DNA from: Adhaeribacter aerolatus | GTDB lineage: Bacteria > Bacteroidota > Bacteroidia > Cytophagales > Hymenobacteraceae | DNA length: 64,000 nucleotides | Assembly: GCF_007991635.1 (NCBI RefSeq) | Contig: NZ_BJYS01000004.1 | Coordinates: 1-64,000 of the forward strand | Reading direction: 5' to 3' | Shown here: piece after piece, positions 1 through 64,000 of the stretch | Position numbering within the stretch: the first letter of the stretch is position 1 | Layout: every line of letters begins with the position of its first letter | Made by a program: the position numbers and the translations under genes | The notes under the pieces: model-generated | What the model was told of the DNA's origin: nothing | Databases searched by the model: none | The model's input: the letters and a program-made list of their open reading frames with translations, nothing else

Positions 1-70
1 ACTGCTAACGTCCGCGTGTATGCTAAGCCTGAAGCGAAGCCAGGGTTTAGTATACATTGGGTTGGCACAC
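1..70 (-). repeat. attC-like site A (short type, 70 bp)
   Basis: This imperfect palindrome closes the cassette of gene 84-746. In gene direction it opens with GTGTGCCAAC (70-61), has inner arms around TGTATACTAAACCCTGG and CAGGCTTAGCATACA with a short CTTCGCTT loop, and ends in the next cassette start GTTAGCAGT (9-1). The opening is the exact complement of the cassette's own first bases at 769-760. It closely resembles site B (1471-1537) and differs from the longer sites C and D. Confidence 0.8.
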
Positions 71-83
71 GTTGTTTTTTATT

Positions 84-746
84 TTAAATAACCGTTTCCA
101 ATTTATTTGATTCAAAAATTGCAGAAGGGGAAATAACTTTTTCATTTAAAGGAATTTTATTCCCATACCTTTCTTCCATTTTCTTTTTCACAAATTTATT
201 GTTCAGGTTAAATTCCTTTAATTTTTGTAGACTGCCCAATTCAATATTTAATGCCTCCTTATACATTTTCCAGACTAACTCAGAACAATAAATTTTATCA
301 TCTGACCACCCAAAATATAAATCATAGTCTTTGTCTTTATATTTTTCTCCGGCTTTTTTAAGCCTTATAAGATTTTCCGTATTCAGAACCCTATTGCTTT
401 CCTTTAGTCTCTTTACAACAAAATGTGAATCTTTTCCTCTCTTTATCCAGTTTTCAAACTTTGTCAATTTTACTGGTTGCACTGCTTCATAAACATACAA
501 TTCCTCATTTTTCTCATAGATTATACCCATATGGCTATACTGGGAATTTGTCGCAAATTGAACTGCTTTACTTTGGCTTGATTTGGAGGCATGAAAAATT
601 ATATCTCCATTTTGGTATTTTCTCAGTAAGTATTCATTAATTCTTTTTTCAGCAGTCCTAGCCTGTAGTCTCCTATTTAAGTCTTTCCTAAAAAGAAGAA
701 ACAAGGTAAGGCCAGTAACAAAAACCAGAAAGATTATTTTTTTCAT
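84..746 (-). CDS. YiiX-like permuted papain-fold (NlpC/P60-type) amidohydrolase, cassette gene 4
   Basis: The 220-residue protein has an N-terminal hydrophobic segment (about residues 3-20, signal anchor), then the marks of the YiiX/DUF830 branch of permuted NlpC/P60 enzymes: GDIIFHAS near residue 47, SHMGIIY near 71 carrying the histidine, and YCSELVWK near 154 carrying the catalytic cysteine. Such enzymes cleave amide or peptide bonds in the envelope; the substrate cannot be told here. It lies between attC-like sites C and A with a 13-23 base gap at each end and is very AT-rich, as expected of a mobile cassette. The ATG is 14 bases after the R' complement region. The family assignment is fairly secure; the biological role is unknown. 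Confidence 0.8.
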   Translation of the reverse strand: MKKIIFLVFVTGLTLFLLFRKDLNRRLQARTAEKRINEYLLRKYQNGDIIFHASKSSQSKAVQFATNSQYSHMGIIYEKNEELYVYEAVQPVKLTKFENWIKRGKDSHFVVKRLKESNRVLNTENLIRLKKAGEKYKDKDYDLYFGWSDDKIYCSELVWKMYKEALNIELGSLQKLKEFNLNNKFVKKKMEERYGNKIPLNEKVISPSAIFESNKLETVI

Positions 747-759
747 CTTCTTTTACAAT

Positions 760-895
760 GTGTGCCAACGTTTAGGGCTTTGCGAAGATGGCGGATAGAA
801 AGCACTTCATTGTCATCTAGCACAAACTTAGTTAAATGTAGAAAAAGTTGGAGAATAACATCACCCGCCATTTTTGCAAAACCCATGTTACAAGC
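760..895 (-). repeat. attC-like site C (long type, 136 bp)
   Basis: This palindrome closes the cassette of gene 902-1441. In gene direction it opens with GCTTGTAAC (895-887), continues through an arm ending AAAAATGGCGG, has a roughly 70-base middle, returns with CCGCCATCTTCGCAAAGCCC, and ends in GTTGGCACAC (769-760), the start of the next cassette. The middle (about 795-865) is plainly similar to the middle of site D, for example AAAGCACTTCA.TGTC and TAGTTAAA. A conserved long loop is therefore part of this site type. Confidence 0.82.
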
Positions 896-901
896 TGGCA
901 T

Positions 902-1441
902 TTATTCTTCAGAAATTTCAATGAAGTCAAATCCTAATGGACTGTCATAAACACAAAGACTTATTTTGTCTCCTACGCTTGTACTTGACCAAAAGCTATT
1001 TTTGCACCTAAGTCGCTCTGTAACCCCATGCATATTTACAAAAAGAAGATTAGCACCTGGCTGGCTTCTATACCTGTACTCAATTTTTTGTTTGTCGATT
1101 ACCAAAAAGCCGTCACAAATTTCTTTTTTAGAAGCAGTCCAATTTATTAGGCTGCCTACAGTTAGCAAAAGTCCGCACATACCGAACATTAGACACATCG
1201 CTACAAACCAGTAATTCTTTAATTGCTTTTTATTAAAATGAAGATACGGCTGAATTGATTTAGAAAGCAGATAGCCACTTACTAGTCCGAGAAAAATCCA
1301 AATAAAACTATAGATATATGGGAAGTAGTAGTTTTCAATTTTGTCAAAACCGTAAATCCCCAAAAACATTCCTGAGAAAAGAAAAATCATGATGAAAAGT
1401 CCTGCGAGTTTACTTCGTCTAGACGTCTTACTTGAGGTCAT
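902..1441 (-). CDS. Predicted membrane protein, cassette gene 3
   Basis: I do not recognise this 179-residue protein. The N-terminal half shows about three hydrophobic segments (roughly residues 13-31, 41-60 and 77-99), followed by a soluble C-terminal domain of about 75 residues with the pattern GFLVIDKQKIEYRYRS and a terminal FIEISEE. The shape resembles small DUF3592-like membrane proteins, but I cannot confirm that. It starts with ATG 38 bases after the cassette opening at 1479 and stops just before site C, so gene and attC-like site form one unit. It is AT-rich relative to the chromosome. Confidence 0.65.
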   Translation of the reverse strand: MTSSKTSRRSKLAGLFIMIFLFSGMFLGIYGFDKIENYYFPYIYSFIWIFLGLVSGYLLSKSIQPYLHFNKKQLKNYWFVAMCLMFGMCGLLLTVGSLINWTASKKEICDGFLVIDKQKIEYRYRSQPGANLLFVNMHGVTERLRCKNSFWSSTSVGDKISLCVYDSPLGFDFIEISEE

Positions 1442-1470
1442 TTTAGTCGTTGTCGTATGGTTTTATGCTT

Positions 1471-1537
1471 GCTTGTAACGGCTTGTATATGCTGAGCCCG
1501 CAGCGAAGCAAGGGTTTAGTATATGTCTTGTTAGGTG
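1471..1537 (-). repeat. attC-like site B (short type, 67 bp)
   Basis: This palindrome closes the cassette of gene 1544-1999. In gene direction it opens with CACCTAAC (1537-1530), which fits the RYYYAAC rule of integron R'' boxes, has arms CATATACTAAACCC and GGGCTCAGCATATA around a CTTCGC loop, and ends in GTTACAAGC (1479-1471), the next cassette start. CACCTAAC is the exact complement of that cassette's own opening at 2004-1997. Confidence 0.85.
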
Positions 1538-1543
1538 ACGAAT

Positions 1544-1999
1544 TTATTTCTCAGTCAACTTTTCCACTTTGTACTCTTTCACTTCGAAAACATTTGCTGA
1601 TGAGTCAATCAGAACTGATAACTCCACGTCTGCTTTGCTTCCATACAGTGAGAATTGTACAGTTGCAGGGTATTTTTCAATCTTACTGATTTCATTCTGA
1701 TTGTAACCAAAGCCTGTGCTCTTTCCGATGGTTCTTCTTATTTCAGGGTCTGCTTGCAGTTGCTCAACAGTTTGAGTTACTACTTCTGGCTTGGCCATCA
1801 TCCAATCAATAGCAAGTTCAAATACGATGGCTGCAACAAGCAAGGCTATAAAGTATTTGAAGAACTTTTTATTAAATATCTGGTCTTTGCTTCCAGTAAA
1901 ACGCCTGATGATGTAATAGACAACAACAACTCCTATGATAACCTGTAAAACACTGCCTATAAATTCCATTAAAACATTTTCTATAATTCTATTTGACAC
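1544..1999 (-). CDS. Membrane protein with Coa1-like C-terminal domain, cassette gene 2
   Basis: The 151-residue protein has two hydrophobic segments (about residues 12-32 and 46-65) and a soluble C-terminal domain (about 80-145) with DPEIRRTIGKSTGFGY and a run of amphipathic strands. That domain resembles the small cytochrome-oxidase-assembly-factor (Coa1)-like domain often found in bacterial membrane proteins; the resemblance is from memory and moderate. The longest start is a GTG at 1999 that lies inside the R' box (GTTAGGTG), so this start codon would be made of recombination-site bases. An ATG at residue 11 (1969) is the alternative. It ends seven bases before site B. Confidence 0.65.
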   Translation of the reverse strand: MSNRIIENVLMEFIGSVLQVIIGVVVVYYIIRRFTGSKDQIFNKKFFKYFIALLVAAIVFELAIDWMMAKPEVVTQTVEQLQADPEIRRTIGKSTGFGYNQNEISKIEKYPATVQFSLYGSKADVELSVLIDSSANVFEVKEYKVEKLTEK

Positions 2000-2131
2000 C
2001 TAACGGTTAAGGGTTTGAATTGTGCCCGCTTAAAAGCACTTCACTGTCGCCCAGCACTAAAGTAGTTAAAAAGCACAAAAAGGAACGAGATTCACGTCGC
2101 CTGGGCATAATTTAAACCTGATGTTAGTAGC
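1997..2131 (-). repeat. attC-like site D (long type, 135 bp)
   Basis: This palindrome closes the cassette of gene 2144-2782. In gene direction it opens with GCTACTAAC (2131-2123), has an arm CAGGTTTAAATTATGCCCAGG, a roughly 70-base middle like that of site C, a returning arm GGGCACAATTCAAACCC, and ends in GTTAGGTG (2004-1997). The opening is the exact 9-base complement of the cassette start at 2834-2826. The 3' end fits GTTRRRY. Confidence 0.85.
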
Positions 2132-2143
2132 TGCCCTTCTGAT

Positions 2144-2782
2144 TTAAGTTCCATAAAAATACCTTCTTTCGAAGCTTTCATCTTTTGGCAAAGGATTCTT
2201 GGTATCAACTAATTTACAATATGTTGCCCAATAATTAACCCACTTGTCATATATCTCAGGTATTTTATTAAGTTCTACCTCAACTGAACAAGCAAAAAGT
2301 TTTATCGATTCCGCAGATATTGCAAGCCCGTAATCTTCAGCAATAAAAACCAATGAGCAATTTTCCACTAAAAAGATATTTTCATTTGGCGAATAACCGT
2401 GGACAGTAATAACCGACTTCATTTCAGCAATTATTCTCTTCTTTAATCCATTATCTGTAAACGTGAAGTACTTTTCTCTACAATCTAAACTGAAATTTTC
2501 TCTTTTTAACAGAAACTCGACTAAATCTTCTTTCTCCTCGTGTTCTTTTGTTGAAAGTAAACTAATGGATTTAGGATTAATAAAGTCTATTGAAATTGCT
2601 GTATTAGGTGCTTCAAAACTATTTACTGGCTCGAAGTATAAATCTGTCCAATCAAATTCCAATTGAAAACTTGTCGGAAGATTCAATTTTCTATTTGTCC
2701 AAAAACTAGTTTCGAGCGCACGACTTAAAACTCCTAAAGAATGATTATTTAGTAAGTTACCTTTTGACGAATTATTTATCAT
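2144..2782 (-). CDS. Hypothetical soluble protein, cassette gene 1 (nearest the recombinase)
   Basis: I do not recognise this 212-residue protein. It has no signal peptide or membrane segment and shows mixed alpha/beta character with several aromatic-rich stretches (WTDLYFEP near residue 46, KWVNYWATYCK near 180). The ATG at 2782 lies 52 bases after the cassette opening at 2834. It is the first cassette of the array and so the one most exposed to any promoter at the attI side. It is AT-rich like the other cassette genes. No function can be inferred from neighbours because cassette neighbours are not functionally linked. Confidence 0.6.
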   Translation of the reverse strand: MINNSSKGNLLNNHSLGVLSRALETSFWTNRKLNLPTSFQLEFDWTDLYFEPVNSFEAPNTAISIDFINPKSISLLSTKEHEEKEDLVEFLLKRENFSLDCREKYFTFTDNGLKKRIIAEMKSVITVHGYSPNENIFLVENCSLVFIAEDYGLAISAESIKLFACSVEVELNKIPEIYDKWVNYWATYCKLVDTKNPLPKDESFERRYFYGT

Positions 2783-2825
2783 GTGAATAGATTTTATGCT
2801 TCAGGATTTCGGTCGTCTCCGGGTT

Positions 2826-2870
2826 GCTACTAACTATTATGTAAACACCATTATTACGTTTATATCGCCT
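2826..2870 (-). other. Candidate attI-type recombination site
   Basis: The first cassette opens here with GTTAGTAGC on the minus strand (2834-2826). Immediately on the recombinase side, the + strand reads ATTATGTAAAC (2836-2846), nine bases, then ACGTTTATAT (2856-2865). This is an inverted pair of AT-rich arms with the spacing of a simple two-site tyrosine-recombinase core. There is no attC-like palindrome on the recombinase side, as expected of attI. A further hairpin, TATATCGCC/GGCGGTTATA, spans 2861-2890. The assignment rests on position and symmetry. Confidence 0.45.
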
Positions 2871-3024
2871 TTGAGAGCAGGCGGTTATATTTCTGTAATT
2901 TATTGGCTTTCTTTATCTTACCTTTTTTTACCCTTTTCATATTCGCTTAGCCAGTTACGGTTGCAGAATTTTAGGTAATTCTTCTTTCGATCGGTTTTAA
3001 TTCCTGCACAATATATTAAAAAAT

Positions 3025-4320
3025 TTAAATATTAAGACCATCCAGCGGGCTGATTATTTTATCTAAGCCATGCTGGGTGATATGGGTGTAGATTTCGGTA
3101 GTTTTGCTGGAATTATGACCCAGCAGCGCCTGGATATACCGCAAATCTGTTCCCTGCTCCAGCAAATGCGTGGCAAAAGAATGCCGTAGCGTATGCGGCG
3201 TAGCGGCTTGCCTGATACCGGCTTTTTGCAGCGCGGCCCGAAACACATTACGGATACTCTCCACGGAATAAGCCCCGCCGTCCTGGCCCTCAAATAACCA
3301 ATCTTTGGGCTTGTATTTCTGGTAGTATAGCCGCAGTTCTTCCAGCAGCCGGGGCGATAACAGCGTGGTGCGGTCTTTGTAGCCCTTACCGCCCCGAATC
3401 AGCAACAGACGTCGCTTAGATTGTACATCGGTTAACCGCAGGTTAACCACTTCGCCAATGCGTAAGCCGCCCGAATACAACAGGAGCAATAAACACCGGT
3501 GCTTGAGGTTATCCGGCGCTTTCAGGATAGCGGCCACTTCTTCCTTACTTAATACTTTAGGTAATTTCTTTTCTTGTGCCGGCCGGTTTACCTCGGCCAA
3601 TCCCATATCCCGGCGGCCCAGCAGTTTACCGTAATAGAACTTAATGGCATTGATGGACTGGTTTATATAGGTATACGATTGCCCTTTGGCCTGCAGGGCC
3701 ATGTGATACTGGTTCACCTGCTCCGGGGTAAAGGTATTGATTACGTCTAAACCCTGTGCCGTATAGGTATTCAGAAACCGCAGCAGCAGCGCATGGTAGG
3801 TGCGCATCGTACGGCGGCTGTAGTTCAAAAGCTGCATTTTCTCCAGGTAAACCAGGGGGCAAGGCAAAAAGTGCTGGTCTTCCAGGTATAACTGCTCCCA
3901 GAGCTTTTTCAATAAACTTAAATCTTTCACCTGTATTTGCTGGGACAAGGCCAGGTGCACCAGCGGCAGCAATTCATCTACTAACAGATGCAGTTTATCG
4001 GCCTGCGCCCAGGTGAGAAAGCAGCGGTAAGTACGGCTCCACTTCACCTGTTTTAGTTCTTTCAGTTGGGGATACAGGTTGCTTTCGGGCGGGTATTGCA
4101 GCCGCAGGTACGTTTGCCCTTCGTGCTGTAGGGGCACCAGTTTTAAGGGCGGCTTTCCCGCAGGCTTTGGTAAAGCCGTTAACACTGGGGCCTGGCCGCT
4201 GGTAAGCACGGTTTTACCGGCCGGCAGGCGGCTTTGGTGGTACAGGTAACGGGTATTTATCTGTGTTATTCCGGCAAAATGACTTTGAATCTGCGCTATG
4301 GCTTGCGGCGAATGGTGCAT
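3025..4320 (-). CDS. Integron-integrase-like tyrosine recombinase
   Basis: The 431-residue protein has all tyrosine-recombinase residues: R287 in SGGLRIGE, K312/K315 in GGKGYKDR, H376 and R379 in PHTLRHSF, H402 in LLGHNSS and the nucleophile Y411 in YTHIT. The core-binding domain covers about 155-235. The tail ISPLDGL matches the SPLD tail of IntI proteins and some Bacteroidota Xer-like recombinases. The insert that IntI carries between the lysine and HxxR motifs is absent: only about 60 residues separate them. Residues 1-150 form an extension with QYPPES...WSRTYRCFLTW, a strand-rich pattern shared with other Bacteroidota integrases. Its codon use resembles the chromosome rather than the AT-rich cassettes. 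It is probably the enzyme acting on the neighbouring attC-like sites; this is inferred from adjacency. Confidence 0.88.
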   Translation of the reverse strand: MHHSPQAIAQIQSHFAGITQINTRYLYHQSRLPAGKTVLTSGQAPVLTALPKPAGKPPLKLVPLQHEGQTYLRLQYPPESNLYPQLKELKQVKWSRTYRCFLTWAQADKLHLLVDELLPLVHLALSQQIQVKDLSLLKKLWEQLYLEDQHFLPCPLVYLEKMQLLNYSRRTMRTYHALLLRFLNTYTAQGLDVINTFTPEQVNQYHMALQAKGQSYTYINQSINAIKFYYGKLLGRRDMGLAEVNRPAQEKKLPKVLSKEEVAAILKAPDNLKHRCLLLLLYSGGLRIGEVVNLRLTDVQSKRRLLLIRGGKGYKDRTTLLSPRLLEELRLYYQKYKPKDWLFEGQDGGAYSVESIRNVFRAALQKAGIRQAATPHTLRHSFATHLLEQGTDLRYIQALLGHNSSKTTEIYTHITQHGLDKIISPLDGLNI

Positions 4321-4522
4321 TACGTAGCACTTGTACGTCTTGCTGTATTTAACCCAAGTAGCTGTTTTTAGTTTTTGGCTGATAACCGGATGCGGTTTAT
4401 GCCAGAACTTTATTTACGTTTTGCCCTGGTGCTCCAGGCGGTTCAGGTACAGTACAGGTAATACCGATGGGTGCATTATAAAAAGCGTTGGAACCCGAAG
4501 ATATAACTGCTTTCAGCCTTTT

Positions 4523-4568
4523 GTGTTTTTATAAGCGTATATATCCGTAACTATCCGCTTATAAACAC
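4523..4568. promoter_or_regulatory. Inverted repeat between recombinase and toxin-antitoxin cassette
   Basis: TTATAAGCG (4530-4538) and CGCTTATAA (4556-4564) form a perfect 9-base inverted repeat around an 18-base AT-rich centre. The symmetry extends outward as GTGTTT on the left and AAACAC on the right, with a two-base offset. It lies about 200 bp upstream of the recombinase start and 42 bp before the toxin-antitoxin cassette. It could be an operator for either gene or a second recombination site. Nothing in the sequence decides between these. Confidence 0.4.
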
Positions 4569-4685
4569 GGCTAACCTTTAACCATGCAAAATCTTCCGGC
4601 TACCTGCCAGTTGGGTGAAAGTGCAGAAAAATCGGAGAGTAAAATATCATCGCTTCTTTTTTGTACATTTAGAAAAAATATCAAC

Positions 4686-4913
4686 ATGATTGACTATAAA
4701 CAAATAATAACCATTGAACCTGGAAAGCGGGGTGGAAAACCGACGATTCGAGGTATGAGAATCAGTGTCAATGATATTCTGAGCTGGTTGGCTTCAGGAA
4801 TGTCAATTCCTGACATCATTGCGGATTTTGATGAACTAACACAAGAAGATATTTTTGCAGCTCTGAGTTATGCAGCAGATAGGGAAAATAAAATCTATCA
4901 AATTGCTGTATGA
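4686..4913 (+). CDS. DUF433 family antitoxin
   Basis: The predicted protein has 75 residues when begun at the ATG at 4686, the usual length for DUF433 (PF04255). The longer open frame from 4584 would add 34 residues running across the cassette start and is unlikely to be used. Family marks are EPGKRGGKPTIRGMRI near the start and the helix-turn-helix-like VNDILSWLASGMSIPDIIADFDEL. DUF433 proteins pair with DUF5615 PIN-like toxins, as in VapBC45-type modules, binding the toxin and probably their own promoter. The stop overlaps the toxin start in an ATGA. The promoter may be the TACATTTAG-like stretch about 20 bases upstream. Confidence 0.85.
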   Translation: MIDYKQIITIEPGKRGGKPTIRGMRISVNDILSWLASGMSIPDIIADFDELTQEDIFAALSYAADRENKIYQIAV

Positions 4914-5254
4914 AATTGTTGTTTGACCAAAATATTTCACACCGAATACTTAAAATCTTACCCGACGAATATATCGGTTCAACATCTATTAAAAGCCAAA
5001 AGCTTATCGACAGTTCAGATAGAGCGATTTGGGAATTCGCAAAAAAGAACGACTACATAATTGTAACTCAAGATTCAGATTTTAATGATTTGAATTCTCT
5101 TTTCGGTTTTCCTCCTAAGATAATTTGGATTAGAACAGGAAATTTGAAAACAGACGAAATCGCTAAAATACTACTTGAACACGCGGATGAAATCGAAGAA
5201 TTTAACCAAGACCCTAATTTTGGCTGTTTTGAGATTCTTGCTTTAAAGAAATAG
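4910..5254 (+). CDS. DUF5615 PIN-like ribonuclease toxin
   Basis: The 114-residue protein begins MKLLFDQNISHRI, with the first acidic residue of the PIN fold, and continues with SSDRAIWEFAKKNDYIIVTQDSDF, in which the Asp pair forms the rest of the metal site. PKIIWIRTGN is the usual downstream strand of DUF5615 (PF18480). Members act as endoribonuclease toxins neutralised by the upstream DUF433 partner. Translation is coupled by the 4-base overlap at 4910. The stop codon is immediately followed by the attC-like opening, which begins at 5254. Low GC matches the cassettes at 1-2834 rather than the chromosome. Confidence 0.87.
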   Translation: MKLLFDQNISHRILKILPDEYIGSTSIKSQKLIDSSDRAIWEFAKKNDYIIVTQDSDFNDLNSLFGFPPKIIWIRTGNLKTDEIAKILLEHADEIEEFNQDPNFGCFEILALKK

Positions 5255-5317
5255 CACCTTCACCCAACACTGGCTAAGCCTCATTGCTGCAATTTCGTGC
5301 CGGAATGCCCTTTCTAA

Positions 5318-5740
5318 TCAATAATATTTTATCTTGCGGATAGTTCTCAGGTTCCCCGGCCGCAACGCAGGCCTAGCCAGAGACCGGTTTGTGGTCAACC
5401 CGTTATCGGGCGCAGCGATAAAAAATATTGCTCGGACCAATGCCGGGCCCAAGTGCATAATGTAAAGAAAAAAGCTGATACCGGGGAACGGCTGATGCTC
5501 GACATTAACCGCACGTTGCGTAAAAACCGCAGCATTCTGAAAACGTTAAGCCCGATGGGTAAAACCACTATCCGGCAGGAATACCTAAAAATACAAGGCT
5601 TTGATTTTAGATATTATACCCACCAGTACCAGACCCGGCAGGGTAATATTTATAACTTTTGTTACGAGTATGGCTACCTGTTATTGCCGGAAGAGAAAGT
5701 GCTGATTGTTAACTGGCAAAGTTACATGCAACCAAAATAA
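5318..5740 (+). pseudogene. Zinc-ribbon small protein, 5'-broken
   Basis: From a GTG at 5453 an open frame gives 95 residues, but recognisable coding sequence continues upstream in the same frame. From about 5387 it reads VCGQPVIGRSDKKYCSDQCR, the zinc-ribbon start of a widespread Bacteroidota protein of about 120 residues that continues with NRTLRKNRSIL and a C-terminal FRYYTHQY...FCYEYGYLLL. Between the stop at 5315 and this motif there is no ATG, GTG or TTG, and the first cysteine of the expected CxxC is an arginine codon (5381). The 5' end therefore looks replaced, probably when the adjacent toxin-antitoxin unit arrived. A residual product from 5453 would lack the zinc site. Confidence 0.65.
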
Positions 5741-6010
5741 TACCCATAATACCAAAAAGTAAATATTGCGTTCCATAACAGCCCAGCAAAAGGTTTTCCA
5801 GCCGGTCGTTCCGGAGGAATCACTGGTGGGGAGGGAATGATTTATATTATCAGCTATGAAAAGTCTTTTACACTAATGCTTCACCAATTTATTTTCAGAA
5901 AACTCATTCGTTAAATAAAACATTATTGTTCAAATTGATGATAATTTCTAATTCATAATTTCTAATTTTTAAATTGTTGGAGTACTAATTGGTATAAGTT
6001 GCCCAGGCAT

Positions 6011-6036
6011 AAAAAAAGCCCTGATTGCTCAGGGCT
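6011..6036 (-). terminator. Rho-independent terminator of the 6085-7038 gene
   Basis: The arms AGCCCTGA and TCAGGGCT flank a 4-base loop, and a run of seven A on the plus strand gives a U-tract for minus-strand transcription. It lies 49 bp past the stop codon. Confidence 0.85.
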
Positions 6037-6084
6037 TCAGCACTATTATACATGATTACTTCTTTTTCGGAATATTTCTAAATT

Positions 6085-7038
6085 TTAAGATAAATAACCT
6101 ACCCGGTCGCCGTCTTCGGTTACCAGCACACCGTTATTACCCACAAAAATAGTATCGAAATAAGAGCTTTGTAACACAAAAGGATAACTGCGGCTGTTGG
6201 TGTCGGCCATTTTGCCAATTACCTCTACCCGGCCATTATCGTCCACATGAATCAGGGCCAGGTTTTTGGTGAGGTAAAATTTTTCACCGGGTACAGCTCT
6301 AAAGGTTACTTTTCGCAAAATATCGTTCTGGGTTAAAACCACCCGTTGGGCGCTGGTCCGGCGAACCGGGGTACGGGTTGGGGCCGAAGCTACTACGGGT
6401 TCTTCCGGCCTTACCTGCGGACGCGTAACCGGCCGGGCTACCGCGCCATTTGATTTAGCGCTGGCAATAATCTGCTCGTTGGCACTTTGCCAGCCTTTGC
6501 TGATGGAGGCCAGGCGGGCACTGCGGCCGGGGTGCGTAGCAGAACCTCTTTCGTCGGATAGCAGGCGCATAGCGGCTTGGGCATCGGCTAAACCGGCGCC
6601 CATCTTGCGTAATACAAACCCCGAAAATTCATCGGCTTCCAGTTCGTCCTGCGGGTTGCTCCCGCTTCTCGACAATGTATGCCCGTTCAGGTGGTGGCCG
6701 ATTTCATGGGCCAGAATACTCACGGCTGCCCAGTCGGTTTTAACGGCATTGTTCACGGCGTCCACAAACTGGCGGTTGTATAATATATAGCGCTGGCCAT
6801 TGTAAATAACGGCCGCCGCGTTATCTACTTCTGCTTCGCGCACTTCAAAGCGCGGTTTCAGCCCTACTACATCAATAATTTCTTTTATAATATCGCGGGG
6901 TCCCGGCGCCACATAAGCGGCCTCAGATACCTTATTAAATGCTGTTGTAGCCAGGGCGGCACCAGTTACAGCAGGAGCCTGCGTAAACGATACTAACACC
7001 ACCAACCAGGCCAGGCCTTGTTTTATAATATTTCGCAT
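6085..7038 (-). CDS. Secreted M48-type zinc metallopeptidase
   Basis: Starting at the ATG at 7038 gives 317 residues with a typical signal peptide (MRNIIKQGLAWLVVLV...). The open frame extends 17 residues further upstream, but those are charged and unlikely to be translated. The zinc site is ILAHEIGHHLNGH (HExxH), and DELEADEFSGF about 18 residues later supplies the third ligand Glu, as in M48 peptidases. A Pro/Arg-rich linker leads to a C-terminal beta-rich domain of about 90 residues ending DGDRVGYLS. The protein is probably periplasmic or surface exposed. It is a single gene, with a clear terminator at 6011-6036 and a 350-bp upstream gap holding nothing else I can identify. Confidence 0.82.
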   Translation of the reverse strand: MRNIIKQGLAWLVVLVSFTQAPAVTGAALATTAFNKVSEAAYVAPGPRDIIKEIIDVVGLKPRFEVREAEVDNAAAVIYNGQRYILYNRQFVDAVNNAVKTDWAAVSILAHEIGHHLNGHTLSRSGSNPQDELEADEFSGFVLRKMGAGLADAQAAMRLLSDERGSATHPGRSARLASISKGWQSANEQIIASAKSNGAVARPVTRPQVRPEEPVVASAPTRTPVRRTSAQRVVLTQNDILRKVTFRAVPGEKFYLTKNLALIHVDDNGRVEVIGKMADTNSRSYPFVLQSSYFDTIFVGNNGVLVTEDGDRVGYLS

Positions 7039-7389
7039 AACTTTCTCTTTTATCTTTTTCCCTGTTTTATTCTCTCTTATTAAAAGCAAACCAAGCAGCT
7101 AAATTCAGAAACTTATAGGCTTTAATCTGCTTTAACTATTATAGCAAACTTATTGCCAAATTTATAAGAAATGGTATTTTACCAGAATCCAACGTTTCTG
7201 TTCCTGTAAACGCTGCTCCCCTGCTAAATGGTATATTCCCAGAGCTTCCGCAACACATTTTAAAGGCTGTTCGGGCTTAATAGATTAAAAAAGTGTTGTT
7301 ACAGTATAATAATATGGCGACTTACTTCCAAACCGTTAACGCAGGCATTCGAAAAAGAGCTAGGCTTTACCTGTAATGAAGCGGGTACA

Positions 7390-7896
7390 TTACTCCTTTA
7401 CAGTTTCGATATTCAAGTATTCTTCATCGGGGTTAAAGCTATACCGCATTACACTGGTCAGGTCCTGTTTTGTTTTCTGGATGCTTTTTATTCTTTTCAC
7501 ATCGGCTAGAAACAAATCCGGATTTACCCCCCTTTTATCTACCAGCACTTTTAACCGGAGATCCGAAGCAGGAACCTTATAATAATCCAGTACTTCATCT
7601 AGTCTTAGAAGCGGCGTATTGGTTTTTAGCCGGGCCAGAATAATCCCGTCTTTGCCTTTTTCGCCAAAAGGTACCAATTCCAGAGAGTCTTCATAGGTTT
7701 TTATAATTTCCAGATTGCTCCGGTCGATAATTAAAGAATGGTAATCTGTTTCTAAAGCACCTATCATTATTAAGGGCTGCTTTACATTAACAATGCGGGT
7801 TTGGGAGTAAGCCTGGCGTGTACCCGGTAATGATTGAGCGCCGCAAAAGCTGCTGGAAAAAGATAAAACCAGGCAGATAAGTAAAGCCTTTGCCAT
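7390..7896 (-). CDS. Small secreted protein with TonB-plug-like repeats
   Basis: The 168-residue protein has a signal peptide ending near GAQS. The segment PLIMIGALETDYHSLIIDRS followed by NLEIIKTYEDS and GEKGKDGIILARLK has the layout of a TonB-receptor plug (PLYIVDG...I..IEVLKDA...YG.RGANGVILITTK). LRLKVLVDKRGVNPDLFLADVKRIKSIQ looks like a second, shorter copy of the first half. There is no barrel. Such plug-only proteins in Bacteroidota may bind receptor or peptidoglycan partners, but no function is established here. The neighbour at 7990-8382 is on the same strand 93 bp away and may be co-transcribed. Confidence 0.6.
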   Translation of the reverse strand: MAKALLICLVLSFSSSFCGAQSLPGTRQAYSQTRIVNVKQPLIMIGALETDYHSLIIDRSNLEIIKTYEDSLELVPFGEKGKDGIILARLKTNTPLLRLDEVLDYYKVPASDLRLKVLVDKRGVNPDLFLADVKRIKSIQKTKQDLTSVMRYSFNPDEEYLNIETVKE

Positions 7897-7989
7897 ACGC
7901 CAATAATTTTTTTTAAGCTGCTAATTACGCCGGTTTAAGCCTGCCTTGTTTTGTGTAAAACCAACCGGCAGCAATAATTTGGGGTTAAG

Positions 7990-8382
7990 CTAAGTACCCT
8001 GCTCAATACCGGCGATGCAGGTAATCTCTACTAAATTGTTATTTCCATAGCCTGCTACGTTACAAGGCGTTGCGCCTAGTTCTACGTCCGATTTCAGATA
8101 GCCTACAATGATTCGCTGGCCCACTCTTACCGGAAAATCTTTAATTTTAAAAACCAGCTCATTGGCAGGCCCGGTTGTGTAGGAGGCATTCAGGGGCACT
8201 ACTACCTGGCTATTCTCCAGTTGTAACTGTAAGCCGCAACTCGGCACATACTGTACAACCGCCAATGTGTCGCAATTTTCCTGCGGCATTACGGCGTCTT
8301 CTTTTTGGGTACAGGCTGCCAAGGAAAGCACTCCAGCCAGGAAAAACAGAAAGAAACGTTTGCAGTAAGTATTTTTCATCAC
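7990..8382 (-). CDS. Lipoprotein of unknown function
   Basis: The 130-residue protein has an N-terminal signal with the lipobox LSLAAC at about residues 19-24, followed by a charged mature start (TQKEDAVMPQE). Five further cysteines (in ENCDTL, PSCGL, TPCNV and ITCIAG) could form disulfides. The mature part is probably a small beta-sandwich, with strands such as QLQLENSQVVVPLN and VRVGQRIIVGYLK. It is likely anchored in the outer membrane or inner leaflet. The start may be either of the two adjacent ATGs at 8382 and 8379. Confidence 0.7.
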   Translation of the reverse strand: MMKNTYCKRFFLFFLAGVLSLAACTQKEDAVMPQENCDTLAVVQYVPSCGLQLQLENSQVVVPLNASYTTGPANELVFKIKDFPVRVGQRIIVGYLKSDVELGATPCNVAGYGNNNLVEITCIAGIEQGT

Positions 8383-8525
8383 TTATATATTTTGAAACCA
8401 ATGGTTATAGCCTTCTTTCTACTTACAAGAGTATTATAACCGGACTTTGGTTGCTTGCCTTTAAATTTTTTGTTAAAAAATGTAAAGCGCAAAAACTACA
8501 CCATAATCAGCCAGGTTAGCTGTTA

Positions 8526-8688
8526 AGAGCTTGTTTAAATTTTGTTTTTGAGAGCGAAAAGGATTGCTATTGGGTTCTGACGAGACTTATTTTGAGGGGC
8601 ATAGCAGCGCTACGGCCCGAAAAATAGGCAGATTCAGGTTCCAATAGCAAGCCTTTGCAGCCCAAAGGATAAATTTTAAACATGTTCT
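8526..8688. repeat. Long fold-back (MITE-like) element
   Basis: The left end (8526-8573) and right end (8641-8688) are imperfect inverted repeats of about 48 bases: AGAGCTTGTTTAAATTTT on one side against AGAACATGTTTAAAATTT on the other, both running inward to TTGCTATTGG. The inside continues to pair (GGTTCTGACGAGACTTATTTT against the complement of AAAAATAGGCAGATTCAGGTTCC) up to a centre near TAGCAGCGCTA. The whole element could form a single hairpin of about 80 bp. It encodes no protein, and I saw no second copy in the window. Confidence 0.7.
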
Positions 8689-9022
8689 AATATTCTTTTA
8701 AGATTTGTCTTGCGGCCGCAATAAATATAAACCGCCCGCATTAATCAGCCTCCCATTTTATTAAGAGTTACGCCTTCAAAAACAGCCTGAAGATAAAACG
8801 TGAGACCCGGTTAAACGTAGCTGATATTTAGATATAATGCCTGTTTATTCAATTGGCGAGCGGTGTAAGCAAGTCTGGAATTCGGCTTTTACTTAAAAAA
8901 AGGTATAAATACTTAAAAATCAGCAATTTTATAAGAACTTTTGAATCTTATCTGCAAATTGGTGTTATAGGTTTAATCAAAACAATTATTAACATTTAAA
9001 CATCTTTTATAATATTTTAGTG

Positions 9023-9232
9023 ATGTTACAAGAAAAGGAACCACAACCTTACATTTTATCTAAAGTAGACAATTTAGAACAGTTTAATATCCGCGAATGC
9101 ATTGCTTTTATGCGCTATTTACAAACCTTAGAAGTAGCCGCCCTGCAATCGGCCGAAAACAAAGTTAATATTGATAAACTCGAAAAGAGGTTTGTGCAGT
9201 TAATGAAACCGAAAGCGGTTTCATCTTGCTAA
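9023..9232 (+). CDS. Small protein, paralogue of 9390-9578
   Basis: The 69-residue protein begins at the ATG at 9023 (a GTG directly before it is the alternative). It has no signal peptide and is predicted helical. Its core NLEQFNIRECIAFMRYLQTLE aligns with SLDTLDIGRCLDYLRYLQSLQ of the next gene, followed in both by a charged helix with several lysines. The pair looks like a tandem duplication with separate promoters. The helical, charged character could suit a protein-protein interaction module. I do not recognise the family. Confidence 0.6.
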   Translation: MLQEKEPQPYILSKVDNLEQFNIRECIAFMRYLQTLEVAALQSAENKVNIDKLEKRFVQLMKPKAVSSC

Positions 9233-9389
9233 AATTATCTAAATCGCAACAGTTACAATTTTACACACCGTTTTAGTTGACAACCGGGTGAAGGAAGCAT
9301 TTGGGATTTAATATTATAACTTAATATCTTTCAGTTGCTTGTAAAATTTATTTTGATTATTTTTATTGTACGACCCAACCTAAAACGCC

Positions 9390-9578
9390 ATGAAAACCCA
9401 AACTGATTCAACCCTAAATTTGCCGGCGCCCGACTCGTTAGATACCCTTGATATAGGAAGGTGTCTGGATTATTTAAGATACCTGCAGAGCCTGCAGCCA
9501 TCGCCTGCCGAAGCAGGTAAAATAAAAAACCTTATCCGTAAAATTAAGAATCGTATTCAAAGATTAGTTATAGGTTAA
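9390..9578 (+). CDS. Small protein, paralogue of 9023-9232
   Basis: The 62-residue protein begins with ATG and has an acidic N-terminus, the shared core LDIGRCLDYLRYLQSLQ, and a strongly basic C-terminal helix (KIKNLIRKIKNRIQRL). The basic helix could contact nucleic acid or membrane, but nothing shows this directly. The 157-bp gap from its paralogue is AT-rich and long enough for its own promoter. No homologue with known function comes to mind. Confidence 0.55.
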   Translation: MKTQTDSTLNLPAPDSLDTLDIGRCLDYLRYLQSLQPSPAEAGKIKNLIRKIKNRIQRLVIG

Positions 9579-10233
9579 AATTTACGCTTTTACAAATTTT
9601 ATCCGGACCTGGTACCAACCGGAAAATAGAGCTACTGGCTTCAGATGATGGTTATGACTTTCCTGGAGATATCTTTTACACCGGACAAAGGAATACCTGC
9701 TTCTCAAATATTAATATTAATTAGTCTCAGGCCAAGACCATATACCCGTAGTTCCGTTGGTTTATCCTGGATTGGATAAATAAAACCTTGGTGCTAAATT
9801 TCATAACCCGGCGGATTTTGCAAGATTCCGCCGGGTTTACCAATTCTAAGGTGTTATTCCGAAACCAAGCGGCTATTCATTTTAGATTAACAACTGGGCG
9901 AAGCTGTTAATGAAGCATAATCAAAAACATCTGGCTGATGATTTGCTGTTTGTCCGGCATTAATATGGCGGCTTATAGCTTTACCAGACAATTATATTGG
10001 CAGTACAGTACGCGCTTTTCCCCTTAAATACGCAGTAGTTAAACCTTATCAAAATATGTTGCTGCCTTTCACGCTTCTCATTAAAAAATATTTTTACCTA
10101 TCTGAAACGCCACCCTCCTTTATTACTATACTTCAAATTACACAACATACTTGCTGTAGCTGAATTTTATAATTTTATTTATAAATAAGCTTTAAATATT
10201 GCTTAGGAAATATATTTATCTGTACTTATTTTT
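9579..10233. other. Non-coding stretch
   Basis: No convincing gene is present in these 650 bases. The only structured element I see is the strong hairpin at 9805-9839. The part before it (about 9600-9800) shows no reading frame with coding character. It may be the leader of an untranslated transcript or the long 3' end of 9390-9578. Confidence 0.4.
9805..9839 (+). terminator. Strong hairpin, probable terminator
   Basis: AACCCGGCGGA (9805-9815) and TCCGCCGGGTT (9827-9837) are perfect 11-base arms around an 11-base loop. The T-tract after it is weak. It sits 227 bp past the nearest plus-strand stop codon, further than usual. Confidence 0.55.
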
Positions 10234-10250
10234 GTTAAAATAATTTTAAC
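10234..10250. promoter_or_regulatory. Perfect palindrome upstream of 10288
   Basis: GTTAAAAT and ATTTTAAC flank a single central base, 37 bp before the ATG of the next gene. This is the position and symmetry of a dimeric repressor operator. No regulator gene is adjacent, so the partner is unknown. Confidence 0.35.
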
Positions 10251-10287
10251 AGAAAATTACATTATAGATTATTTACCATTTAGGCTT

Positions 10288-10680
10288 ATGAAAAAAATCA
10301 TTACCCTCCTCTTAATTTGTTTACCCATTACCTTATTTGCCCAGGAGCTGATTGGCAAAAAAAAGAAATACATCAGCTCTATCAAACAATCTTCTTCCCT
10401 GATTGTTGACTTGCCGGAAATGAGTATTTGGAGTAACCAGGCCGAAGCCGGATCATTGTTTCTGATTTGCTACTTCCGGGACGAAAAATGCGAAAAAACC
10501 GTAAGCATTTATCCGAACGAAAAATTAAAACAGTGGGAAAAAATATTAAACACCAACTGTGCTAAGGTTAAGGGCGAAGAATTGGTGTGGTTAGACCAAC
10601 GGCGGCAACTCCTGTTTAAGGTAGTACCCTGCGAAAACCAGACCTTTGCCTTAGAAAGCACCAAGGCAAACGTTCAGTAG
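10288..10680 (+). CDS. Secreted protein of unknown function
   Basis: The 130-residue protein has a clean signal peptide (MKKIITLLLICLPITLFAQE). The mature part of about 110 residues has four cysteines (ICYFRDEKCEK, NTNCAK, VPCEN), suggesting two disulfides in the periplasm, and ends without a sorting domain. A stretch WLDQRRQLLFKVVPC looks like paired beta strands. I do not recognise a family. It lies 111 bp upstream of the large Omp85 gene on the same strand and could share its transcript, but no functional link is visible. Confidence 0.6.
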   Translation: MKKIITLLLICLPITLFAQELIGKKKKYISSIKQSSSLIVDLPEMSIWSNQAEAGSLFLICYFRDEKCEKTVSIYPNEKLKQWEKILNTNCAKVKGEELVWLDQRRQLLFKVVPCENQTFALESTKANVQ

Positions 10681-10791
10681 CGTTTAAACGTACGTGTAGT
10701 CGGGTAATATTACCTCCTGTTAAAAGAAACACGAGACCGGTTTCTTTGGAATTCCATTACACGTAACCTAAATTCAGAAACGCTAAAAAAA

Positions 10792-13700
10792 ATGTACTTG
10801 CACCTGCACAAATATGTACAATTATTTGTATTTGTATTTATTTCTATACCCGCTTTAAGCCAAACGCAAAATTTACCAGCTGCCCCCGGTAGCGAACTTA
10901 CTTATTCGGTTTTGGTAACCGGCAACACCGGCGAAGCCAATGCTAAGAAAACAATCACGCCTATTCTTAGCCAGCTTCTGCCGGCCGCCGGCAAAAACAG
11001 CAGCGCCATCTTTATTGGCAATCCGCTTTATCCCCAGGTTTTGCCCAAAGAAAATACCGCAAACCGGGCCGCCGATGAAAAAGAGCTAAAAGAACAATTG
11101 GCCCCCTTAACCAAATACGAAGGAACGGCCATGATTATACCGGGTGCCCAGGGTCGCAAGACCGAAAGAGATGATGAAGCTTACCGCCGTCAGGAAAAAT
11201 TTATTGCCACTTTCCTCGAAAACGACAAAATATTTGTACCCGAAGGTGGTTGCCCCGGCCCTTTCGAAGTTCATGTAAATCCGGATATATTACTTATTAT
11301 ATTAGATACGAAGCGGCTGTTGCCCGGCCACGAAATAACCGATGAGTTTAGCACTTGTCCGGCTACCCGGCCTTCGCAGGTAATTGCCTTACTCGATGAT
11401 ATCTTGCGCAGCTACGACGAAAAACAAGTAGTAGTGGCTGCTAATATTCCGGCAGATATAAAGGCCATGGAATATAAATACCTGCGCCGGAACTTTGCTC
11501 AGTTCTTTAAACAGCACCCGGGTTTAATTTACATCGAAAATAATGGCAGCGCCCTGCGGCACAGCTTTTCCGATAGCATTCATTACGTTTCGGTTGGTAA
11601 TCAGGCCGGGCAGGTGGAACCGCCTAAAGGCGAAAAGGTTTTATTCTCGGCTAATACTGCTGGTTTGGCTAAGATAAACTTTTATAAAAACGGTGAAGCC
11701 TGGCTCGAATTGGTAACGGGTGGTACCGAAAATAACTCGTCCGGCCAAGTAGCTTACCGCACCTTATTGATGCGCAAACCTACCCAGGCCATGATTAATG
11801 CCTCTTTAAAAGGCCTGGATATTGATTTCTCGGATAGCACCGCCCTTGTAAGCGCCAGCACCGATTACGAAGCCGGCCCATTCCGGGAGTGGCTGATGGG
11901 CAAAAACTACCGCGACGAATGGGGCACCCCGGTAAAACTGCCTTATTTTGATATAGGTAAAATGAAAGGTGGTCTGAAGGTGGTACAGCAGGGCGGCGGT
12001 TTTCAGACGCGCTCCTTGCGTTTGGCCGACTCTACCGGGCGCGAATACGTGCTGCGCTCCGTAGAAAAATACCCGGCCGCGGCCTTGCCCCGGCCGTTGC
12101 GCAAAACCATTGCGGCCGATGTGGTAAAAGACCAGATCTCGGCCTCGCACCCTTACGGGCCGCTAACCTTGTCCAGCTTAGCCGATGCGGCCAAAATATA
12201 CCACACCAATCCGCAGTATTTTTACATACCCGACGACCCGCGCTTAGGTAAATACCGTGAAGGCTTTGCCAAAACGGTTGGTTTATTTGAAGAAAGGCCC
12301 GACGAAGACCAATCGGATGCGCCGCACTTTGGCAACTCCAAAAATGTGAAAGGCACGGATAAAGTACTTGAAAAGTTACAGGAAGACAACGACAACGAAG
12401 TAGATCAGAAATCGGTTATACGGGCCCGTTTATTCGATTTTTTAATAGGCGATTGGGACCGGCACGACGACCAGTGGCGCTGGGCCAGTTTTGAAAAGCA
12501 AAAAGAGAAAGGCGATATTTTCCGGCCCATTCCGCGCGACCGCGACATGGCGTTTTTTATAAACCAAGGCGTAATACCCAATATTGCCAGCCGCAAATGG
12601 TTAATGCCTAAAATCCAGGGTTTCGACGATGATATCCGCGACATAGCCAGTTTTAACTTTAATGCCCGCTACTTCGATCGCACCTTTCTGACCGAACCCA
12701 TCCTGGCTGATTGGCTGGAGGTAGCCAACGATCTGAAAAGTACTATCAGTGATGCGGATATTGAACAGGCCATTAAGCAACTGCCCGAACCGGTGTTTCG
12801 CTTGTCAGGGTCCCGTATTATTTCGGACCTGAAAGCCCGGCGCGACGCGTTACCCCGCGATGCCGCCGAATATTACCAATTTTTGGCCAAAGCGGTGGAT
12901 GTAGTAGGCAGCGACAAAAACGAATTATTTTTGATAGAGCGGCAGGACGATGAAAATACCCTCGTAACGGTGCGAAAAATAAACAAAGACGGCGAGCTGG
13001 AGCAGGAGCTTTATAAACGGCAATTTAAAACGTATGAAACCGACGAAATACGGCTCTACGGCCTGGCCGGCGAAGACGAGTTCCGGGTTACCGGAGAAGT
13101 AAATAAGGGCATAAAAGTACGGATTATCGGTGGTGATGATAAAGACAAAATAACCGACAACTCCCAAGTAGGCGGCCTTTGGAAGAAAACCTACGTGTAT
13201 GACACCCGCACCGAAAACGAGCTAAAACTGGGACCTGAATCAAAAAACCTGACTTCGAAAAAATCAGAGGTAAACAAATACGACCGCAAAGCTTTCGTGT
13301 ACGACTACCTGGGTCCGCTGGGTGCTATTGAGTTTAACCGCGACAACGGCATACAATTAGGCGCGGGTGTTTTAATAAAAAAGCAGGGCTTTAAAAAAGA
13401 ACCGTTTGCCGCCTCTCATCGTTTTATTGGGAAATATGCTTTGCGCACGAATTCTTATAAATTTAATTATGCAGGCTTTTTTACCGATGTCATTAAAAAA
13501 TTCGATTTACAACTCAACCTGGATATCCGGGCTCCTAATTTTAACACTACCTTCTTTGGCTTAGGCAACGAAACGCAGTACGACGAGGATAAAGAAGAAA
13601 TTAAATTTTATCGTTATACCTCGCGGCAATATTATTTTAATGCCCTGATTGGCCGCAAAATCGGTAAGAGCCAAATGCTACTCTTTGGCCCCTCGTACCA

Positions 13701-14352
13701 GCGGGTTAACCTGAATCTAACGCCCGAACGTTTTATTACTGATTTTGCCTGGAAGCAGGACCGCGATTATTCGTTGTTCGAGGCCAAAACCTACGGAGGA
13801 CTGGAGTTCCGGTACCAACTAGACACCCGCGATAAAGCCAGCCAGCCCACCAAGGGGGTTTATTTAGCCTTAGGGCCCGGCTTATACAAGGGGCTGGGCG
13901 GTGATGCTGCCGATTTTAACCGGCTTTCGGGAGAGTTTAGTTTTTACCGTACTTTCCGGGTGCCTGTACGACTCACCATTGCTAACCGGGTAGGAGCGGC
14001 TAAAAACTACGGCGATTACGAGTTTTTCCAGGCTAACCGGCTCGACGGCCTTTCTAATTTGCGTGGTTACCGCCAGAACCGCTTTGCCGGCCGCAGCAGC
14101 TTTTATAACAACACCGAGGCCCGCCTGAAACTTTTTAATTTTCAGACCTACTTATTTCCGGGTTCATTGGGTATTCTGGGCTTCCACGATGTTGGCCGCG
14201 TTTGGGAGAAAAACGAAGATTCCAAAAAGTGGCACAGAGGCTACGGCGGCGGCATCTGGATTTCGCCGGTAAATATGCTGGTTCTTTCCGCGGAATATGC
14301 TATTTCTAAAGAAAGCCGGATGCCTTTGTTAAGAGCCGGTTTCCTGTTCTAA
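10792..14352 (+). CDS. Omp85/BamA-type outer-membrane protein with phosphoesterase-like and kinase-like N-terminal domains
   Basis: The 1186-residue protein has a signal peptide (residues 1-24) and three regions. Residues about 37-300 begin SVLVTGNTGE and include PGHEITDEF, resembling a calcineurin-type phosphoesterase that has lost most metal ligands. Residues about 395-640 contain GGGFQTRS, YVLRSVEK (near 420), IGDWDRHDDQ (near 553) and PRDRDMAF (near 582). These match in order the glycine loop, beta-3 lysine, catalytic loop and metal-binding Asp of atypical HipA/Fam20-like kinases. Residues about 850-1186 form an Omp85 barrel with GLSNLRGYRQNRFAG and a terminal Phe for BAM recognition. The barrel is secure, the two N-terminal assignments are inference. 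The histidine-phosphatase gene follows 26 bp downstream. Confidence 0.75.
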   Translation: MYLHLHKYVQLFVFVFISIPALSQTQNLPAAPGSELTYSVLVTGNTGEANAKKTITPILSQLLPAAGKNSSAIFIGNPLYPQVLPKENTANRAADEKELKEQLAPLTKYEGTAMIIPGAQGRKTERDDEAYRRQEKFIATFLENDKIFVPEGGCPGPFEVHVNPDILLIILDTKRLLPGHEITDEFSTCPATRPSQVIALLDDILRSYDEKQVVVAANIPADIKAMEYKYLRRNFAQFFKQHPGLIYIENNGSALRHSFSDSIHYVSVGNQAGQVEPPKGEKVLFSANTAGLAKINFYKNGEAWLELVTGGTENNSSGQVAYRTLLMRKPTQAMINASLKGLDIDFSDSTALVSASTDYEAGPFREWLMGKNYRDEWGTPVKLPYFDIGKMKGGLKVVQQGGGFQTRSLRLADSTGREYVLRSVEKYPAAALPRPLRKTIAADVVKDQISASHPYGPLTLSSLADAAKIYHTNPQYFYIPDDPRLGKYREGFAKTVGLFEERPDEDQSDAPHFGNSKNVKGTDKVLEKLQEDNDNEVDQKSVIRARLFDFLIGDWDRHDDQWRWASFEKQKEKGDIFRPIPRDRDMAFFINQGVIPNIASRKWLMPKIQGFDDDIRDIASFNFNARYFDRTFLTEPILADWLEVANDLKSTISDADIEQAIKQLPEPVFRLSGSRIISDLKARRDALPRDAAEYYQFLAKAVDVVGSDKNELFLIERQDDENTLVTVRKINKDGELEQELYKRQFKTYETDEIRLYGLAGEDEFRVTGEVNKGIKVRIIGGDDKDKITDNSQVGGLWKKTYVYDTRTENELKLGPESKNLTSKKSEVNKYDRKAFVYDYLGPLGAIEFNRDNGIQLGAGVLIKKQGFKKEPFAASHRFIGKYALRTNSYKFNYAGFFTDVIKKFDLQLNLDIRAPNFNTTFFGLGNETQYDEDKEEIKFYRYTSRQYYFNALIGRKIGKSQMLLFGPSYQRVNLNLTPERFITDFAWKQDRDYSLFEAKTYGGLEFRYQLDTRDKASQPTKGVYLALGPGLYKGLGGDAADFNRLSGEFSFYRTFRVPVRLTIANRVGAAKNYGDYEFFQANRLDGLSNLRGYRQNRFAGRSSFYNNTEARLKLFNFQTYLFPGSLGILGFHDVGRVWEKNEDSKKWHRGYGGGIWISPVNMLVLSAEYAISKESRMPLLRAGFLF

Positions 14353-14378
14353 AAATAGCTTAAACTAAACCAGACGGC

Positions 14379-14966
14379 ATGAGCACTGCGGAAGCAAAAC
14401 TGCACATTTTCCTGGTCCGGCACCACAAACCCAAGGTGGGTCAGCAGGACTTGTACAATGCTTCCCAGGCTACGCAATTTATTTCGGAATACGATGCCGC
14501 CGGCATAGAAGCTATTATCAACAAACCCCAGGGCCTGCCTTTTGCCGAAGTAAAACGGGTACATTGCAGTTTGTTGCCGCGCGCCAAACAAACGGCGATA
14601 GCTATTTTCGGCCCCGAGGTGGAGCTGGTAGAAGATAAAATATTTAATGAGTGTGAACGCAAAATATTATCGCTGCCCCTACTCCGGTTCCCCATTAAAG
14701 TATGGCTGGCCGGCGCCCGGGCATTGTGGCTGCTGGGCCTGAACAGCCAGGGCATCGAGACCTACCAGGAAGCCCGGGTGCGTGCCCGCCAATGCGCCGA
14801 GAAGCTGCAGCAATACGCCCATGAAGAAAAGAAAACGGTACTTGTAGCGCACGGCGTGCTTAATATTTTTATCCGCCGTTACTTAAGAAAACTGGGCTGG
14901 CAGGTAGTGCGCAAAGATGGCCGGGGCTACCTGTCGGTTACTGAATTAGTGAAGGCGAATATCTAA
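14379..14966 (+). CDS. Histidine phosphatase family protein
   Basis: The 195-residue protein shows LVRHHKP at residue 12 (the usual RHG is RHH here), SLLPRAKQTA near 64 supplying the second phosphate-binding arginine, and VLVAHGVLN near 146 with the second catalytic histidine. These are the marks of the phosphoglycerate-mutase/SixA superfamily. A hydrophobic stretch around residues 107-124 (VWLAGARALWLLGL) may be a loop or membrane contact. It starts 26 bp after the Omp85 gene, so the two are probably one operon. That fits a possible phosphorylation theme for the Omp85 protein, but this is inference. The substrate is unknown. Confidence 0.8.
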   Translation: MSTAEAKLHIFLVRHHKPKVGQQDLYNASQATQFISEYDAAGIEAIINKPQGLPFAEVKRVHCSLLPRAKQTAIAIFGPEVELVEDKIFNECERKILSLPLLRFPIKVWLAGARALWLLGLNSQGIETYQEARVRARQCAEKLQQYAHEEKKTVLVAHGVLNIFIRRYLRKLGWQVVRKDGRGYLSVTELVKANI

Positions 14967-15140
14967 ACTGGCTCCGCCAACTTCTCCTGACAATTCAACC
15001 TTTTTAAGCCAGCGGAATATTACCAGATTATACCCAACAGAAGCTGGAATCACCGTAAGGCAAGGCTTTTTCCAAAACGAACACTGCTCAACAACCCAAT
15101 GCAGTACTTTGTTCAGACTAAATAATCAAAATTTTAAATT

Positions 15141-15195
15141 GTAGCGTTAAAAGAAATTAAGAATATTTTTTTTCTATAAATAATAAGCGTTAATT
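15141..15195. promoter_or_regulatory. Direct repeat before the arabinose operon
   Basis: Two AGCGTTAA boxes, one in TAGCGTTAAAAG near 15142 and one in AAGCGTTAATTT near 15186, lie within 75 bp of the araB start in an otherwise AT-rich leader. Similar spacing is typical of sugar-operon operators. No arabinose regulator gene is in the window, so this is only a candidate. Confidence 0.3.
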
Positions 15196-15213
15196 TGACA
15201 TTTTAACTTAGCT

Positions 15214-17010
15214 ATGGAAAAAGATACTTTTGTAATAGGAGTCGATTACGGCAGCGACTCCGTACGTTCGGTACTGGTTAATGCCCGGAACGGCGAAGAA
15301 GTGGCTTCGGCGGTTTTTAATTATCCGCGCTGGGAAGCCGGCGCTTATTGTGTACCGGCCGAAAACCAGTTCCGGCAGCACCCGCTGGATTATATAGAAG
15401 GTCTGGAATATACCATTAAACAATGTTTGCAAAAGGCTGGCGGCAATATTGCCCAGACGGTAAAAGGCATTGCCGTAGATACTACTGGTTCCACGCCGGT
15501 AGCGGTAGATAAAACTGGTACGCCTTTAGCTTTATTGCCGGGCTTCGAAGAAAATCCCCACGCCATGTTTGTGCTCTGGAAAGACCATACGGGCGTAAAC
15601 GAAGCGGCCGAAATAAATGAGCACGCCAAAAAATTCGATACTAATTATTTACAATACGTCGGTGGTATCTACTCCTCGGAGTGGTTCTGGGCTAAGTTAC
15701 TGCGAACCCTGCGGGCCGATAAACAAGTACGGGAAGCCATTTACTCCTGGGTAGAGCACTGCGACTGGATTCCGTTTTTGCTTACCGGCGGTACCGATGT
15801 GCACCAAATGAAGCGGGGTGTTTGCTCAGCGGGTCATAAATCTTTGTGGGCCGTTGAATTTGGCGGTTTACCACCCGAAGATTTTTTCGCCAGTCTTGAT
15901 CCCGTGCTTAAAGGTTTCACCAACCGTTTATTTACAGATACCTATACGTCTGACCAGCCAGCCGGCAACTTAAGTCCTGAATGGGCGGAGCGTTTAGGTT
16001 TATCGACGGACGTAATAGTAGGTGTAGGTGCTTTTGATGCGCACATGGGTGCCGTAGGCGGACAAATAGAGCCGTACCACCTGAGCAAAGTTATGGGCAC
16101 CTCTACCTGCGACATGCTGGTAGCACCCATCGACGAAGTGGAAGATAAACTGGTGAATGGTATTTGCGGCCAGGTTCCGGGCTCGGTTATTCCGGGTATG
16201 ATGGGCATGGAAGCCGGACAGTCCGCTTTTGGCGACACCTACGCCTGGTTTAAAAAAATATTAATGTGGCCTTTGCAGCAGTTCTTAGCGCAATCGCAAG
16301 TGATAGATGCCCAAACCGCTAAGTCATTGCTGGATGAGATATCGGCGAGAATAATTCCGGAATTGAGCAAACAAGCCGACCAGATACCTTTATCCGAAAA
16401 TAATGAATACGCGATAGATTGGTTTAACGGCCGCCGGACGCCCGATGCGAATCAGCTTTTAAAAGGCGCCATTTCGGGTTTAGGTTTAGGCAGTGATGCG
16501 CCTAGGGTTTTCCGGGCCTTGGTAGAAGCTACCTGTTTTGGCGCTAAAAAAATTGTGGACCGTTTTAACGAGCAGGGCGTACCAGTAAAAGGATTAATTG
16601 GATTGGGTGGTGTAGCCAAAAAATCGCCGTTTATCATGCAAATGATGGCCGACGTGATGAATATGCCGATCCGAATTCATAAATCAGAACAGACTTGCGC
16701 CATTGGGGCAGCTATGTTTGCGGCGACAGCCGCGGGTATTTACGCCAAAGTAGAAGATGCCATGGCGGCAATGGGTCAGGGTTTTGATGCTGAATATTTT
16801 CCGGATGCCGAACGGGCCAAAATTTACGCCAAACGCTACCAGAAATATTCCGAACTCGGCGACTTCTTAGAAGATCATATAACCAACTCCAAATCGCCGC
16901 TTATTTCGGATTTGCCCGAAACCGGCACCAAAGCCCAGGAGCCGCACACCGAAGCCGAAAAAAAGAAAGAAGAAGCCCTAGAAACAACTTCTACCAACGA
17001 CACTAAATAA
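15214..17010 (+). CDS. araB: Ribulokinase
   Basis: The 598-residue FGGY-family kinase phosphorylates L-ribulose with ATP in arabinose breakdown. The N-terminal phosphate-binding loop is GVDYGSDSVRSVLVNA. DTTGSTPVA and GVGAFDAHMGAVGGQ are typical of AraB, as is MGTSTCDMLV in the middle. The second ATPase half has GLIGLGGVAKKSPFIMQMMADV and the terminal IGAAMFAA. The length is slightly above the usual 550-570 because of a charged C-terminal tail (KKKEEALETTST). It is the first gene of the operon; araD starts two bases after its stop. Confidence 0.95.
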   Translation: MEKDTFVIGVDYGSDSVRSVLVNARNGEEVASAVFNYPRWEAGAYCVPAENQFRQHPLDYIEGLEYTIKQCLQKAGGNIAQTVKGIAVDTTGSTPVAVDKTGTPLALLPGFEENPHAMFVLWKDHTGVNEAAEINEHAKKFDTNYLQYVGGIYSSEWFWAKLLRTLRADKQVREAIYSWVEHCDWIPFLLTGGTDVHQMKRGVCSAGHKSLWAVEFGGLPPEDFFASLDPVLKGFTNRLFTDTYTSDQPAGNLSPEWAERLGLSTDVIVGVGAFDAHMGAVGGQIEPYHLSKVMGTSTCDMLVAPIDEVEDKLVNGICGQVPGSVIPGMMGMEAGQSAFGDTYAWFKKILMWPLQQFLAQSQVIDAQTAKSLLDEISARIIPELSKQADQIPLSENNEYAIDWFNGRRTPDANQLLKGAISGLGLGSDAPRVFRALVEATCFGAKKIVDRFNEQGVPVKGLIGLGGVAKKSPFIMQMMADVMNMPIRIHKSEQTCAIGAAMFAATAAGIYAKVEDAMAAMGQGFDAEYFPDAERAKIYAKRYQKYSELGDFLEDHITNSKSPLISDLPETGTKAQEPHTEAEKKKEEALETTSTNDTK

Positions 17011-17012
17011 AA

Positions 17013-17711
17013 ATGAGTAAATACGCGCATATTCAGCAGGAGGCTTACGAAGCCAACATGCAATTGCCCAAATTGGGACTGGTATTATTTACTTTTGGCA
17101 ACGTTAGCGCCGCGGACCGGAGCTTAAGTGTTTTCGCCATTAAACCCAGCGGCGTGCCTTACGAAGACCTCTCGCCGGAAAAAATGGTAATCGTTGATTT
17201 TGAAGGGAAAACCGTAGAAGGTTCCCTCCGCCCCTCCTCCGATACCTTAACCCACGCTGTATTATATAAACACTGGGAAAAAATTGGCGGCATTGTGCAT
17301 ACCCATTCTACCTACGCCACTGCCTGGGCCCAGGCCCAGCGCGATATTCCGATTTACGGTACTACCCACGCCGACCACAACACGGTAGATATTCCCTGTG
17401 CCCCGCCCATGAGCGACGAAATGATTCAGGGTAATTACGAATACCAGACTGGTTTTCAGATAATGGATTACCTGGCGCATAAAGGTATGAGCTACGAAGA
17501 AGTAGAGATGGTTTTAGTAGGTAACCATGCGCCTTTTACCTGGGGTAAAAACGCGGCCAAAGCCGTTTACAACAGTGCGGTAGTAGAAGAAATTGCCCGC
17601 ATGGCTTACCTTACCGAACAAATTCGGCCACAGGTTCCGCGTTTGCAGGATTCGCTTATCCGCAAGCACTTTGAGCGGAAGCACGGACCAAATTCTTACT
17701 ACGGGCAATAA
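17013..17711 (+). CDS. araD: L-ribulose-5-phosphate 4-epimerase
   Basis: The 232-residue class II aldolase-fold enzyme converts L-ribulose 5-phosphate to D-xylulose 5-phosphate. The zinc-binding motif is GIVHTHSTYATAWAQA (two histidines), with a third ligand in VLVGNHAPFTWGKNA. KPSGVPYEDLSPE is the phosphate-binding region. The length agrees with the family. It follows araB by two bases, so expression is coupled, and is 138 bp before araA. Confidence 0.95.
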   Translation: MSKYAHIQQEAYEANMQLPKLGLVLFTFGNVSAADRSLSVFAIKPSGVPYEDLSPEKMVIVDFEGKTVEGSLRPSSDTLTHAVLYKHWEKIGGIVHTHSTYATAWAQAQRDIPIYGTTHADHNTVDIPCAPPMSDEMIQGNYEYQTGFQIMDYLAHKGMSYEEVEMVLVGNHAPFTWGKNAAKAVYNSAVVEEIARMAYLTEQIRPQVPRLQDSLIRKHFERKHGPNSYYGQ

Positions 17712-17849
17712 TTCTTAACAGAGGCTACCTTATAAAACGCTATCTAATTTAAGTTAAAGCAAAACTGTTGCACCGGATTTTACCTTTTCCGGTTTGCGCA
17801 TTAATTACTAACACTAACCTAAACGTTAACCGACCTATAACATTTAAAT

Positions 17850-19355
17850 ATGATTGACTTAAAACAATTTGAAGTCTGGTTTATAACCGGCAGCCAGGAT
17901 TTATACGGCGAAGACACCCTGAAGCAGGTTGCCAAGCATTCGCAGCAAATAGCCAAATCTTTCGATGAGGCACCGCAAATACCAGTACGGGTGGTTTTTA
18001 AACCTACCGTTAAATCGCCGGAAGAAATATTCCGGATTTGCCAGGAAGCCAATGTGGCGCAGAACTGTATTGGCCTGATTGCCTGGATGCATACTTTTTC
18101 GCCGGCTAAAATGTGGATTGGCGGCTTAAAAGTATTGCAGAAACCATTACTGCACCTGCATACCCAATTTAACCGCGATATTCCGTGGAGTTCTATTGAT
18201 ATGGACTTTATGAACCTGAACCAAAGCGCCCACGGCGACCGGGAATTTGGTTTTATGGTTTCGCGGATGCGCATTAACCGCAAAGTAGTGGTAGGCCACT
18301 GGCAAGATACCGAAGTACTGGACCAGATTAATACCTTCAGCCGGGCTGCTGCCGGTTGGTACGACTGGCAAGGCGCTAAATTTGTACGCTTTGGCGATAA
18401 CATGCGCTACGTGGCTGTAACCGAAGGCGATAAAGTAGAAGCCGAAATGCAATTGGGTTTCTCGGTAAACACCTACGGCATCGGCGACCTGGTAAAAGTT
18501 ATTAACCAGATCAGTGATAGCGAAGTAGACCAACTTACCCAGGAATACGAAGAAGGCTACGCTGTAGTAGAAGCTTTACGCAAAGGCGGCGCGCAATATT
18601 CATCGTTAAGAGAAGCCGCTAAAATTGAATTAGGTTTGCATGCTTTCCTGAAAGACGGCAATTACAAAGGCTTCTCCGATACGTTTGAAGATTTACACGG
18701 CATGGCCCAACTACCGGGCATTGCTTCGCAGCGCATGATGGGCAAAGGCTACGGTTTTGCCGGCGAAGGCGACTGGAAAACGGCCGCTTTGGTACGCGCC
18801 ATGAAAGTAATGGGTAGCGGCTTACCAGGCGGTAATGCTTTTATGGAAGATTATACTTATCATTTTGAGCCGAATAATGCCATGGTGCTGGGCTCGCACA
18901 TGCTGGAAGTTGACGAATCTATTGCGAACGGCAAGCCTTCGTGCGAAGTACACCCGCTGGGTATTGGCGGCAAAGCCGATCCGGTGCGTTTGGTATTTAA
19001 TGTGGCTGGCGGTCCGGCCCTGAATGCCTCGGTAGTAGATATGGGCAACCGTTTCCGGTTATTGGTAAACGAAGTAGAAGCCGTAGAACCGCAGCACGAT
19101 TTACCAAAACTGCCGGTAGCCCGCGTACTCTGGAAACCATTACCCGATATGAAAACCGGCGCTGCTGCCTGGATATTGGCCGGGGGAGCGCACCACACCT
19201 GCTACAGCCAGAATTTAACTTCCGAACATTTACAGGATTTTGCCGAAATGGCTGGTATTGAATGTGTGCTGATTGACAAAGATACCAAGCTAAACCAGTT
19301 CCGCAACGAACTGCGCTGGAGCGAAGTTTATTACCAGATAAACAAAAGATTTTAA
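17850..19355 (+). CDS. araA: L-arabinose isomerase
   Basis: The 501-residue enzyme interconverts L-arabinose and L-ribulose using manganese. The start [21 protein letters not shown] is the family's hallmark. [37 protein letters not shown] and [15 protein letters not shown] carry the substrate and metal ligands (glutamates and histidines). [12 protein letters not shown] lies near the C-terminus. The length is standard. The 138-bp gap from araD may hold an additional promoter. A terminator follows at 19368. Confidence 0.96.
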
Positions 19356-19367
19356 TATTTTATTTTG

Positions 19368-19400
19368 ATAGGCCTCTGATTTTTTTGGAGGCCTATTAAT
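19368..19400 (+). terminator. Terminator after araA
   Basis: ATAGGCCTC (19368-19376) and GAGGCCTAT (19388-19396) form a perfect 9-base stem with an 11-base T-rich loop, followed by TAATTTTT. It separates araBDA from the symporter gene, which therefore depends on read-through or its own promoter. Confidence 0.75.
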
Positions 19401-19461
19401 TTTTAAACTAAATTACACCTCCAAAAAATTATAACCATCCACCTTAATGTAATTTCCTGGC

Positions 19462-21159
19462 ATGAGCAAATTCGCCACCATTGATTATGTAATTTTCGTC
19501 GTTTACTTTATTATCGTAGCAGGTTACGGTATATGGGTATATCGCCGCGATCGCAACGTAAACGCCGACAGTAAAGATTATTTCCTGGCCGAGGGTTCCC
19601 TTACCTGGTGGGCCATTGGCGCTTCCCTGATTGCTTCCAACATTTCGGCCGAGCAGTTTATTGGTATGAGTGGTAACGGGTTTGTGGTGGGTATTGCTGT
19701 AGCGGCCTACGAATGGATTGCGGCCATTGCCCTGATTATAGTAGCGGTATGGTTTATTCCGGTTTACCTGAAGAACAAAATATTTACCATGCCGCAGTTT
19801 CTGCAAACGCGTTATAACGGCACGGTAGCCTTAATTATGGCTATTTTCTGGCTGTTTTTGTACGTATTTGTTAACCTTACCTCCATTCTCTATTTAGGTG
19901 CGCTGGCTATCAGCAACTTATCCGGTGGCACCAACTTCCACCTGATTATTATTCTACTGGCTGTTTTCGCCATTATTATTACCCTGGGTGGTATGAGCGT
20001 AATTGGTTATACCGATGTTATTCAGGTAACCGTACTGATCTTGGGTGGTTTGGCAACAACCTACACAGCCTTAACCCTGGTAAGCGAAAAATTTGGCTTA
20101 GGAAGCGATGTGATTGCCGGCTTTAACATGCTCATAAAAGACGCGCCGGATCATTTCCGTATGATTATGGATAAACCAACTCCTGAATCCTCGCAGGCCG
20201 ATATTAACAAATACCTGATGCTGCCCGGTATTGCAATGTATTTTGCCGGTATGTGGATTGTAAACCTGAACTACTGGGGTTGTAACCAATACATTACCCA
20301 ACGGGCATTAGGCGCTAACTTACATACCGCCCGTACTGGTATTTTATTTGCCGGTTTAATTAAATTAATGATGCCGGTTATTGTAATGCTGCCCGGTATT
20401 GCAGCTTATGTACTTTATAAAAACGGCGAATTACAACAGGAAATGGCGCCGGGTGGGAATTTTAACGCTGATAACGCTTACTCGGCTATTCTGGGCTTCT
20501 TGCCTACCGGTATGAAAGGCTTGTCTTTAGCCGCCCTTACCGCTGCCATTGTGGCTTCCCTGGCCGGTAAAGCCAACAGTATTTCCACCATTTTCACCCT
20601 CGATATTTACCACAAATACATAAACAAAGACGCCAACGAAAAGAAACTTATCTGGATTGGTAAGCTTACCATTATGGCTTCTATGCTGTTTTCTATTTTC
20701 CTGACCTGGGACGATTTACTGGGTATTGGTGGCGAAGGTGGTTTTACCTTTATTCAGAAATATACCGGCTTTATCTCTCCGGGGGTTTTTGCCATGTTCT
20801 TGCTGGGTATGTTCTGGAAACGGACCACCGGTACCGCGGCCATTGCGGGTCTGTTAACCGGCTTTATTTTATCGGTGGTATTTAACAACTTTGCGCCAGC
20901 CTGGTTTGGCAACGAAACCTTCCTGTATACCGCTTACCCCAACGGTAAAGGTGGTTACGAAATACCATTCCTGATTTGCATGGGTCTGGCGTTTATGTTT
21001 ACCATGATCGTGATGATTGCTTTAAGTTTAGCTGGTCCTAGAGTAAATCCGAAGGCCTTCGCTCTGGACAAAACCATGTTCCGGGTTTCTAACTCTACCA
21101 TGGCTTTAATTGTAATTACCATGCTAATTATTACTGCCTTGTACGTAAGGTTCTGGTAA
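19462..21159 (+). CDS. Sodium/sugar symporter (SSS family), probably arabinose uptake
   Basis: The 565-residue protein has about 14 hydrophobic segments typical of the SGLT-type solute:sodium symporters. IGASLIASNISAEQFIGMSG is the sodium-site region of TM1 and the following loop. WIVNLNYWGCNQYITQRALGA is the sugar-binding region, and ALTAAIVASLAGKANSISTIFTLDIY is the conserved TM8. It sits directly after araBDA, so L-arabinose is the likely substrate; galactose or xylose would give the same sequence features. Confidence 0.9.
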   Translation: MSKFATIDYVIFVVYFIIVAGYGIWVYRRDRNVNADSKDYFLAEGSLTWWAIGASLIASNISAEQFIGMSGNGFVVGIAVAAYEWIAAIALIIVAVWFIPVYLKNKIFTMPQFLQTRYNGTVALIMAIFWLFLYVFVNLTSILYLGALAISNLSGGTNFHLIIILLAVFAIIITLGGMSVIGYTDVIQVTVLILGGLATTYTALTLVSEKFGLGSDVIAGFNMLIKDAPDHFRMIMDKPTPESSQADINKYLMLPGIAMYFAGMWIVNLNYWGCNQYITQRALGANLHTARTGILFAGLIKLMMPVIVMLPGIAAYVLYKNGELQQEMAPGGNFNADNAYSAILGFLPTGMKGLSLAALTAAIVASLAGKANSISTIFTLDIYHKYINKDANEKKLIWIGKLTIMASMLFSIFLTWDDLLGIGGEGGFTFIQKYTGFISPGVFAMFLLGMFWKRTTGTAAIAGLLTGFILSVVFNNFAPAWFGNETFLYTAYPNGKGGYEIPFLICMGLAFMFTMIVMIALSLAGPRVNPKAFALDKTMFRVSNSTMALIVITMLIITALYVRFW

Positions 21160-21175
21160 ACAACTTAGAAGATAT

Positions 21176-21209
21176 AAAAAAAGCGGGCTACTCAGGCCCG
21201 CTTTTTTTA
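21176..21209. terminator. Bidirectional terminator
   Basis: AGCGGGC and GCCCGCT pair around a 7-base loop, with seven A before and seven T after. It ends the arabinose/symporter module. Confidence 0.9.
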
Positions 21210-21262
21210 TACTCCCGTACGATGGAGAAAAATCTTTTTCATGCCCTACGCTGGAATTATTT

Positions 21263-21961
21263 GTGAGAGATTACCTGCTGTTTATTGATACGGAAACTTC
21301 CGGCCTGCCTAAAAAATGGGAGGTGTCTTACGCCGATCAGGATAACTGGCCGTACTCCGTGCAGATTGCCTGGGTAATCTGTAACAAAAACGGGCAGGAA
21401 ATAAAAAGAGAAAACCATTATATTAAGGCAGATGATTTCGAGATTTCACCGGCAGCTTACCAAATTCATGGTATTTCAAAAGCGTTTCTGCAGCAACACG
21501 GCAAAAGCCGGCAAACAGTTTTAATGCGCCTGCAGGCCGACCTTATACAATACCAACCCTTGGTGGTAGCGCATTTTTTGCAACTCGATTTTCATATGAT
21601 AGGGGCCGATTTTTACCGTCTCGGGTTAGAAAATCCTTTGCAGGAATTGCCTAAATTTTGCACCATGTTGGCTACGTCCAAATACGTTTCTAATCCCAAA
21701 TCCAAATACCTGCGCCTCGACCGTTTATATTATATTCTTTTTCAAAAAGATTTAAAAAATCAGCACGAGGCGCTTACCGATGCTACCGCAACCGCCGCCT
21801 GTTTTTTCGAAATGTTAAAACTAGGCGATATTTCAGAAGAAAAAATTACCCGGCAACAGCAAGCCCAAACCCAACCGGGCAACGCTATTTCGGGCTGGGG
21901 GTGCGGCGCTCTGGCATTCCTGATTTCATTTTTAACTTATTTGTTCTCGCTTTGGTCATGA
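21263..21961 (+). CDS. DnaQ-like 3'-5' exonuclease with C-terminal membrane segment
   Basis: The 232-residue protein has exonuclease motif I FIDTETSGLP (residue 7), motif II VVAHFLQLDFHMIG and motif III HEALTDATATAAC (HxxxxD), placing it in the DEDDh family. A start at the GTG at 21263 is needed to keep motif I close to the N-terminus as usual. Unusually, the C-terminus ends in a hydrophobic segment (GALAFLISFLTYLFSLW), suggesting membrane attachment. The stop overlaps the next start in ATGA at 21958, so it is translationally coupled to the cNMP/CBS/DUF294 gene. The two genes often occur together in Bacteroidota; the substrate is unknown. Confidence 0.85.
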   Translation: MRDYLLFIDTETSGLPKKWEVSYADQDNWPYSVQIAWVICNKNGQEIKRENHYIKADDFEISPAAYQIHGISKAFLQQHGKSRQTVLMRLQADLIQYQPLVVAHFLQLDFHMIGADFYRLGLENPLQELPKFCTMLATSKYVSNPKSKYLRLDRLYYILFQKDLKNQHEALTDATATAACFFEMLKLGDISEEKITRQQQAQTQPGNAISGWGCGALAFLISFLTYLFSLWS

Positions 21962-23865
21962 CCGATAAAGTCTCGTTTCTGAAAAAAGTTGCGCCTTTTA
22001 ACTTACTGCCCGACGATGTTTTGGAGGGTGTGGCGGACCTGCTGCAGGAAGTAACCCACCAGAAAGAAAGTGTTATTTATCACCAGCAGGTTACCAAACT
22101 AAAAGGGGTTGATATTCTGGTGGAAGGCTCTTACGAAACCTTCTTTTACGACAGCGAGCAGAATAAAAGAATATTAGAAGACCTGCATCCGGGGCAATTA
22201 TACGGAGGTGTATCGGTGCTTCTTAACCGGAAAAGGTCCTTACGCACGGTTATTGCCAAAAAAGGCACCCGGGTATATTTTCTGCCTCGTCGCGATTTCC
22301 GGGGACTTTGCCAGGCTTACGAAGAATTCTTTCATTATTTTACCAAGGAATTTGGCCGGCGCATGCTCGACGATGATTTCGCCCATTTTGTAAAGCACCC
22401 CACCTTTTTTGAAGAAAACTACATTGCCACCGACCAGCTTTACTCCCGCAAAGTGGAAAGCGTGGGGTACCGCGATATTTTTTCCTGCGCCGGCAGTACG
22501 CCTATTTACGAAGCGGCCCGCCTGATGGGCGAACACCGGATAAGCTGTTTGTTTGTAACGGATGTCCAGCAAAAAATTATTGGTTATATAACCGATATTA
22601 CCCTCCGGAACAATGTAGTGGCCCAACAAGTAGATGCACGCCAGCCAGTAGAGAGCATCATGGATAACCCGATTGTTTCTATTACCTGCCATGCATTTGT
22701 GTATGAAGCCATACTACTGATGTTCAGCACCAAAACCCAGTATTTACTGGTAGAAGAAAATGGAGAATACCGGGGCGTCGTCAGTCGGAATAAATTATTA
22801 AGCGAACAATCACAATCGCCTTTTGTCTTTATACAATCGGTGAAACTGGCCCTGAGCGACGACGAGCTAAGAAGCAAATGGAAGAAAGTGCCCGAAATAG
22901 TTACGCAACTGCTGGGCCGGGGCGTAAAGGCCGAAATTGTAAACCAGGTAATTACCACCGTTGCCGATAGTATTGCCCTGAAGGTGATAGAAGATGTAAT
23001 TGAAGAGATGGGTACGCCGCCGGCCAAATTTGTATTTATGGTGCTGGGCAGCGAAGGCCGCAAGGAACAAACTCTGAAAACCGATCAGGACAACGCCATT
23101 ATTTACGAAGACAAAGCCAACGAACAGCGTGAACTGGTGCGGGAATATTTTCTGAGGTTTGCCGATACGGTTTCGGAGCGGCTGAATTATATTGGCTTTA
23201 GTTTTTGTTCGGGGGGCTATATGGCTAAAAATCCTAAATGGACGCATTCCTTATCGCATTGGAAGCGCAATTACATTAGTTGGATGGAGGAAAGCTTACC
23301 CGAAACGGTAATTAAGTTTTCTACCTTTTTCGATTGCCGCTACCTCTACGGCGATAGCACCATTATAAACCAGTTGCAGGAATTTCTGAACGAGGAATTA
23401 CAGAAGCCGCACGAAAAGCTGTTTTTCCACATGGCCAATAATGCCTTGCAATACGAGCCGCCGCTTACCTTCTTTAAAAATATTAAAACTTTTACCGTAG
23501 GCTCGCAGGAAGTTTTTGATATAAAAAAAGCCATGACGCCCATTGTAGATTTGGTACGGGTTTACGCGCTAAAAAACCGCATATTTTTAACCAACACTGG
23601 CGAGCGCCTGGATGCCCTGAAAGCCCAAGGCATTTTTTCCGAAACCGAATACCTCGAACTAATTCAGTCGTATTATTACCTGATGAGCATCCGGTTGAAG
23701 AAACAAGCGAGTTTAATAATTAACGATAACCGGGAGCCTGAAAACTTTATGAACATTACCAGCCTCACCAAAATTGAGCAGGTAACCATCATCGAAATAT
23801 TCAAAACCATCCGCAACTTTCAGGCAAAGATTAAAGTCAATTTTACCGGCAATATTTTCGGGTGA
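21958..23865 (+). CDS. cNMP-binding / CBS pair / DUF294 nucleotidyltransferase-like signalling protein
   Basis: The chosen ATG at 21958 overlaps the previous stop and gives 635 residues; an earlier in-frame start at 21901 lies inside the exonuclease gene. Residues about 10-130 form a cyclic-nucleotide-binding domain (LHPGQLYGGVSVLLNRKRS). Residues about 165-280 form two CBS repeats (ISCLFVTDVQQKIIGYITD and KTQYLLVEENGEYRGVVSR). Then comes a DUF294/GlnD-like nucleotidyltransferase core GSEGRKEQTLKTDQDNA with the paired Asp, and DUF294_C to the end. Such proteins are thought to modify or sense a partner under nucleotide control. A regulatory role on the adjacent symporter is possible but unproven. 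Confidence 0.88.
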   Translation: MTDKVSFLKKVAPFNLLPDDVLEGVADLLQEVTHQKESVIYHQQVTKLKGVDILVEGSYETFFYDSEQNKRILEDLHPGQLYGGVSVLLNRKRSLRTVIAKKGTRVYFLPRRDFRGLCQAYEEFFHYFTKEFGRRMLDDDFAHFVKHPTFFEENYIATDQLYSRKVESVGYRDIFSCAGSTPIYEAARLMGEHRISCLFVTDVQQKIIGYITDITLRNNVVAQQVDARQPVESIMDNPIVSITCHAFVYEAILLMFSTKTQYLLVEENGEYRGVVSRNKLLSEQSQSPFVFIQSVKLALSDDELRSKWKKVPEIVTQLLGRGVKAEIVNQVITTVADSIALKVIEDVIEEMGTPPAKFVFMVLGSEGRKEQTLKTDQDNAIIYEDKANEQRELVREYFLRFADTVSERLNYIGFSFCSGGYMAKNPKWTHSLSHWKRNYISWMEESLPETVIKFSTFFDCRYLYGDSTIINQLQEFLNEELQKPHEKLFFHMANNALQYEPPLTFFKNIKTFTVGSQEVFDIKKAMTPIVDLVRVYALKNRIFLTNTGERLDALKAQGIFSETEYLELIQSYYYLMSIRLKKQASLIINDNREPENFMNITSLTKIEQVTIIEIFKTIRNFQAKIKVNFTGNIFG

Positions 23866-23937
23866 TTTATATGTAGCAGGCTTTACCAAACAAAGAAAGA
23901 ACATACCCGGTATGTCCTTTCTTGTTTCTTTCAGTAT

Positions 23938-24630
23938 CTATACCCGAACCGGCAATATTTCCTGAAGAAACGAATCGGTATAATCTTTCACAAACCGCAG
24001 AATATTGGTGTATTTACCAAAATCTTCTTTTTCGTGGGCGGTGGTTAAAACCACGCAGGCCATACCGGCATTTTGGGCTGCTTCTACCCCTTTGGGTGCA
24101 TCTTCAAAAACCACGCAAGCCGATGGCGCTAGCCCAAGCAGTTCGGCTGCCTTCAGAAAAGTTTCCGGATCGGGCTTGCTGTCGGTTACATCATCGGCGC
24201 TCACAATGGCCTGAAAATAAGGCCGGATATTCAGGTTATCCAGAACAAAATCTATATTAAACGGAATAGCCGCGGAGCCAATCGCCATTTTTATACCGGC
24301 CTGCCGGGCATTGTCCAGAAAATCAGCTAAACCAGGCAGCAGTTTCAGGTGCGGAAAATATTCTTTCTGGTAGCGCCGCTCTTTTTCTACCGAAAGTTCC
24401 AGCACTTCTGCTTCGGAAAACCGTCCTTTGCCAAAAATCCGGTCCAGCACTTCGCCGTTCTTACCGTACATTTGTACTTTCACTTCGTCCCAGGTAAGGG
24501 CGGCATTCAAATCGTCGTTCAAAATCTGGTACCAGGCTTTGGCATGAAAGTGCATATCGTCTATCATGGTACCGTTTAAATCAAATATTAAAGCTTGGGG
24601 AGAAAAATTCATACTAAAGTTGGGCTGCAA
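23938..24630 (-). CDS. HAD-superfamily sugar phosphatase / beta-phosphoglucomutase-like
   Basis: The 230-residue protein has HAD motif I DLNGTMIDD at residue 17, a cap domain (HAKAWYQILNDDL...), motif II IGSAAI, motif III lysine region SKPDPETFLKAAELLG and motif IV VVFEDAPKGVEAA. This is the layout of beta-phosphoglucomutase and small sugar phosphatases. In motif I the second residue of DxD is Asn, replacing the usual acid/base Asp, which would weaken mutase and phosphatase chemistry. The gene is single and convergent with the DUF294 gene; the 24631-24819 gap holds no gene I can support. Confidence 0.82.
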   Translation of the reverse strand: MQPNFSMNFSPQALIFDLNGTMIDDMHFHAKAWYQILNDDLNAALTWDEVKVQMYGKNGEVLDRIFGKGRFSEAEVLELSVEKERRYQKEYFPHLKLLPGLADFLDNARQAGIKMAIGSAAIPFNIDFVLDNLNIRPYFQAIVSADDVTDSKPDPETFLKAAELLGLAPSACVVFEDAPKGVEAAQNAGMACVVLTTAHEKEDFGKYTNILRFVKDYTDSFLQEILPVRV

Positions 24631-24819
24631 AAATTATAAGCCGCAAAGTTAAATATTTTTTATTTAACCATGCCGCCACCCAACCCAGGCAGACTTTATA
24701 AGCAATAAGCGTAAAAAGAAACTCCGGGGAAACTTTTGTTACTACGGGTAAAAGAAAAAGCCGCCGGGGAGCAGGCGCGCACCACCTTACGCCCTGCCCC
24801 ACCTAAACGGTAATGCTAT

Positions 24820-25629
24820 TTAAATAATGCGGTTACTAATGGCGTATTGAACCAAGCCGCCGGTATTTTTACTGTGCGTTTTACAGATAATATTTTTGCG
24901 GTGGGTATTTACCGTATGAAAACTGATAAACAACTGATCGGCAATTAATTTACTGCTTAAACCTTCGGCAACTAACCGCACAATTTCTTTTTCGCGCTCG
25001 CTTAACTTGGTTTTAGCAGTTTCCTGTTCTTCTTGCGGTACCGGCCGGGCAACACCGGCGTCTGCCACTACCTGCACCGTAGCTTCAAAGTTTTGTAGTT
25101 TTACCAGTTCGCTTATGTCGGTACAAGTACCTAACACATGCGTAATATTACCATTAGAATCTATTTGTAAAACTTTGTTTTGTTCGAACAGGCAAACAAA
25201 GCTTCCGTCAGGTTTCCGGATGCGGTATTTCCGGCTAAAACAGTAACCCTGTCGTTTTCCGACCGGTAACAAAAGCATATTTTTCCAGAGTTTAAGGGTC
25301 TGGTCGGCCAATATCTTTCTATCTTCCGGCTGCATTAACTTACCTAACACTACATAGCCATCCTTTCTAAATAAGCCAGATTCGTACCCAATTAGTTGTT
25401 GGGTATTATCGCTTATAAAAACGAACTGCTGGGTACGAATATCCAGAACCCAGGTAATACACGGGCCATGCCCCAGAATCATACTTAATGCCTGGTTAGA
25501 ATGCCCCAGGTCTTCATAGTTTACCAGATTAGTATCGGGCACAAAGGGTTGGGTTTGCCAAACAGAAAATAAATTCTGAAAAGTATCGGCAGCTGGGGAT
25601 GCAGTTTTGGAAAGGTTTGTAGTTTTCAT
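24820..25629 (-). CDS. PAS domain LuxR-type transcriptional regulator
   Basis: The 269-residue protein has a PAS/PAC fold at about residues 45-175 (ILGHGPCITWVLDIRTQQF, RKYRIRKPDGSFVCLFEQ, HVLGTCTDISELVKLQ). A C-terminal LuxR HTH follows at about 205-268 with LSEREKEIVRLVAEGLSSKLIADQLFISFHTVNTHRKN. There is no phosphoacceptor domain, so the signal probably reaches it through the PAS pocket. Its recognition helix and tail resemble the partial gene at 63928-64000. It is transcribed divergently from the small-protein/7TM/two-component operon across a 408-bp gap, so it might act there. Confidence 0.85.
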   Translation of the reverse strand: MKTTNLSKTASPAADTFQNLFSVWQTQPFVPDTNLVNYEDLGHSNQALSMILGHGPCITWVLDIRTQQFVFISDNTQQLIGYESGLFRKDGYVVLGKLMQPEDRKILADQTLKLWKNMLLLPVGKRQGYCFSRKYRIRKPDGSFVCLFEQNKVLQIDSNGNITHVLGTCTDISELVKLQNFEATVQVVADAGVARPVPQEEQETAKTKLSEREKEIVRLVAEGLSSKLIADQLFISFHTVNTHRKNIICKTHSKNTGGLVQYAISNRII

Positions 25630-25836
25630 CGTTCAGGTTGATAAAAGTTAGTCAGGAAATAGAGTAAGCTAATTCTGCTGCTGGCAGCGCACGTGGCACG
25701 CTAACTAAATGGATGCCTATACAACTCCACTACCCTTTTAAGCAACTGATTTACTATTGTGCGTTAAGGATGGTACAAATTTGCATTATTTATATAAATA
25801 ATAGCAATGGGTTTATACCGGAATTAAAGCGGTGTT

Positions 25837-25922
25837 AAACCCCGGTAAATACCGGGTTTTTCCCGTTGTTTTATCGGGTTACTAGTTTCTTATTTACAAA
25901 AAGCTAAAATCCATTATTTTAG
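25837..25922. promoter_or_regulatory. Structured leader between divergent genes
   Basis: AAACCCCGGT (25837-25846) pairs with ACCGGGTTTT (25851-25860), followed by T-rich sequence, and CTAAAAT/ATTTTAG (25904-25922) forms a second small inverted repeat. These sit 115-200 bp before the small-protein gene. The first looks like a terminator or attenuator hairpin. Confidence 0.4.
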
Positions 25923-26037
25923 TAAAAAGCATTTCGGCTTTTGCGAGTTCCGGTTGTAAAGCCGGGGTTTACCTTAATTTCCTTTATATTCATTTTTTTT
26001 CAACCTAAATAATTCCTCACCTTCAAACAGATTAGCT

Positions 26038-26283
26038 ATGCAAGAATATTTATTCGACAAAGAAGCACTCCGGAAACTTATTGCAGAATCTGGTCCGGAC
26101 CAGAACCGGATAGCCATTACCATTAATTTAGAGCGGCCGCAGGATGGCATTCAGGCCCGGGCCATCCGGTTTGAGCCCGGTAGTACGCTCCAGAACATAA
26201 GCGTTAAAGAAGCCTTTACCGCCAAGGTAGCACCAGCCCCCTCCACCCAGCTAGGTGGTTGCCCCAACCCTCCTGGTTGTTAA
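26038..26283 (+). CDS. Small protein with Cys/Pro C-terminal tail, first gene of a signalling operon
   Basis: The 81-residue protein starts at the ATG at 26038. Residues 1-60 are acidic and probably folded (FDKEALRKLIAES, RIAITINLERPQDGIQARAIRF). The last 20 residues are low in charge and end LGGCPNPPGC, with a Gly-Gly pair before two cysteines. The tail could be a processed peptide, a metal site or a disulfide loop. There is no signal peptide. The 7TM, kinase and regulator genes follow within 32 bp or less, pointing to a joint role in sensing. I have seen similarly built Bacteroidota proteins with Cys/Pro tails, but know no established function. Confidence 0.6.
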   Translation: MQEYLFDKEALRKLIAESGPDQNRIAITINLERPQDGIQARAIRFEPGSTLQNISVKEAFTAKVAPAPSTQLGGCPNPPGC

Positions 26284-26315
26284 GTATTGTATCCTCCGTT
26301 GCTGGATTTTAAATA

Positions 26316-26969
26316 ATGCTACTTGAAATTTCGAAATATTTAGATGTAGTTCCGCCTTTCCTGTTACTCCTGTTTGCATTGGCCAGCGCACCGGTAACTT
26401 TCCGGCAGGACTACATCTTCTGGTATTTAGCCGTTCAAACGCTGTTAAACACCATTTCCAAAATAATTTACCTCGGTTACAATGGTTCTAACCTGGTGGT
26501 GTATAATATTAACTGTGTTTTATCTTTTTTAATCTTATCGGCTTACTTTGCCAGCATTCTCCAGTTTAAAGACACTAAAAAAGTAGTTACCGGGGTTTTG
26601 GCGCTCTTCCTGATGGTGCTCATCTTTAATGCCCTCCAGTTCGAAAACATCATCGACCAGTTTAATAGCAACATGTATGGGCTGGCGGCCTTTATTGTGG
26701 TCGTTTACGCTTTCCTGTATTACTTGCAAAATTTATTAAACCCCACCAAAAATATTGTTAAATCGGTTGATTTCTGGTATGTTACAGGCCTGCTAACTTA
26801 TTATGCGAGCAGCTTTTTTATTTTTATTACTTTTAATTATTTAATGCAAAGCAACAGCAAATATGATAGCGGCATCAGGTATTTATGGCCAATACATAAT
26901 GTACTGTTTCTGGTTATGTGCGGCTATTTTTTTAAAGGAATGCTATGCAGGCGCTCGCAGATGATATAG
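26316..26969 (+). CDS. Seven-transmembrane protein, probable sensor partner
   Basis: The 217-residue protein shows about six to seven hydrophobic segments (for example FLLLLFALASAPVTF, VLSFLILSAYFASIL, VVTGVLALFLMVLIF and AAFIVVVYAFLYYLQ) and a short basic tail. It resembles the 7TM proteins that precede LiaS-type kinases in Bacteroidota. Its last 25 bases overlap the start of the kinase gene, so the two are translationally coupled and may form one receptor. It lacks conserved catalytic residues. Confidence 0.75.
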   Translation: MLLEISKYLDVVPPFLLLLFALASAPVTFRQDYIFWYLAVQTLLNTISKIIYLGYNGSNLVVYNINCVLSFLILSAYFASILQFKDTKKVVTGVLALFLMVLIFNALQFENIIDQFNSNMYGLAAFIVVVYAFLYYLQNLLNPTKNIVKSVDFWYVTGLLTYYASSFFIFITFNYLMQSNSKYDSGIRYLWPIHNVLFLVMCGYFFKGMLCRRSQMI

Positions 26970-27742
26970 TCATCGTAATTGGCAGTACCTTATTAATGCT
27001 GTTAGTTTCGTCTTTTGTGGTAGTATTTATTTTTATTCACCGGAGCCAGTACAACAAGCATTTAAAAGAAAAAGAAGAAATAAAAAATGCATTTGAGCAG
27101 GAGATTTTAAAGGCGCAGCTCGAAATGCAGGAACAAACACTACATACCCTTTCGCAGGAAATTCACGATAATATCGGGCAGGTACTTTCGCTCGCAAAAC
27201 TTAACTTAAATACCATTCTGCTGGCCGACGATAATCCGGCGGCTCCTAAAATAAATACCACCAAAGAACTGGTGGGCAAAGCTATTCAGGATTTGCGTAA
27301 TTTGTCCAAATCTTTAAATACCGACCATATCAGCCAAAAGAAGCTTTCGGAAGCTTTACAATTAGAGCTGGATATGATTGGAAAAACCGGCGTTTTTAAA
27401 ACCAGCTTGCATGTGGAAGGGACCGAAGAACCGTTTGACCCGCAAAAGCAATTAATTCTTTACCGCATGGTGCAGGAAGCGTTGCAGAATATTATTAAAC
27501 ACGCCAAAGCCGGCTGTATCTGGGTAGAACTAAAATACCTGCCCGAAGGATTAGAGCTGCGCATACAGGATGATGGTACTGGTTTTGATTTAGCGGCCCT
27601 GCAAAATCCGGATGTAAAAGAAAAAGGTACCGGCCTGGGCAATATGTACCACCGTGCCCGCCTGCTGGGCGCCGATTTATCTATTCAAAGCCAATTAGGC
27701 AAAGGAACTTTAACGCAGCTCTCCCTGCCCATTAAACGATAA
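26945..27742 (+). CDS. Sensor histidine kinase (HisKA_3 / LiaS-like)
   Basis: The 265-residue protein has one N-terminal membrane helix (about residues 8-30), a coiled-coil linker (KEKEEIKNAFEQEI), the HisKA_3 phosphorylation motif SQEIHDNIGQVLSLAKLNLN with the phospho-histidine near residue 74, and an ATPase domain with MVQEALQNIIKHAKA (N box), IQDDGTGF (G1) and GTGLGNMYHRARLLGA (G2). There is no periplasmic sensor loop, so sensing probably depends on the overlapping 7TM protein. The cognate regulator starts seven bases downstream. Confidence 0.92.
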   Translation: MQALADDIVIVIGSTLLMLLVSSFVVVFIFIHRSQYNKHLKEKEEIKNAFEQEILKAQLEMQEQTLHTLSQEIHDNIGQVLSLAKLNLNTILLADDNPAAPKINTTKELVGKAIQDLRNLSKSLNTDHISQKKLSEALQLELDMIGKTGVFKTSLHVEGTEEPFDPQKQLILYRMVQEALQNIIKHAKAGCIWVELKYLPEGLELRIQDDGTGFDLAALQNPDVKEKGTGLGNMYHRARLLGADLSIQSQLGKGTLTQLSLPIKR

Positions 27743-27749
27743 AGGTCTT

Positions 27750-28418
27750 ATGGAACCAGCCGAAAAAATTAAAGTAGCTTTAGTCGACGACCACAAATTA
27801 TTTCGCAAGGGAATGGTGGAGTTAGTAAATAATTTTTCGGGTTACCATGTAATCTGGGAGGCTAATAATGGCCGGGAACTCATCCAGAAGTTTCAAACCG
27901 AAACTGCTCCGGACATAGTGCTACTGGATATAAATATGCCCGAAATGGACGGCTACGAAACGGCGGCCTGGCTGAGACAAAACTACCCGAAAGTTTTGGT
28001 TTTAACCTTATCGATGTATGACCACGAGGAGGCAATTATTAAAATGTTGCGCGCCGGCGCCAAAGGGCATATTTTAAAAGATGCGGATCCGCAGGAACTC
28101 AAAACGGCCTTGCAGGCGCTCATAAAAAAAGGATTTTACTATTCCGAACTGGTAAGTGGCACGCTGTTGAACTCGCTCAGCCGTGACCCGGAAAACAACA
28201 AGAAAGCCGCTGATTTAATTAAGCTAAACGAACGCGAAAGTGAGTTTCTGAAACTGGCCTGTACAGAACTAACTTATAAAGAAATTGCTGATATTATGTG
28301 CCTGGCGCCCCGCACCATTGATGGCTACCGCGAAGCTTTATTTGATAAACTCCAGGTAAAAAGCAGAATCGGATTGGTATTGTACGCTATTAAAACCGGG
28401 CACGTAGTTATTAACTGA
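27750..28418 (+). CDS. NarL/FixJ-family response regulator
   Basis: The 222-residue protein has a receiver domain at residues about 8-125 with ALVDDHKLF (acid pair), DIVLLDINMP (phospho-Asp near residue 60) and GAKGHILKDA (Lys). A LuxR HTH at about 160-220 carries LNERESEFLKLACTELTYKEIADIMCLAPRTIDGYREALFDKL. It follows its kinase directly. Its targets are unknown; autoregulation of the operon from the 25630-26037 region is plausible. Confidence 0.93.
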   Translation: MEPAEKIKVALVDDHKLFRKGMVELVNNFSGYHVIWEANNGRELIQKFQTETAPDIVLLDINMPEMDGYETAAWLRQNYPKVLVLTLSMYDHEEAIIKMLRAGAKGHILKDADPQELKTALQALIKKGFYYSELVSGTLLNSLSRDPENNKKAADLIKLNERESEFLKLACTELTYKEIADIMCLAPRTIDGYREALFDKLQVKSRIGLVLYAIKTGHVVIN

Positions 28419-28453
28419 TGTTACGCAGCATAGTAATAATGGCAAAAAGGAAG

Positions 28454-28775
28454 GCACCTCATCCCCAACTCCTTCCGCCTCGGGCAAAAGGGAGCTCTGG
28501 TAACGCTTATTTCAAGTGAAACGCTTTTATAAACAGGAGAAATATTGTGATGTAGTTTATCATATTATCCTATAGCGGATGTAGTAAATTCCTTTAAAAC
28601 TACTTTCACATTTATTACTGCCATCCAATTACCATCAGTTGCTATTCATTCACCTTATAAACTCTATAAAGAAACATCAGACAACATTCTTATAATGATT
28701 GCAATAGTAATCAAAGTCCCTCTCCTTTTTCAGGAGAGGGATTTAGGGTGAGGTCCTCGCCTAACAGCAGCCTTT
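28454..28775. repeat. Dispersed repeat, copy 1
   Basis: The left end CACCTCATCCCC...AAAGGGAGCT and the right end AGTCCCTCTCC...GGGATTTAGGGTGAGGTC match copy 2 at 36761-37013 almost base for base over about 40-50 bases each, with shared GTAACGC and AAACGCT near the left end. The outermost bases are inverted (ACCTCA.CC). The middle has diverged and is about 70 bases longer here. No protein is encoded. Confidence 0.7.
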
Positions 28776-28779
28776 AATT

Positions 28780-28824
28780 AAAAATGAGAAAGGCTACCCG
28801 CGTTGGGTAACCTTTCTCATTTTT
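28780..28824 (-). terminator. Terminator of the subtilase gene
   Basis: AAAAATGAGAAAGG and CCTTTCTCATTTTT are long complementary arms, extended by TACCC/GGGTA, around GCGTT. It lies 26 bp after the stop of 28850-30505. Confidence 0.85.
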
Positions 28825-28849
28825 AACAGAAGTAAAAACCCAAAGTTTA

Positions 28850-30505
28850 TTACTTATTGCTGAGGCTCTCAGCTAATTTTACTGCTTCGTAAGCATTAAC
28901 CACGCCACCGGTTACCGATAGTTCGCCTAATGTTACCTGCTCCGCTTTACCGCCTTCGGCCCCGGGTTTATTTACTTTCAGGTCCTGTACTTTGTAAGCC
29001 GATTGCAGAATAATATCGTGCACCTGCTCCGCTTTTAAGTTAGGGAAGTAAGACAAAAGCAACGCACTCACTCCACTGGTAACCGGGGCAGCCATACTCG
29101 TGCCGCTATTTTCCTTGTAGCCTTGTTTTGGAATAGTAGAATTAATATCTACCCCCGGCGCAAAAACATCGACACTTTTTTTACCATAGTTAGAGAAGTT
29201 ACCTACCAGCTTACCGCTGCCGCTAAACGAAGAAGCCCCTACTTCTATCCAGTTGTTCACTGCTTTGCCGTTGGCTAATACTTTGCTCGGGTAATTCTTT
29301 TCCTGGTCAATATTTTTGCCATCGTTACCGGCCGCATGCACCAGCACCACGCCTTTATCAGCAGCATATTTAACAGCCGCATCAACGGCTTCTTTTTGCG
29401 GCGAATATTCCTTCCCGAAGCTCATATTAATTACCTGCGCGCCATTATCAACGGCATAATAAATGGCATTAGCCACATCTTTGTCGCGCTCGTCGCCGTT
29501 AGGCACGGCTCGAACCACCATAATCCGTACATTATCCGCAATGCCTTTTATACCTAAATTATTCGTGCGGTTGGCGCCGATTATACCAGCCACATGGGTA
29601 CCGTGCTCGGCAAAAGCGCCGGTTACATCGTTGTTGCCGTAATGCTTTTCTTTTACATTGCTGTAGTCGTCGCCTACAATATCGCGCGGGTTATAGTTAA
29701 GGTTCAGGTTATACTTCAATTTATTCATAAAGTAATCCTCGCCTTCGGTAAAGGTTTCTTTCGTGAAATTATTTTCGGCCATAAACAGCATAATGGCTTT
29801 GGCCTGGTTTACCTGCTGGTTCGTAGATTTTAACTGCTGCAGATCCTCCAGCGTAAAGTCTTCTTTGTTTAGCTGGTTTTTCAGAATGGCGGTGGCATTT
29901 TCGTAAGCGCCCTGCAACTGCTGAAACTGCGAATATTGGTCCTGGGTTTCTTTCAGCTCTTTTTCGTAATCGGCTTTGATTTTCTGGTACAAGGCAAAAT
30001 TCTCTTTTTCCTTGCGCTTCTTCTGCAATTTAGCGCCGCCCGGACCTTCAAATTTATCGCGCAGCTGCACGTACAGGCGGGTAAGTTCCTGGGTGTCGTG
30101 TTCTACGTTGCGGCCATCTTTGCCCCCAATAAAATTCCAGCCGTGAATATCGTCTACGTAGCCGTTTTTATCGTCGTCCTGACCATTGCCGGGTATTTCT
30201 TTTTCGTTCCGCCAGATTTTATCTTTTAAATCTTCGTGCGCAATATCAATACCACTATCAATTACTGCCACCACTACCGTTTTAGACGGACGGTTTTTTA
30301 AATATTCGTAAGCTTTTTCGGTACTTACCCCCATTACCTGGTTTTCCTGGGGATCCAGGTTAAACCAATTGGCCGGCGCTTTGGCCAGCGTATCGGCCGG
30401 GGTTGTTTTACCGCCGGTAAAAGTGGTGCGGGCCAATGCTGCCTCCGGCTTTATAAATGGGTTAAACAGCAAGCCAAAGGCTAAAATATAAGTTGATTTT
30501 ATCAT
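28850..30505 (-). CDS. Secreted subtilisin-like serine peptidase (S8)
   Basis: The 551-residue protein has a signal peptide and the S8 triad: Asp in VVAVIDSGIDIAHEDL, His in EHGTHVAGIIGA and Ser in SGTSMAAPVTSG. Between Asp and His lies an insert of about 190 residues, largely charged helix with coiled-coil character (QKKRKEKENFALYQKIKADY onwards). This is much longer than in ordinary subtilases but is seen in a branch of Bacteroidota enzymes. There is no I9 propeptide and no T9SS tail. It is a single gene with its own terminator. It is likely periplasmic or surface located; targets are unknown. Confidence 0.9.
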   Translation of the reverse strand: MIKSTYILAFGLLFNPFIKPEAALARTTFTGGKTTPADTLAKAPANWFNLDPQENQVMGVSTEKAYEYLKNRPSKTVVVAVIDSGIDIAHEDLKDKIWRNEKEIPGNGQDDDKNGYVDDIHGWNFIGGKDGRNVEHDTQELTRLYVQLRDKFEGPGGAKLQKKRKEKENFALYQKIKADYEKELKETQDQYSQFQQLQGAYENATAILKNQLNKEDFTLEDLQQLKSTNQQVNQAKAIMLFMAENNFTKETFTEGEDYFMNKLKYNLNLNYNPRDIVGDDYSNVKEKHYGNNDVTGAFAEHGTHVAGIIGANRTNNLGIKGIADNVRIMVVRAVPNGDERDKDVANAIYYAVDNGAQVINMSFGKEYSPQKEAVDAAVKYAADKGVVLVHAAGNDGKNIDQEKNYPSKVLANGKAVNNWIEVGASSFSGSGKLVGNFSNYGKKSVDVFAPGVDINSTIPKQGYKENSGTSMAAPVTSGVSALLLSYFPNLKAEQVHDIILQSAYKVQDLKVNKPGAEGGKAEQVTLGELSVTGGVVNAYEAVKLAESLSNK

Positions 30506-30688
30506 AAATAATTAACTATCCTCCGGAGAGGGACAAAATATAAATATAGGTGGTTTATCTTTATTTCTTAACCCTAAAGCAAGAATACTACCAATAAAAC
30601 GCAGGCCGGCAGGTTGGGTTAATTTTTATTCAAAACTATTAAGAACTTTTAAAAAGGACTTACCCCGCAGAATAATTAATTTTACAAT

Positions 30689-31414
30689 ATGAAATTTACC
30701 CTAACCTACCTGTTCCTGTTTCTAGGACTTTGCCGCCTGGTAATGGCCCAAAGGCCTGCGCCGGGTCCGCCCATTGGCTCGGTTTTTATCGGGTTAGGCT
30801 ATACGCTACCAACCGCTGGTTTCCGGGAAACGTACGCCACCGGGCACGCCAAAGGCGGTACTTTTGGGTTCACGGTTAGGCCGGTAGCCGGTACGGCGCC
30901 TATTGAATTGGGGGCCGAGGTAAGTTATTTGCCTTTTGGCATAGAAAAGCAGCCGGTTGGTACGGGTAGTAGTAGTTACACACTTAAAACCACCCACAGC
31001 CAGGTGCCGCTGCACGCGCTGGTACGGCTTAAGCCCCGGCGTTTAAGCACGGTTACTCCTTATTTGGATGGCCTGGCTGGCATTACGGTTTTTAACTCAC
31101 GTACCAAAATAAAAGAAGATTTATTTACCTCCCTGCGCGATGAAGACCCCATTGTGGTGAGCAGGCATACCAGCACCGTATTTAATTACGGACTGGCGGC
31201 CGGCTTTTCGGTTGCAGTTAATAACCGGAAAAGCTTTTACGCTGATATCAGGCTGATTTATTTAGAAAGCCCTTTAGCCACTTATGTAAAAAAAGGAGAT
31301 GTGCTGGTAGATCAGAACGGCGACGCCACCTACCTTTATTCCCGTTCCGAAACCAGTACTTTTATGGTTCAATTAAATTTATTAGGCATTCTAAAAAATC
31401 TGGCGGAAGAATAA
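30689..31414 (+). CDS. Outer-membrane beta-barrel protein
   Basis: The 241-residue protein has a signal peptide ending near MAQRP and alternating hydrophobic strands (IGSVFIGLGYTLPTAGF, FTVRPVAG, IELGAEVSYLPF, VNNRKSFYADIRLIYLE, STFMVQLNLLGIL). These suggest an eight- to ten-stranded porin-like barrel (OMP_b-brl type). It stands alone between the subtilase and a convergent secreted-protein gene. It has no recognisable ligand motif. Confidence 0.7.
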   Translation: MKFTLTYLFLFLGLCRLVMAQRPAPGPPIGSVFIGLGYTLPTAGFRETYATGHAKGGTFGFTVRPVAGTAPIELGAEVSYLPFGIEKQPVGTGSSSYTLKTTHSQVPLHALVRLKPRRLSTVTPYLDGLAGITVFNSRTKIKEDLFTSLRDEDPIVVSRHTSTVFNYGLAAGFSVAVNNRKSFYADIRLIYLESPLATYVKKGDVLVDQNGDATYLYSRSETSTFMVQLNLLGILKNLAEE

Positions 31415-31479
31415 AATAATTTAAAGTAGATAAAATCGGCAATAATTACCTGTCTTCAACCGCTGCTTTCCGGCAATTT

Positions 31480-32235
31480 TCAGACTAACTGCGTGCAAAA
31501 GCTGAGGAGCTTCTTTAAATCATCTTCTTTCTGAAAATCGATCTGGTTTTCTTTTATAAATTTTTCTATTACAGATTTGTTCTTGTTAAATATTTTCAGG
31601 ACAGAAGCTTTGTTAGCCGGATAAAATTTATTGTTCTGGTCTGTGATGAAATAATTAGCCATTTTGGCATACACCATATATTCGTTAGGACTTAGCCGCT
31701 GCATTTGGCCATTAACCGTAATGGTACCATAAGATCTCGTGGCCGAAGTATTCGAATATTGGTCGTAAGCAACGCCCTTCTCCTTATCCGATGGTTTAAA
31801 TCTTTGCTTTAACAACAGCTTCACCGATTTATAATCGGCGATTTCTTCGCCAAAACCTTTTTTTTCCGGATCGTAGTAGAACTTCGTTTCGCCAATGGCC
31901 ACAAATTTTACCAGGTATAAATTATCCAGCGCCAGCGTGTCGCCTTTGGGGTCAATAAAATGCATTTCGCCGAGTATTTGATGATAATTGAGTTTGCCCT
32001 GGGCCAGGCCGCCGGTGGTATAATGTATAATACTTTCTTTAAAAGCAGGATAGCGGTAAGCCGCGGCAGCAAAGTCGTTACTTTGAATATTACCGCCCAC
32101 TTTTACCCTAATTCTTTCCTCTTCCTGTGCCATTGCCTTTGGCATGCAAGTAATTACCAAAAGAAAGAGTAAACAGCTAATTTTCAGGGCATTCAGGCAT
32201 CTTCCTGTTAAGAAACAATTTGTATTAGGTGACAT
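31480..32235 (-). CDS. Secreted protein of unknown function
   Basis: The 251-residue protein has an N-terminal signal (ISCLLFLLVITCMPKAMAQ). The mature part begins with a strand-rich region (RIRVKVGGNIQSNDFAAA) and LDNLYLVKFVAIGETKFYYDPEKK, and ends in a helical segment (KASVLKIFNKNKSVIEKFIKENQIDF). Similar periplasmic proteins of about 250 residues are common in Cytophagales, with no function that I know of. The start may lie at the second Met-containing region, but the full reading gives a coherent signal. Confidence 0.6.
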   Translation of the reverse strand: MSPNTNCFLTGRCLNALKISCLLFLLVITCMPKAMAQEEERIRVKVGGNIQSNDFAAAAYRYPAFKESIIHYTTGGLAQGKLNYHQILGEMHFIDPKGDTLALDNLYLVKFVAIGETKFYYDPEKKGFGEEIADYKSVKLLLKQRFKPSDKEKGVAYDQYSNTSATRSYGTITVNGQMQRLSPNEYMVYAKMANYFITDQNNKFYPANKASVLKIFNKNKSVIEKFIKENQIDFQKEDDLKKLLSFCTQLV

Positions 32236-32514
32236 AACTAAACTTGTTAATCAGAAGAAAGACCTTATCCCGATAATTTAATATTTATCTTCAGGCACAA
32301 CCAGTCAGCCTTAATAAAAAACGGCCGCAGGGTAAACTGTTAATTCATAGTATATCAGAAAGATAAATAATTACCCTTGTGTTTACAACTATCTACCCGA
32401 TTATTAACCAGGCTACCGGGCAAATAAAAATAATAAATTCTTTACTAACCCCGGGCACCGCCTATCGTACCATATAAGGCTTATTTTTACGTCAGATTAA
32501 AAACGATAAAAACT

Positions 32515-33021
32515 ATGAGTGGATTAAAAGATTTGAATGATTTGCTATACCATGAAATACAGGTATTATACGCCGGCGAAGAATTGCTGGTAGCAGCCTT
32601 GCCGCGCATGATAGAAAATGCGCAGGACAGCTCACTAAAAGCAGCTTTTACGCAGCACCTCGACGAAACGAAGCAACAGCTGGAACGCCTGAAGCAGGCC
32701 GCCGAACTCCTGAATATTAAGGTAGAAGGCGATGAGAACCCCAGCATGAAAGGTTTGATTGCCGAAGGCGAAAAAGTAATGCACAAAGACGCTACCCCAG
32801 AAGCTTTAGATGCGGCTTTAATCTGCGGGGCGCAAAAAATTGAGCACTACGAAATTTCGGGTTACGGAACCGCCGCCCACCTGGCCGATGGGTTAGGTTT
32901 TAAGGTAGTGGCCGAACTGCTCCGCCAAACGCTACAGGAAGAGCAAAACACCGATACCAAACTGAACGATTTAGCTAAAAATAACATCAACCGCAAAGCG
33001 GCCCAGGCAACGGAAAGTTGA
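32515..33021 (+). CDS. DUF892 (YciE/YciF-like) ferritin-like protein
   Basis: The 168-residue, all-helical protein starts DLNDLLYHEIQVLYAGEELL, with the first Glu of a ferritin-like di-metal site. It continues FTQHLDETKQQLERL, ICGAQKIEHYEISGYGTA and LLRQTLQEEQNTDTKL, which carry the remaining Glu/His ligands. DUF892 proteins are linked to stress responses; the exact reaction is unknown. A strong terminator follows at 33083. Confidence 0.9.
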   Translation: MSGLKDLNDLLYHEIQVLYAGEELLVAALPRMIENAQDSSLKAAFTQHLDETKQQLERLKQAAELLNIKVEGDENPSMKGLIAEGEKVMHKDATPEALDAALICGAQKIEHYEISGYGTAAHLADGLGFKVVAELLRQTLQEEQNTDTKLNDLAKNNINRKAAQATES

Positions 33022-33082
33022 TGGTATTGAAACCCAGAAACAAGAATAGCCACGATTTTTTGTAAAGGAAGGAAAAGCAGAA

Positions 33083-33116
33083 AAGCGCCCTCGTAATATC
33101 GCAAGGGCGCTTTTTA
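33083..33116 (+). terminator. Terminator after the DUF892 gene
   Basis: AAGCGCCCT (33083-33091) and AGGGCGCTT (33104-33112) pair around a 12-base loop and are followed by TTTT. Confidence 0.9.
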
Positions 33117-33170
33117 AATATTAACCCTTGCCCGTAAAAGGACCACAATGTAAAAAACAGAGAATACAAG

Positions 33171-33533
33171 ATGAAAATTGAACCGCATATTATTAACAAC
33201 ATAGAAATTGCCGAAGTAACCTCTAATGACATTATAATAAACCAAAATGAAGACGGTTTGAATTTGTTAGGAAACCTATACTATCAAGGCTTTGACAAGG
33301 TTGTAATTCACGAAAAAAATATTTCGCCTGATTTCTTTGACCTCAAAACTGGAATGGCAGGAGAAATACTTCAAAAATTTTCAACTTATCGCGTCCGTTT
33401 GGCTATAGTCGGAGATTTTTCTAAATACAGTAGCAGAAGTTTAAACCACTTCATACATGAAAGCAACCAAAGCAGGCATATCAACTTTGTAACTTCCACT
33501 ACAGAAGCATTAGAAATCCTTTCAGGCAAATAA
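33171..33533 (+). CDS. DUF4180 protein
   Basis: The 120-residue protein has NNIEIAEVTSNDIIINQNEDGLNLLGNLYYQGFDKVVIHEKNI in its first half and LAIVGDFSKYSSRSLNHFIHESN in its second half, which is the DUF4180 pattern. The fold is predicted alpha/beta; function is unknown. It is noticeably more AT-rich than both neighbours, which suggests acquisition. I looked for integron-type palindromes at its ends and found none. Confidence 0.85.
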   Translation: MKIEPHIINNIEIAEVTSNDIIINQNEDGLNLLGNLYYQGFDKVVIHEKNISPDFFDLKTGMAGEILQKFSTYRVRLAIVGDFSKYSSRSLNHFIHESNQSRHINFVTSTTEALEILSGK

Positions 33534-33707
33534 ATTGGTGTAAAACGCAAACACAAATAGTAGCTTTCTCTACTAACTTAATGAGTAAAAATCCAGCATA
33601 AAGTTTTGAATTAAGGACCAGTATAACAAAACCAAAAAGCTATTGAACTTAAAGCTTTTTTGTTTACTAAGTTTCCAGTAACCCAGTACTTCTTATTTTC
33701 AGAAATT

Positions 33708-33895
33708 ATGAAAGAAAATTTAAGCACATTTAATAGAGATTGCCATTCATTGGATACGATTATTTGGAAAGATGCCATAAGTTATGCAACACACTCTTGA
33801 TTAGACTGATAGAAGTTTTAGCATTAGCGGTGTTAACACTATCAATAGGGCCACCTGGTACTCTAAACGGAATTGAAAAAGAGTTTCAGGAATAA
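33708..33895 (+). pseudogene. Possible frameshifted small gene remnant
   Basis: An ATG at 33708 opens 30 codons ending at a stop at 33798-33800. In another frame from about 33785 to 33895 a coherent hydrophobic sequence follows (LLIRLIEVLALAVLTLSIG, then GTLNGIEKEFQE and a stop). Joined by one frameshift the two would give a protein of about 60 residues with one membrane helix. I do not recognise it. The rest of the 33534-34029 gap holds only the terminator at 33894-33918. Confidence 0.3.
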
Positions 33896-33918
33896 AAAAG
33901 CCACTATTAAATAGTGAC
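33894..33918 (-). terminator. Terminator of the DUF3140 gene
   Basis: AGCCACTAT and ATAGTGACT pair with one mismatch around a 3-base loop, and the plus-strand A-run gives a U-tract on the minus strand. It is 112 bp past the stop at 34030. Confidence 0.6.
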
Positions 33919-34029
33919 TTCGGGGTTATTTAATTTTCTGGTTAAGCAGCTTTTCCGTTCCGGTAATTATTAACTCATTTTGAACAGTTAATTTTTAAAG
34001 TAAACTAGCTATTCACGCCGCTACATAAA

Positions 34030-34404
34030 TCAGTTTTCGAGTACTTTTAATGGATCGTGACCCAGGTTCATGAGGGCGTAGCGCCAGTTCGATACTAATA
34101 TATCATTGGTGGGTTTATGGTTGTAAAGCTGATTGATGTGGTTTACGATAGTATCCATACATTCATACTCGCCCTTAGTAAGCATTATTTTTTTCTTGAG
34201 TAATATTTTAATCAGCTTCCGCGAAATTTTCTTATCAATTACCAGTTCCGATTCACAGGTGTCCTGGCCGGGCGTGCGGGAGGTTTTGGTTTCCAGCCAG
34301 TTTTCCAGTTCCAGCGGCGACATATTTACCAATGTCTTAAATTCCGTGTACACATCTTCACGGGTTCTTACCCCAGTTTGGGCTTTCTTTAATAAATGAA
34401 GCAT
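34030..34404 (-). CDS. DUF3140 protein
   Basis: The 124-residue protein matches the DUF3140 layout: TEFKTLVNMSPLELENWLET, SRKLIKILLKKK, TKGEYECMDTIVNHINQ and the terminal WRYALMNLGHDPLK. It is soluble and helical; function is unknown. It is a single gene. The 34405-34760 gap upstream is AT-rich and shows only a likely promoter region. Confidence 0.8.
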   Translation of the reverse strand: MLHLLKKAQTGVRTREDVYTEFKTLVNMSPLELENWLETKTSRTPGQDTCESELVIDKKISRKLIKILLKKKIMLTKGEYECMDTIVNHINQLYNHKPTNDILVSNWRYALMNLGHDPLKVLEN

Positions 34405-34760
34405 CGCATTTGTAAATTTTATTCAATCCCTTGATTAGCTTACCTTTACTATTTACTTTACTACTGCCATCTTTTTTTGTTTAATAAATATTGTTTTTTT
34501 TTAATATTTTATACTCCTTCCCTATTTAAAGCCTTTTATAAAACTAATTGGCGGCCATAATCGCATGACAACACACCTGTAAATCAGACACTTTCCGCAT
34601 ATCCGCGGCTCAATTTTTTGCTAAAAGATTTAACGTTGGCAAAGCATTTATTCAGGCTGGTTTTAGCATTCTGCCCACCCATAGCGGCCCGAATTGCGCT
34701 CTTACCTATCTTGTTATGACTAAAAATTTTGCCAGTTGCCAACAAGTTACCTGCTGAGGC

Positions 34761-36608
34761 TTACCGCACTTTGGTAACGGTGCCTTTAAATTCTTTATCG
34801 GTGTAGGTAATTACATAATAGTAAACGCCCTCGCTTACGCTTTTTCCATCCCACTTAAAGGTTCGGTCGGTGCTTTTGTATACCAGGCCGCCCCAGCGGT
34901 TATAAATTTTAATATCGGAGAATACACTTTTGCAAAAATCCGGCGGCAGGGTCGGCATCTGGAAGTAATCGTTTAAGCCATCGTTGTTCGGCGTAAAAAT
35001 ATTGGCCGGAATAAAAGTTACCGGTACTTCCGATGCCAGGTTTACTTCGATGGAGGTGGTGCTGGTAACGGGCGTACCACACTTGGTGGTGGTTGCCGTA
35101 AAATCCAGGATATAAGAGGCCTGACTCAGTGCCCCGCAATCTATTTGCCAGTTAAATGGACTCGTTACGCTGCCGGTACCTGTTTTGGGGGTAAACTTAA
35201 TCGGTTGGGACGCTAAATCAAAATTGCGGGCTTTTACGCTCAGGGTAATTTCGTCTTTATCGGCATCGGTACCCAGTACATCAAAAGAGACTAATTCGCC
35301 TACCTTGGCGTTGAGCAGAGCAGCCGGTGCGGAAGTAGAAATTACCGGCGGTTCGTCGGGCTCCGGCACAAAAACAAACGATACCCGCACCGTATCTTTC
35401 TTGGGCAAACTGCAACCATCATCGCCCACAATAAAATCTACCATAAAAGGTTTGCCTTTCGAATCGAGACACGGTTTAAAACAAGCCGAAGAGGTAAGCG
35501 TATCGGGTATGCCGTTCCGGTTTACCAGCCCACCCGAAATACTCAATATTTTTTCGGTTAAGTTAAAGTTTACGCCCCGGGCCTCTACGGTCAATACTTC
35601 GTTTGCGTCCGGATCAGTCATAAATAACTGGAAACAGCGGTTATCGTTGGGACCGATGGTAATGACATCGCCTTCCTTATAGTAAGTAGTTGCGCCGCCG
35701 GTTTTTAGCTTAATACCCGGCTTCTCGTTGCGGGGACAATTGAGCACCAGCATCTGGTAATCGCGCCGCACCTCCCCTATTTTAACTTTATTCCGGTATT
35801 CCGAGCACCGGATGCCAAAAACAAACAGCCCCAGTTGGGTAGGCAAAACCCGAAGCTGGCCGGTTTGCTGGTTTATGGTTAAGGTTGGGTTACCCGGAAT
35901 CTGGTTATTCGTGCCCAGGCCGGCGGTCCATAGTACGGGTATATAAGGTCCGGGTAAAGCAAGTGGGGCCGGGTCGAGTTGGTTGCTGTTGCCATTTAGC
36001 GGCGTCATGACTTCGTACACCAGCGAGTCGCCGTCCGGATCTTTGCCGCCAAACTCGTAATAAAACAACTCATTAATACAGGCGTAATCGCTCACCGGCT
36101 GAAACAACTCCGGCGATGAATTTATAAAGGCTTGCCCATTGCGGCTTACTGCCGGAAACTCCAGGTAAAAAGTTTGCCCGGCAGCGCCCGGGTTTAAAAT
36201 ATTATTAATTACACCGTTACGGCAGCACCTTTCCCAAACCAGATAATACCCATTCTGACTGTTAAACAGAGCCGCCGGCAGTTCAATATTGCGGGTATAA
36301 ACCACTTTATCGGTGCTCAGCGAACCACTGGTGCAAACTACGGAAGTATAAGCGACCGGAGTGATGCTCGGGTTGGACATGTTAAAGTCACCCATCCGCC
36401 GGTTAGTGCCTTTTTCGAAAATACTGGCGGTAATAACTGGGTCGATAGCGCCCGGATTACCGTTAATTTTATCGAAATACATATTGAGAGTAACCTGGTA
36501 AGTAGCACCCGATACATATTTTAACCCAAACTCTCCACCCACAATATGCGTGGCCCACCCGGGCAACAGCCAAAATAAAAATAAAATAAAGAGTAAAAGT
36601 TTTTTCAT
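34761..36608 (-). CDS. T9SS type B (gliding-motility) surface protein
   Basis: The 615-residue protein has a signal peptide (MKKLLLFILFLFWLLPGWA), then THIVGGEF and repeated Ig-like beta domains with conserved cysteines (VVCTSGSL, ERCCRNG, DYACINE). The C-terminal domain FTPNNDGLNDYF...IKIYNRWGGLVYKS...YYVITYTDKEFKGTVTKVR is the CHU_C/gliding-motility type B sorting signal. It is therefore exported through the type IX system to the cell surface, probably as an adhesin. No enzymatic motif is visible. Confidence 0.88.
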   Translation of the reverse strand: MKKLLLFILFLFWLLPGWATHIVGGEFGLKYVSGATYQVTLNMYFDKINGNPGAIDPVITASIFEKGTNRRMGDFNMSNPSITPVAYTSVVCTSGSLSTDKVVYTRNIELPAALFNSQNGYYLVWERCCRNGVINNILNPGAAGQTFYLEFPAVSRNGQAFINSSPELFQPVSDYACINELFYYEFGGKDPDGDSLVYEVMTPLNGNSNQLDPAPLALPGPYIPVLWTAGLGTNNQIPGNPTLTINQQTGQLRVLPTQLGLFVFGIRCSEYRNKVKIGEVRRDYQMLVLNCPRNEKPGIKLKTGGATTYYKEGDVITIGPNDNRCFQLFMTDPDANEVLTVEARGVNFNLTEKILSISGGLVNRNGIPDTLTSSACFKPCLDSKGKPFMVDFIVGDDGCSLPKKDTVRVSFVFVPEPDEPPVISTSAPAALLNAKVGELVSFDVLGTDADKDEITLSVKARNFDLASQPIKFTPKTGTGSVTSPFNWQIDCGALSQASYILDFTATTTKCGTPVTSTTSIEVNLASEVPVTFIPANIFTPNNDGLNDYFQMPTLPPDFCKSVFSDIKIYNRWGGLVYKSTDRTFKWDGKSVSEGVYYYVITYTDKEFKGTVTKVR

Positions 36609-36760
36609 AGTTCCTCCGCAGAAGTACAGCTTATTTCTTAAAGGCAGAAAATCATCCCTAAAACATCCTGAATATAATAAATATTATTATAGCCTGCTAC
36701 TAAATATCGTAATCTACAAGACTGCCGAAATATCGCTTTACCGCTTCCAGCAAATTAGCA

Positions 36761-37013
36761 GCACCTCATCCCCCAGCCCCTTCTCCTCTGGGCGAAGGGG
36801 AGCTCCGGTAACGCATTTATTAAGGGAAACGCTATTAATAAAAGTAGAAATAATGCACTGTCAGGTATTATAAGGATAAGCTATTTCATTTTCTTTTAAT
36901 CCTTCTTTACAAACTGAATACAATATTATTTTAATAGCTGAAAGAGTAATCAAAGTCCCTCTCCTTTTTCAGGAGCGGGATTTAGGGTGAGGTCCGCCCG
37001 TAACAGCGTTTAA
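36761..37013. repeat. Dispersed repeat, copy 2
   Basis: This copy shares both ends with 28454-28775 (GCACCTCATCCCC, GGGGAGCTC.GGTAACGC, and GTAATCAAAGTCCCTCTCC through TTTAGGGTGAGGTC) and has a shorter centre. The right end contains the small hairpin CTCCTTTTTCAGGAG. It lies in the 690-bp gap between 36608 and 37302, the rest of which shows no gene. Confidence 0.7.
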
Positions 37014-37301
37014 TAAGTGGTTCGTATGTAAAACTTTACGCAACTTTTAAGTAAGGCCGTTGCCTGAGTCATCGTAATATTCTTTTCACTCAACAAAAAC
37101 ATCAAAACACATGTAAGCGTACCAACCCGGCCTTTTATTAGCTTCACCCACTTGCAGATTAAAGCATTTGCACCCACCGGATATTCTGAGTATATTTCTT
37201 ATAAAAATATATCCCTGCGGTACGGGGCGCACGTCACCGTTGTCCGGCAGCTTTGCCAAGCGAGCATAGCGTATTTAATAGCAAATTTTAGATAACAGCA
37301 A

Positions 37302-37859
37302 ATGGAAGCAGCATATTTACAAAGCATCCGGAAACAATTCGAATATTACAAAGCGCTTGGCGAGCGGACCATAGCGCAGCTGGATGACCAGAATTTATTC
37401 TGGCAGTATAATGAAGATTCGAATTCAATGGCCATTATCGTTAATCACCTTTGGGGAAATATGAAATCCAGGTGGACAGACTTCCTGACGGCGGATGGTG
37501 AAAAGGAGTGGCGAAATAGAGACCTGGAATTTGAACCAGTCATCAGAACAAAGCAGGAATTACAGGTAAAATGGGAGGAAGGTTGGAATTGCTTATTCGA
37601 AGCGCTGGACTCGATAAATAAAGACAACTTCAATACAGAAGTTTACATCCGAAACCAGTCGCATTCTGTTATGGATGCCATTAACCGGCAACTCGCCCAT
37701 TATGCTTATCATATCGGGCAGCTGGTATATATCGGCAAAATGGTAAAATCAGATAACTGGCAAAGCTTAACTATTCCGAAAGGAAAATCTTCTGATTTTA
37801 ATACCGTAAAATTTTCAAAAGGCAAACACCAAGGACATTTCTCGGACGATGTAAGATAA
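37302..37859 (+). CDS. DUF1572 (DinB-like) protein
   Basis: The 185-residue protein belongs to the DinB/DUF1572 four-helix bundles. NSMAIIVNHLWGNMKSRWTDFL supplies the first histidine, and RQLAHYAYHIGQLVYIGKM supplies the paired metal-binding histidines. DinB-like proteins often act as thiol or zinc-dependent transferases; this subfamily is not characterised. It is more AT-rich than its neighbours. Confidence 0.85.
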   Translation: MEAAYLQSIRKQFEYYKALGERTIAQLDDQNLFWQYNEDSNSMAIIVNHLWGNMKSRWTDFLTADGEKEWRNRDLEFEPVIRTKQELQVKWEEGWNCLFEALDSINKDNFNTEVYIRNQSHSVMDAINRQLAHYAYHIGQLVYIGKMVKSDNWQSLTIPKGKSSDFNTVKFSKGKHQGHFSDDVR

Positions 37860-38149
37860 TACTCGCTACTTCCCGGTGCATAAGCTTCTGCAGAACCATT
37901 TCATCATCTTTCTTTAAATTAAGATAAGGATAGCCGCTTAAACCTATAATAGCGTTAGTTAATACTTCTGCTACTTTCATTAATTGATTTGAAAATCTCA
38001 CTTTTCAGCCAGCAGCAGATTAAAAGTGCGCGTTTAACTGGTTAATATCAGGGTTCTTGCGTTACTAAGGGCTACTAAACAAAATTCTTAAGCAACAATT
38101 TTCAAAAATATTTCAGCGGTTACGCTTGCTATTCCGTAAACTGTTTTTA

Positions 38150-38171
38150 ACTTTGAAATACAAAGTACTTT
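38150..38171. promoter_or_regulatory. Palindromic operator, copy 1
   Basis: ACTTTG, five bases, then CAAAGTACTTT form overlapping palindromes three bases before the ATG at 38175. The same 22-base pattern, with three changes, occurs at 39132-39153. Both copies flank the gene for a winged-helix regulator, so they are probably its operators. Confidence 0.65.
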
Positions 38172-38174
38172 AAC

Positions 38175-38798
38175 ATGAACCAGCAGCAAGACCAGCTAGA
38201 AACCCTGCATGAGATCCGCAACATCATGGATCGCTCCTCCCGCTTTATTTCATTAAGTGGGTTGTCGGGCGTATCGGCTGGTTTGTCGGCACTACTGGGT
38301 GCGGCGGTTGTTAAGTGGTACTTTAGCCAGCGGAATATTAACTATTACCACGATTTAGACCGCTCCTTAACCCGCGAGAACATCTTTTTCTTGTTAGCAG
38401 TAGCGGCCGGGGTGCTTATTCTGGGCTTTTGTATGGCTATATACTTTACGGTCCGGAATGCCCGCAAAAAAAACCACCGAATCTGGGACAGCCAATCGAA
38501 GCGGTTGCTCTTGAATCTGGCAATACCGTTGGCTACCGGTGGTGCTTTTTGTGCTATACTTATCTATCATAACTTATTATACCTGGTAGCACCTGCTATG
38601 TTGGTTTTTTATGGTCTGACTCTGTTAAACGCCAGCAAGTATACTTTGAGCGATATCCGCTATCTGGGCTTTTTTGAGATAATACTGGGCTTGCTGGCCG
38701 GCATTTTTGTGGGCTACGGGCTAACGCTTTGGACCGTAGGATTTGGCATGCTGCACATTGTATACGGCGCGCTGGTGTACTTTAAATACGAACGCTAG
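38175..38798 (+). CDS. Multi-pass membrane protein of the wHTH operon
   Basis: The 207-residue protein has a soluble N-terminus (QQDQLETLHEIRNIMDRSSRF) and about six hydrophobic segments (LSGVSAGLSALLGAAVV, FLLAVAAGVLILGFCMAIYF, LLYLVAPAMLVFYGLTLL and others). No catalytic motif is seen. The GTG start of the wHTH regulator lies seven bases after its stop, so both are co-transcribed under the operator at 38150. Such pairs of membrane protein and wHTH regulator recur in Bacteroidota. Confidence 0.75.
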   Translation: MNQQQDQLETLHEIRNIMDRSSRFISLSGLSGVSAGLSALLGAAVVKWYFSQRNINYYHDLDRSLTRENIFFLLAVAAGVLILGFCMAIYFTVRNARKKNHRIWDSQSKRLLLNLAIPLATGGAFCAILIYHNLLYLVAPAMLVFYGLTLLNASKYTLSDIRYLGFFEIILGLLAGIFVGYGLTLWTVGFGMLHIVYGALVYFKYER

Positions 38799-38805
38799 CA
38801 AACCG

Positions 38806-39114
38806 GTGAAAGACTATTTAGATAATATAAACAAAGCCTTCGAGAGTAGGGCACGATTGGGCATTATGTCGGTGCTGATGGTGGAAGATAAAGTGGATTT
38901 TAACACCCTGAAAGAAACCCTCCAACTGACCGATGGCAACCTGGCCAGCCATTTGCGGGCACTGGAAGAGGCAGCTTACCTGGGCGTAGAAAAACAGTTT
39001 GTGGGCCGTAAACCTAATACGACTTACCACGCCACTGAAGCCGGCCGCGAAGCTTTTAAAAGCCATTTAGATGCTTTGGAGAAGCTTATTTTAAGTAACC
39101 GGAAAGACAACTAA
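38806..39114 (+). CDS. Winged-helix transcriptional regulator (MarR/ArsR-like)
   Basis: The GTG at 38806 gives 102 residues; an earlier in-frame ATG lies inside the preceding gene and is not credible. The fold is a winged helix of the HTH_37 / transcriptional-regulator type: KAFESRARLGIMSVLMVEDKVDFNTLKETLQLTDGNLASHLRALEEAAYLGVEKQFVGRKPNTTYHATE, with the recognition helix at TDGNLASHLRALE. It has no obvious effector domain. Operator copies before its operon and before 39193 suggest that it controls both. Confidence 0.85.
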   Translation: MKDYLDNINKAFESRARLGIMSVLMVEDKVDFNTLKETLQLTDGNLASHLRALEEAAYLGVEKQFVGRKPNTTYHATEAGREAFKSHLDALEKLILSNRKDN

Positions 39115-39131
39115 TATTTTTTTGCTTTTAA

Positions 39132-39153
39132 ACTTTGCAATTCAAAGTACTTT
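39132..39153. promoter_or_regulatory. Palindromic operator, copy 2
   Basis: ACTTTG, five bases, then CAAAGTACTTT, 39 bp before the ATG at 39193. It matches the copy at 38150-38171 at 19 of 22 positions, differing only within the central bases. Confidence 0.65.
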
Positions 39154-39192
39154 AAATATAAACAAATATTCACCAACTTAAACTTTATAATC

Positions 39193-39528
39193 ATGACACA
39201 GCAAAACAGATTACAAAATCAGCCCATTCATCCAGCCACATTCGTCAAACCCGTTTTAGTAGGTGCCGGCATTGCGTTACTCGTTATCTCTTTTTTTGTT
39301 TTTGGCTTGGATAAACCTCACCCGGAATGGGGAAAGTTCTGGATGATTAGGCCTTTAATTATTACGCCTTTAGCCGGTGCCACCGGTGGCGCATTTTACG
39401 CTTTCATGAACTACCAAAGTTCCCGCGGTTTCAATCGAACATTGGCTATTCTCCTGAGCATTGTGGTATACCTCATTGGGTTATGGCTGGGTGTTGTTTT
39501 GGGTTTAGACGGCACAATGTGGGACTAA
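39193..39528 (+). CDS. Small membrane protein, second unit of the wHTH regulon
   Basis: The 111-residue protein has three hydrophobic segments (PVLVGAGIALLVISFFVF, IITPLAGATGGAFYAFM, LAILLSIVVYLIGLWLGVVLG). No enzymatic motif is present. It is preceded by operator copy 2 and followed after 57 bp by the DUF4153-like gene. The likely role is an envelope function controlled by the wHTH protein. Confidence 0.7.
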   Translation: MTQQNRLQNQPIHPATFVKPVLVGAGIALLVISFFVFGLDKPHPEWGKFWMIRPLIITPLAGATGGAFYAFMNYQSSRGFNRTLAILLSIVVYLIGLWLGVVLGLDGTMWD

Positions 39529-39585
39529 TAAGCGCTAAAAATTAAAATTTAAAATTCTGGCTAAAAAGCATTAACCCATACACCC

Positions 39586-40830
39586 ATGAGAGACGAAATA
39601 ATTTCTAACCTAAAAAACCCCGGCGGACTGGAGAAGCTGTACCGGCGGGACAAAGCGCCTTTTAAGCGGGAGTTCAGCCATTTATATCCGGAGCTAAAAG
39701 GCAACCTGCTGGCCGATTACTGGTACGAGCGTCTGAACTACGAATCGGATGATATTTCCTGGGGCTCCCGAAATGAATTACTGTTTGTGGCGATTGCCTC
39801 TTTGGTGGCAGGTTTATTCTCTAAACTGCCGGCTATTTTCAACATCAGCGAAGAGTTCTTTTACCCCCGGAATATTGGCTTTCTGGTGTTTCCGTTTTTA
39901 GCGGCTTACTTCGCCTGGAAAAACAAGCTACCGGCAAACAAAATAACCTATTTGGCTGGTATTGTAGTTGTTTGTCTGGTATACATTAATTTTCTGCCCG
40001 ATAATCCCAAAAGCGACACCCTCCTATTGGCCTGCATCCATTTGCCTTTGCTGCTCTGGGCTATATTAGGCGTGTCGTTCTCGGGCGATGAACTCAGTAA
40101 CTACCAAAAACGTCTGAGCTTCCTGCGGTTTAACGGCGACCTGGCAGTAATGGCCGCGCTGCTGGTAATAGCCGGCGGCCTCATGACGGCCATCACCATT
40201 AACTTATTTTCCCTGATTGGTCTGCAGATAGAAGAATTTTATGGTGAGTACGTAATCGCTTTTGGGTTGCCCGCTGTTCCTATTGTGGCAACTTTCCTTA
40301 CCCAAACCAATCCGCAATTGGTAAACAAAGTATCGCCGGTAATTGCTAAAATATTCAGTCCGCTGGTTTTAGTCATGCTGATAATTTACCTGGGCGCCAT
40401 TATTTTCTCCAGCAAAGACCCTTATAACGACCGGGAATTTCTGTTGCTATTTAACGTGCTTCTGATTGGGGTAATGGCTTTGATATTCTTCTCCGTAGCC
40501 GAAAGTTCAAAAGAATCAACGGCAGCTTCGGGTATCTGGGTATTGCTGTTATTGTCGGTTTTTACGGTGGTGGTAAATGGTATTGCGCTTTCCGCTATTT
40601 CCTTCCGGATTTCGGAGTGGGGCATTACCCCTAACCGGGTGGCGGTGCTGGGCGGCAATGTTTTAATGCTGGTTCATCTGCTAATCGTAACGGTTATGCT
40701 GTATAAAACCGTAACAAAGAAAGCGGCTATTACCGAAGTTGGTAAGGCCATTGTGCTGTACTTACCGGTTTACTTTATCTGGACAATGGTGGTCGTATTT
40801 TTATTTCCGCTGCTTTTTGGTTTTAAATAA
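39586..40830 (+). CDS. DUF4153-like multi-pass membrane protein
   Basis: The 414-residue protein starts with a soluble stretch (LEKLYRRDKAPFKREFSHLYPELKGN) followed by about ten transmembrane segments. The arrangement and the first membrane segment block resemble DUF4153 proteins, often encoded beside the same regulators in Bacteroidota. The function is unknown. It is probably in an operon with 39193-39528. Confidence 0.7.
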   Translation: MRDEIISNLKNPGGLEKLYRRDKAPFKREFSHLYPELKGNLLADYWYERLNYESDDISWGSRNELLFVAIASLVAGLFSKLPAIFNISEEFFYPRNIGFLVFPFLAAYFAWKNKLPANKITYLAGIVVVCLVYINFLPDNPKSDTLLLACIHLPLLLWAILGVSFSGDELSNYQKRLSFLRFNGDLAVMAALLVIAGGLMTAITINLFSLIGLQIEEFYGEYVIAFGLPAVPIVATFLTQTNPQLVNKVSPVIAKIFSPLVLVMLIIYLGAIIFSSKDPYNDREFLLLFNVLLIGVMALIFFSVAESSKESTAASGIWVLLLLSVFTVVVNGIALSAISFRISEWGITPNRVAVLGGNVLMLVHLLIVTVMLYKTVTKKAAITEVGKAIVLYLPVYFIWTMVVVFLFPLLFGFK

Positions 40831-41017
40831 AGTTGGCATCTACTTTTTCTACAACCGGAGGTAAACCCGCACCAGGTACATAAAAGGACTGAATCCGGCC
40901 TGCATTTCAACTTTTAGTTAATGCTGCAACAGGTGCCTGGGCGGCGGGTTTACACCAGAAGGCAAACACCGGAACCTGCCATTGGTTAGCCGCTTCTAAT
41001 TCCAAATAATTTCATTC

Positions 41018-42442
41018 ATGAGAGTAAAACTAATATTACCCGCCCTCACCGAAGCCGAAAGTCCCTTCTGGCGGCCCATTAAATATTCGTTGTTTCCCCC
41101 GCTCGGGCTGGCCACTTTAGCCGCCTACCTCGCCCCTGACGACGAAATTGACTTACAAGACCAGCACGTTGAAAAGTTAAACCTGCACGATAATCCCGAT
41201 CTTGTCATTATTCAGGTATATATAACCAATGCTTACCGGGCTTACAAAATTGCTGACCATTACCGAGCTCAGGGGGCTTATGTTTTACTGGGCGGACTGC
41301 ACGTTACTTCGCTTCCCCAGGAGGCAGCACTCCACGCCGATACCATTTTCCTGGGTCCCGGCGAAGCAACTTTTCCGGAGTTCCTGCAGGACTTCCGGAA
41401 TAAAAACCCGAAGAAAGTTTATAGCTCCAGTATCCGGTCTTTAGACAAAATACCGCCCATCAGAAGGGACCTTATTAAACGCAATAAATATTTGGTACCG
41501 AATTCTATTGTGGTTACCCGGGGTTGTCCGCACCATTGCAACTTTTGTTATAAAGACGCCTTTTTTGAAGGTGGCCGCAGTTTTTACACGCAAATGGTAG
41601 ATGATGCTTTAGCCGAAATAGATCGGCTGCCCGGCCGTCACCTTTATTTCCTGGATGACCACCTACTCGGTAACACAAAATTTGCCGGCGAGCTTTTTGC
41701 CGGCATGCGAGGGATGAACCGCGTCTTTCAGGGTGCGGCCACGGTGGATGCTGTTCTTAGAGGAAACTTAATAGAAAAAGCGGCGGAGGCCGGCTTAAGA
41801 AGTCTGTTCGTGGGCTTCGAAACTTTCTCGCCGGCCAACCTGAAACAAAGCAACAAAAAACAGAACCTGGAAAAAGATTATCAGAAAGCCGTAAACCGGC
41901 TGCATTCATTAGGTATCATGATAAACGGCAGTTTTGTTTTCGGCCTTGATGACGACGATGCCGATGTATTTAAAAGAACGGTGGACTGGGCCGTAAACAA
42001 CGCCATTACCACTTCTACTTATCACGTTTTAACGCCTTACCCGGGTACGCAGCTTTTTAAAGACCTGGAACAGCAGGGGCGAATTTTAACCAGGAACTGG
42101 GACTTGTACGATACCAGAAATGTGGTTTATCGAACTACAAACCTGACCGCCGAAGAACTTAAAAACGGTTACGACTGGGCTTATCAGGAATTTTACAGTT
42201 GGTCCAACATTTTTAAGTCCAGCTTAAATCACGCCTCACACAAGCATAAGCTGAAGCACTTTTTCTATACAGGTGGCTGGAAGAAGTTTGAGCCGGTTTG
42301 GAATTTCCTGATCAAAACAAATAATTTAAACAACATGCTGCCGGTACTGGAATCAATTTTATCAAGGGTTAAAACAGGAAAGGAAAAAGTATTACCAGAA
42401 ACAGAGGCAGACCTTCAGCCAATAATGAATATAAAACTATAG
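41018..42442 (+). CDS. B12-binding-domain radical SAM protein
   Basis: The 474-residue protein has an N-terminal cobalamin-binding-like Rossmann domain (PPLGLATLAAYLAPDDEIDLQDQHVEKL, YVLLGGLHVTSLPQEA) and a radical SAM core with the 4Fe-4S motif TRGCPHHCNFCYKD (CxxxCxxC near residue 170). FVGFETFSPANLKQSNK and SFVFGLDDDDADVF are conserved core strands. A C-terminal helical extension follows. Such proteins perform methylations or other radical modifications of unknown substrates. It is a single gene. Confidence 0.88.
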   Translation: MRVKLILPALTEAESPFWRPIKYSLFPPLGLATLAAYLAPDDEIDLQDQHVEKLNLHDNPDLVIIQVYITNAYRAYKIADHYRAQGAYVLLGGLHVTSLPQEAALHADTIFLGPGEATFPEFLQDFRNKNPKKVYSSSIRSLDKIPPIRRDLIKRNKYLVPNSIVVTRGCPHHCNFCYKDAFFEGGRSFYTQMVDDALAEIDRLPGRHLYFLDDHLLGNTKFAGELFAGMRGMNRVFQGAATVDAVLRGNLIEKAAEAGLRSLFVGFETFSPANLKQSNKKQNLEKDYQKAVNRLHSLGIMINGSFVFGLDDDDADVFKRTVDWAVNNAITTSTYHVLTPYPGTQLFKDLEQQGRILTRNWDLYDTRNVVYRTTNLTAEELKNGYDWAYQEFYSWSNIFKSSLNHASHKHKLKHFFYTGGWKKFEPVWNFLIKTNNLNNMLPVLESILSRVKTGKEKVLPETEADLQPIMNIKL

Positions 42443-42582
42443 TACTTTAAAGGCTGTTATACTAACCAATATTGGGCACAGCTGTATTTCCAACAGATGT
42501 ATTGCATTTGTGCCGACACATTTGTACCGGTAATTGATTAGCTTTACTCAAACCATTATTAGCAGCCCAAACCTAAAGAACC

Positions 42583-42948
42583 ATGAAGCATCAAGCTAAA
42601 TCAATCCGACCCTTTATTGGTGCAAAAAACTTTGGGTTATCGCGTAATTTTTACCTGGACTTAGGTTTTCAGGAAAGTATTCTGGGCCCGGACATGTCGC
42701 TTTTTGCAACTGCAGGCTTAGGATTTTATTTACAAAACTTTTACGCAGCGGATTGGATCAATAATACCATGATTTTCCTGGAAGTGGAAGATGTAAACTA
42801 TTACTGGCAGGAACTGCAAGCTTTGAACCTGCCGGCAAAATATCCCACCGTAAGACTAACGCCAATTCGGGAAGAACTATGGGGCAAAGAATGTTTTTTA
42901 CACGATCCTTCCGGAATCCTGTGGCACTTCGGGCAATTTAATAAATAA
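42583..42948 (+). CDS. VOC-family (glyoxalase-fold) protein
   Basis: The 121-residue protein shows the paired beta-alpha-beta-beta-beta pattern of the vicinal-oxygen-chelate fold: IRPFIGAKNFGLSRNFYLDLGFQ, MIFLEVEDVNYYWQEL and CFLHDPSGILWHFGQF. The final strand has the usual DPSG..W motif, with His or Glu ligands mostly replaced, so it may be a binding protein (bleomycin-resistance type) rather than a lyase. It is a single gene. Confidence 0.82.
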   Translation: MKHQAKSIRPFIGAKNFGLSRNFYLDLGFQESILGPDMSLFATAGLGFYLQNFYAADWINNTMIFLEVEDVNYYWQELQALNLPAKYPTVRLTPIREELWGKECFLHDPSGILWHFGQFNK

Positions 42949-43247
42949 AGAAGCTTACAACTAGAATGCCGCCCATTAGCAGGAATCTATCACTGGTTTG
43001 TGATGGGTTAGCGTTTATTTTTCTAATACTCTTCTTCACCGCAACGGGACGGTGCTACCCGATTACCCGCAACAGCATATTACTCCAACCCCTGAAGAAA
43101 AAATTCAACCATTAGGGTCACTCCTCTTATTCAAAGGCTTAGTCATCCCTATTCTGTTAAACATCTTTAAAGAAAAAGTGCAGAAAAAATTTATATTTGG
43201 TTGTTTTAAATATTCCCCTGAACAGAACCCTTTTCTGAACCAAAGGT

Positions 43248-46067
43248 ATGCGGCCAGCCTTATGCTTCCTGTTGTATTTAACTTTGCTTAACCACGCTTT
43301 TGCCCATGCGCCGGTACCCGGAAATGCCATTGAATTTATTCAGAATAAGAACCAGTGGAACCAGGCGGTTTTGTTTAGTGCCAGTTTGCCGCAAGGCTGG
43401 TTGTTTCTGGAACACAACCGCTTAACCTATAACTTTTTAGAACCAGCTTATTTCAATACGGAAGAAACAAACCCTGAAACAGCCCAAAAAGCGGGTCTAT
43501 ACAACGGGCATGCTTTTCGGATAAATTTTGTTAACGCCAATCCTCAGCCCCAAATTATGCCGGTAAATCAGTTACCGGGTTACCGCAATTATTTTATCGG
43601 GCAGCAACCGGGTAAATGGGCCACCGGGGTTCCGGCTTATCAGGAAATAAAATACGAAGCCTTGTTTCCGGCTATTGATTTACGCCTTTACAACTTCGGG
43701 GCAAGTTTAAAGTACGATTATATGGTAGCCCCGCAGGCATCGGTGGCGCGCATCCAAATGCAATACGAGGGCATTAAAAAGCTGGAATTACGCAACGGCC
43801 GGTTATATATTCAGACGCAGGTAAACGAAATAATAGAAGAAAAGCCGTTTGCCTACCAGGAGATTGCGGGTACCAAAAAAGAAGTCGTCTGCGAATTTAC
43901 CCTGAAGGATAATACCGTGGGTTTTAAGATTACCGGCGCGTATAACCCAAATCTGCCTTTGGTTATTGATCCGGAGTTAATTTTTATGACCTATGCAGGG
44001 GCTGGCAGCGGCTTGTCGGCTAACTGTGCTACAGCCGATGCAGCGGGTAATACCTATTTTGCCAGCCGCACCATGGGCCCGGTTTACCCCGTTACGCCGG
44101 GCGCTTACCAAACCATTAGGCGCGGTAACAATACGGGTATTTCTAAACTAAACCCTACTGGTACGGCATTAATATATGCGACTTACCTGGGCGGCACAGG
44201 CAGCGACGAGTACCCGCTGTCGCTGGTGGTAAATAAACAAAACGAGTTAATTATTCTGGGCCATACCAATTCTTTCGATTTTCCAACCTCGGCCTCGGCT
44301 TTGGATAAGACTTTAGGCGGCATTCGCGATTATTTTATCTCCCGGTTTTCGGCAGACGGCACAACTTTGGTAGCCAGCACGTTGCTGGGTGGCAGTTCCG
44401 AAGAAGGTGGCGTTATTGGCAGTACCCCCGCTAAACTGGCCCTCGACGAAGCCGGCAATATTTTTGTGGGCGGCTGCTCCCAATCTTCCGATTTTCGGAT
44501 TGTTAACGGGTTTCAGAATGCCAAAAAGGGTGGGGTTGATGGAATTGTTTGTAAATTAAACAATACGTTAATGTCGTTGCTGTGGTCTACTTTTATTGGC
44601 GGCGAGGCCGAAGATTTGATATACGACCTAAAAGTTGGCGCCTCGGGTACGGTTTACGTGGCCGGCAGTACCCACAGTGCCGAATTCCCCACTACCCGCG
44701 GCGTACTGTCAGAAGACCGGCTGGGACAGCGGGATGGGTTTGTGGGTATTATCGGGTCCAATGGTAACCGATTAGAAGCAGCTACTTATATTGGTACCCG
44801 GCAAACCGACCTGGCGAAATACGTAGATTTTGATAAGGACGGTAATGTTTATGTGGCCGGGGCTACCACCGGCTCTTACCCAATTACTTCCGGCACCTAT
44901 GGCACGGCCAACAGCACCGGCGGTTATTTTATTCATAAAATAAATAGTACCCTTACCAGCACCGCATATTCTACTCACCTGGGCGGCAATAATTCATTTG
45001 TCGAAAAAGTACCTACGGCCTTTCGGGTAAACGCATGCGGTAATCTTTACCTGGCCGGTTATGGTTTAACCAGTGCCCCGCTGTCTGCGGATGCACTGGA
45101 GCGAACCCGCAAAACCATGTACATTTGCCACCTGGATACTGACGCCAAGAAGCTGGTTTACGGCAGCTACCTGGGCGGCACCGAAAACCAGCCCCACACC
45201 CACCTGGCTAATTCTAGTTTAATTACTCCCGATGGCACCCTTTACCAGATCGAATGCACGTACGCCCGGGATCAGCCGGTTACGGCCGGTGCGTACGATG
45301 GCTTATATTTTAACTCACCCGACGGGGCCGTAGCTAAATTTCAGTTTACGCCGGTATCCGTTAACCAGGTAAAAGCGAAAGCCGACACGCCGCCGGTTTC
45401 CTGCGCGCCTTATACGGTTCGGTTTAATAATAATACCGAGCACGGCGTTACCTATTCCTGGAACTTTGGCGATGGCAGCTCTCCTTCGGCCGAAACCAAT
45501 CCGGCCCACACTTTCCAAAAACCAGGCAATTACCGGGTTAAGCTGCTGGCTGGTAATCCGGCTAGTTGTGTACCCCTGGATTCTACTTTTATAAATATTA
45601 CCGTTGTGGCGCCGCCCACGCACATTTTACCCAAAGAAATTACTTATTTATGCAACCAGCAGGTTACCCTCGATGCCGGTAATGCCGGGTTTAATTATTT
45701 ATGGTCGACGGGCGCTACTACCCAAACCATTGCGGTAACAGAGCCCGGCACCTATTCCGTGCAAATCAGCAACGGCGACTGCGTGATTACGGATAGTGTT
45801 GCGGTAGCCAGCCCTTTAGCAAACCTGGAAGTACCCAACGTATTTACCCCCAACCGGGATGGCCGTAACGATTATTTTGTTATCCGGAATATGGCGGCGA
45901 ATACCAAACTGCAAATATTTAACCGGTGGGGTGCCTTGGTATACCAAAACGATAATTACCAAAACAATTGGGATGGCCGGAGCTTAACCCGCGGCACCTA
46001 TTTTTACCTCGTGCAAAGTGCCGGCAACTGCACCACCCAAAAAGGCTGGCTCGAAATTGTACAGTAA
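43248..46067 (+). CDS. Large T9SS type B surface protein with SBBP repeats and PKD domain
   Basis: The 939-residue protein has a signal peptide (ALCFLLYLTLLNHAFA). An N-terminal DUF7948-like domain (IEFIQNKNQWNQAVLF) is followed by several SBBP beta-propeller repeats (about residues 240-690, for example YATYLGGTGSDEYPL, LWSTFIGGEAEDLIYD, YGSYLGGTENQP). Then come a PKD domain near 720-790 (SWNFGDGSSPSAETNPAHTF), an Ig-like segment, and the CHU_C sorting domain (VFTPNRDGRNDYFVI, IFNRWGALVYQN, GTYFYLVQ). It is exported to the surface by the type IX system. A TATATTTGG box at 43191-43199 may be its promoter. Confidence 0.9.
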   Translation: MRPALCFLLYLTLLNHAFAHAPVPGNAIEFIQNKNQWNQAVLFSASLPQGWLFLEHNRLTYNFLEPAYFNTEETNPETAQKAGLYNGHAFRINFVNANPQPQIMPVNQLPGYRNYFIGQQPGKWATGVPAYQEIKYEALFPAIDLRLYNFGASLKYDYMVAPQASVARIQMQYEGIKKLELRNGRLYIQTQVNEIIEEKPFAYQEIAGTKKEVVCEFTLKDNTVGFKITGAYNPNLPLVIDPELIFMTYAGAGSGLSANCATADAAGNTYFASRTMGPVYPVTPGAYQTIRRGNNTGISKLNPTGTALIYATYLGGTGSDEYPLSLVVNKQNELIILGHTNSFDFPTSASALDKTLGGIRDYFISRFSADGTTLVASTLLGGSSEEGGVIGSTPAKLALDEAGNIFVGGCSQSSDFRIVNGFQNAKKGGVDGIVCKLNNTLMSLLWSTFIGGEAEDLIYDLKVGASGTVYVAGSTHSAEFPTTRGVLSEDRLGQRDGFVGIIGSNGNRLEAATYIGTRQTDLAKYVDFDKDGNVYVAGATTGSYPITSGTYGTANSTGGYFIHKINSTLTSTAYSTHLGGNNSFVEKVPTAFRVNACGNLYLAGYGLTSAPLSADALERTRKTMYICHLDTDAKKLVYGSYLGGTENQPHTHLANSSLITPDGTLYQIECTYARDQPVTAGAYDGLYFNSPDGAVAKFQFTPVSVNQVKAKADTPPVSCAPYTVRFNNNTEHGVTYSWNFGDGSSPSAETNPAHTFQKPGNYRVKLLAGNPASCVPLDSTFINITVVAPPTHILPKEITYLCNQQVTLDAGNAGFNYLWSTGATTQTIAVTEPGTYSVQISNGDCVITDSVAVASPLANLEVPNVFTPNRDGRNDYFVIRNMAANTKLQIFNRWGALVYQNDNYQNNWDGRSLTRGTYFYLVQSAGNCTTQKGWLEIVQ

Positions 46068-46167
46068 GTAGCAGGCCTTAATTTCTGAATCGGCACAATT
46101 AAAACCGGCCGGCATAACACATTTACCAAAGCGGCGTTTAAATTTGCAAACTCATTAAACACAGATT

Positions 46168-46389
46168 ATGAAAACCCGCATCACCGTAAACGATAATGGC
46201 TCGCTTAAAATAGAAGGCGATTTTGAAATTGTAGATAAAACCGGTAACCCTTACGACCTGGGTGGCCGCACCGTTGTTTCTTTATGCCGTTGCGGCATGT
46301 CGAAAAACAAACCGTTTTGCGATGCCTCGCACAAGGGCCACTTCGAGCACAACGCCGTTGCTTTTGCCCTGCCGCCCAAGAAAGTTTAA
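46168..46389 (+). CDS. CDGSH iron-sulfur domain protein
   Basis: The 73-residue protein has the CDGSH cluster motif SLCRCGMSKNKPFCDASHKGH, giving the C-x-C and C...H ligands of a 2Fe-2S cluster, preceded by a short beta domain (VNDNGSLKIEGDFEI). In bacteria such small proteins have redox or cluster-transfer roles that are poorly defined. It is a single gene. Confidence 0.92.
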   Translation: MKTRITVNDNGSLKIEGDFEIVDKTGNPYDLGGRTVVSLCRCGMSKNKPFCDASHKGHFEHNAVAFALPPKKV

Positions 46390-46485
46390 AAGTGACCGTC
46401 AGCAGTTAGCTGGGAAACGGCGTTTATTCCCAAGAAAGGCTAGTTTTTTATACGGCATTCCCTAACAACTGATTAGAATATTACC

Positions 46486-46545
46486 TGGCGAGGTGCCAGT
46501 CACTAATTTCTTGCCAGCAAGAAGCTAGTGACTGGCACCTCGCCA
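46486..46545. repeat. Long perfect hairpin element
   Basis: TGGCGAGGTGCCAGTCACTA (46486-46505) and its exact 20-base complement (46526-46545) enclose a 20-base loop, itself self-complementary (TTCTTG/CAAGAA). No T-tract follows, so it is not a typical terminator. It lies 97 bp after the CDGSH gene and resembles a REP-type intergenic palindrome. Confidence 0.7.
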
Positions 46546-46636
46546 AATTTCTAAATTCAACCATAACCTGCAACCTAACCCCCTGGATTAATACCAAAAA
46601 ACAACTATTTCGCTCCCGAATTGGTGGAATAAAAAA

Positions 46637-47473
46637 ATGGAAGATACGCTAACGCTCAGCCAGATTAATATTTACCCGATAAAATCTTTGGGAGGTATTT
46701 CGGTTAATGCGGCCACGGTAGAGCCCCGCGGTTTGCAGTACGACCGCCGTTGGATGCTGGTAGACGAGGCCGGCCTGTTTTTAACCCAACGAACTTTCGC
46801 CGAAATGGCTTTGCTACAGGTTGCGCTGCTACCCGAAGGCCTGGAAGTACGCCACAAAATTAAAAATATTACCCCGCTGGTAATCCCGTTTGCCCCTGCC
46901 ACAGCTAATCTTTTAACCGTACAGGTTTGGGATGATACTTGCCAGGCCATAGAGGTAAGCCCAAATGCGAACGAATGGTTTACGGCTGCTTTAGGCCGGT
47001 TTTGCCGTTTAGTATATATGCCTGATACTACGCAGCGCCAGGCCGATTTAGATTATGCTGCCCCCGGTGATATTGTAAGCTTTGCCGATGGTTATCCCAT
47101 ATTGCTTATCGGGGAAAATTCTTTACATGATTTAAACAGCCACCTGGCTCAGCCAGTCCCGATGAACCGGTTCCGGCCCAGTCTGGTTTTTACCGGCGGC
47201 CCGCCTTTTGCCGAAGATACCTGGCAGCGTTTTACTATTGGTGAGCTTTCTTTCCGGGGCGTAAAGCCTTGTGCCCGTTGCGTGGTAACTACCATTAATC
47301 AGGATACAGCGCAAAAAAGTCCAGAGCCCTTGCGTACTTTGGCTACTTACCGCACTGTTCCGGGTAAAAACAAAATTTTGTTTGGGCAAAATGTTATACC
47401 AGATACTTTTTACCGCCAGCTTAAAGTAGGCGACAGGATTATTGTGGAGCAACTTACCCCGGCTGCCATATAA
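46637..47473 (+). CDS. MOSC-domain protein with N-terminal beta-barrel
   Basis: The 278-residue protein has the MOSC N-terminal domain (INIYPIKSLGGISV, LQYDRRWMLVDEAG) and the MOSC core (MNRFRPSLVFTGGPPFAEDTW, GVKPCARCVVTTIN with the reactive cysteine near residue 217, GQNVIPD). MOSC proteins bind molybdenum cofactor or sulfur carriers, acting in N-hydroxylated substrate reduction or sulfur transfer. The GNAT gene follows within 12 bp. Confidence 0.9.
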   Translation: MEDTLTLSQINIYPIKSLGGISVNAATVEPRGLQYDRRWMLVDEAGLFLTQRTFAEMALLQVALLPEGLEVRHKIKNITPLVIPFAPATANLLTVQVWDDTCQAIEVSPNANEWFTAALGRFCRLVYMPDTTQRQADLDYAAPGDIVSFADGYPILLIGENSLHDLNSHLAQPVPMNRFRPSLVFTGGPPFAEDTWQRFTIGELSFRGVKPCARCVVTTINQDTAQKSPEPLRTLATYRTVPGKNKILFGQNVIPDTFYRQLKVGDRIIVEQLTPAAI

Positions 47474-47484
47474 AACTTTTGAAT

Positions 47485-47979
47485 ATGCATCTATTTAACA
47501 TAAAAAATGCAACCAAGCACGATATTCCGGCTATTCAGGACATAATAGCGGATACCTGGGAACCATCTTACCGGGCTATTTTAACGCCGGAGCAAATTAA
47601 TTATATGCAAGCGGAGATTTACCGGACCGAAGCGCTGGAAAAGCAAATAGACGAAGGGCAGCAATTTTTTATTTTATATGAAAACGAAGTACCCGCTGGG
47701 TTTGCCTCCTACTCCCCGCACGAAACTAATACCTATAAACTAAATAAATTATACGTGAAGCCTGGTTACCAGGGAAAAGGCTACGGCAGTTTGCTCATCC
47801 GACACGTAGAGCAGGAAGTTATAAACCAAGGCGGCGAATACTTAATTCTGAATGTGAACCGGTTTAACCAGGCCCGCCAGAAATACGAACATGCCGGCTT
47901 TAAAGTAATAAAAGAAGAAGATATCCCGATTGGACCTTATTGGATGAACGATTATGTAATGCAGAAAGCTTTAAAGTAA
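47485..47979 (+). CDS. GNAT-family N-acetyltransferase
   Basis: The ATG at 47485 gives 164 residues; a TTG two codons earlier is less likely. GNAT motif A is LNKLYVKPGYQGKGYGSLLIRHVE, the acetyl-CoA pyrophosphate loop being QGKGYG. Motif B follows with LILNVNRFNQARQKYEHAGFKVI. The substrate is unknown. It is probably co-transcribed with the MOSC gene. Confidence 0.9.
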   Translation: MHLFNIKNATKHDIPAIQDIIADTWEPSYRAILTPEQINYMQAEIYRTEALEKQIDEGQQFFILYENEVPAGFASYSPHETNTYKLNKLYVKPGYQGKGYGSLLIRHVEQEVINQGGEYLILNVNRFNQARQKYEHAGFKVIKEEDIPIGPYWMNDYVMQKALK

Positions 47980-48065
47980 TTTACCAGATTCAGGCAACTA
48001 AACTTGTACCGATTTTCCAATGTAGGAAATACTAGAGAAAGCATCCGGCAACAGTTGCGAACACT

Positions 48066-48572
48066 TTACAAGATATCCTCTTGGTCGGGGTTGGTTTCCG
48101 GAACCCGTACATATTTCCGGAAAACCGGGAGCATGCTAACGTAAACCAAACCGGTAATTGGAATACTCATGATAAGCCAGGCCGCAACCCCCAGCAAATT
48201 AGCCAGCCAAACTTTTTTTAAGGCCCGCAACCAATCTTCCTGAAACGCAGTCAGCAACTCCTCCACAGTCATTCGAAATTCATCGGCCCCGAATATAAAA
48301 ATACCAGCCCGGATAAAAGGCAGATAAAGCAGCAAATGCAGCGGGGCCGCCAGGTAACAAATCAGCAGCAAAGCCGGAATATTTAACCGCAACCACAAAC
48401 CCAGCAGCGTACAAAGGAGCGTAGCTAACCCAAACAAGGGCATAATACCTACTACCAATCCCAGAGCTACCGTAATAGCCAGTTTTTGCGGCGTAATGCC
48501 CATAGTAAGCAAAGCCAGCAACGGGTTAATTATTTTGCGGCGGAAATAAGTACGGGATCTGGGATGTTTCAA
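48066..48572 (-). CDS. DUF2062 membrane protein
   Basis: The 168-residue protein contains the DUF2062 pattern: PQKLAITVALGLVVGIMPLFGLATLL, LNIPALLLICYLAAPLHLLLYLPFIRAG, and LLGVAAWLIMSIPITGLVYV. It has about three to four membrane segments. Function is unknown. It is a single gene, convergent with the GNAT gene. Confidence 0.85.
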   Translation of the reverse strand: MKHPRSRTYFRRKIINPLLALLTMGITPQKLAITVALGLVVGIMPLFGLATLLCTLLGLWLRLNIPALLLICYLAAPLHLLLYLPFIRAGIFIFGADEFRMTVEELLTAFQEDWLRALKKVWLANLLGVAAWLIMSIPITGLVYVSMLPVFRKYVRVPETNPDQEDIL

Positions 48573-48684
48573 AATACCACTTTTTAAAAAGGGCTAAATT
48601 GGGGAACACATATTTAGAAAAGTATTAAATTCATACGGGTTATATGCTTGGTAAATTTCTGATTTAAAGCGGCTAAAAACAAAT

Positions 48685-48715
48685 AAAAAAGGCTGCATTA
48701 TTAAATGCAGCCTTT
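48685..48715 (-). terminator. Terminator of the second subtilase gene
   Basis: AAAGGCTGCATT and AATGCAGCCTTT pair around a 4-base loop, with an A-run on the plus side giving the U-tract on the minus strand, 22 bp after the stop at 48737. Confidence 0.88.
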
Positions 48716-48736
48716 CCCTTAAATTATAAAAGATAA

Positions 48737-50038
48737 TTATAAATGCGCAATCGGGTCTTTGGTGCCATCCGGATCGCCGTTTACATAGCCCAGAATGGTG
48801 AAGCTTTTGCCTTTCAGGAGCAGCACCCCGGCCATGTGCGGCGTAGCCATAGACGTTCCGCTAATAGTATTATAAGAACCATTTAACCAGGTAGAATTAA
48901 TATAAACACCCGGCATGCAATAATCTACCGGCGGATTTCCGTAATTAGAAAAACTGGCCCAGTTGTTATTGCTATCCATGGCCGATATGGTAAAAATATT
49001 AGCGCCGTTCACCCGGGCCGGTGAGTAATAATTGGCATTATCACCAGCATTACCAGCCGCTACGGCAAACAAAATGCCCTGGTTAGAAGCTCTTAACACG
49101 GCATCATCAATGGCTTGCATAGCTCCACCACCTAAGCTCATATTGGCTACATCGCCGGCTTTACCGTTGGCAGCAACGTAATCAATACCGGCAATAACGC
49201 CCGATGAGGTACCACTACCCCCGGCATCCAGTACCCGCACGGCTACCAAAGTAGCATTTGCGGCCACTCCAACTACCCCGTAAGTATTATTCTTTGCCCC
49301 AATGGTACCGGCTACGTGGGTTCCGTGTCCGTTGGCATCATCTGCCGAATAAGAACCCGAAACAAAAGACCGGCTCCGGGTAGCATCTACGTTTAAATCC
49401 GGATGATCGAAATCAATACCAGAATCGATAATCCAGGCAGTTTTCCCGGTTCCATCGCCGTAACCAACCCGGCTAATGCCGTAAGGAATGGTTTGGGTAC
49501 TGGTAGTTGGATCTGGCGTAGGAGTAGGCTCCGGTGTAGGTTCGGGTGTTGGTTCAGGCGTAGGCTCCGGCGATGGTTTAGGATTCCTTGGCTCTTTAAT
49601 GGGCTTTCCCAAAGAAATAATACGGTCCTGCTCTACATACGCAACCCGCTCATCTTTGCGCAACAGGGCTGCTTCGGCGGGCGTAAACTCACCGGCAAAA
49701 CCCTTGATGGCTTTACCATACGCCATTTTAATTTTTTCCGGACCTATATTTTTCCGCTTCAGTAAAGCCTGACCGTAATTCTTTACTTTACCGGTCCGTT
49801 CTTCATAAGAACTTTCGGGTGCTAAGCCCAAGGTGGCATCTTCTTCTTTCAGAACTACGATATACCGGTTCGGAATGCCATCATCTGTTTTAGCATTGTT
49901 GGTGTCCGTAAGGCTTTCAGTGGGAACTACGGTCTCGGTAGCTTTATCGGAACAGGCCACAAATAAGCCCGAGGATGCTGTCACCAGGGTGGTGAAGAGG
50001 GCCAGCCGGGTGGCACTCATAAGGTTTTTGTTTTGCAT
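48737..50038 (-). CDS. Proteinase-K-type S8 peptidase lipoprotein with I9 propeptide
   Basis: The 433-residue protein has a lipobox-like signal (SSGLFVACSDK). An I9 inhibitor propeptide covers about residues 55-145 (NRYIVVLKEED, GFAGEFTPAEAALLRKDERVAYVEQD). A 25-residue Pro/Glu/Thr repeat linker follows. The protease domain has Asp in AWIIDSGIDFDHPDL, His in GHGTHVAGTIGA and Ser in SGTSMATPHMAG. Autocatalytic removal of the propeptide is expected. The domain ends soon after the Ser motif, so no sorting tail is present. It may be anchored at the envelope. Confidence 0.9.
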   Translation of the reverse strand: MQNKNLMSATRLALFTTLVTASSGLFVACSDKATETVVPTESLTDTNNAKTDDGIPNRYIVVLKEEDATLGLAPESSYEERTGKVKNYGQALLKRKNIGPEKIKMAYGKAIKGFAGEFTPAEAALLRKDERVAYVEQDRIISLGKPIKEPRNPKPSPEPTPEPTPEPTPEPTPTPDPTTSTQTIPYGISRVGYGDGTGKTAWIIDSGIDFDHPDLNVDATRSRSFVSGSYSADDANGHGTHVAGTIGAKNNTYGVVGVAANATLVAVRVLDAGGSGTSSGVIAGIDYVAANGKAGDVANMSLGGGAMQAIDDAVLRASNQGILFAVAAGNAGDNANYYSPARVNGANIFTISAMDSNNNWASFSNYGNPPVDYCMPGVYINSTWLNGSYNTISGTSMATPHMAGVLLLKGKSFTILGYVNGDPDGTKDPIAHL

Positions 50039-50305
50039 TTTTTAGTTAATAGAAATTCTAAATATTTAATAGTGAGTTAATTAAACCGGCGCAAAACTAT
50101 TAAATACTTTTAGGATTGCAAGCACAGCAGTACAATTTAAACTGCCCTAGAGCCCTTATTTATAAATTAAGTTATATCATAAATAAAACTATATTTATAG
50201 AATTTATATCTTTTACATACAACAAATAGCTAAAATGTTTATAAGATTATATTCGAATAAGCGGAAAACACGCTGATTTATTATCTTTGACCTAAACTTT
50301 ACCGG

Positions 50306-51031
50306 ATGCTCATGCTGCGCGAAAAATCTTCTTTTATTCCACTATTTTTTTTGCTGATATTTTTTTCGCTAACTGGTTGTAACCAGACAGATAAGGCCGT
50401 TCCGCTGCCCCCCCTTACGAACGAAAACGTGCGGGATGTGCTTCTGAAATATGGTAAAGAAAACCCCGAAACGGTGGTACTGCTCAGCACCAGTATGGGC
50501 GAAATAAAACTAAAATTGTATAAAGAAACGCCTCTGCACCGGGCCAATTTTATTCGGTTAGCCAAAGCGGGTTATTACAACGGTACGGTTTTCCACCGGG
50601 TAATTAAAGGGCACATGGTACAGGGCGGCGACTCCCGCGAACCCAAAAGAGACATAGGTAAGTATGGCGTGCCCTCGGAAGTGAAACCCGAGTTTGTACA
50701 CGTTCGGGGGGCACTGGCCATGGCCCGCTACGACGATGAATTTAACCCAACCAAGGCCTCCTCGCCGGATAATTTTTACATGGTGCAAGGCTCCAAGGTA
50801 TCGGAGGCCGAATTACAGCAGGTAAGCCAGAAGAACGGCATTAACTATACCCCGGAGCAAAAAAAGGCTTATTTAGCCAAAGGCGGCGTACCTACTTTAG
50901 ACATGAAATATACTGTTTTCGGCGAAGTGCTGGAAGGCATGGACGTAGTAGATAAAATTGCCCGGGTGCCCGTTGATACCCACGATTGGCCCAGCCAGGA
51001 AATATACATCACCATGAAAGTTCTCGAATAA
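50306..51031 (+). CDS. Cyclophilin-type peptidyl-prolyl isomerase, lipoprotein
   Basis: The 241-residue protein has a lipobox (FFSLTGCNQ, Cys near residue 25). The cyclophilin domain contains LHRANFIRLAKAGYYNGTVFHRVIKGHMVQGGD and VRGALAMARYDDEF, with KYTVFGEVLEGMDVVDKIA near the end. It folds proteins in the periplasm or at the inner leaflet of the outer membrane. The ATG at 50306 and the one six bases later are equivalent. Confidence 0.92.
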   Translation: MLMLREKSSFIPLFFLLIFFSLTGCNQTDKAVPLPPLTNENVRDVLLKYGKENPETVVLLSTSMGEIKLKLYKETPLHRANFIRLAKAGYYNGTVFHRVIKGHMVQGGDSREPKRDIGKYGVPSEVKPEFVHVRGALAMARYDDEFNPTKASSPDNFYMVQGSKVSEAELQQVSQKNGINYTPEQKKAYLAKGGVPTLDMKYTVFGEVLEGMDVVDKIARVPVDTHDWPSQEIYITMKVLE

Positions 51032-51195
51032 TAAGAAACCTGATGAATAAACCGAACCGAATTATATGGGTAATCGCCGGTTAAATGCCTATCGGATATA
51101 AAATACCGGTTTTCTTCGTTTTTTATAAATTAATACCTGTGCAACCCGTTCGTAAATAATTACGGTACACATTTATTTTAAATTTACCATTTGCT

Positions 51196-52173
51196 TTGAC
51201 AGAAACTTTAGATATCATAATTATTGGGGCAGGTCCTATTGGTTTGGCCTGCGGCATTGCCGCCCAGAATGCCGGCTTAAGTCACGTAATTCTGGAAAAA
51301 GGCTGCCTGGTTAATTCGCTTTATAATTACCCGCTTAATATGACTTTCTTTTCCACGGCCGATCGCCTGGAAATTGGCAATTTACCATTTCCTTCCATCC
51401 ACGCGAAACCAAACCGCTCCGAAGCTTTGGAATATTACCGCCGGGTGGCAGATGCAAAGAAGCTAAATATTAATTTGTTTGAGGAAGTCACGAATATTAC
51501 TTCTTTGGGTGAGCAGTACGGGGTACAAACTACCAAAGGAACCTACCGGGGGCACCACGTTATTATTGCCGTCGGCTTCTACGACATTCCGAATTTGCTC
51601 AATATTCCGGGCGAGGAATTGCCCAAAGTAAGGCATTATTATTTCGACCCGCATTATTACTACCGCCAGAAAGTATTGGTGGTGGGTGCTAACAACTCCT
51701 CGGCCGACGTGGCCTTGGAAACCTGGCGCAAAGGCGCGGAAGTAACCATGGTAATCCGGGAGGCGGAGCTGGGTCGCGTTAAATACTGGACTAAACCCGA
51801 CCTGGAGAACCGCATTGCCGAAGGTTCTATTAAAGCCTACTTCAATTCTAAATTAACCGCCATCCGGGAAACCGAAGTAGATATTTTAACACCGGAGGGC
51901 GCTATTACTTTAGAGAACGATTATGTAATGGCCATGACGGGTTATCAGCCAAATTTTGATTTTCTGCGAAAGATTGGCGTACACTTAAGTCCGGATTTTA
52001 AACGCTATCCTTTTTACAACCCCGAAACCATGGAAACCAACCTGAAGGGCGTATTTCTGGCCGGGGTTATTTGCGGCGGTATGGATACGCACGTGTGGTT
52101 TATCGAAAACTCCCGCGTACACGCCGACCAGATTGTAAATACTATTCTGGCCCGCCGGGCAGCTTTGGTTTAA
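51196..52173 (+). CDS. ypdA: Putative bacillithiol-disulfide reductase YpdA (TTG start)
   Basis: The 325-residue flavoprotein has the N-terminal FAD loop IIIGAGPIGLACGIAAQNAG, the NADPH loop VLVVGANNSSADVALETWRKGAEV, and the characteristic LVNSLYNYPLNMTFFSTADRLEIG and MTGYQPNFDFLRKIGV. The C-terminus has LKGVFLAGVICGGMDTHVWFIENSR. YpdA recycles oxidised bacillithiol; other bacillithiol genes are not in this window. The start codon is TTG at 51196, since no ATG lies close enough. A terminator follows at 52208. Confidence 0.88.
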   Translation: MTETLDIIIIGAGPIGLACGIAAQNAGLSHVILEKGCLVNSLYNYPLNMTFFSTADRLEIGNLPFPSIHAKPNRSEALEYYRRVADAKKLNINLFEEVTNITSLGEQYGVQTTKGTYRGHHVIIAVGFYDIPNLLNIPGEELPKVRHYYFDPHYYYRQKVLVVGANNSSADVALETWRKGAEVTMVIREAELGRVKYWTKPDLENRIAEGSIKAYFNSKLTAIRETEVDILTPEGAITLENDYVMAMTGYQPNFDFLRKIGVHLSPDFKRYPFYNPETMETNLKGVFLAGVICGGMDTHVWFIENSRVHADQIVNTILARRAALV

Positions 52174-52207
52174 CATTAATTACGAAAGGAATAAATCTCA
52201 AACTAAA

Positions 52208-52240
52208 CGCCCGGCCGATAACTTATCCGCCGGGCGCTTT
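52208..52240 (+). terminator. Terminator after ypdA
   Basis: CGCCCGGCCGATAA and TTATCCGCCGGGCG pair with one mismatch, followed by a T/G-rich stretch CTTTGTTGTTG. Confidence 0.75.
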
Positions 52241-52310
52241 GTTGTTGAATACCAATCTTAAACTATCGGGTTTTCTTACTTTTAATAATATTCGCCGATT
52301 GGTTTTCTGT

Positions 52311-55300
52311 TTATTCCAGCACAATTTTACGTTTCACCGAACCTTGCTGGGTGCGCAAATGCAGCACATAAACGCCTTTATTTAAATTTTGCAGGTTTAA
52401 GCTTTCGGCTACGCGCCCGTTCCGGACCGCCAGGTTTTGCTGATAAACCCGCTGCCCAAGGTTATTATACAAAAACGCTTCGGCGCTTTGCTCCTGGTTT
52501 AAATTGCTTAAATAAATTTGTAAAAACCCTTTGCTAGGATTGGGGTAAACGGCAACTTGCGCACTGCCGGCCAGGGCTAATATTTTATTCTGGGTAAAAT
52601 GAATAAAGAAGCGTTCGTCCGCACCTTGGCTGCCCAGATTAAATGTGTAAACGGGGTTCTGCCGCAAATCCTGCAACAAGCCCGTTTCACGATCTTCCAA
52701 CAGTATAAAGCGATTCGGTTCAAAGTTTAAAAGCTGACTGGCCTCTAAAGTAAAATTGCCGTTCGCTGCTCCAGCTATGCCCAGCGGCACTACTACTTCC
52801 TGGCCGGGTTTCAATTTGCCTAAACCGTTGATTGAAAGATTTGCGTTGTCAGTTTTTGAATAAACCATGGGTATAGCAGGGCTATTGGCCGGCAATTTAT
52901 AGGCATCGTAGCGACTATCAGCCTGGGCCGTGGCGCCTTCTTCAAAGTAAATGATAGCCGCATCTTTTTTATTCCCGGCCGTAATTTGCAAGTGCACCTG
53001 CGGCCGGTTTTCCGATTCAATTTTATTTTTACTTTCCGAAGGATTTACCAACTGATTCTGGTTCAGTGACAGATTAACCATACCTTCCTGTACCCGTACA
53101 AAAAATCCGCGCATGGGCAAAACCAGGTTTGCTTGTGATCCGGTGCTTAAGCCGTTTACATAACTTCCGTAATTTCCGTTGCTATTCAGGGTATACAGTG
53201 CGTGCCCCATCCCCACAGGTATGGTTACTTTACGCCAATCCAGCGCAGATGCGTACGGGTTACCGAGCAAATGCCAGCCACTTTGCGGGCCACTACCGCG
53301 GGTTAATCCGTTTACTTCTACCGCGCCATTTTGAAGGTTACCGGTCAGTGACAGCACTTTGTTTTTGGCTACTTTGGCCCGGATAGCTTTGCCCGGCACT
53401 ATCGCTTCGTTAAAACTGGCAAGTGGCACCCAACCGGATTCAAAAGGAGCGCTGGTTCCGGCAACCCGGCTTTCTTCAAAAATAGTAGCTTCCGTTAAAA
53501 TTTGGTTTTCCGGCACTTCGGGTTGCAGCAGGTGCAGCAGCGAGGCATCGGTAAACGGTGAAGCCAGCATTTCGTAACCCGAATGTTCTTCTGGGCTGCC
53601 CGTAATTAACCGTTGCATGGTTACAGGTCCTTCTACTTTGCCGCCGGCTATACTGGTTACCTGGGTCTCACCGGTAGCATCGGCCAAAAGCGTTAGCGGG
53701 TAGCCCTTGGTATATAATGTACCGTTCAGCGTTAATCTATTTTTAATATTTACCGGACCTGATAGCTCCAGACCAGCCGCTCCTACCTGCAGGTTCTCGA
53801 CCTCCAATATTTTGGTACTACCCAAAGTCTGCCGCTGAATCCCGGTAAAAGTTACCTCGCCGGCTCCGGTTTGTTTTAAAATACCATTGTTCTGCAGGTC
53901 GCCTTTTACCTGCAAGCTACCCTCCTGCACTTCCAGCGTGGCGCCGTCGGCAATCTGAATACTGGCAACCGCCTGGTCCGCCGAAATAACGGGTGAGTAA
54001 AGCGTACCGGCAGGTACTATCACACTGGTAGTGGCATTGGGAACGGCGGCTTCCTGCCAGTTATTTTCTTCTCCCCATTCCGCCGATAACGTACCTACCC
54101 AGGTTCGGTCAAAAGCAGGCGGCTCGGGCACCCCAACGTAACGGGTATCAATGCTGTTAGTTTCAAAAATATTATTTTTAATTTCACCGCTGCTACCCGG
54201 CGTATTACCCCGGCCAAAATATTCATCGGTCAGGTTACTTTGGTCCCCGTCGGTAGATGTTAAGGCCGTGTATGGCAAATGGCCGGCCTGCAACTGAACG
54301 GCTACATCGCAATCCCGGATGGTATTATTAAGCACTTGCATGTTACTACCTTCTACCACAATGCCAAAACCATCGCTGGCGCTGGGTTGCCGGTAACCAA
54401 CTACGGTATTAAGCTTTATTACCACGCCTTCGGGTATATCGGCGTTGGCGGTTGTCCAGTTGCGGCGATATACGGCAATGCCGGCTAAATCGCGCAATTC
54501 GGTAGCCGCAATGGGCACCGTCCGTGCTACCCGGTTGTTCTCCAACACAATACTGCCATCGCCGGTTTCAAGGCCGGTACCGACCGGTAATTTTACCTCA
54601 ATACCAAACCGGCCATTATCGGTGATGGTATTACCCGATATAAGATTAGCTCCGGCCCCCGCCGATAAGCCAACCAGCGACAAGCCCGAATCTTTATTAT
54701 TTTGAATAACGTTGTTCGTAATGGTTACACCCGAAGCGGTTCCATCCTGCAACTCCAGGCCCGACAAGCTATTATTACCGATGGTGCAATCCGAGATAGA
54801 GATATTTTCTTTCCGGCCGTTCCAGATAACAATGCCACGGGTGCTATTGTATTGGGCATCGATGCCCTGCAGCATTACATTCGCAATAGGCCCATTCAGG
54901 TGGATGCCGGCTTCGCCGCTGGAACCACCCAGGTTATGATAAACCTGCACGTGCTGGATGCTTAAATTATTATTACTGCCGCTGCCGTAAATACCGCTAC
55001 CCGAACCGAAATCCTGTACGCGTAAATCTTTAATGGTAATATGGGTTATACCAGCGTCCAGGGTTATGCCTCTACCCGGAAGGGCTGGATTAGCGCCCGT
55101 GATAATGGTATGCAGCGCCGGGTCGGTACCGGCACCGGCTCCTTGCAACGTAATTGATTTGCTAATAGAAGCCTGCTGGTGATACGTACCGGCCGCCAAC
55201 CTAATAATATCGCCCGGGTCAGCTACCCGAACAGCATAATCGATGGTGGCACAAGGACTACCGGCCGGGCAGTTACCGGCATCGGTGCCGCCAACCGCAA

Positions 55301-55394
55301 CGTAACGGTTGGTTTGGGCAGTTGCCCAAAGAGGACTGCCTAAAACTGAAATCAAGAGTAAAACAGGTAAGTAATAAGGTAGATGTATTTTCAT
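52311..55394 (-). CDS. T9SS type A surface protein with right-handed beta-helix
   Basis: The 1027-residue protein has a signal peptide, then an N-terminal DUF1565-type start (GGTDAGNCPAGSPCATIDYAV) and a parallel beta-helix of about residues 50-420 (repeats of NNLSIQHVQVYHNLG, ENISISDCTIGNNSL, GVTITNNVIQNNKDSG). Later domains are beta-sandwich, and the C-terminal 80 residues (VAVYPNPSKGFLQIYLSN, LYNNLGQRVYQQ, NLNKGVYVLHLRTQQGSVKRKIVLE) are the T9SS type A sorting domain. It is exported to the surface and probably binds or cleaves polysaccharide. The catalytic residues of a lyase cannot be pinned down. Confidence 0.88.
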   Translation of the reverse strand: MKIHLPYYLPVLLLISVLGSPLWATAQTNRYVAVGGTDAGNCPAGSPCATIDYAVRVADPGDIIRLAAGTYHQQASISKSITLQGAGAGTDPALHTIITGANPALPGRGITLDAGITHITIKDLRVQDFGSGSGIYGSGSNNNLSIQHVQVYHNLGGSSGEAGIHLNGPIANVMLQGIDAQYNSTRGIVIWNGRKENISISDCTIGNNSLSGLELQDGTASGVTITNNVIQNNKDSGLSLVGLSAGAGANLISGNTITDNGRFGIEVKLPVGTGLETGDGSIVLENNRVARTVPIAATELRDLAGIAVYRRNWTTANADIPEGVVIKLNTVVGYRQPSASDGFGIVVEGSNMQVLNNTIRDCDVAVQLQAGHLPYTALTSTDGDQSNLTDEYFGRGNTPGSSGEIKNNIFETNSIDTRYVGVPEPPAFDRTWVGTLSAEWGEENNWQEAAVPNATTSVIVPAGTLYSPVISADQAVASIQIADGATLEVQEGSLQVKGDLQNNGILKQTGAGEVTFTGIQRQTLGSTKILEVENLQVGAAGLELSGPVNIKNRLTLNGTLYTKGYPLTLLADATGETQVTSIAGGKVEGPVTMQRLITGSPEEHSGYEMLASPFTDASLLHLLQPEVPENQILTEATIFEESRVAGTSAPFESGWVPLASFNEAIVPGKAIRAKVAKNKVLSLTGNLQNGAVEVNGLTRGSGPQSGWHLLGNPYASALDWRKVTIPVGMGHALYTLNSNGNYGSYVNGLSTGSQANLVLPMRGFFVRVQEGMVNLSLNQNQLVNPSESKNKIESENRPQVHLQITAGNKKDAAIIYFEEGATAQADSRYDAYKLPANSPAIPMVYSKTDNANLSINGLGKLKPGQEVVVPLGIAGAANGNFTLEASQLLNFEPNRFILLEDRETGLLQDLRQNPVYTFNLGSQGADERFFIHFTQNKILALAGSAQVAVYPNPSKGFLQIYLSNLNQEQSAEAFLYNNLGQRVYQQNLAVRNGRVAESLNLQNLNKGVYVLHLRTQQGSVKRKIVLE

Positions 55395-56084
55395 ACAAAT
55401 TGGGCTAAAACTTTAAAACTAATAATATGATTTTACAGATATACTTTCGCTAGAACTTGGAACACACTGCATCTTTCAGCTATAAATATATTATAATTTT
55501 TCCGCTATAATATAGTTTAGCTAAAATATTATTTTTGTTTATTTTCGAGATTATCTAAATGCATGAAAATATTATTTTAACAACATTACATAAATAATAA
55601 ACACCTTAAAATATAAAACAATATAACTATTTCGAATAATCAATTTTGTCAAAAACTATTCAGGAGTATGTTTAAAGATATTCGCTATATATTTTAATCC
55701 GTATTAAAAACATATTCACCTCCAACAAACATAATAGAAGATTATAATTTTTCATTATTAATCTTTATCAATATTAAACAACATCATTATTACTTTTAAA
55801 ACATTACCACCACCAATTATTTGCATTAATTCTATCAACTCCTACAATAAATATCACCTTTATATTTCTAGTATATTATCAAATTAACAATAATATTGAG
55901 ATTAGTTTATTCATTTCAAAGACTCCGGAATGCTGATTTCCTTTTATTATTTTATTTATCCGGCTCTCATCTTTTTCTAGAAGCTTCTTTATACCTGATA
56001 TTTATATTCATCAAACACTAAGAATAATCCGGCAATAATCTTAACTTAAATCCTTTATACCCAATGACTTAATTAGAAACTGAT
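55395..56084. other. AT-rich intergenic region
   Basis: About 690 bases, strongly AT-rich, separate the divergent T9SS and DUF1624 genes. I see no gene, hairpin terminator or tandem repeat. It probably holds both promoters and could bind a nucleoid-associated silencer, since it is far below the window's usual GC. Confidence 0.5.
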
Positions 56085-57308
56085 ATGATTACTGCAAGCC
56101 TTAAAAAATCAACACTGGCGGCCCCGGTAACTGGGCTGGAAAACGCCACCCGAATTAGTTCTATTGATTTTTTGCGGGGGCTGGTTATGGTAATTATGGT
56201 CCTGGATCATGTGCGAGCCTTCTTTCATGTAGATGCTCATATTCAGGACCCGATGAATATGGACACTACTACCCCAGCCTTATTTTTTACGCGTTGGATA
56301 ACCCACTTTTGTGCCCCAACCTTCGTGTTTATATCGGGTATTTCAGCGTATAAAGCCGGGGAAAAGAGCCGTTCTACCAAAGAGCTTTCTTTGTTTTTAT
56401 TATCGCGGGGCCTTTGGCTTATGTTCCTTGAAATTACCATAATCACCTTTGGCTTGACGTTTGATATTTATTACCGCATGTTTGTTTTGCAGGTAATTTG
56501 GGCCATTGGTGTAAGCATGGTGGTGTTAGCGGGCCTGGTATTTTTGCCACGGGCAGCTATTCTTACCTTCGGCGTACTGCTGGTAATCGGTCATAATCTC
56601 CTCGACTCTGTTCAAGTAACGACAGCACCTCTCAACTATTTGTGGTCGGCCCTGCACGTACCCGGTATGTTACATCCGGACCCGGATTTTATGGTTTTTC
56701 TGGTGTACCCGGTTTTGCCCTGGATAGGATTAATGGCACTTGGTTTTTATGCCGGCAAATTATACCAGTTTGGATTTGATGCAAGGCTACGCCGGAGAAT
56801 ATTGATAATGGCGGGACTTGGTTGTATGGCGCTTTTTTTATTGTTAAGGTTTACCCAGGCTTACGGCGATAACCAGGAGTTTGAGTCCCAATCCGCTATC
56901 TGGAAATCTGTTTACGATTTTTTAAACACCACCAAATACCCGCCCTCGTTCCATTTCTTACTGATGACGCTTGGTCCGGCTTTGTTGCTCCTCGCCCTTT
57001 CAGAGAACTTTCGTTTTAAGGTCGCTGTGGTGCTGGTAACCATTGGGCGCGTACCTTTATTCTTTTACGTGCTGCATATTTATCTTATTCATGCGCTGGC
57101 CTATTTCACAGCTTTAGCTTCAGGCTACACGTGGCACGATATTCAAACTTCTCAAAACTTTGGCTCTTTGCCGGCTGGGTTTGGTTATAGCCTGGGTTCT
57201 GTTTATGTTTTCTGGGCGCTGGTGCTTTTGCTGCTGTACCCGCTATGCAAATGGTTCGCGAAGTATAAAGCCCGGCACCGGAATAACCCCTTCCTGAGTT
57301 ATTTGTAG
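56085..57308 (+). CDS. DUF1624 / heparan-alpha-glucosaminide acetyltransferase-like membrane protein
   Basis: The 407-residue protein begins with the family pattern RISSIDFLRGLVMVIMVLDHVRAFFHV, in which the D and H of LDH lie in the first membrane helix, and has about ten membrane segments. The later PAGFGYSLGSVYVFWALVLLLLYPLCKWF is the last pair. Members move acyl groups across the inner membrane onto sugars. The substrate here is not inferable. It is a single gene behind the AT-rich region. Confidence 0.85.
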   Translation: MITASLKKSTLAAPVTGLENATRISSIDFLRGLVMVIMVLDHVRAFFHVDAHIQDPMNMDTTTPALFFTRWITHFCAPTFVFISGISAYKAGEKSRSTKELSLFLLSRGLWLMFLEITIITFGLTFDIYYRMFVLQVIWAIGVSMVVLAGLVFLPRAAILTFGVLLVIGHNLLDSVQVTTAPLNYLWSALHVPGMLHPDPDFMVFLVYPVLPWIGLMALGFYAGKLYQFGFDARLRRRILIMAGLGCMALFLLLRFTQAYGDNQEFESQSAIWKSVYDFLNTTKYPPSFHFLLMTLGPALLLLALSENFRFKVAVVLVTIGRVPLFFYVLHIYLIHALAYFTALASGYTWHDIQTSQNFGSLPAGFGYSLGSVYVFWALVLLLLYPLCKWFAKYKARHRNNPFLSYL

Positions 57309-57503
57309 CGTATTAATACCACCTCGTAAATATTGGTTCCCATAGAAATCCAGCATTGGCTTAAGCTATAATAGGAAGAAAGTATAAAATTTAATAATTA
57401 AGGAAACAAAATTACTTTGGTATACTAACCAAGGCAAAATACTTTATTCCAATATCTTACATACTTAAAACTTATTACTTAAAATTTTCTACGTGCTTAG
57501 TAG

Positions 57504-57848
57504 TTATAAAAGCTCCCTGGCCGGGTCCCAGAAAAGCTTATCAAAATCTACCACCCGGTCGTCTTTGATTTGAATACCTTCATTTTCCAGGCTCTCCTGC
57601 ATGGCCGTAGGGGTGGCAAAATGTTGCTTACCCGTTAATAAGCCATTACGGTTTACCACGCGGTAAGCCGGCACATTAATATTATGCTGGTGCGAGCTTA
57701 TCAGGGCCCAACCCACCATCCGGGCCGAACCTTTGCTGCCCAGGTAAGCTGCAATTGCCCCGTAAGAAGTTACCCGGCCAGGCGGCACGAGTTTTACCAC
57801 TTCAAAAACATTCTCGAAAAAACTGTAATCTTCTTTTCCGGCTGGCAT
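57504..57848 (-). CDS. Alkyltransferase-like (MGMT family) protein lacking the acceptor cysteine
   Basis: The ATG at 57848 gives 114 residues, which fits family length; the open frame from 57923 would run through the terminator at 57881-57921. FFENVFEVVKLVPPGRVTSYGAIAAYLGSKGSARMVGWALISSH is the MGMT DNA-binding region with the arginine finger. The active motif PCHRV is replaced by PAYRVVNRNG, so the alkyl-accepting Cys is missing. Such alkyltransferase-like proteins bind O6-alkylguanine and flag it for nucleotide excision repair. Confidence 0.85.
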   Translation of the reverse strand: MPAGKEDYSFFENVFEVVKLVPPGRVTSYGAIAAYLGSKGSARMVGWALISSHQHNINVPAYRVVNRNGLLTGKQHFATPTAMQESLENEGIQIKDDRVVDFDKLFWDPARELL

Positions 57849-57880
57849 AGACGAAATAATTTGCGTGAAAGTACAAACCG

Positions 57881-57921
57881 TAAAATAAAAAGGCCAGGCT
57901 TCTCCGCGAAAACCTGGCCTC
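57881..57921 (-). terminator. Terminator of the RND efflux operon
   Basis: AGGCCAGG and CCTGGCCT pair around a 14-base loop nine bases after the TolC-like stop codon. The plus-strand A-rich 57881-57890 gives the U-tract on the minus strand. Confidence 0.82.
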
Positions 57922-57929
57922 ATTTCATT

Positions 57930-59246
57930 TTATAAATTGATATTTCCGGCTATTTCTTTTAAGGAAATTTCGGCCAGCTTGGCCTGGTACATCGCGTTGC
58001 TTAAGCGCACCTGGGCCGCCACCAGGTTTAACTGGGCTTCGCGGAGTTCGATGGGCGCAATACTACCCAACCGGAATTTCTCCAGGGTAATATCCAGGTT
58101 TTGCTGGGCAATTTGCTGGTTGCGGGTTTCCATTTTCAACAACGACAAGTTAGTGTTATACGTCTGGAAAGCGCCCGCTAACTGCGCTTTTATACTCTGA
58201 TTTATTTTACCCAGGTTTAGCTGGGCATTATCGATATTTATTTCGGCGTTCTGTTCGTTGCGGCGTTGTAAAAATCCATTAAAAATATTTACCGAGGCAG
58301 TAACGCCGTAGGTAAAGCCGCGCCCGGTATTTTGGGTAGCAAAGCCCAGGGCTGTCTGCGACTGGTTGAAATTGTAACCTGTATTTAAGCCTATCCGGGG
58401 AAAGCGATTGGCCCGCACCTGCTTTAGATCCAGTTCGGCAATGCGACGGCTTACCAGGGCAGCCTGCAACGCAGGGTTTTGCTGCAAAGCCCGCTCCGAC
58501 ATCTCGGCCAAGGTCAGATTATTATCAATAATTACTGTATCGGCCACTTTAAACAGCGCATTTACATCCCGCGCCAGCAGTTCATTCAGGGCAATCTGGG
58601 TATTGCGGTACAGATCCTGTTGCCGCAGGTAATTGGTGGTATCGGTGTTTAAATCTACCTGGGCATTCAGCACTTCCAGCCGCGCTGCTTTACCTATAAC
58701 AAAACGGTTCTGGGCAGTTTTAATCCGGAACCGGGAAATATCAATTGCCTTTAAATTAGCTTCCAACTGCTGCTGCTGTTGCACCAGGGCAAAGTAATTC
58801 GTAATCACATCGGCTACCCGGGCCAGAACTGTTAACTGCAGATTAGCTTCGCCGAGTTTTTGAAATTCCTGTAAGCGATCATAGCGGGCAAACATACCAA
58901 AGCCGTCAAATACCGTCCAGGTTAGTCCCACTCCGTAATTCAGGTTAGAACTCCGGGCATTATTTCTTTCCTGCACTTCGCCATCGGCTCTAACCTGCCG
59001 GCTGTTCTGAATACTGTTGTTATTCGTTAAGTTTCCGGTTACCGCCGGCAATATTCCGGCATTGGCCAGATTTACATTGTTCTTATCTATTCTGAGATCA
59101 TTATTCGATAATTTGATATCATAATTATTTTCCAGGGCAATTTTAACGGCATCTTCCAGGGTTAAGAGCTCCTGGGCCTGACTTTTATTAACCAAAACAC
59201 TGGTTAATAAAAGCAGGCTGAACAGGAAAGCAAACTTTTGCTTCAT
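57930..59246 (-). CDS. TolC-family outer-membrane efflux protein
   Basis: The 438-residue protein has a signal peptide and two copies of the OEP helical/barrel unit (TLEDAVKIALENNYDIKLSNNDLRIDKNNV, then LTLAEMSERALQQNPALQAALVSRRIAEL). The pattern LEKFRLGSIAPIELREAQLNLVAAQVRL at the end is typical. It is the last gene of the three-gene RND operon, 14 bp after the pump gene. It forms the outer-membrane channel. Confidence 0.93.
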   Translation of the reverse strand: MKQKFAFLFSLLLLTSVLVNKSQAQELLTLEDAVKIALENNYDIKLSNNDLRIDKNNVNLANAGILPAVTGNLTNNNSIQNSRQVRADGEVQERNNARSSNLNYGVGLTWTVFDGFGMFARYDRLQEFQKLGEANLQLTVLARVADVITNYFALVQQQQQLEANLKAIDISRFRIKTAQNRFVIGKAARLEVLNAQVDLNTDTTNYLRQQDLYRNTQIALNELLARDVNALFKVADTVIIDNNLTLAEMSERALQQNPALQAALVSRRIAELDLKQVRANRFPRIGLNTGYNFNQSQTALGFATQNTGRGFTYGVTASVNIFNGFLQRRNEQNAEINIDNAQLNLGKINQSIKAQLAGAFQTYNTNLSLLKMETRNQQIAQQNLDITLEKFRLGSIAPIELREAQLNLVAAQVRLSNAMYQAKLAEISLKEIAGNINL

Positions 59247-59260
59247 AAATAAAAACAGGT

Positions 59261-62200
59261 TTAACTGGTTTGTAATTCTTTCTGGGTAACGTGCTTCGGG
59301 CTTTCCTTTTCCAGTTCCTCCAGGTTATCAAATTCCGGATGGTGCGTACGCTTCCTTGACCACATGGCATATACCGCCGGAATAACAAAAAGCGTCAGAA
59401 CAAGAGAGAACATGGTGCCACCCACAATAACTACCCCCATACCAATTCTGCTCTGGGCGGCCGCTCCCAAGGCCAGGGCAATGGGCAACGCACCCAAGGC
59501 AATAGCTAAACTGGTCATCAGAATAGGACGCAGCCGGGCTTCTGCCGCTTCCACAATGGCCTCGGCTTTAGGTCTCCCTTCTTCGCGTAGCTGGTTGGCA
59601 AACTCCACAATCAGGATACCGTTTTTAGTAACCAACCCGATAAGCATAATGGTACCAATCTGGCTGAATATATTCCAGGTTTGGCCAAATAACCACAACG
59701 AGAGCATGGCTCCGGCCACCGCCATCGGTACGGTTAAAATAATAATTAAAGGGTCCACAAAACTTTCGAACTGGGCGGCCAGAATCAGGTAAATGAGCAG
59801 GAGCGCCAGACCAAAGGCAAACATGGTGTTGGAACCACTCTCTACGAAGTCGCGCGACTCGCCCGCTAAATCGGTGGTAAAGGTATCGTCGAGTACTTTA
59901 TCAGCAATCCGGTTCATGGCGTCAATACCGTCGCCGATGCTTTTGCCCGGCGCCAAACCAGCCGATATAGTAGCTGCCATATAACGGTTGTTGTGGTATA
60001 ACTGCGGCGGGCTGCTGCGCTCGCTGATGGTTACCAGGTTATCTAACTGAATAAGCTGGCCACTGGTGCTACGCACGTACAGCGATGATAAATCCAAGGG
60101 GTCGTTGCGGTCTACTTCTTCAAACTGGCCAATTACCTGGTATTGCCGCCCGTTCATCAGGAAATAACCAAAGCGCTGCCCGCTCAAAGATAATTGCAGG
60201 GTTTGTGCTACGTCTAATACCGACACGCCTAAAGTTTGCGCCCTCTCGCGATCGATAGAAATATTAATCTCTGGTTTATTAAATTTCAGGTTAACGTCGG
60301 GGTTCGTAAAAGTAGGATCCTGCATGGCTTCTTCCAGGAACACCGGCACTTTTTCTTCCAGCTTCTGAAAATTCTGGGCCTGGATAACAAACTGGATGGG
60401 CTGGCCGCCGCGCCGGTTAACCGATATAGTAGGTTGCTGGTTTACCATCGTACGAGCTTCGGGATAGCGCCGGGTAAGTTTGGTGATATGGTCGGATACT
60501 TCCTTCTGCGAGCGTTCCCGCTCATCGGGCGGCACCAGGCTCATAATCATCATACCGCTGTTCACCGATCCGGAACCACCAAAGCCAGGAGAGGTAATCA
60601 CCAGGTTTACTTTCTTTTCCGGGATTGAATCGTTTATTAATTCGGTTAACTCATCCATAAACCGCGACATATATTCGTAGCTGGCTCCCTCGGGAGCCGT
60701 AGACTGCACCCTTAAGGCACTGCGGTCGTCGTACGGGGCCGTTTCTTTTTGCAGGATAGAGTAAAACAAACCAATTAAACCAATACAAACCAGCAGAATC
60801 GGAAAGCTTAACCATTTCCGTTTCATAAAGCTTTTCAGCGACTCGGCGTAGCCGCTGTTCATCTTCTGGAAATAAGGCTCGGTTACTTCGTAGAACCGGG
60901 ACTTTTTGTGCGTACCGCTTTTCATGAGGTAAGCGTTAAGCATGGGAGTAAGCGTTAAAGACACAAAAGCCGAAATAAGTACGGCGGCGCCAATTACCAC
61001 CCCAAACTCCCGGAACAACCGCCCTACGAAACCTTCCAGGAAAATTACCGGCAAAAACACTGCAGCCAGGGTAATAGAAATGGAAATTACTGCATAAAAT
61101 ATTTCGTTGGCCCCTTTTACTGCTGCCTCTATCGGCGACATCCCTTCTTCTACCTTTTTAAAGATGTTTTCGGTAACTACAATACCATCGTCTACCACCA
61201 AACCCGTAGCCAGCACGATGGCGAGTAACGTAAGCACGTTTATGGAGAAGCCGGCCAGGTACATGATAAAGAAAGTGGCTATTAAGGACACCGGAATATC
61301 TATTAATGGCCGGAAAGCAATACTCCAATCGCGGAAGAATAAATAAATAATAAGTATTACCAGAACCAGCGCAATGGCAATGGTTTCAGCCACTTCCAAA
61401 ACCGATTGCTTGATAAAAAGAGAACTATCGGAGGCTACTTCCAATTTCAAATCTTCGGGCAGGTCTTTCCGGATTTGGTCGAGTTCTTTGTAAAAAGCCT
61501 CGGCAATTTCCAGGTAATTGGTTCCGGGTTGTGGCGTTATGGCTAAACCCACCATTGGTTTACCCGATTCTGTCATGCGGGTCTCCAGGTTCTCCGGCCC
61601 CAAAGTAGCCGTACCTACATCGCTGAAACGAATAATATTTTCGCCTTCGGTTTTAACAATTAAATTATTAAACTGCTCTTCGTTCGTAAGATTACCCAGG
61701 GTTCTTACACTAAGTTCGGTAGCGGCACCGGTTACTTTACCCGAAGGTAACTCTACGTTTTCCCGGTTCAGAGCCGCCCGAATGTCGCCTACAGTCAGGC
61801 CATATGCGGCCAGTTTGGCGGGGTCGAGCCACAGGCGCATGGCATACCTTTTCTGGCCGTAAATCCGGATGCTGCTGACGCCCGGCAAAGTTTCTAATCG
61901 CTGCGAAACTACGTTCTCGGCGAAATCGCTTAACTCTAACTGGCTCCGGATATCGCTGTGGAGAGTGGTTACAATAATCGGGTCCGAGTCGGCATCGGCT
62001 TTGGAAACTACCGGGGGCGAATCCAGGTCTTCGGGTAAGCTTCTTTGGGCCTGCGAAACTTTATCACGCACGTCGTTGGCCGCTTCTTCCAAATCTTTAT
62101 CCAGGTTAAACTCAATATTTATGTTACTGGAACCCTGGTTGCTAGTAGAGGTAATATTCCGGATACCATCTATGGCATTAATGGCTTTTTCCAGCGGTTC

Positions 62201-62392
62201 GGTTATCTGCGATTCTATAATATCGGAGTTGGCGCCGGCATAACTGGTGCGCACCGAAACCATAGCCGGGTCGATGGACGGATATTCCCGGATACCTAAG
62301 AAGGTGTACCCGATAACGCCGAACAAAATCAGCATTAGGTTAATTACAATCGTAAAAACCGGCCGCCGGATACTGGTGGTTGATAAACTCAT
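59261..62392 (-). CDS. RND-family efflux pump permease (HAE1/AcrB-type)
   Basis: The 1043-residue protein has the standard RND layout: TM1 at about 12-30, the periplasmic porter domain, a first block of TM helices with LATGLVVDDGIVVTENIFKKVEEG carrying the proton-relay Asp pair, the second porter domain, and a final TM block with IGLVTKNGILIVEFANQLREEGR. The length is that of drug-type RND pumps. It forms a tripartite complex with the adaptor (five bases upstream) and the TolC-like protein. Substrates cannot be read from the sequence. Confidence 0.95.
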   Translation of the reverse strand: MSLSTTSIRRPVFTIVINLMLILFGVIGYTFLGIREYPSIDPAMVSVRTSYAGANSDIIESQITEPLEKAINAIDGIRNITSTSNQGSSNINIEFNLDKDLEEAANDVRDKVSQAQRSLPEDLDSPPVVSKADADSDPIIVTTLHSDIRSQLELSDFAENVVSQRLETLPGVSSIRIYGQKRYAMRLWLDPAKLAAYGLTVGDIRAALNRENVELPSGKVTGAATELSVRTLGNLTNEEQFNNLIVKTEGENIIRFSDVGTATLGPENLETRMTESGKPMVGLAITPQPGTNYLEIAEAFYKELDQIRKDLPEDLKLEVASDSSLFIKQSVLEVAETIAIALVLVILIIYLFFRDWSIAFRPLIDIPVSLIATFFIMYLAGFSINVLTLLAIVLATGLVVDDGIVVTENIFKKVEEGMSPIEAAVKGANEIFYAVISISITLAAVFLPVIFLEGFVGRLFREFGVVIGAAVLISAFVSLTLTPMLNAYLMKSGTHKKSRFYEVTEPYFQKMNSGYAESLKSFMKRKWLSFPILLVCIGLIGLFYSILQKETAPYDDRSALRVQSTAPEGASYEYMSRFMDELTELINDSIPEKKVNLVITSPGFGGSGSVNSGMMIMSLVPPDERERSQKEVSDHITKLTRRYPEARTMVNQQPTISVNRRGGQPIQFVIQAQNFQKLEEKVPVFLEEAMQDPTFTNPDVNLKFNKPEINISIDRERAQTLGVSVLDVAQTLQLSLSGQRFGYFLMNGRQYQVIGQFEEVDRNDPLDLSSLYVRSTSGQLIQLDNLVTISERSSPPQLYHNNRYMAATISAGLAPGKSIGDGIDAMNRIADKVLDDTFTTDLAGESRDFVESGSNTMFAFGLALLLIYLILAAQFESFVDPLIIILTVPMAVAGAMLSLWLFGQTWNIFSQIGTIMLIGLVTKNGILIVEFANQLREEGRPKAEAIVEAAEARLRPILMTSLAIALGALPIALALGAAAQSRIGMGVVIVGGTMFSLVLTLFVIPAVYAMWSRKRTHHPEFDNLEELEKESPKHVTQKELQTS

Positions 62393-62396
62393 ATGC

Positions 62397-63506
62397 TTAA
62401 CCCTCGTTTTGTTTATTCGTTACTTTTACTTTAACCGGGGCACCATCTTTTAACGTCATCACGCCGGTAGTCAGTACCGTATCGCCCGCCCGCAAACCAG
62501 AAGTTACTAAAACATCGCGCTCGGTGCGGGTAGCCGTTTCTACTAAGGCTTCTTTGGCTTTCCCATTCTGGGTAACAAACACCTTTTTCCCGTTTTGTAC
62601 CGGTATTACGGCTTCGGTCGGCACTAACAAAGCATCTGGTATAACATTTAAGGGCAACTGAATGTTTGCAAAAGAACCGGGCAATAATTCTCCGTTGGGG
62701 TTAGCCGCTCTGGCGCGTAGTTGCAACGTACGGGTAGTAGTCTCAATGCCAGGTTCAATGGCATAAACCTTAGCCGGATATTCTTTTTTAGAACCAGCTA
62801 CCATAAACGTTAACTCGGTATTTAATTTTACCTGGCTCGCGTATTTTTCAGGCACCGAAAAGGTAATCTTAACCGGGTCGGTACTTACCAGATTGGCAAT
62901 AACCGTTGCGGGCGAAATATAAGCGCCTTCCGATATTGCCCTTAGTCCTATCCGGCCCGAAAAAGGCGCCCGAATAGTAGTTTTAGCTAATTGGGCCCGT
63001 ACCAATTGGGTTTGAGCCTGCGCCGACTGCAAATCGGCCCGGGCTACGTCATTTTCTTCCCGGCTAATCGCTTCTTTTTCTAACAACAAGCCGGCGCGCC
63101 GTGCGTTTTCGGCTGCCAGGCTTTGGCGGGTTTGGGCCTGCGATAGTTGCGCCCGCAGTTCGGTATCGTCTATTTTTACCAGTACCTGCCCTTTTGTAAC
63201 ATTGCTGCCTTCCTTAAAAGAGATATTCCTAACCAAACCCGAAACTTCACTTCTTATTTGTACCTGTTCGTTGGCTTCGATGGAACCGTTTACCGCTAAA
63301 GTATTGGCAAATTCCTGCGGCTGCAGCACCACCCCACTTACCCGCATTGCTGGCGCACCACCGCCTTTTCCGCCGCCGGCCCCACCACGACCGCCTCCTG
63401 GCCCACCGCCGGATTCCGCTATTTTTTTATTAGCCGAAATCCGGTTAACTACTAAATACGCGAAGCCAACTACGAGTAAGAGGTAAATAATATATTTTAA
63501 TTTCAT
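62397..63506 (-). CDS. RND efflux periplasmic adaptor (membrane-fusion protein)
   Basis: The 369-residue protein has a signal anchor (KLKYIIYLLLVVGFAYLVV) and a Gly-rich spacer (GGGPGGGRGGAGGGKGGG, residues about 35-50). The adaptor domains follow: lipoyl-like QVQIRSEVSGLVRNISFKEGSNVTKGQVLVKID, a helical hairpin (LRAQLSQAQTRQSLAAEN...), and a beta-barrel IGLRAISEGAYISPATVIANLVSTDPVKITFSVPE. It lies first in the operon and bridges pump and channel. No regulator of the operon is within the window except possibly the partial gene at the end. Confidence 0.93.
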   Translation of the reverse strand: MKLKYIIYLLLVVGFAYLVVNRISANKKIAESGGGPGGGRGGAGGGKGGGAPAMRVSGVVLQPQEFANTLAVNGSIEANEQVQIRSEVSGLVRNISFKEGSNVTKGQVLVKIDDTELRAQLSQAQTRQSLAAENARRAGLLLEKEAISREENDVARADLQSAQAQTQLVRAQLAKTTIRAPFSGRIGLRAISEGAYISPATVIANLVSTDPVKITFSVPEKYASQVKLNTELTFMVAGSKKEYPAKVYAIEPGIETTTRTLQLRARAANPNGELLPGSFANIQLPLNVIPDALLVPTEAVIPVQNGKKVFVTQNGKAKEALVETATRTERDVLVTSGLRAGDTVLTTGVMTLKDGAPVKVKVTNKQNEG

Positions 63507-63850
63507 CTTTTATAGTGTAGTAATAATCTTTTGAATCTGGGGGAAAGAGCACCAAAATAAAAGACAAATCTGTAGAAAATTTGTTTTTCGCGAATCAGCC
63601 AGTTTAGGAAGTTTCAGGCCCCCACCTTTGCCTTTATTTCGGGATAAATTTAAAGTTTAATAAAGATTTATTATCATACTTTTTAAACAATACATTTATC
63701 TTTTTAACACCTATAATTAAAAACAAGTAATCATTGCTTAAATTATAGATGGACAATAAAAGTAGCTAAAGGTTTAAAGGTGCTTAAAGATTTTTCTTTA
63801 AAGCTAGGCTTCCTGCGGTCCTTTTTAACCGGCGGTTGTCTAAAAATATT

Positions 63851-63899
63851 AAAGGCTGTCGCAGATATAGCTCAATCAGTTATATCCGCAACAGCCTTT
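63851..63899. terminator. Long hairpin terminator
   Basis: AAAGGCTGTCGCAGATATA and its near-perfect complement TATATCCGCAACAGCCTTT enclose an 11-base centre; the flanks are TTT on one side and AAA on the other. It lies 30 bp after the stop codon of the minus-strand partial gene and could act in both directions. Confidence 0.8.
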
Positions 63900-63927
63900 T
63901 GCTGTAATAAGTGCTTAAATGTAGTAC

Positions 63928-64000
63928 TTAGGTTATAATACCTTTACCAATGGCGTATTTAATGAGTGCCGCCGTATTCTTGGCTTTTGTTTTTTCAATA
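63928..64000 (-). CDS. LuxR-type regulator, C-terminal end only
   Basis: The last 24 codons run off the window edge: EKTKAKNTAALIKYAIGKGIIT and stop. This is the tail of a LuxR HTH, with the same KNT..L..YAI pattern seen at the end of the PAS-LuxR regulator (24820-25629). The N-terminal part lies outside the window, so it may be a response regulator or a PAS-LuxR protein. Confidence 0.75.
   Translation of the reverse strand, partial: IEKTKAKNTAALIKYAIGKGIIT

What the first reader, a model, noticed from the sequence alone, without database searches (positions are those of the whole stretch)
1..4320. Integron-type cassette array in a Bacteroidota chromosome, proven by the own-end complementarity rule
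Seen directly: for the four cassettes, the opening bases and the first bases of the closing palindrome are exact complements: GTTAGTAGC/GCTACTAAC (2834 and 2131), GTTAGGTG/CACCTAAC (2004 and 1537), GTTACAAGC/GCTTGTAAC (1479 and 895), GTTGGCACAC/GTGTGCCAAC (769 and 70). Each pair differs from its neighbours, so a generic repeat cannot explain the pattern. It is what results when circular cassettes insert at G^TT through folded attC sites. Established: integrons are well known in proteobacteria, spirochaetes and some other phyla; arrays in Bacteroidota are, to my knowledge, rarely recognised. The boxes fit RYYYAAC/GTTRRRY only loosely, so standard attC models may miss them.
Basis: partly seen in the sequence, partly recalled or inferred. 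Interest (0 to 1): 0.92.

Follow-up and report, generated by a model that had tools for sequence, protein, structure and literature searches.

The report
Hidden integron system of Bacteroidota
The window's first 4.3 kb hold a gene-capture platform that resembles an integron but uses a recombinase outside the known integron-integrase family; its recombinase occurs in about a fifth of sampled Bacteroidota genomes, and the system explains how resistance genes such as tet(X) can travel as single-gene cassettes.

Summary
All four cassettes show own-end complementarity. It extends to 14-15 nt and carries a directional mark: position 10 is A at every start and G at every reverse-complemented end. This signature is almost absent by chance (1 hit in 575 kb shuffled). 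Downstream of related recombinases it occurs 92 times in 280 kb, against 2 in 666 kb upstream; in an evenly drawn Bacteroidota sample, 55 in 223 kb against 0 in 240 kb. Complete genomes show arrays of 10-22 or more cassettes starting ~135-155 bp downstream of the recombinase, with a conserved attI core, a Bacteroidota-type -7 box, 132 of 136 ORFs co-oriented, and sites whose bottom strand folds best (105 of 113). The recombinase lacks the ~42-residue IntI-specific insert and forms its own clade: integron-like, but not an IntI integron. tet(X2), catB, OXA-347 and ere(D) look like cassettes of this system; for tet(X2) and catB, homology between plasmids breaks exactly at the predicted G^TT. The unexplained 'xerD' beside Acinetobacter tet(X3) is a truncated member. 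A published, unexplained homology-independent gene insertion in Riemerella fits the mechanism. Recombination activity itself was not tested.

The parts
3025..4320 (-). Tyrosine recombinase gene, 431 aa; catalytic part ~155-431; residues 1-150 an extra N-terminal region
   Evidence: PF00589 E 6e-40; NF040815 210.7 bits (cut-off 220), TIGR02249 integron integrase 194.8 (cut-off 265); IntI insert absent
3008..3015 (-). Candidate -7 promoter box TATATTGT just after the recombinase stop, reading into the array
   Evidence: Relatives carry TATATTAG/TACATTAG/TACATTTG at +11 after the stop in most loci; inferred promoter
2835..2872 (-). attI core AAAGGCGATATAAACGTAATAATGGTGTTTACATAATA ending at the crossover G^TT
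   Evidence: Same element at the same place in A. rhizoryzae (L004), which carries different cassettes
2004..2833 (-). Cassette 1 (ORF 2144-2782, 212 aa, no Pfam family)
   Evidence: own ends 9 nt + A10/G10
2002..2131 (-). attC-like site of cassette 1, long type
   Evidence: palindrome with internal stem; matches sites in relatives
1479..2003 (-). Cassette 2 (ORF 1544-1999, small protein, no Pfam family)
   Evidence: own ends 8 nt + A10/G10
1477..1537 (-). attC-like site of cassette 2, short type
   Evidence: covariance model R1 51.7 bits, but it is a training member
769..1478 (-). Cassette 3 (ORF 902-1441, 179 aa, no Pfam family)
   Evidence: own ends 9 nt + A10/G10
767..895 (-). attC-like site of cassette 3, long type
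   Evidence: 84-87% matches to site-length stretches in G180 and G044
9..768 (-). Cassette 4 (ORF 84-746, YiiX-type permuted papain-like enzyme, Peptidase_C92)
   Evidence: own ends 10 nt + A10/G10; NF007458 279 bits
7..70 (-). attC-like site of cassette 4, short type
   Evidence: R1 48.0 bits (training member)
1..8 (-). Start of cassette 5, cut by the contig end
   Evidence: GTTAGCAGT at 9-1; window begins at contig base 1

Best explanation
This is an integron-like cassette platform driven by a tyrosine recombinase family distinct from IntI. Inferred cycle: a circular cassette, or its single bottom strand taken up or exposed, folds through its complementary own ends and inner stem into an attC-like hairpin. 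The recombinase joins it at G^TT to attI, ~135-190 bp downstream of its own gene, so new cassettes enter next to a promoter at the end of the recombinase gene. attC x attC exchange excises or shuffles older ones. Shown by sequence: array anatomy, own-end rule with A10/G10, bottom-strand fold bias, attI core, co-orientation, exact cassette breakpoints between plasmids, recombinase-array association. Inferred: the chemistry, single-strand substrate, promoter and directionality.
For: Directional own-end units: 92 in 280 kb downstream, 2 in 666 kb upstream, 0 in shuffled downstream DNA; evenly drawn phylum sample 55 in 223 kb downstream, 0 in 240 kb upstream, 0 antisense, 13 of 20 loci. Arrays of 10-22+ units in complete genomes, against 2-4 in shuffles. 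First cassette at a near-fixed distance, attI core and -7 box conserved. Window and A. rhizoryzae share the recombinase (87%) and attI but no cassettes. Bottom strand more stable in 105 of 113 sites (RNA parameters) or 108 of 112 (DNA); 9 of 13 stem pairs have compensatory changes. tet(X2) cassette 99.6% identical in Empedobacter and Sphingobacterium plasmids with breaks at GTT on both sides and different neighbours; catB likewise in Riemerella plasmids. Contigs of 40 kb or more end within 3.5 kb downstream in 22 cases and upstream in 1, as repetitive arrays would cause. Group II introns (RF02001 found in L004, L139 and class 1 plasmid L207; in L150 recognised only by the shared end sequence) sit at the same base of R'' as in the canonical attC of L207. 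R. anatipestifer takes up aph(3')-IVb by transformation with fixed 27-bp and 140-bp flanks, no homology and an attC-like 3' hairpin (PMC13148043).
Against: No recombination assay; no circular cassette or strain-level shuffling seen directly. 7 of 20 evenly drawn loci show no unit by the strict rule (one of them has only 251 bp of downstream sequence). tet(X3) does not obey the own-end rule (start GTTATGTGCC, end GGCTACTAAC), which must be explained as a hybrid. Scattered cassettes far from any recombinase mean part of the movement could be by other means. Whether R. anatipestifer, where the homology-free uptake was seen, has this recombinase was not established.
Confidence: 0.9

Rival explanations
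1. The recombinase is a divergent IntI that lost its specific insert, so this is an ordinary chromosomal integron.
For: Shares the C-terminal SPLD motif with IntI and scores 194.8 against TIGR02249; IntI and this family lie together on the far side of XerA/C/D (100/97); site anatomy is integron-like.
Against: 96 of 96 family members have 36-37 residues where five IntIs have 78; only 2 of 204 family genomes hold any protein over the IntI curated cut-off, and those two are separate true IntIs; IntI is one clade 100/100 and the family another 93/92; longer own ends with the A10/G10 mark, absent in 4 canonical cassettes.
Confidence: 0.2
2. Cassettes are mobile, but another enzyme (host XerC/D or a true IntI elsewhere) moves them; this recombinase is a bystander.
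For: Host XerC/D-like proteins are present; recombinase-less cassettes exist in the genome.
Against: Units lie downstream of and co-oriented with this recombinase at ~100-fold enrichment over upstream; attI lies just after its stop codon; true IntI over cut-off in only 2 of 204 genomes, one copy with a stop codon and both with K for the first catalytic Arg.
Confidence: 0.05
3. Each cassette is a small transposon with terminal inverted repeats, or the palindromes are terminators or dispersed repeats that happen to sit between genes.
For: Own ends are formally inverted repeats; scattered copies exist.
Against: The repeats differ from cassette to cassette and match only their own partner; same-site neighbours match no better than random pairs (2.17 against 2.11 of 5). 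Breakpoints fall at G^TT with the hairpin at one end only and one-way tandem order.
Confidence: 0.03

Closest known systems
Integrons with IntI (class 1 to 3, Vibrio superintegrons)
   Same: Recombinase + attI + likely promoter + tandem one-way cassettes; sites with R''/L''/L'/R' anatomy, best fold on the bottom strand, insertion at G^TT, own-end complementarity; homogeneous long arrays with toxin-antitoxin, immunity and Cass2 cassettes; group IIC-type introns in R''.
   Different: Recombinase lacks the IntI-specific insert and forms its own clade; recombinase gene co-oriented with the array instead of divergent as in class 1; own ends 13-15 nt with a near-invariant A/G (bottom-strand G.T) at position 10; phylum thought almost free of integrons (PMC9024848).
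XerA/XerC/XerD recombinases
   Same: Best solved-structure matches by sequence are XerA-type (4a8e, 5hxy); the literature labels relatives 'xerD'.
   Different: Linked to cassette arrays, not to a dif-type site; separate clade (100/97).
tet(X3) 'xerD-tet(X3)-res-ISCR2' module of Acinetobacter
   Same: 'xerD' is a 5'-truncated member of this family (55% identity over 206-431), nested in Bacteroidota (100/94), followed by an attI-like stretch and the tet(X) cassette start.
   Different: Frozen remnant: recombinase truncated, attC 3' half lost.
R. anatipestifer homology-independent uptake of aph(3')-IVb, lnu(H), blaRATA
   Same: Fixed short flanks, attC-like 3' hairpin (PMC13148043).
   Different: The paper names no recombinase and no array, and does not link the event to a Bacteroidota cassette system.

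Membership tests
Integron (IntI-defined) | Recombinase with IntI-specific additional domain | tested here: not met
   36-37 against 78 residues between the two motifs in 96 family members and 5 IntIs; alignment to 2a3v breaks at 199-248
Integron (IntI-defined) | Curated IntI score (TIGR02249 at least 265) | tested here: not met
   194.8 bits
Integron (functional anatomy) | attC-like sites: imperfect palindrome, bottom-strand fold, R''/R' boxes | tested here: met
Integron (functional anatomy) | Tandem co-oriented cassettes starting at an attI beside the recombinase | tested here: met
Integron (functional anatomy) | Cassettes move precisely at G^TT | tested here: met
   comparative only: tet(X2) and catB breakpoints in independent plasmids
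Integron (functional anatomy) | Resident promoter expressing first cassettes | tested here: inconclusive
   conserved TAnATTAG-type box at +11 after the stop, no expression data
Integron (functional anatomy) | Recombinase catalyses attI x attC through a single strand | not testable with these tools
   needs an assay
XerA/XerC/XerD | Falls inside the Xer clade | tested here: not met
   separated 100/97; NF040815 210.7 below cut-off 220

The most novel reading that the evidence does not exclude
A second class of integron, built on a recombinase lineage separate from IntI (either an independent invention or an older branch), is widespread in Bacteroidota and neighbouring phyla, has been overlooked because detection relies on the IntI domain and on attC models, and is the natural vehicle of tet(X) and other Bacteroidota resistance genes.
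Probability: 0.65. Interest if true: 0.95.

Novelty: new variant of a known kind. Interest (0 to 1): 0.93.

Why it matters
The IntegronFinder 2.0 survey reported for Bacteroidetes only integrases without cassettes earlier, and one complete integron, in Salinibacter ruber, later (PMC9024848). Here the recombinase occurs in 87 of 395 evenly drawn genomes and 54 of 171 genera, with cassette units at 13 of 20 such loci examined. It gives a mechanism for two open puzzles: why a 'xerD' gene sits beside tet(X3), tet(X5) and tet(X14) (PMC7473080 asks whether it mobilises tet(X)), and how Riemerella inserts resistance genes without homology (PMC13148043). It supplies a simple sequence signature for finding cassettes, tests how far the IntI insert is needed for folded-site recombination, and opens a large store of mostly unknown small genes.

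Tried and rejected
8-mer own-end chains alone: too weak on single windows (chance chains of 2-4), replaced by the A10/G10 directional rule. Rfam on the array region: no family. Plasmid DNA search with the Adhaeribacter IntI: none. Genus search centred on Riemerella: not possible, so its recombinase stays unchecked. PADLOC: few hits; cassettes are not mainly known defence genes. AlphaFold model (pLDDT 77.9, pTM 0.50) only confirms a tyrosine-recombinase fold with XerA and IntI as nearest; the extra N-terminal region of ~150 residues stays unassigned. Literature searches found no paper naming this system; bioRxiv was not held.
Full report
CHECK. The eight boxes are exactly at the stated positions. 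The window is bases 1-64000 of contig 4 of a 95-contig, 6.68-Mb genome; its genus-mate G005 has a contig of the same 14,093-bp length with the same 87% match as Adhaeribacter rhizoryzae NZ_VWSF01000041, so the host is an Adhaeribacter-like Hymenobacteraceae (inference). The array runs off the contig start. Genes lie on the minus strand, recombinase first (4320-3025), then cassettes c1 to c4. No four-unit chain arose in 300 local shuffles. The complementarity is longer than reported: c1 GTTAGTAGCAACCC / GTTAGTAGCTGCCC, c2 GTTAGGTGTCAAAT / GTTAGGTGACGAAT, c3 GTTACAAGCAAGCAT / GTTACAAGCTGGCAT, c4 GTTGGCACACATTGT / GTTGGCACACGTTGT, always A against G at position 10. On the bottom strand that A/G becomes a G.T pair.

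ARRAYS IN RELATIVES. Recombinase relatives at E of 1e-60 or better occur in 69 of 204 genomes of the family. In complete genomes the stretch downstream holds chains of 10-22 own-end units (L115 11, L116 15, L117 10, L119 14, L130 22, L131 13) where shuffles give at most 3-4. L116 is a textbook superintegron-like array: 61-63-nt near-uniform sites, a duplicated cassette, a HigB/HigA-like pair (my reading of the sequence). In 97 units of eight arrays, starts read GTTRGCNGNAATT with A at position 10 in 98%, and reverse-complemented ends carry G there in 80%. The R'' of a site matches the R' to its right no better than random pairs (2.17 against 2.11 of 5 bases): the match is to the cassette's own start, as circular insertion predicts.

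ASSOCIATION. With a strict directional rule (run of 8 or more, 11 or more of 14, A10/G10; one hit in 575 kb of shuffled sequence), 80 loci of the genome collection gave 92 units in 280 kb downstream, 2 in 666 kb upstream and 0 in shuffled downstream DNA. These loci include one positive Neomarinimicrobiota (L024) besides Bacteroidota. A second sample, drawn evenly from the phylum and mostly from complete genomes, gave 55 units in 223 kb downstream, 0 in 240 kb upstream and 0 on the antisense strand; 13 of 20 loci are positive, most of these with the first unit 48-292 bp after the recombinase match. The recombinase was found in 87 of 395 Bacteroidota genomes and 54 of 171 genera.

SITES. Of 113 sites bounded by two units, 78 are short and 35 long. 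The bottom strand folds better in 105 against 8 (RNA parameters) and 108 against 4 (DNA parameters); G.T pairs number 353 in bottom folds and 133 in top folds. Thus folding is strand-biased in the sense known for attC. The short-site alignment has 9 of 13 pairs with compensatory changes. A covariance model (its training set includes c2, c4 and sites from these arrays) found 163 sites in the window and array stretches, nearly all on the expected strand, and none in ten upstream control stretches, which however come from other taxa.

attI AND PROMOTER. Ahead of the first cassette lies a conserved stretch ending (A)TA^GTT; in the window AAAGGCGATATAAACGTAATAATGGTGTTTACATAATA, in A. rhizoryzae AAAGGCGATATAAACGCCAGTGGTGCGGTTACATAATA. 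After it the two genomes have wholly different cassettes. A box of TATATTAG type, like the Bacteroidota -7 element (own knowledge), stands at +11 after the stop in most relatives: a likely promoter into the array.

CASSETTES. 132 of 136 ORFs face with the array; median cassette body 569 nt, ORF 168 aa. 126 proteins hit 54 Pfam families, nearly all once: MazF/PemK, HTH antitoxin-like, immunity proteins, Cass2 and others. The window DNA matches other family genomes almost only in its four sites, not in gene bodies.

RECOMBINASE. PF00589; the motifs of the tyrosine-recombinase active site are invariant among 25 relatives. It lacks the IntI insert: 36-37 residues in all 96 family sequences, 78 in five IntIs. 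The tree puts the family in one clade (93/92), IntI in another (100/100), both apart from XerA/C/D (100/97); the branching between family and IntI is unresolved.

RESISTANCE GENES. In Acinetobacter tet(X3) plasmids the neighbouring 'tyrosine recombinase' is a truncated member of this family. Homology of tet(X3) to Empedobacter and Sphingobacterium tet(X) begins at the G of GTT in all three comparisons; tet(X2) is 99.6% identical between an Empedobacter and a Sphingobacterium plasmid with breaks at GTT on both sides and different neighbours, and its ends match 10 of 10. catB, ere(D) and OXA-347 are bounded by own ends too; the catB cassette breaks at the same points in Riemerella plasmids. In an E. 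coli tet(X4) plasmid estT begins at the predicted G after an attI-like stretch, and the tet(X4) end keeps GGCACATAA, then a sequence like the group II intron ends seen at two R'' boxes of A. rhizoryzae and in one Chryseobacterium plasmid; a class 1 integron has a group II intron of the same Rfam family at the same base of R''. Papers note xerD beside tet(X3), tet(X5), tet(X14) without explanation (PMC7473080, PMC7494873). PMC13148043 reports homology-free uptake of aph(3')-IVb with fixed flanks and an attC-like hairpin.

LIMITS. No activity was measured. tet(X3) itself breaks the own-end rule and is probably a hybrid. The own genome holds 15 further short sites away from this array, several bounding one or two cassettes, some degenerate. 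The canonical control for A10/G10 is only four cassettes. Verdict: works like an integron; not a member of the IntI-defined family; new variant.

Noticed in passing
L004:11737 and 13553; L139:14465; L150:565 and 5174; L207 after dfrA14: Group II intron ends (TCGAGTAGACGG...) sit at one fixed base inside R'' boxes (..TAA|TC) in Bacteroidota sites and an E. coli tet(X4) plasmid, as a group II intron does in the canonical attC of a class 1 integron.
   Followed up: partly
L134:1435-2424 and L133: Two Adhaeribacter genomes carry a true IntI with insert but with K in place of the first catalytic Arg, one with a stop codon: probably dead relics of canonical integrons.
   Followed up: partly
L151:3271-5249, 6615-8593, 10062-11917; L147:7711-9653: Pairs of an IS91-like transposase and a tyrosine recombinase lie repeatedly just after cassette genes (aadS, catB, VOC protein): possibly an element that targets these sites.
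   Followed up: no
L116:17441 and 13901: Two identical copies of one cassette with its site in one array.
   Followed up: no
window 4584-5254: Two short overlapping ORFs upstream of the recombinase that look like a DUF433/DUF5615 toxin-antitoxin-type pair; a piece of DNA absent from A. rhizoryzae at this place.
   Followed up: no
L126 (Pontibacter kalidii plasmid pls1), L129 (Rufibacter tibetensis plasmid): The recombinase with its array also rides on plasmids, so mobile versions exist.
   Followed up: partly
window 3862-4320: About 150 extra N-terminal residues in the Hymenobacteraceae recombinases, of unknown role; many relatives match only from residue ~150.
   Followed up: partly
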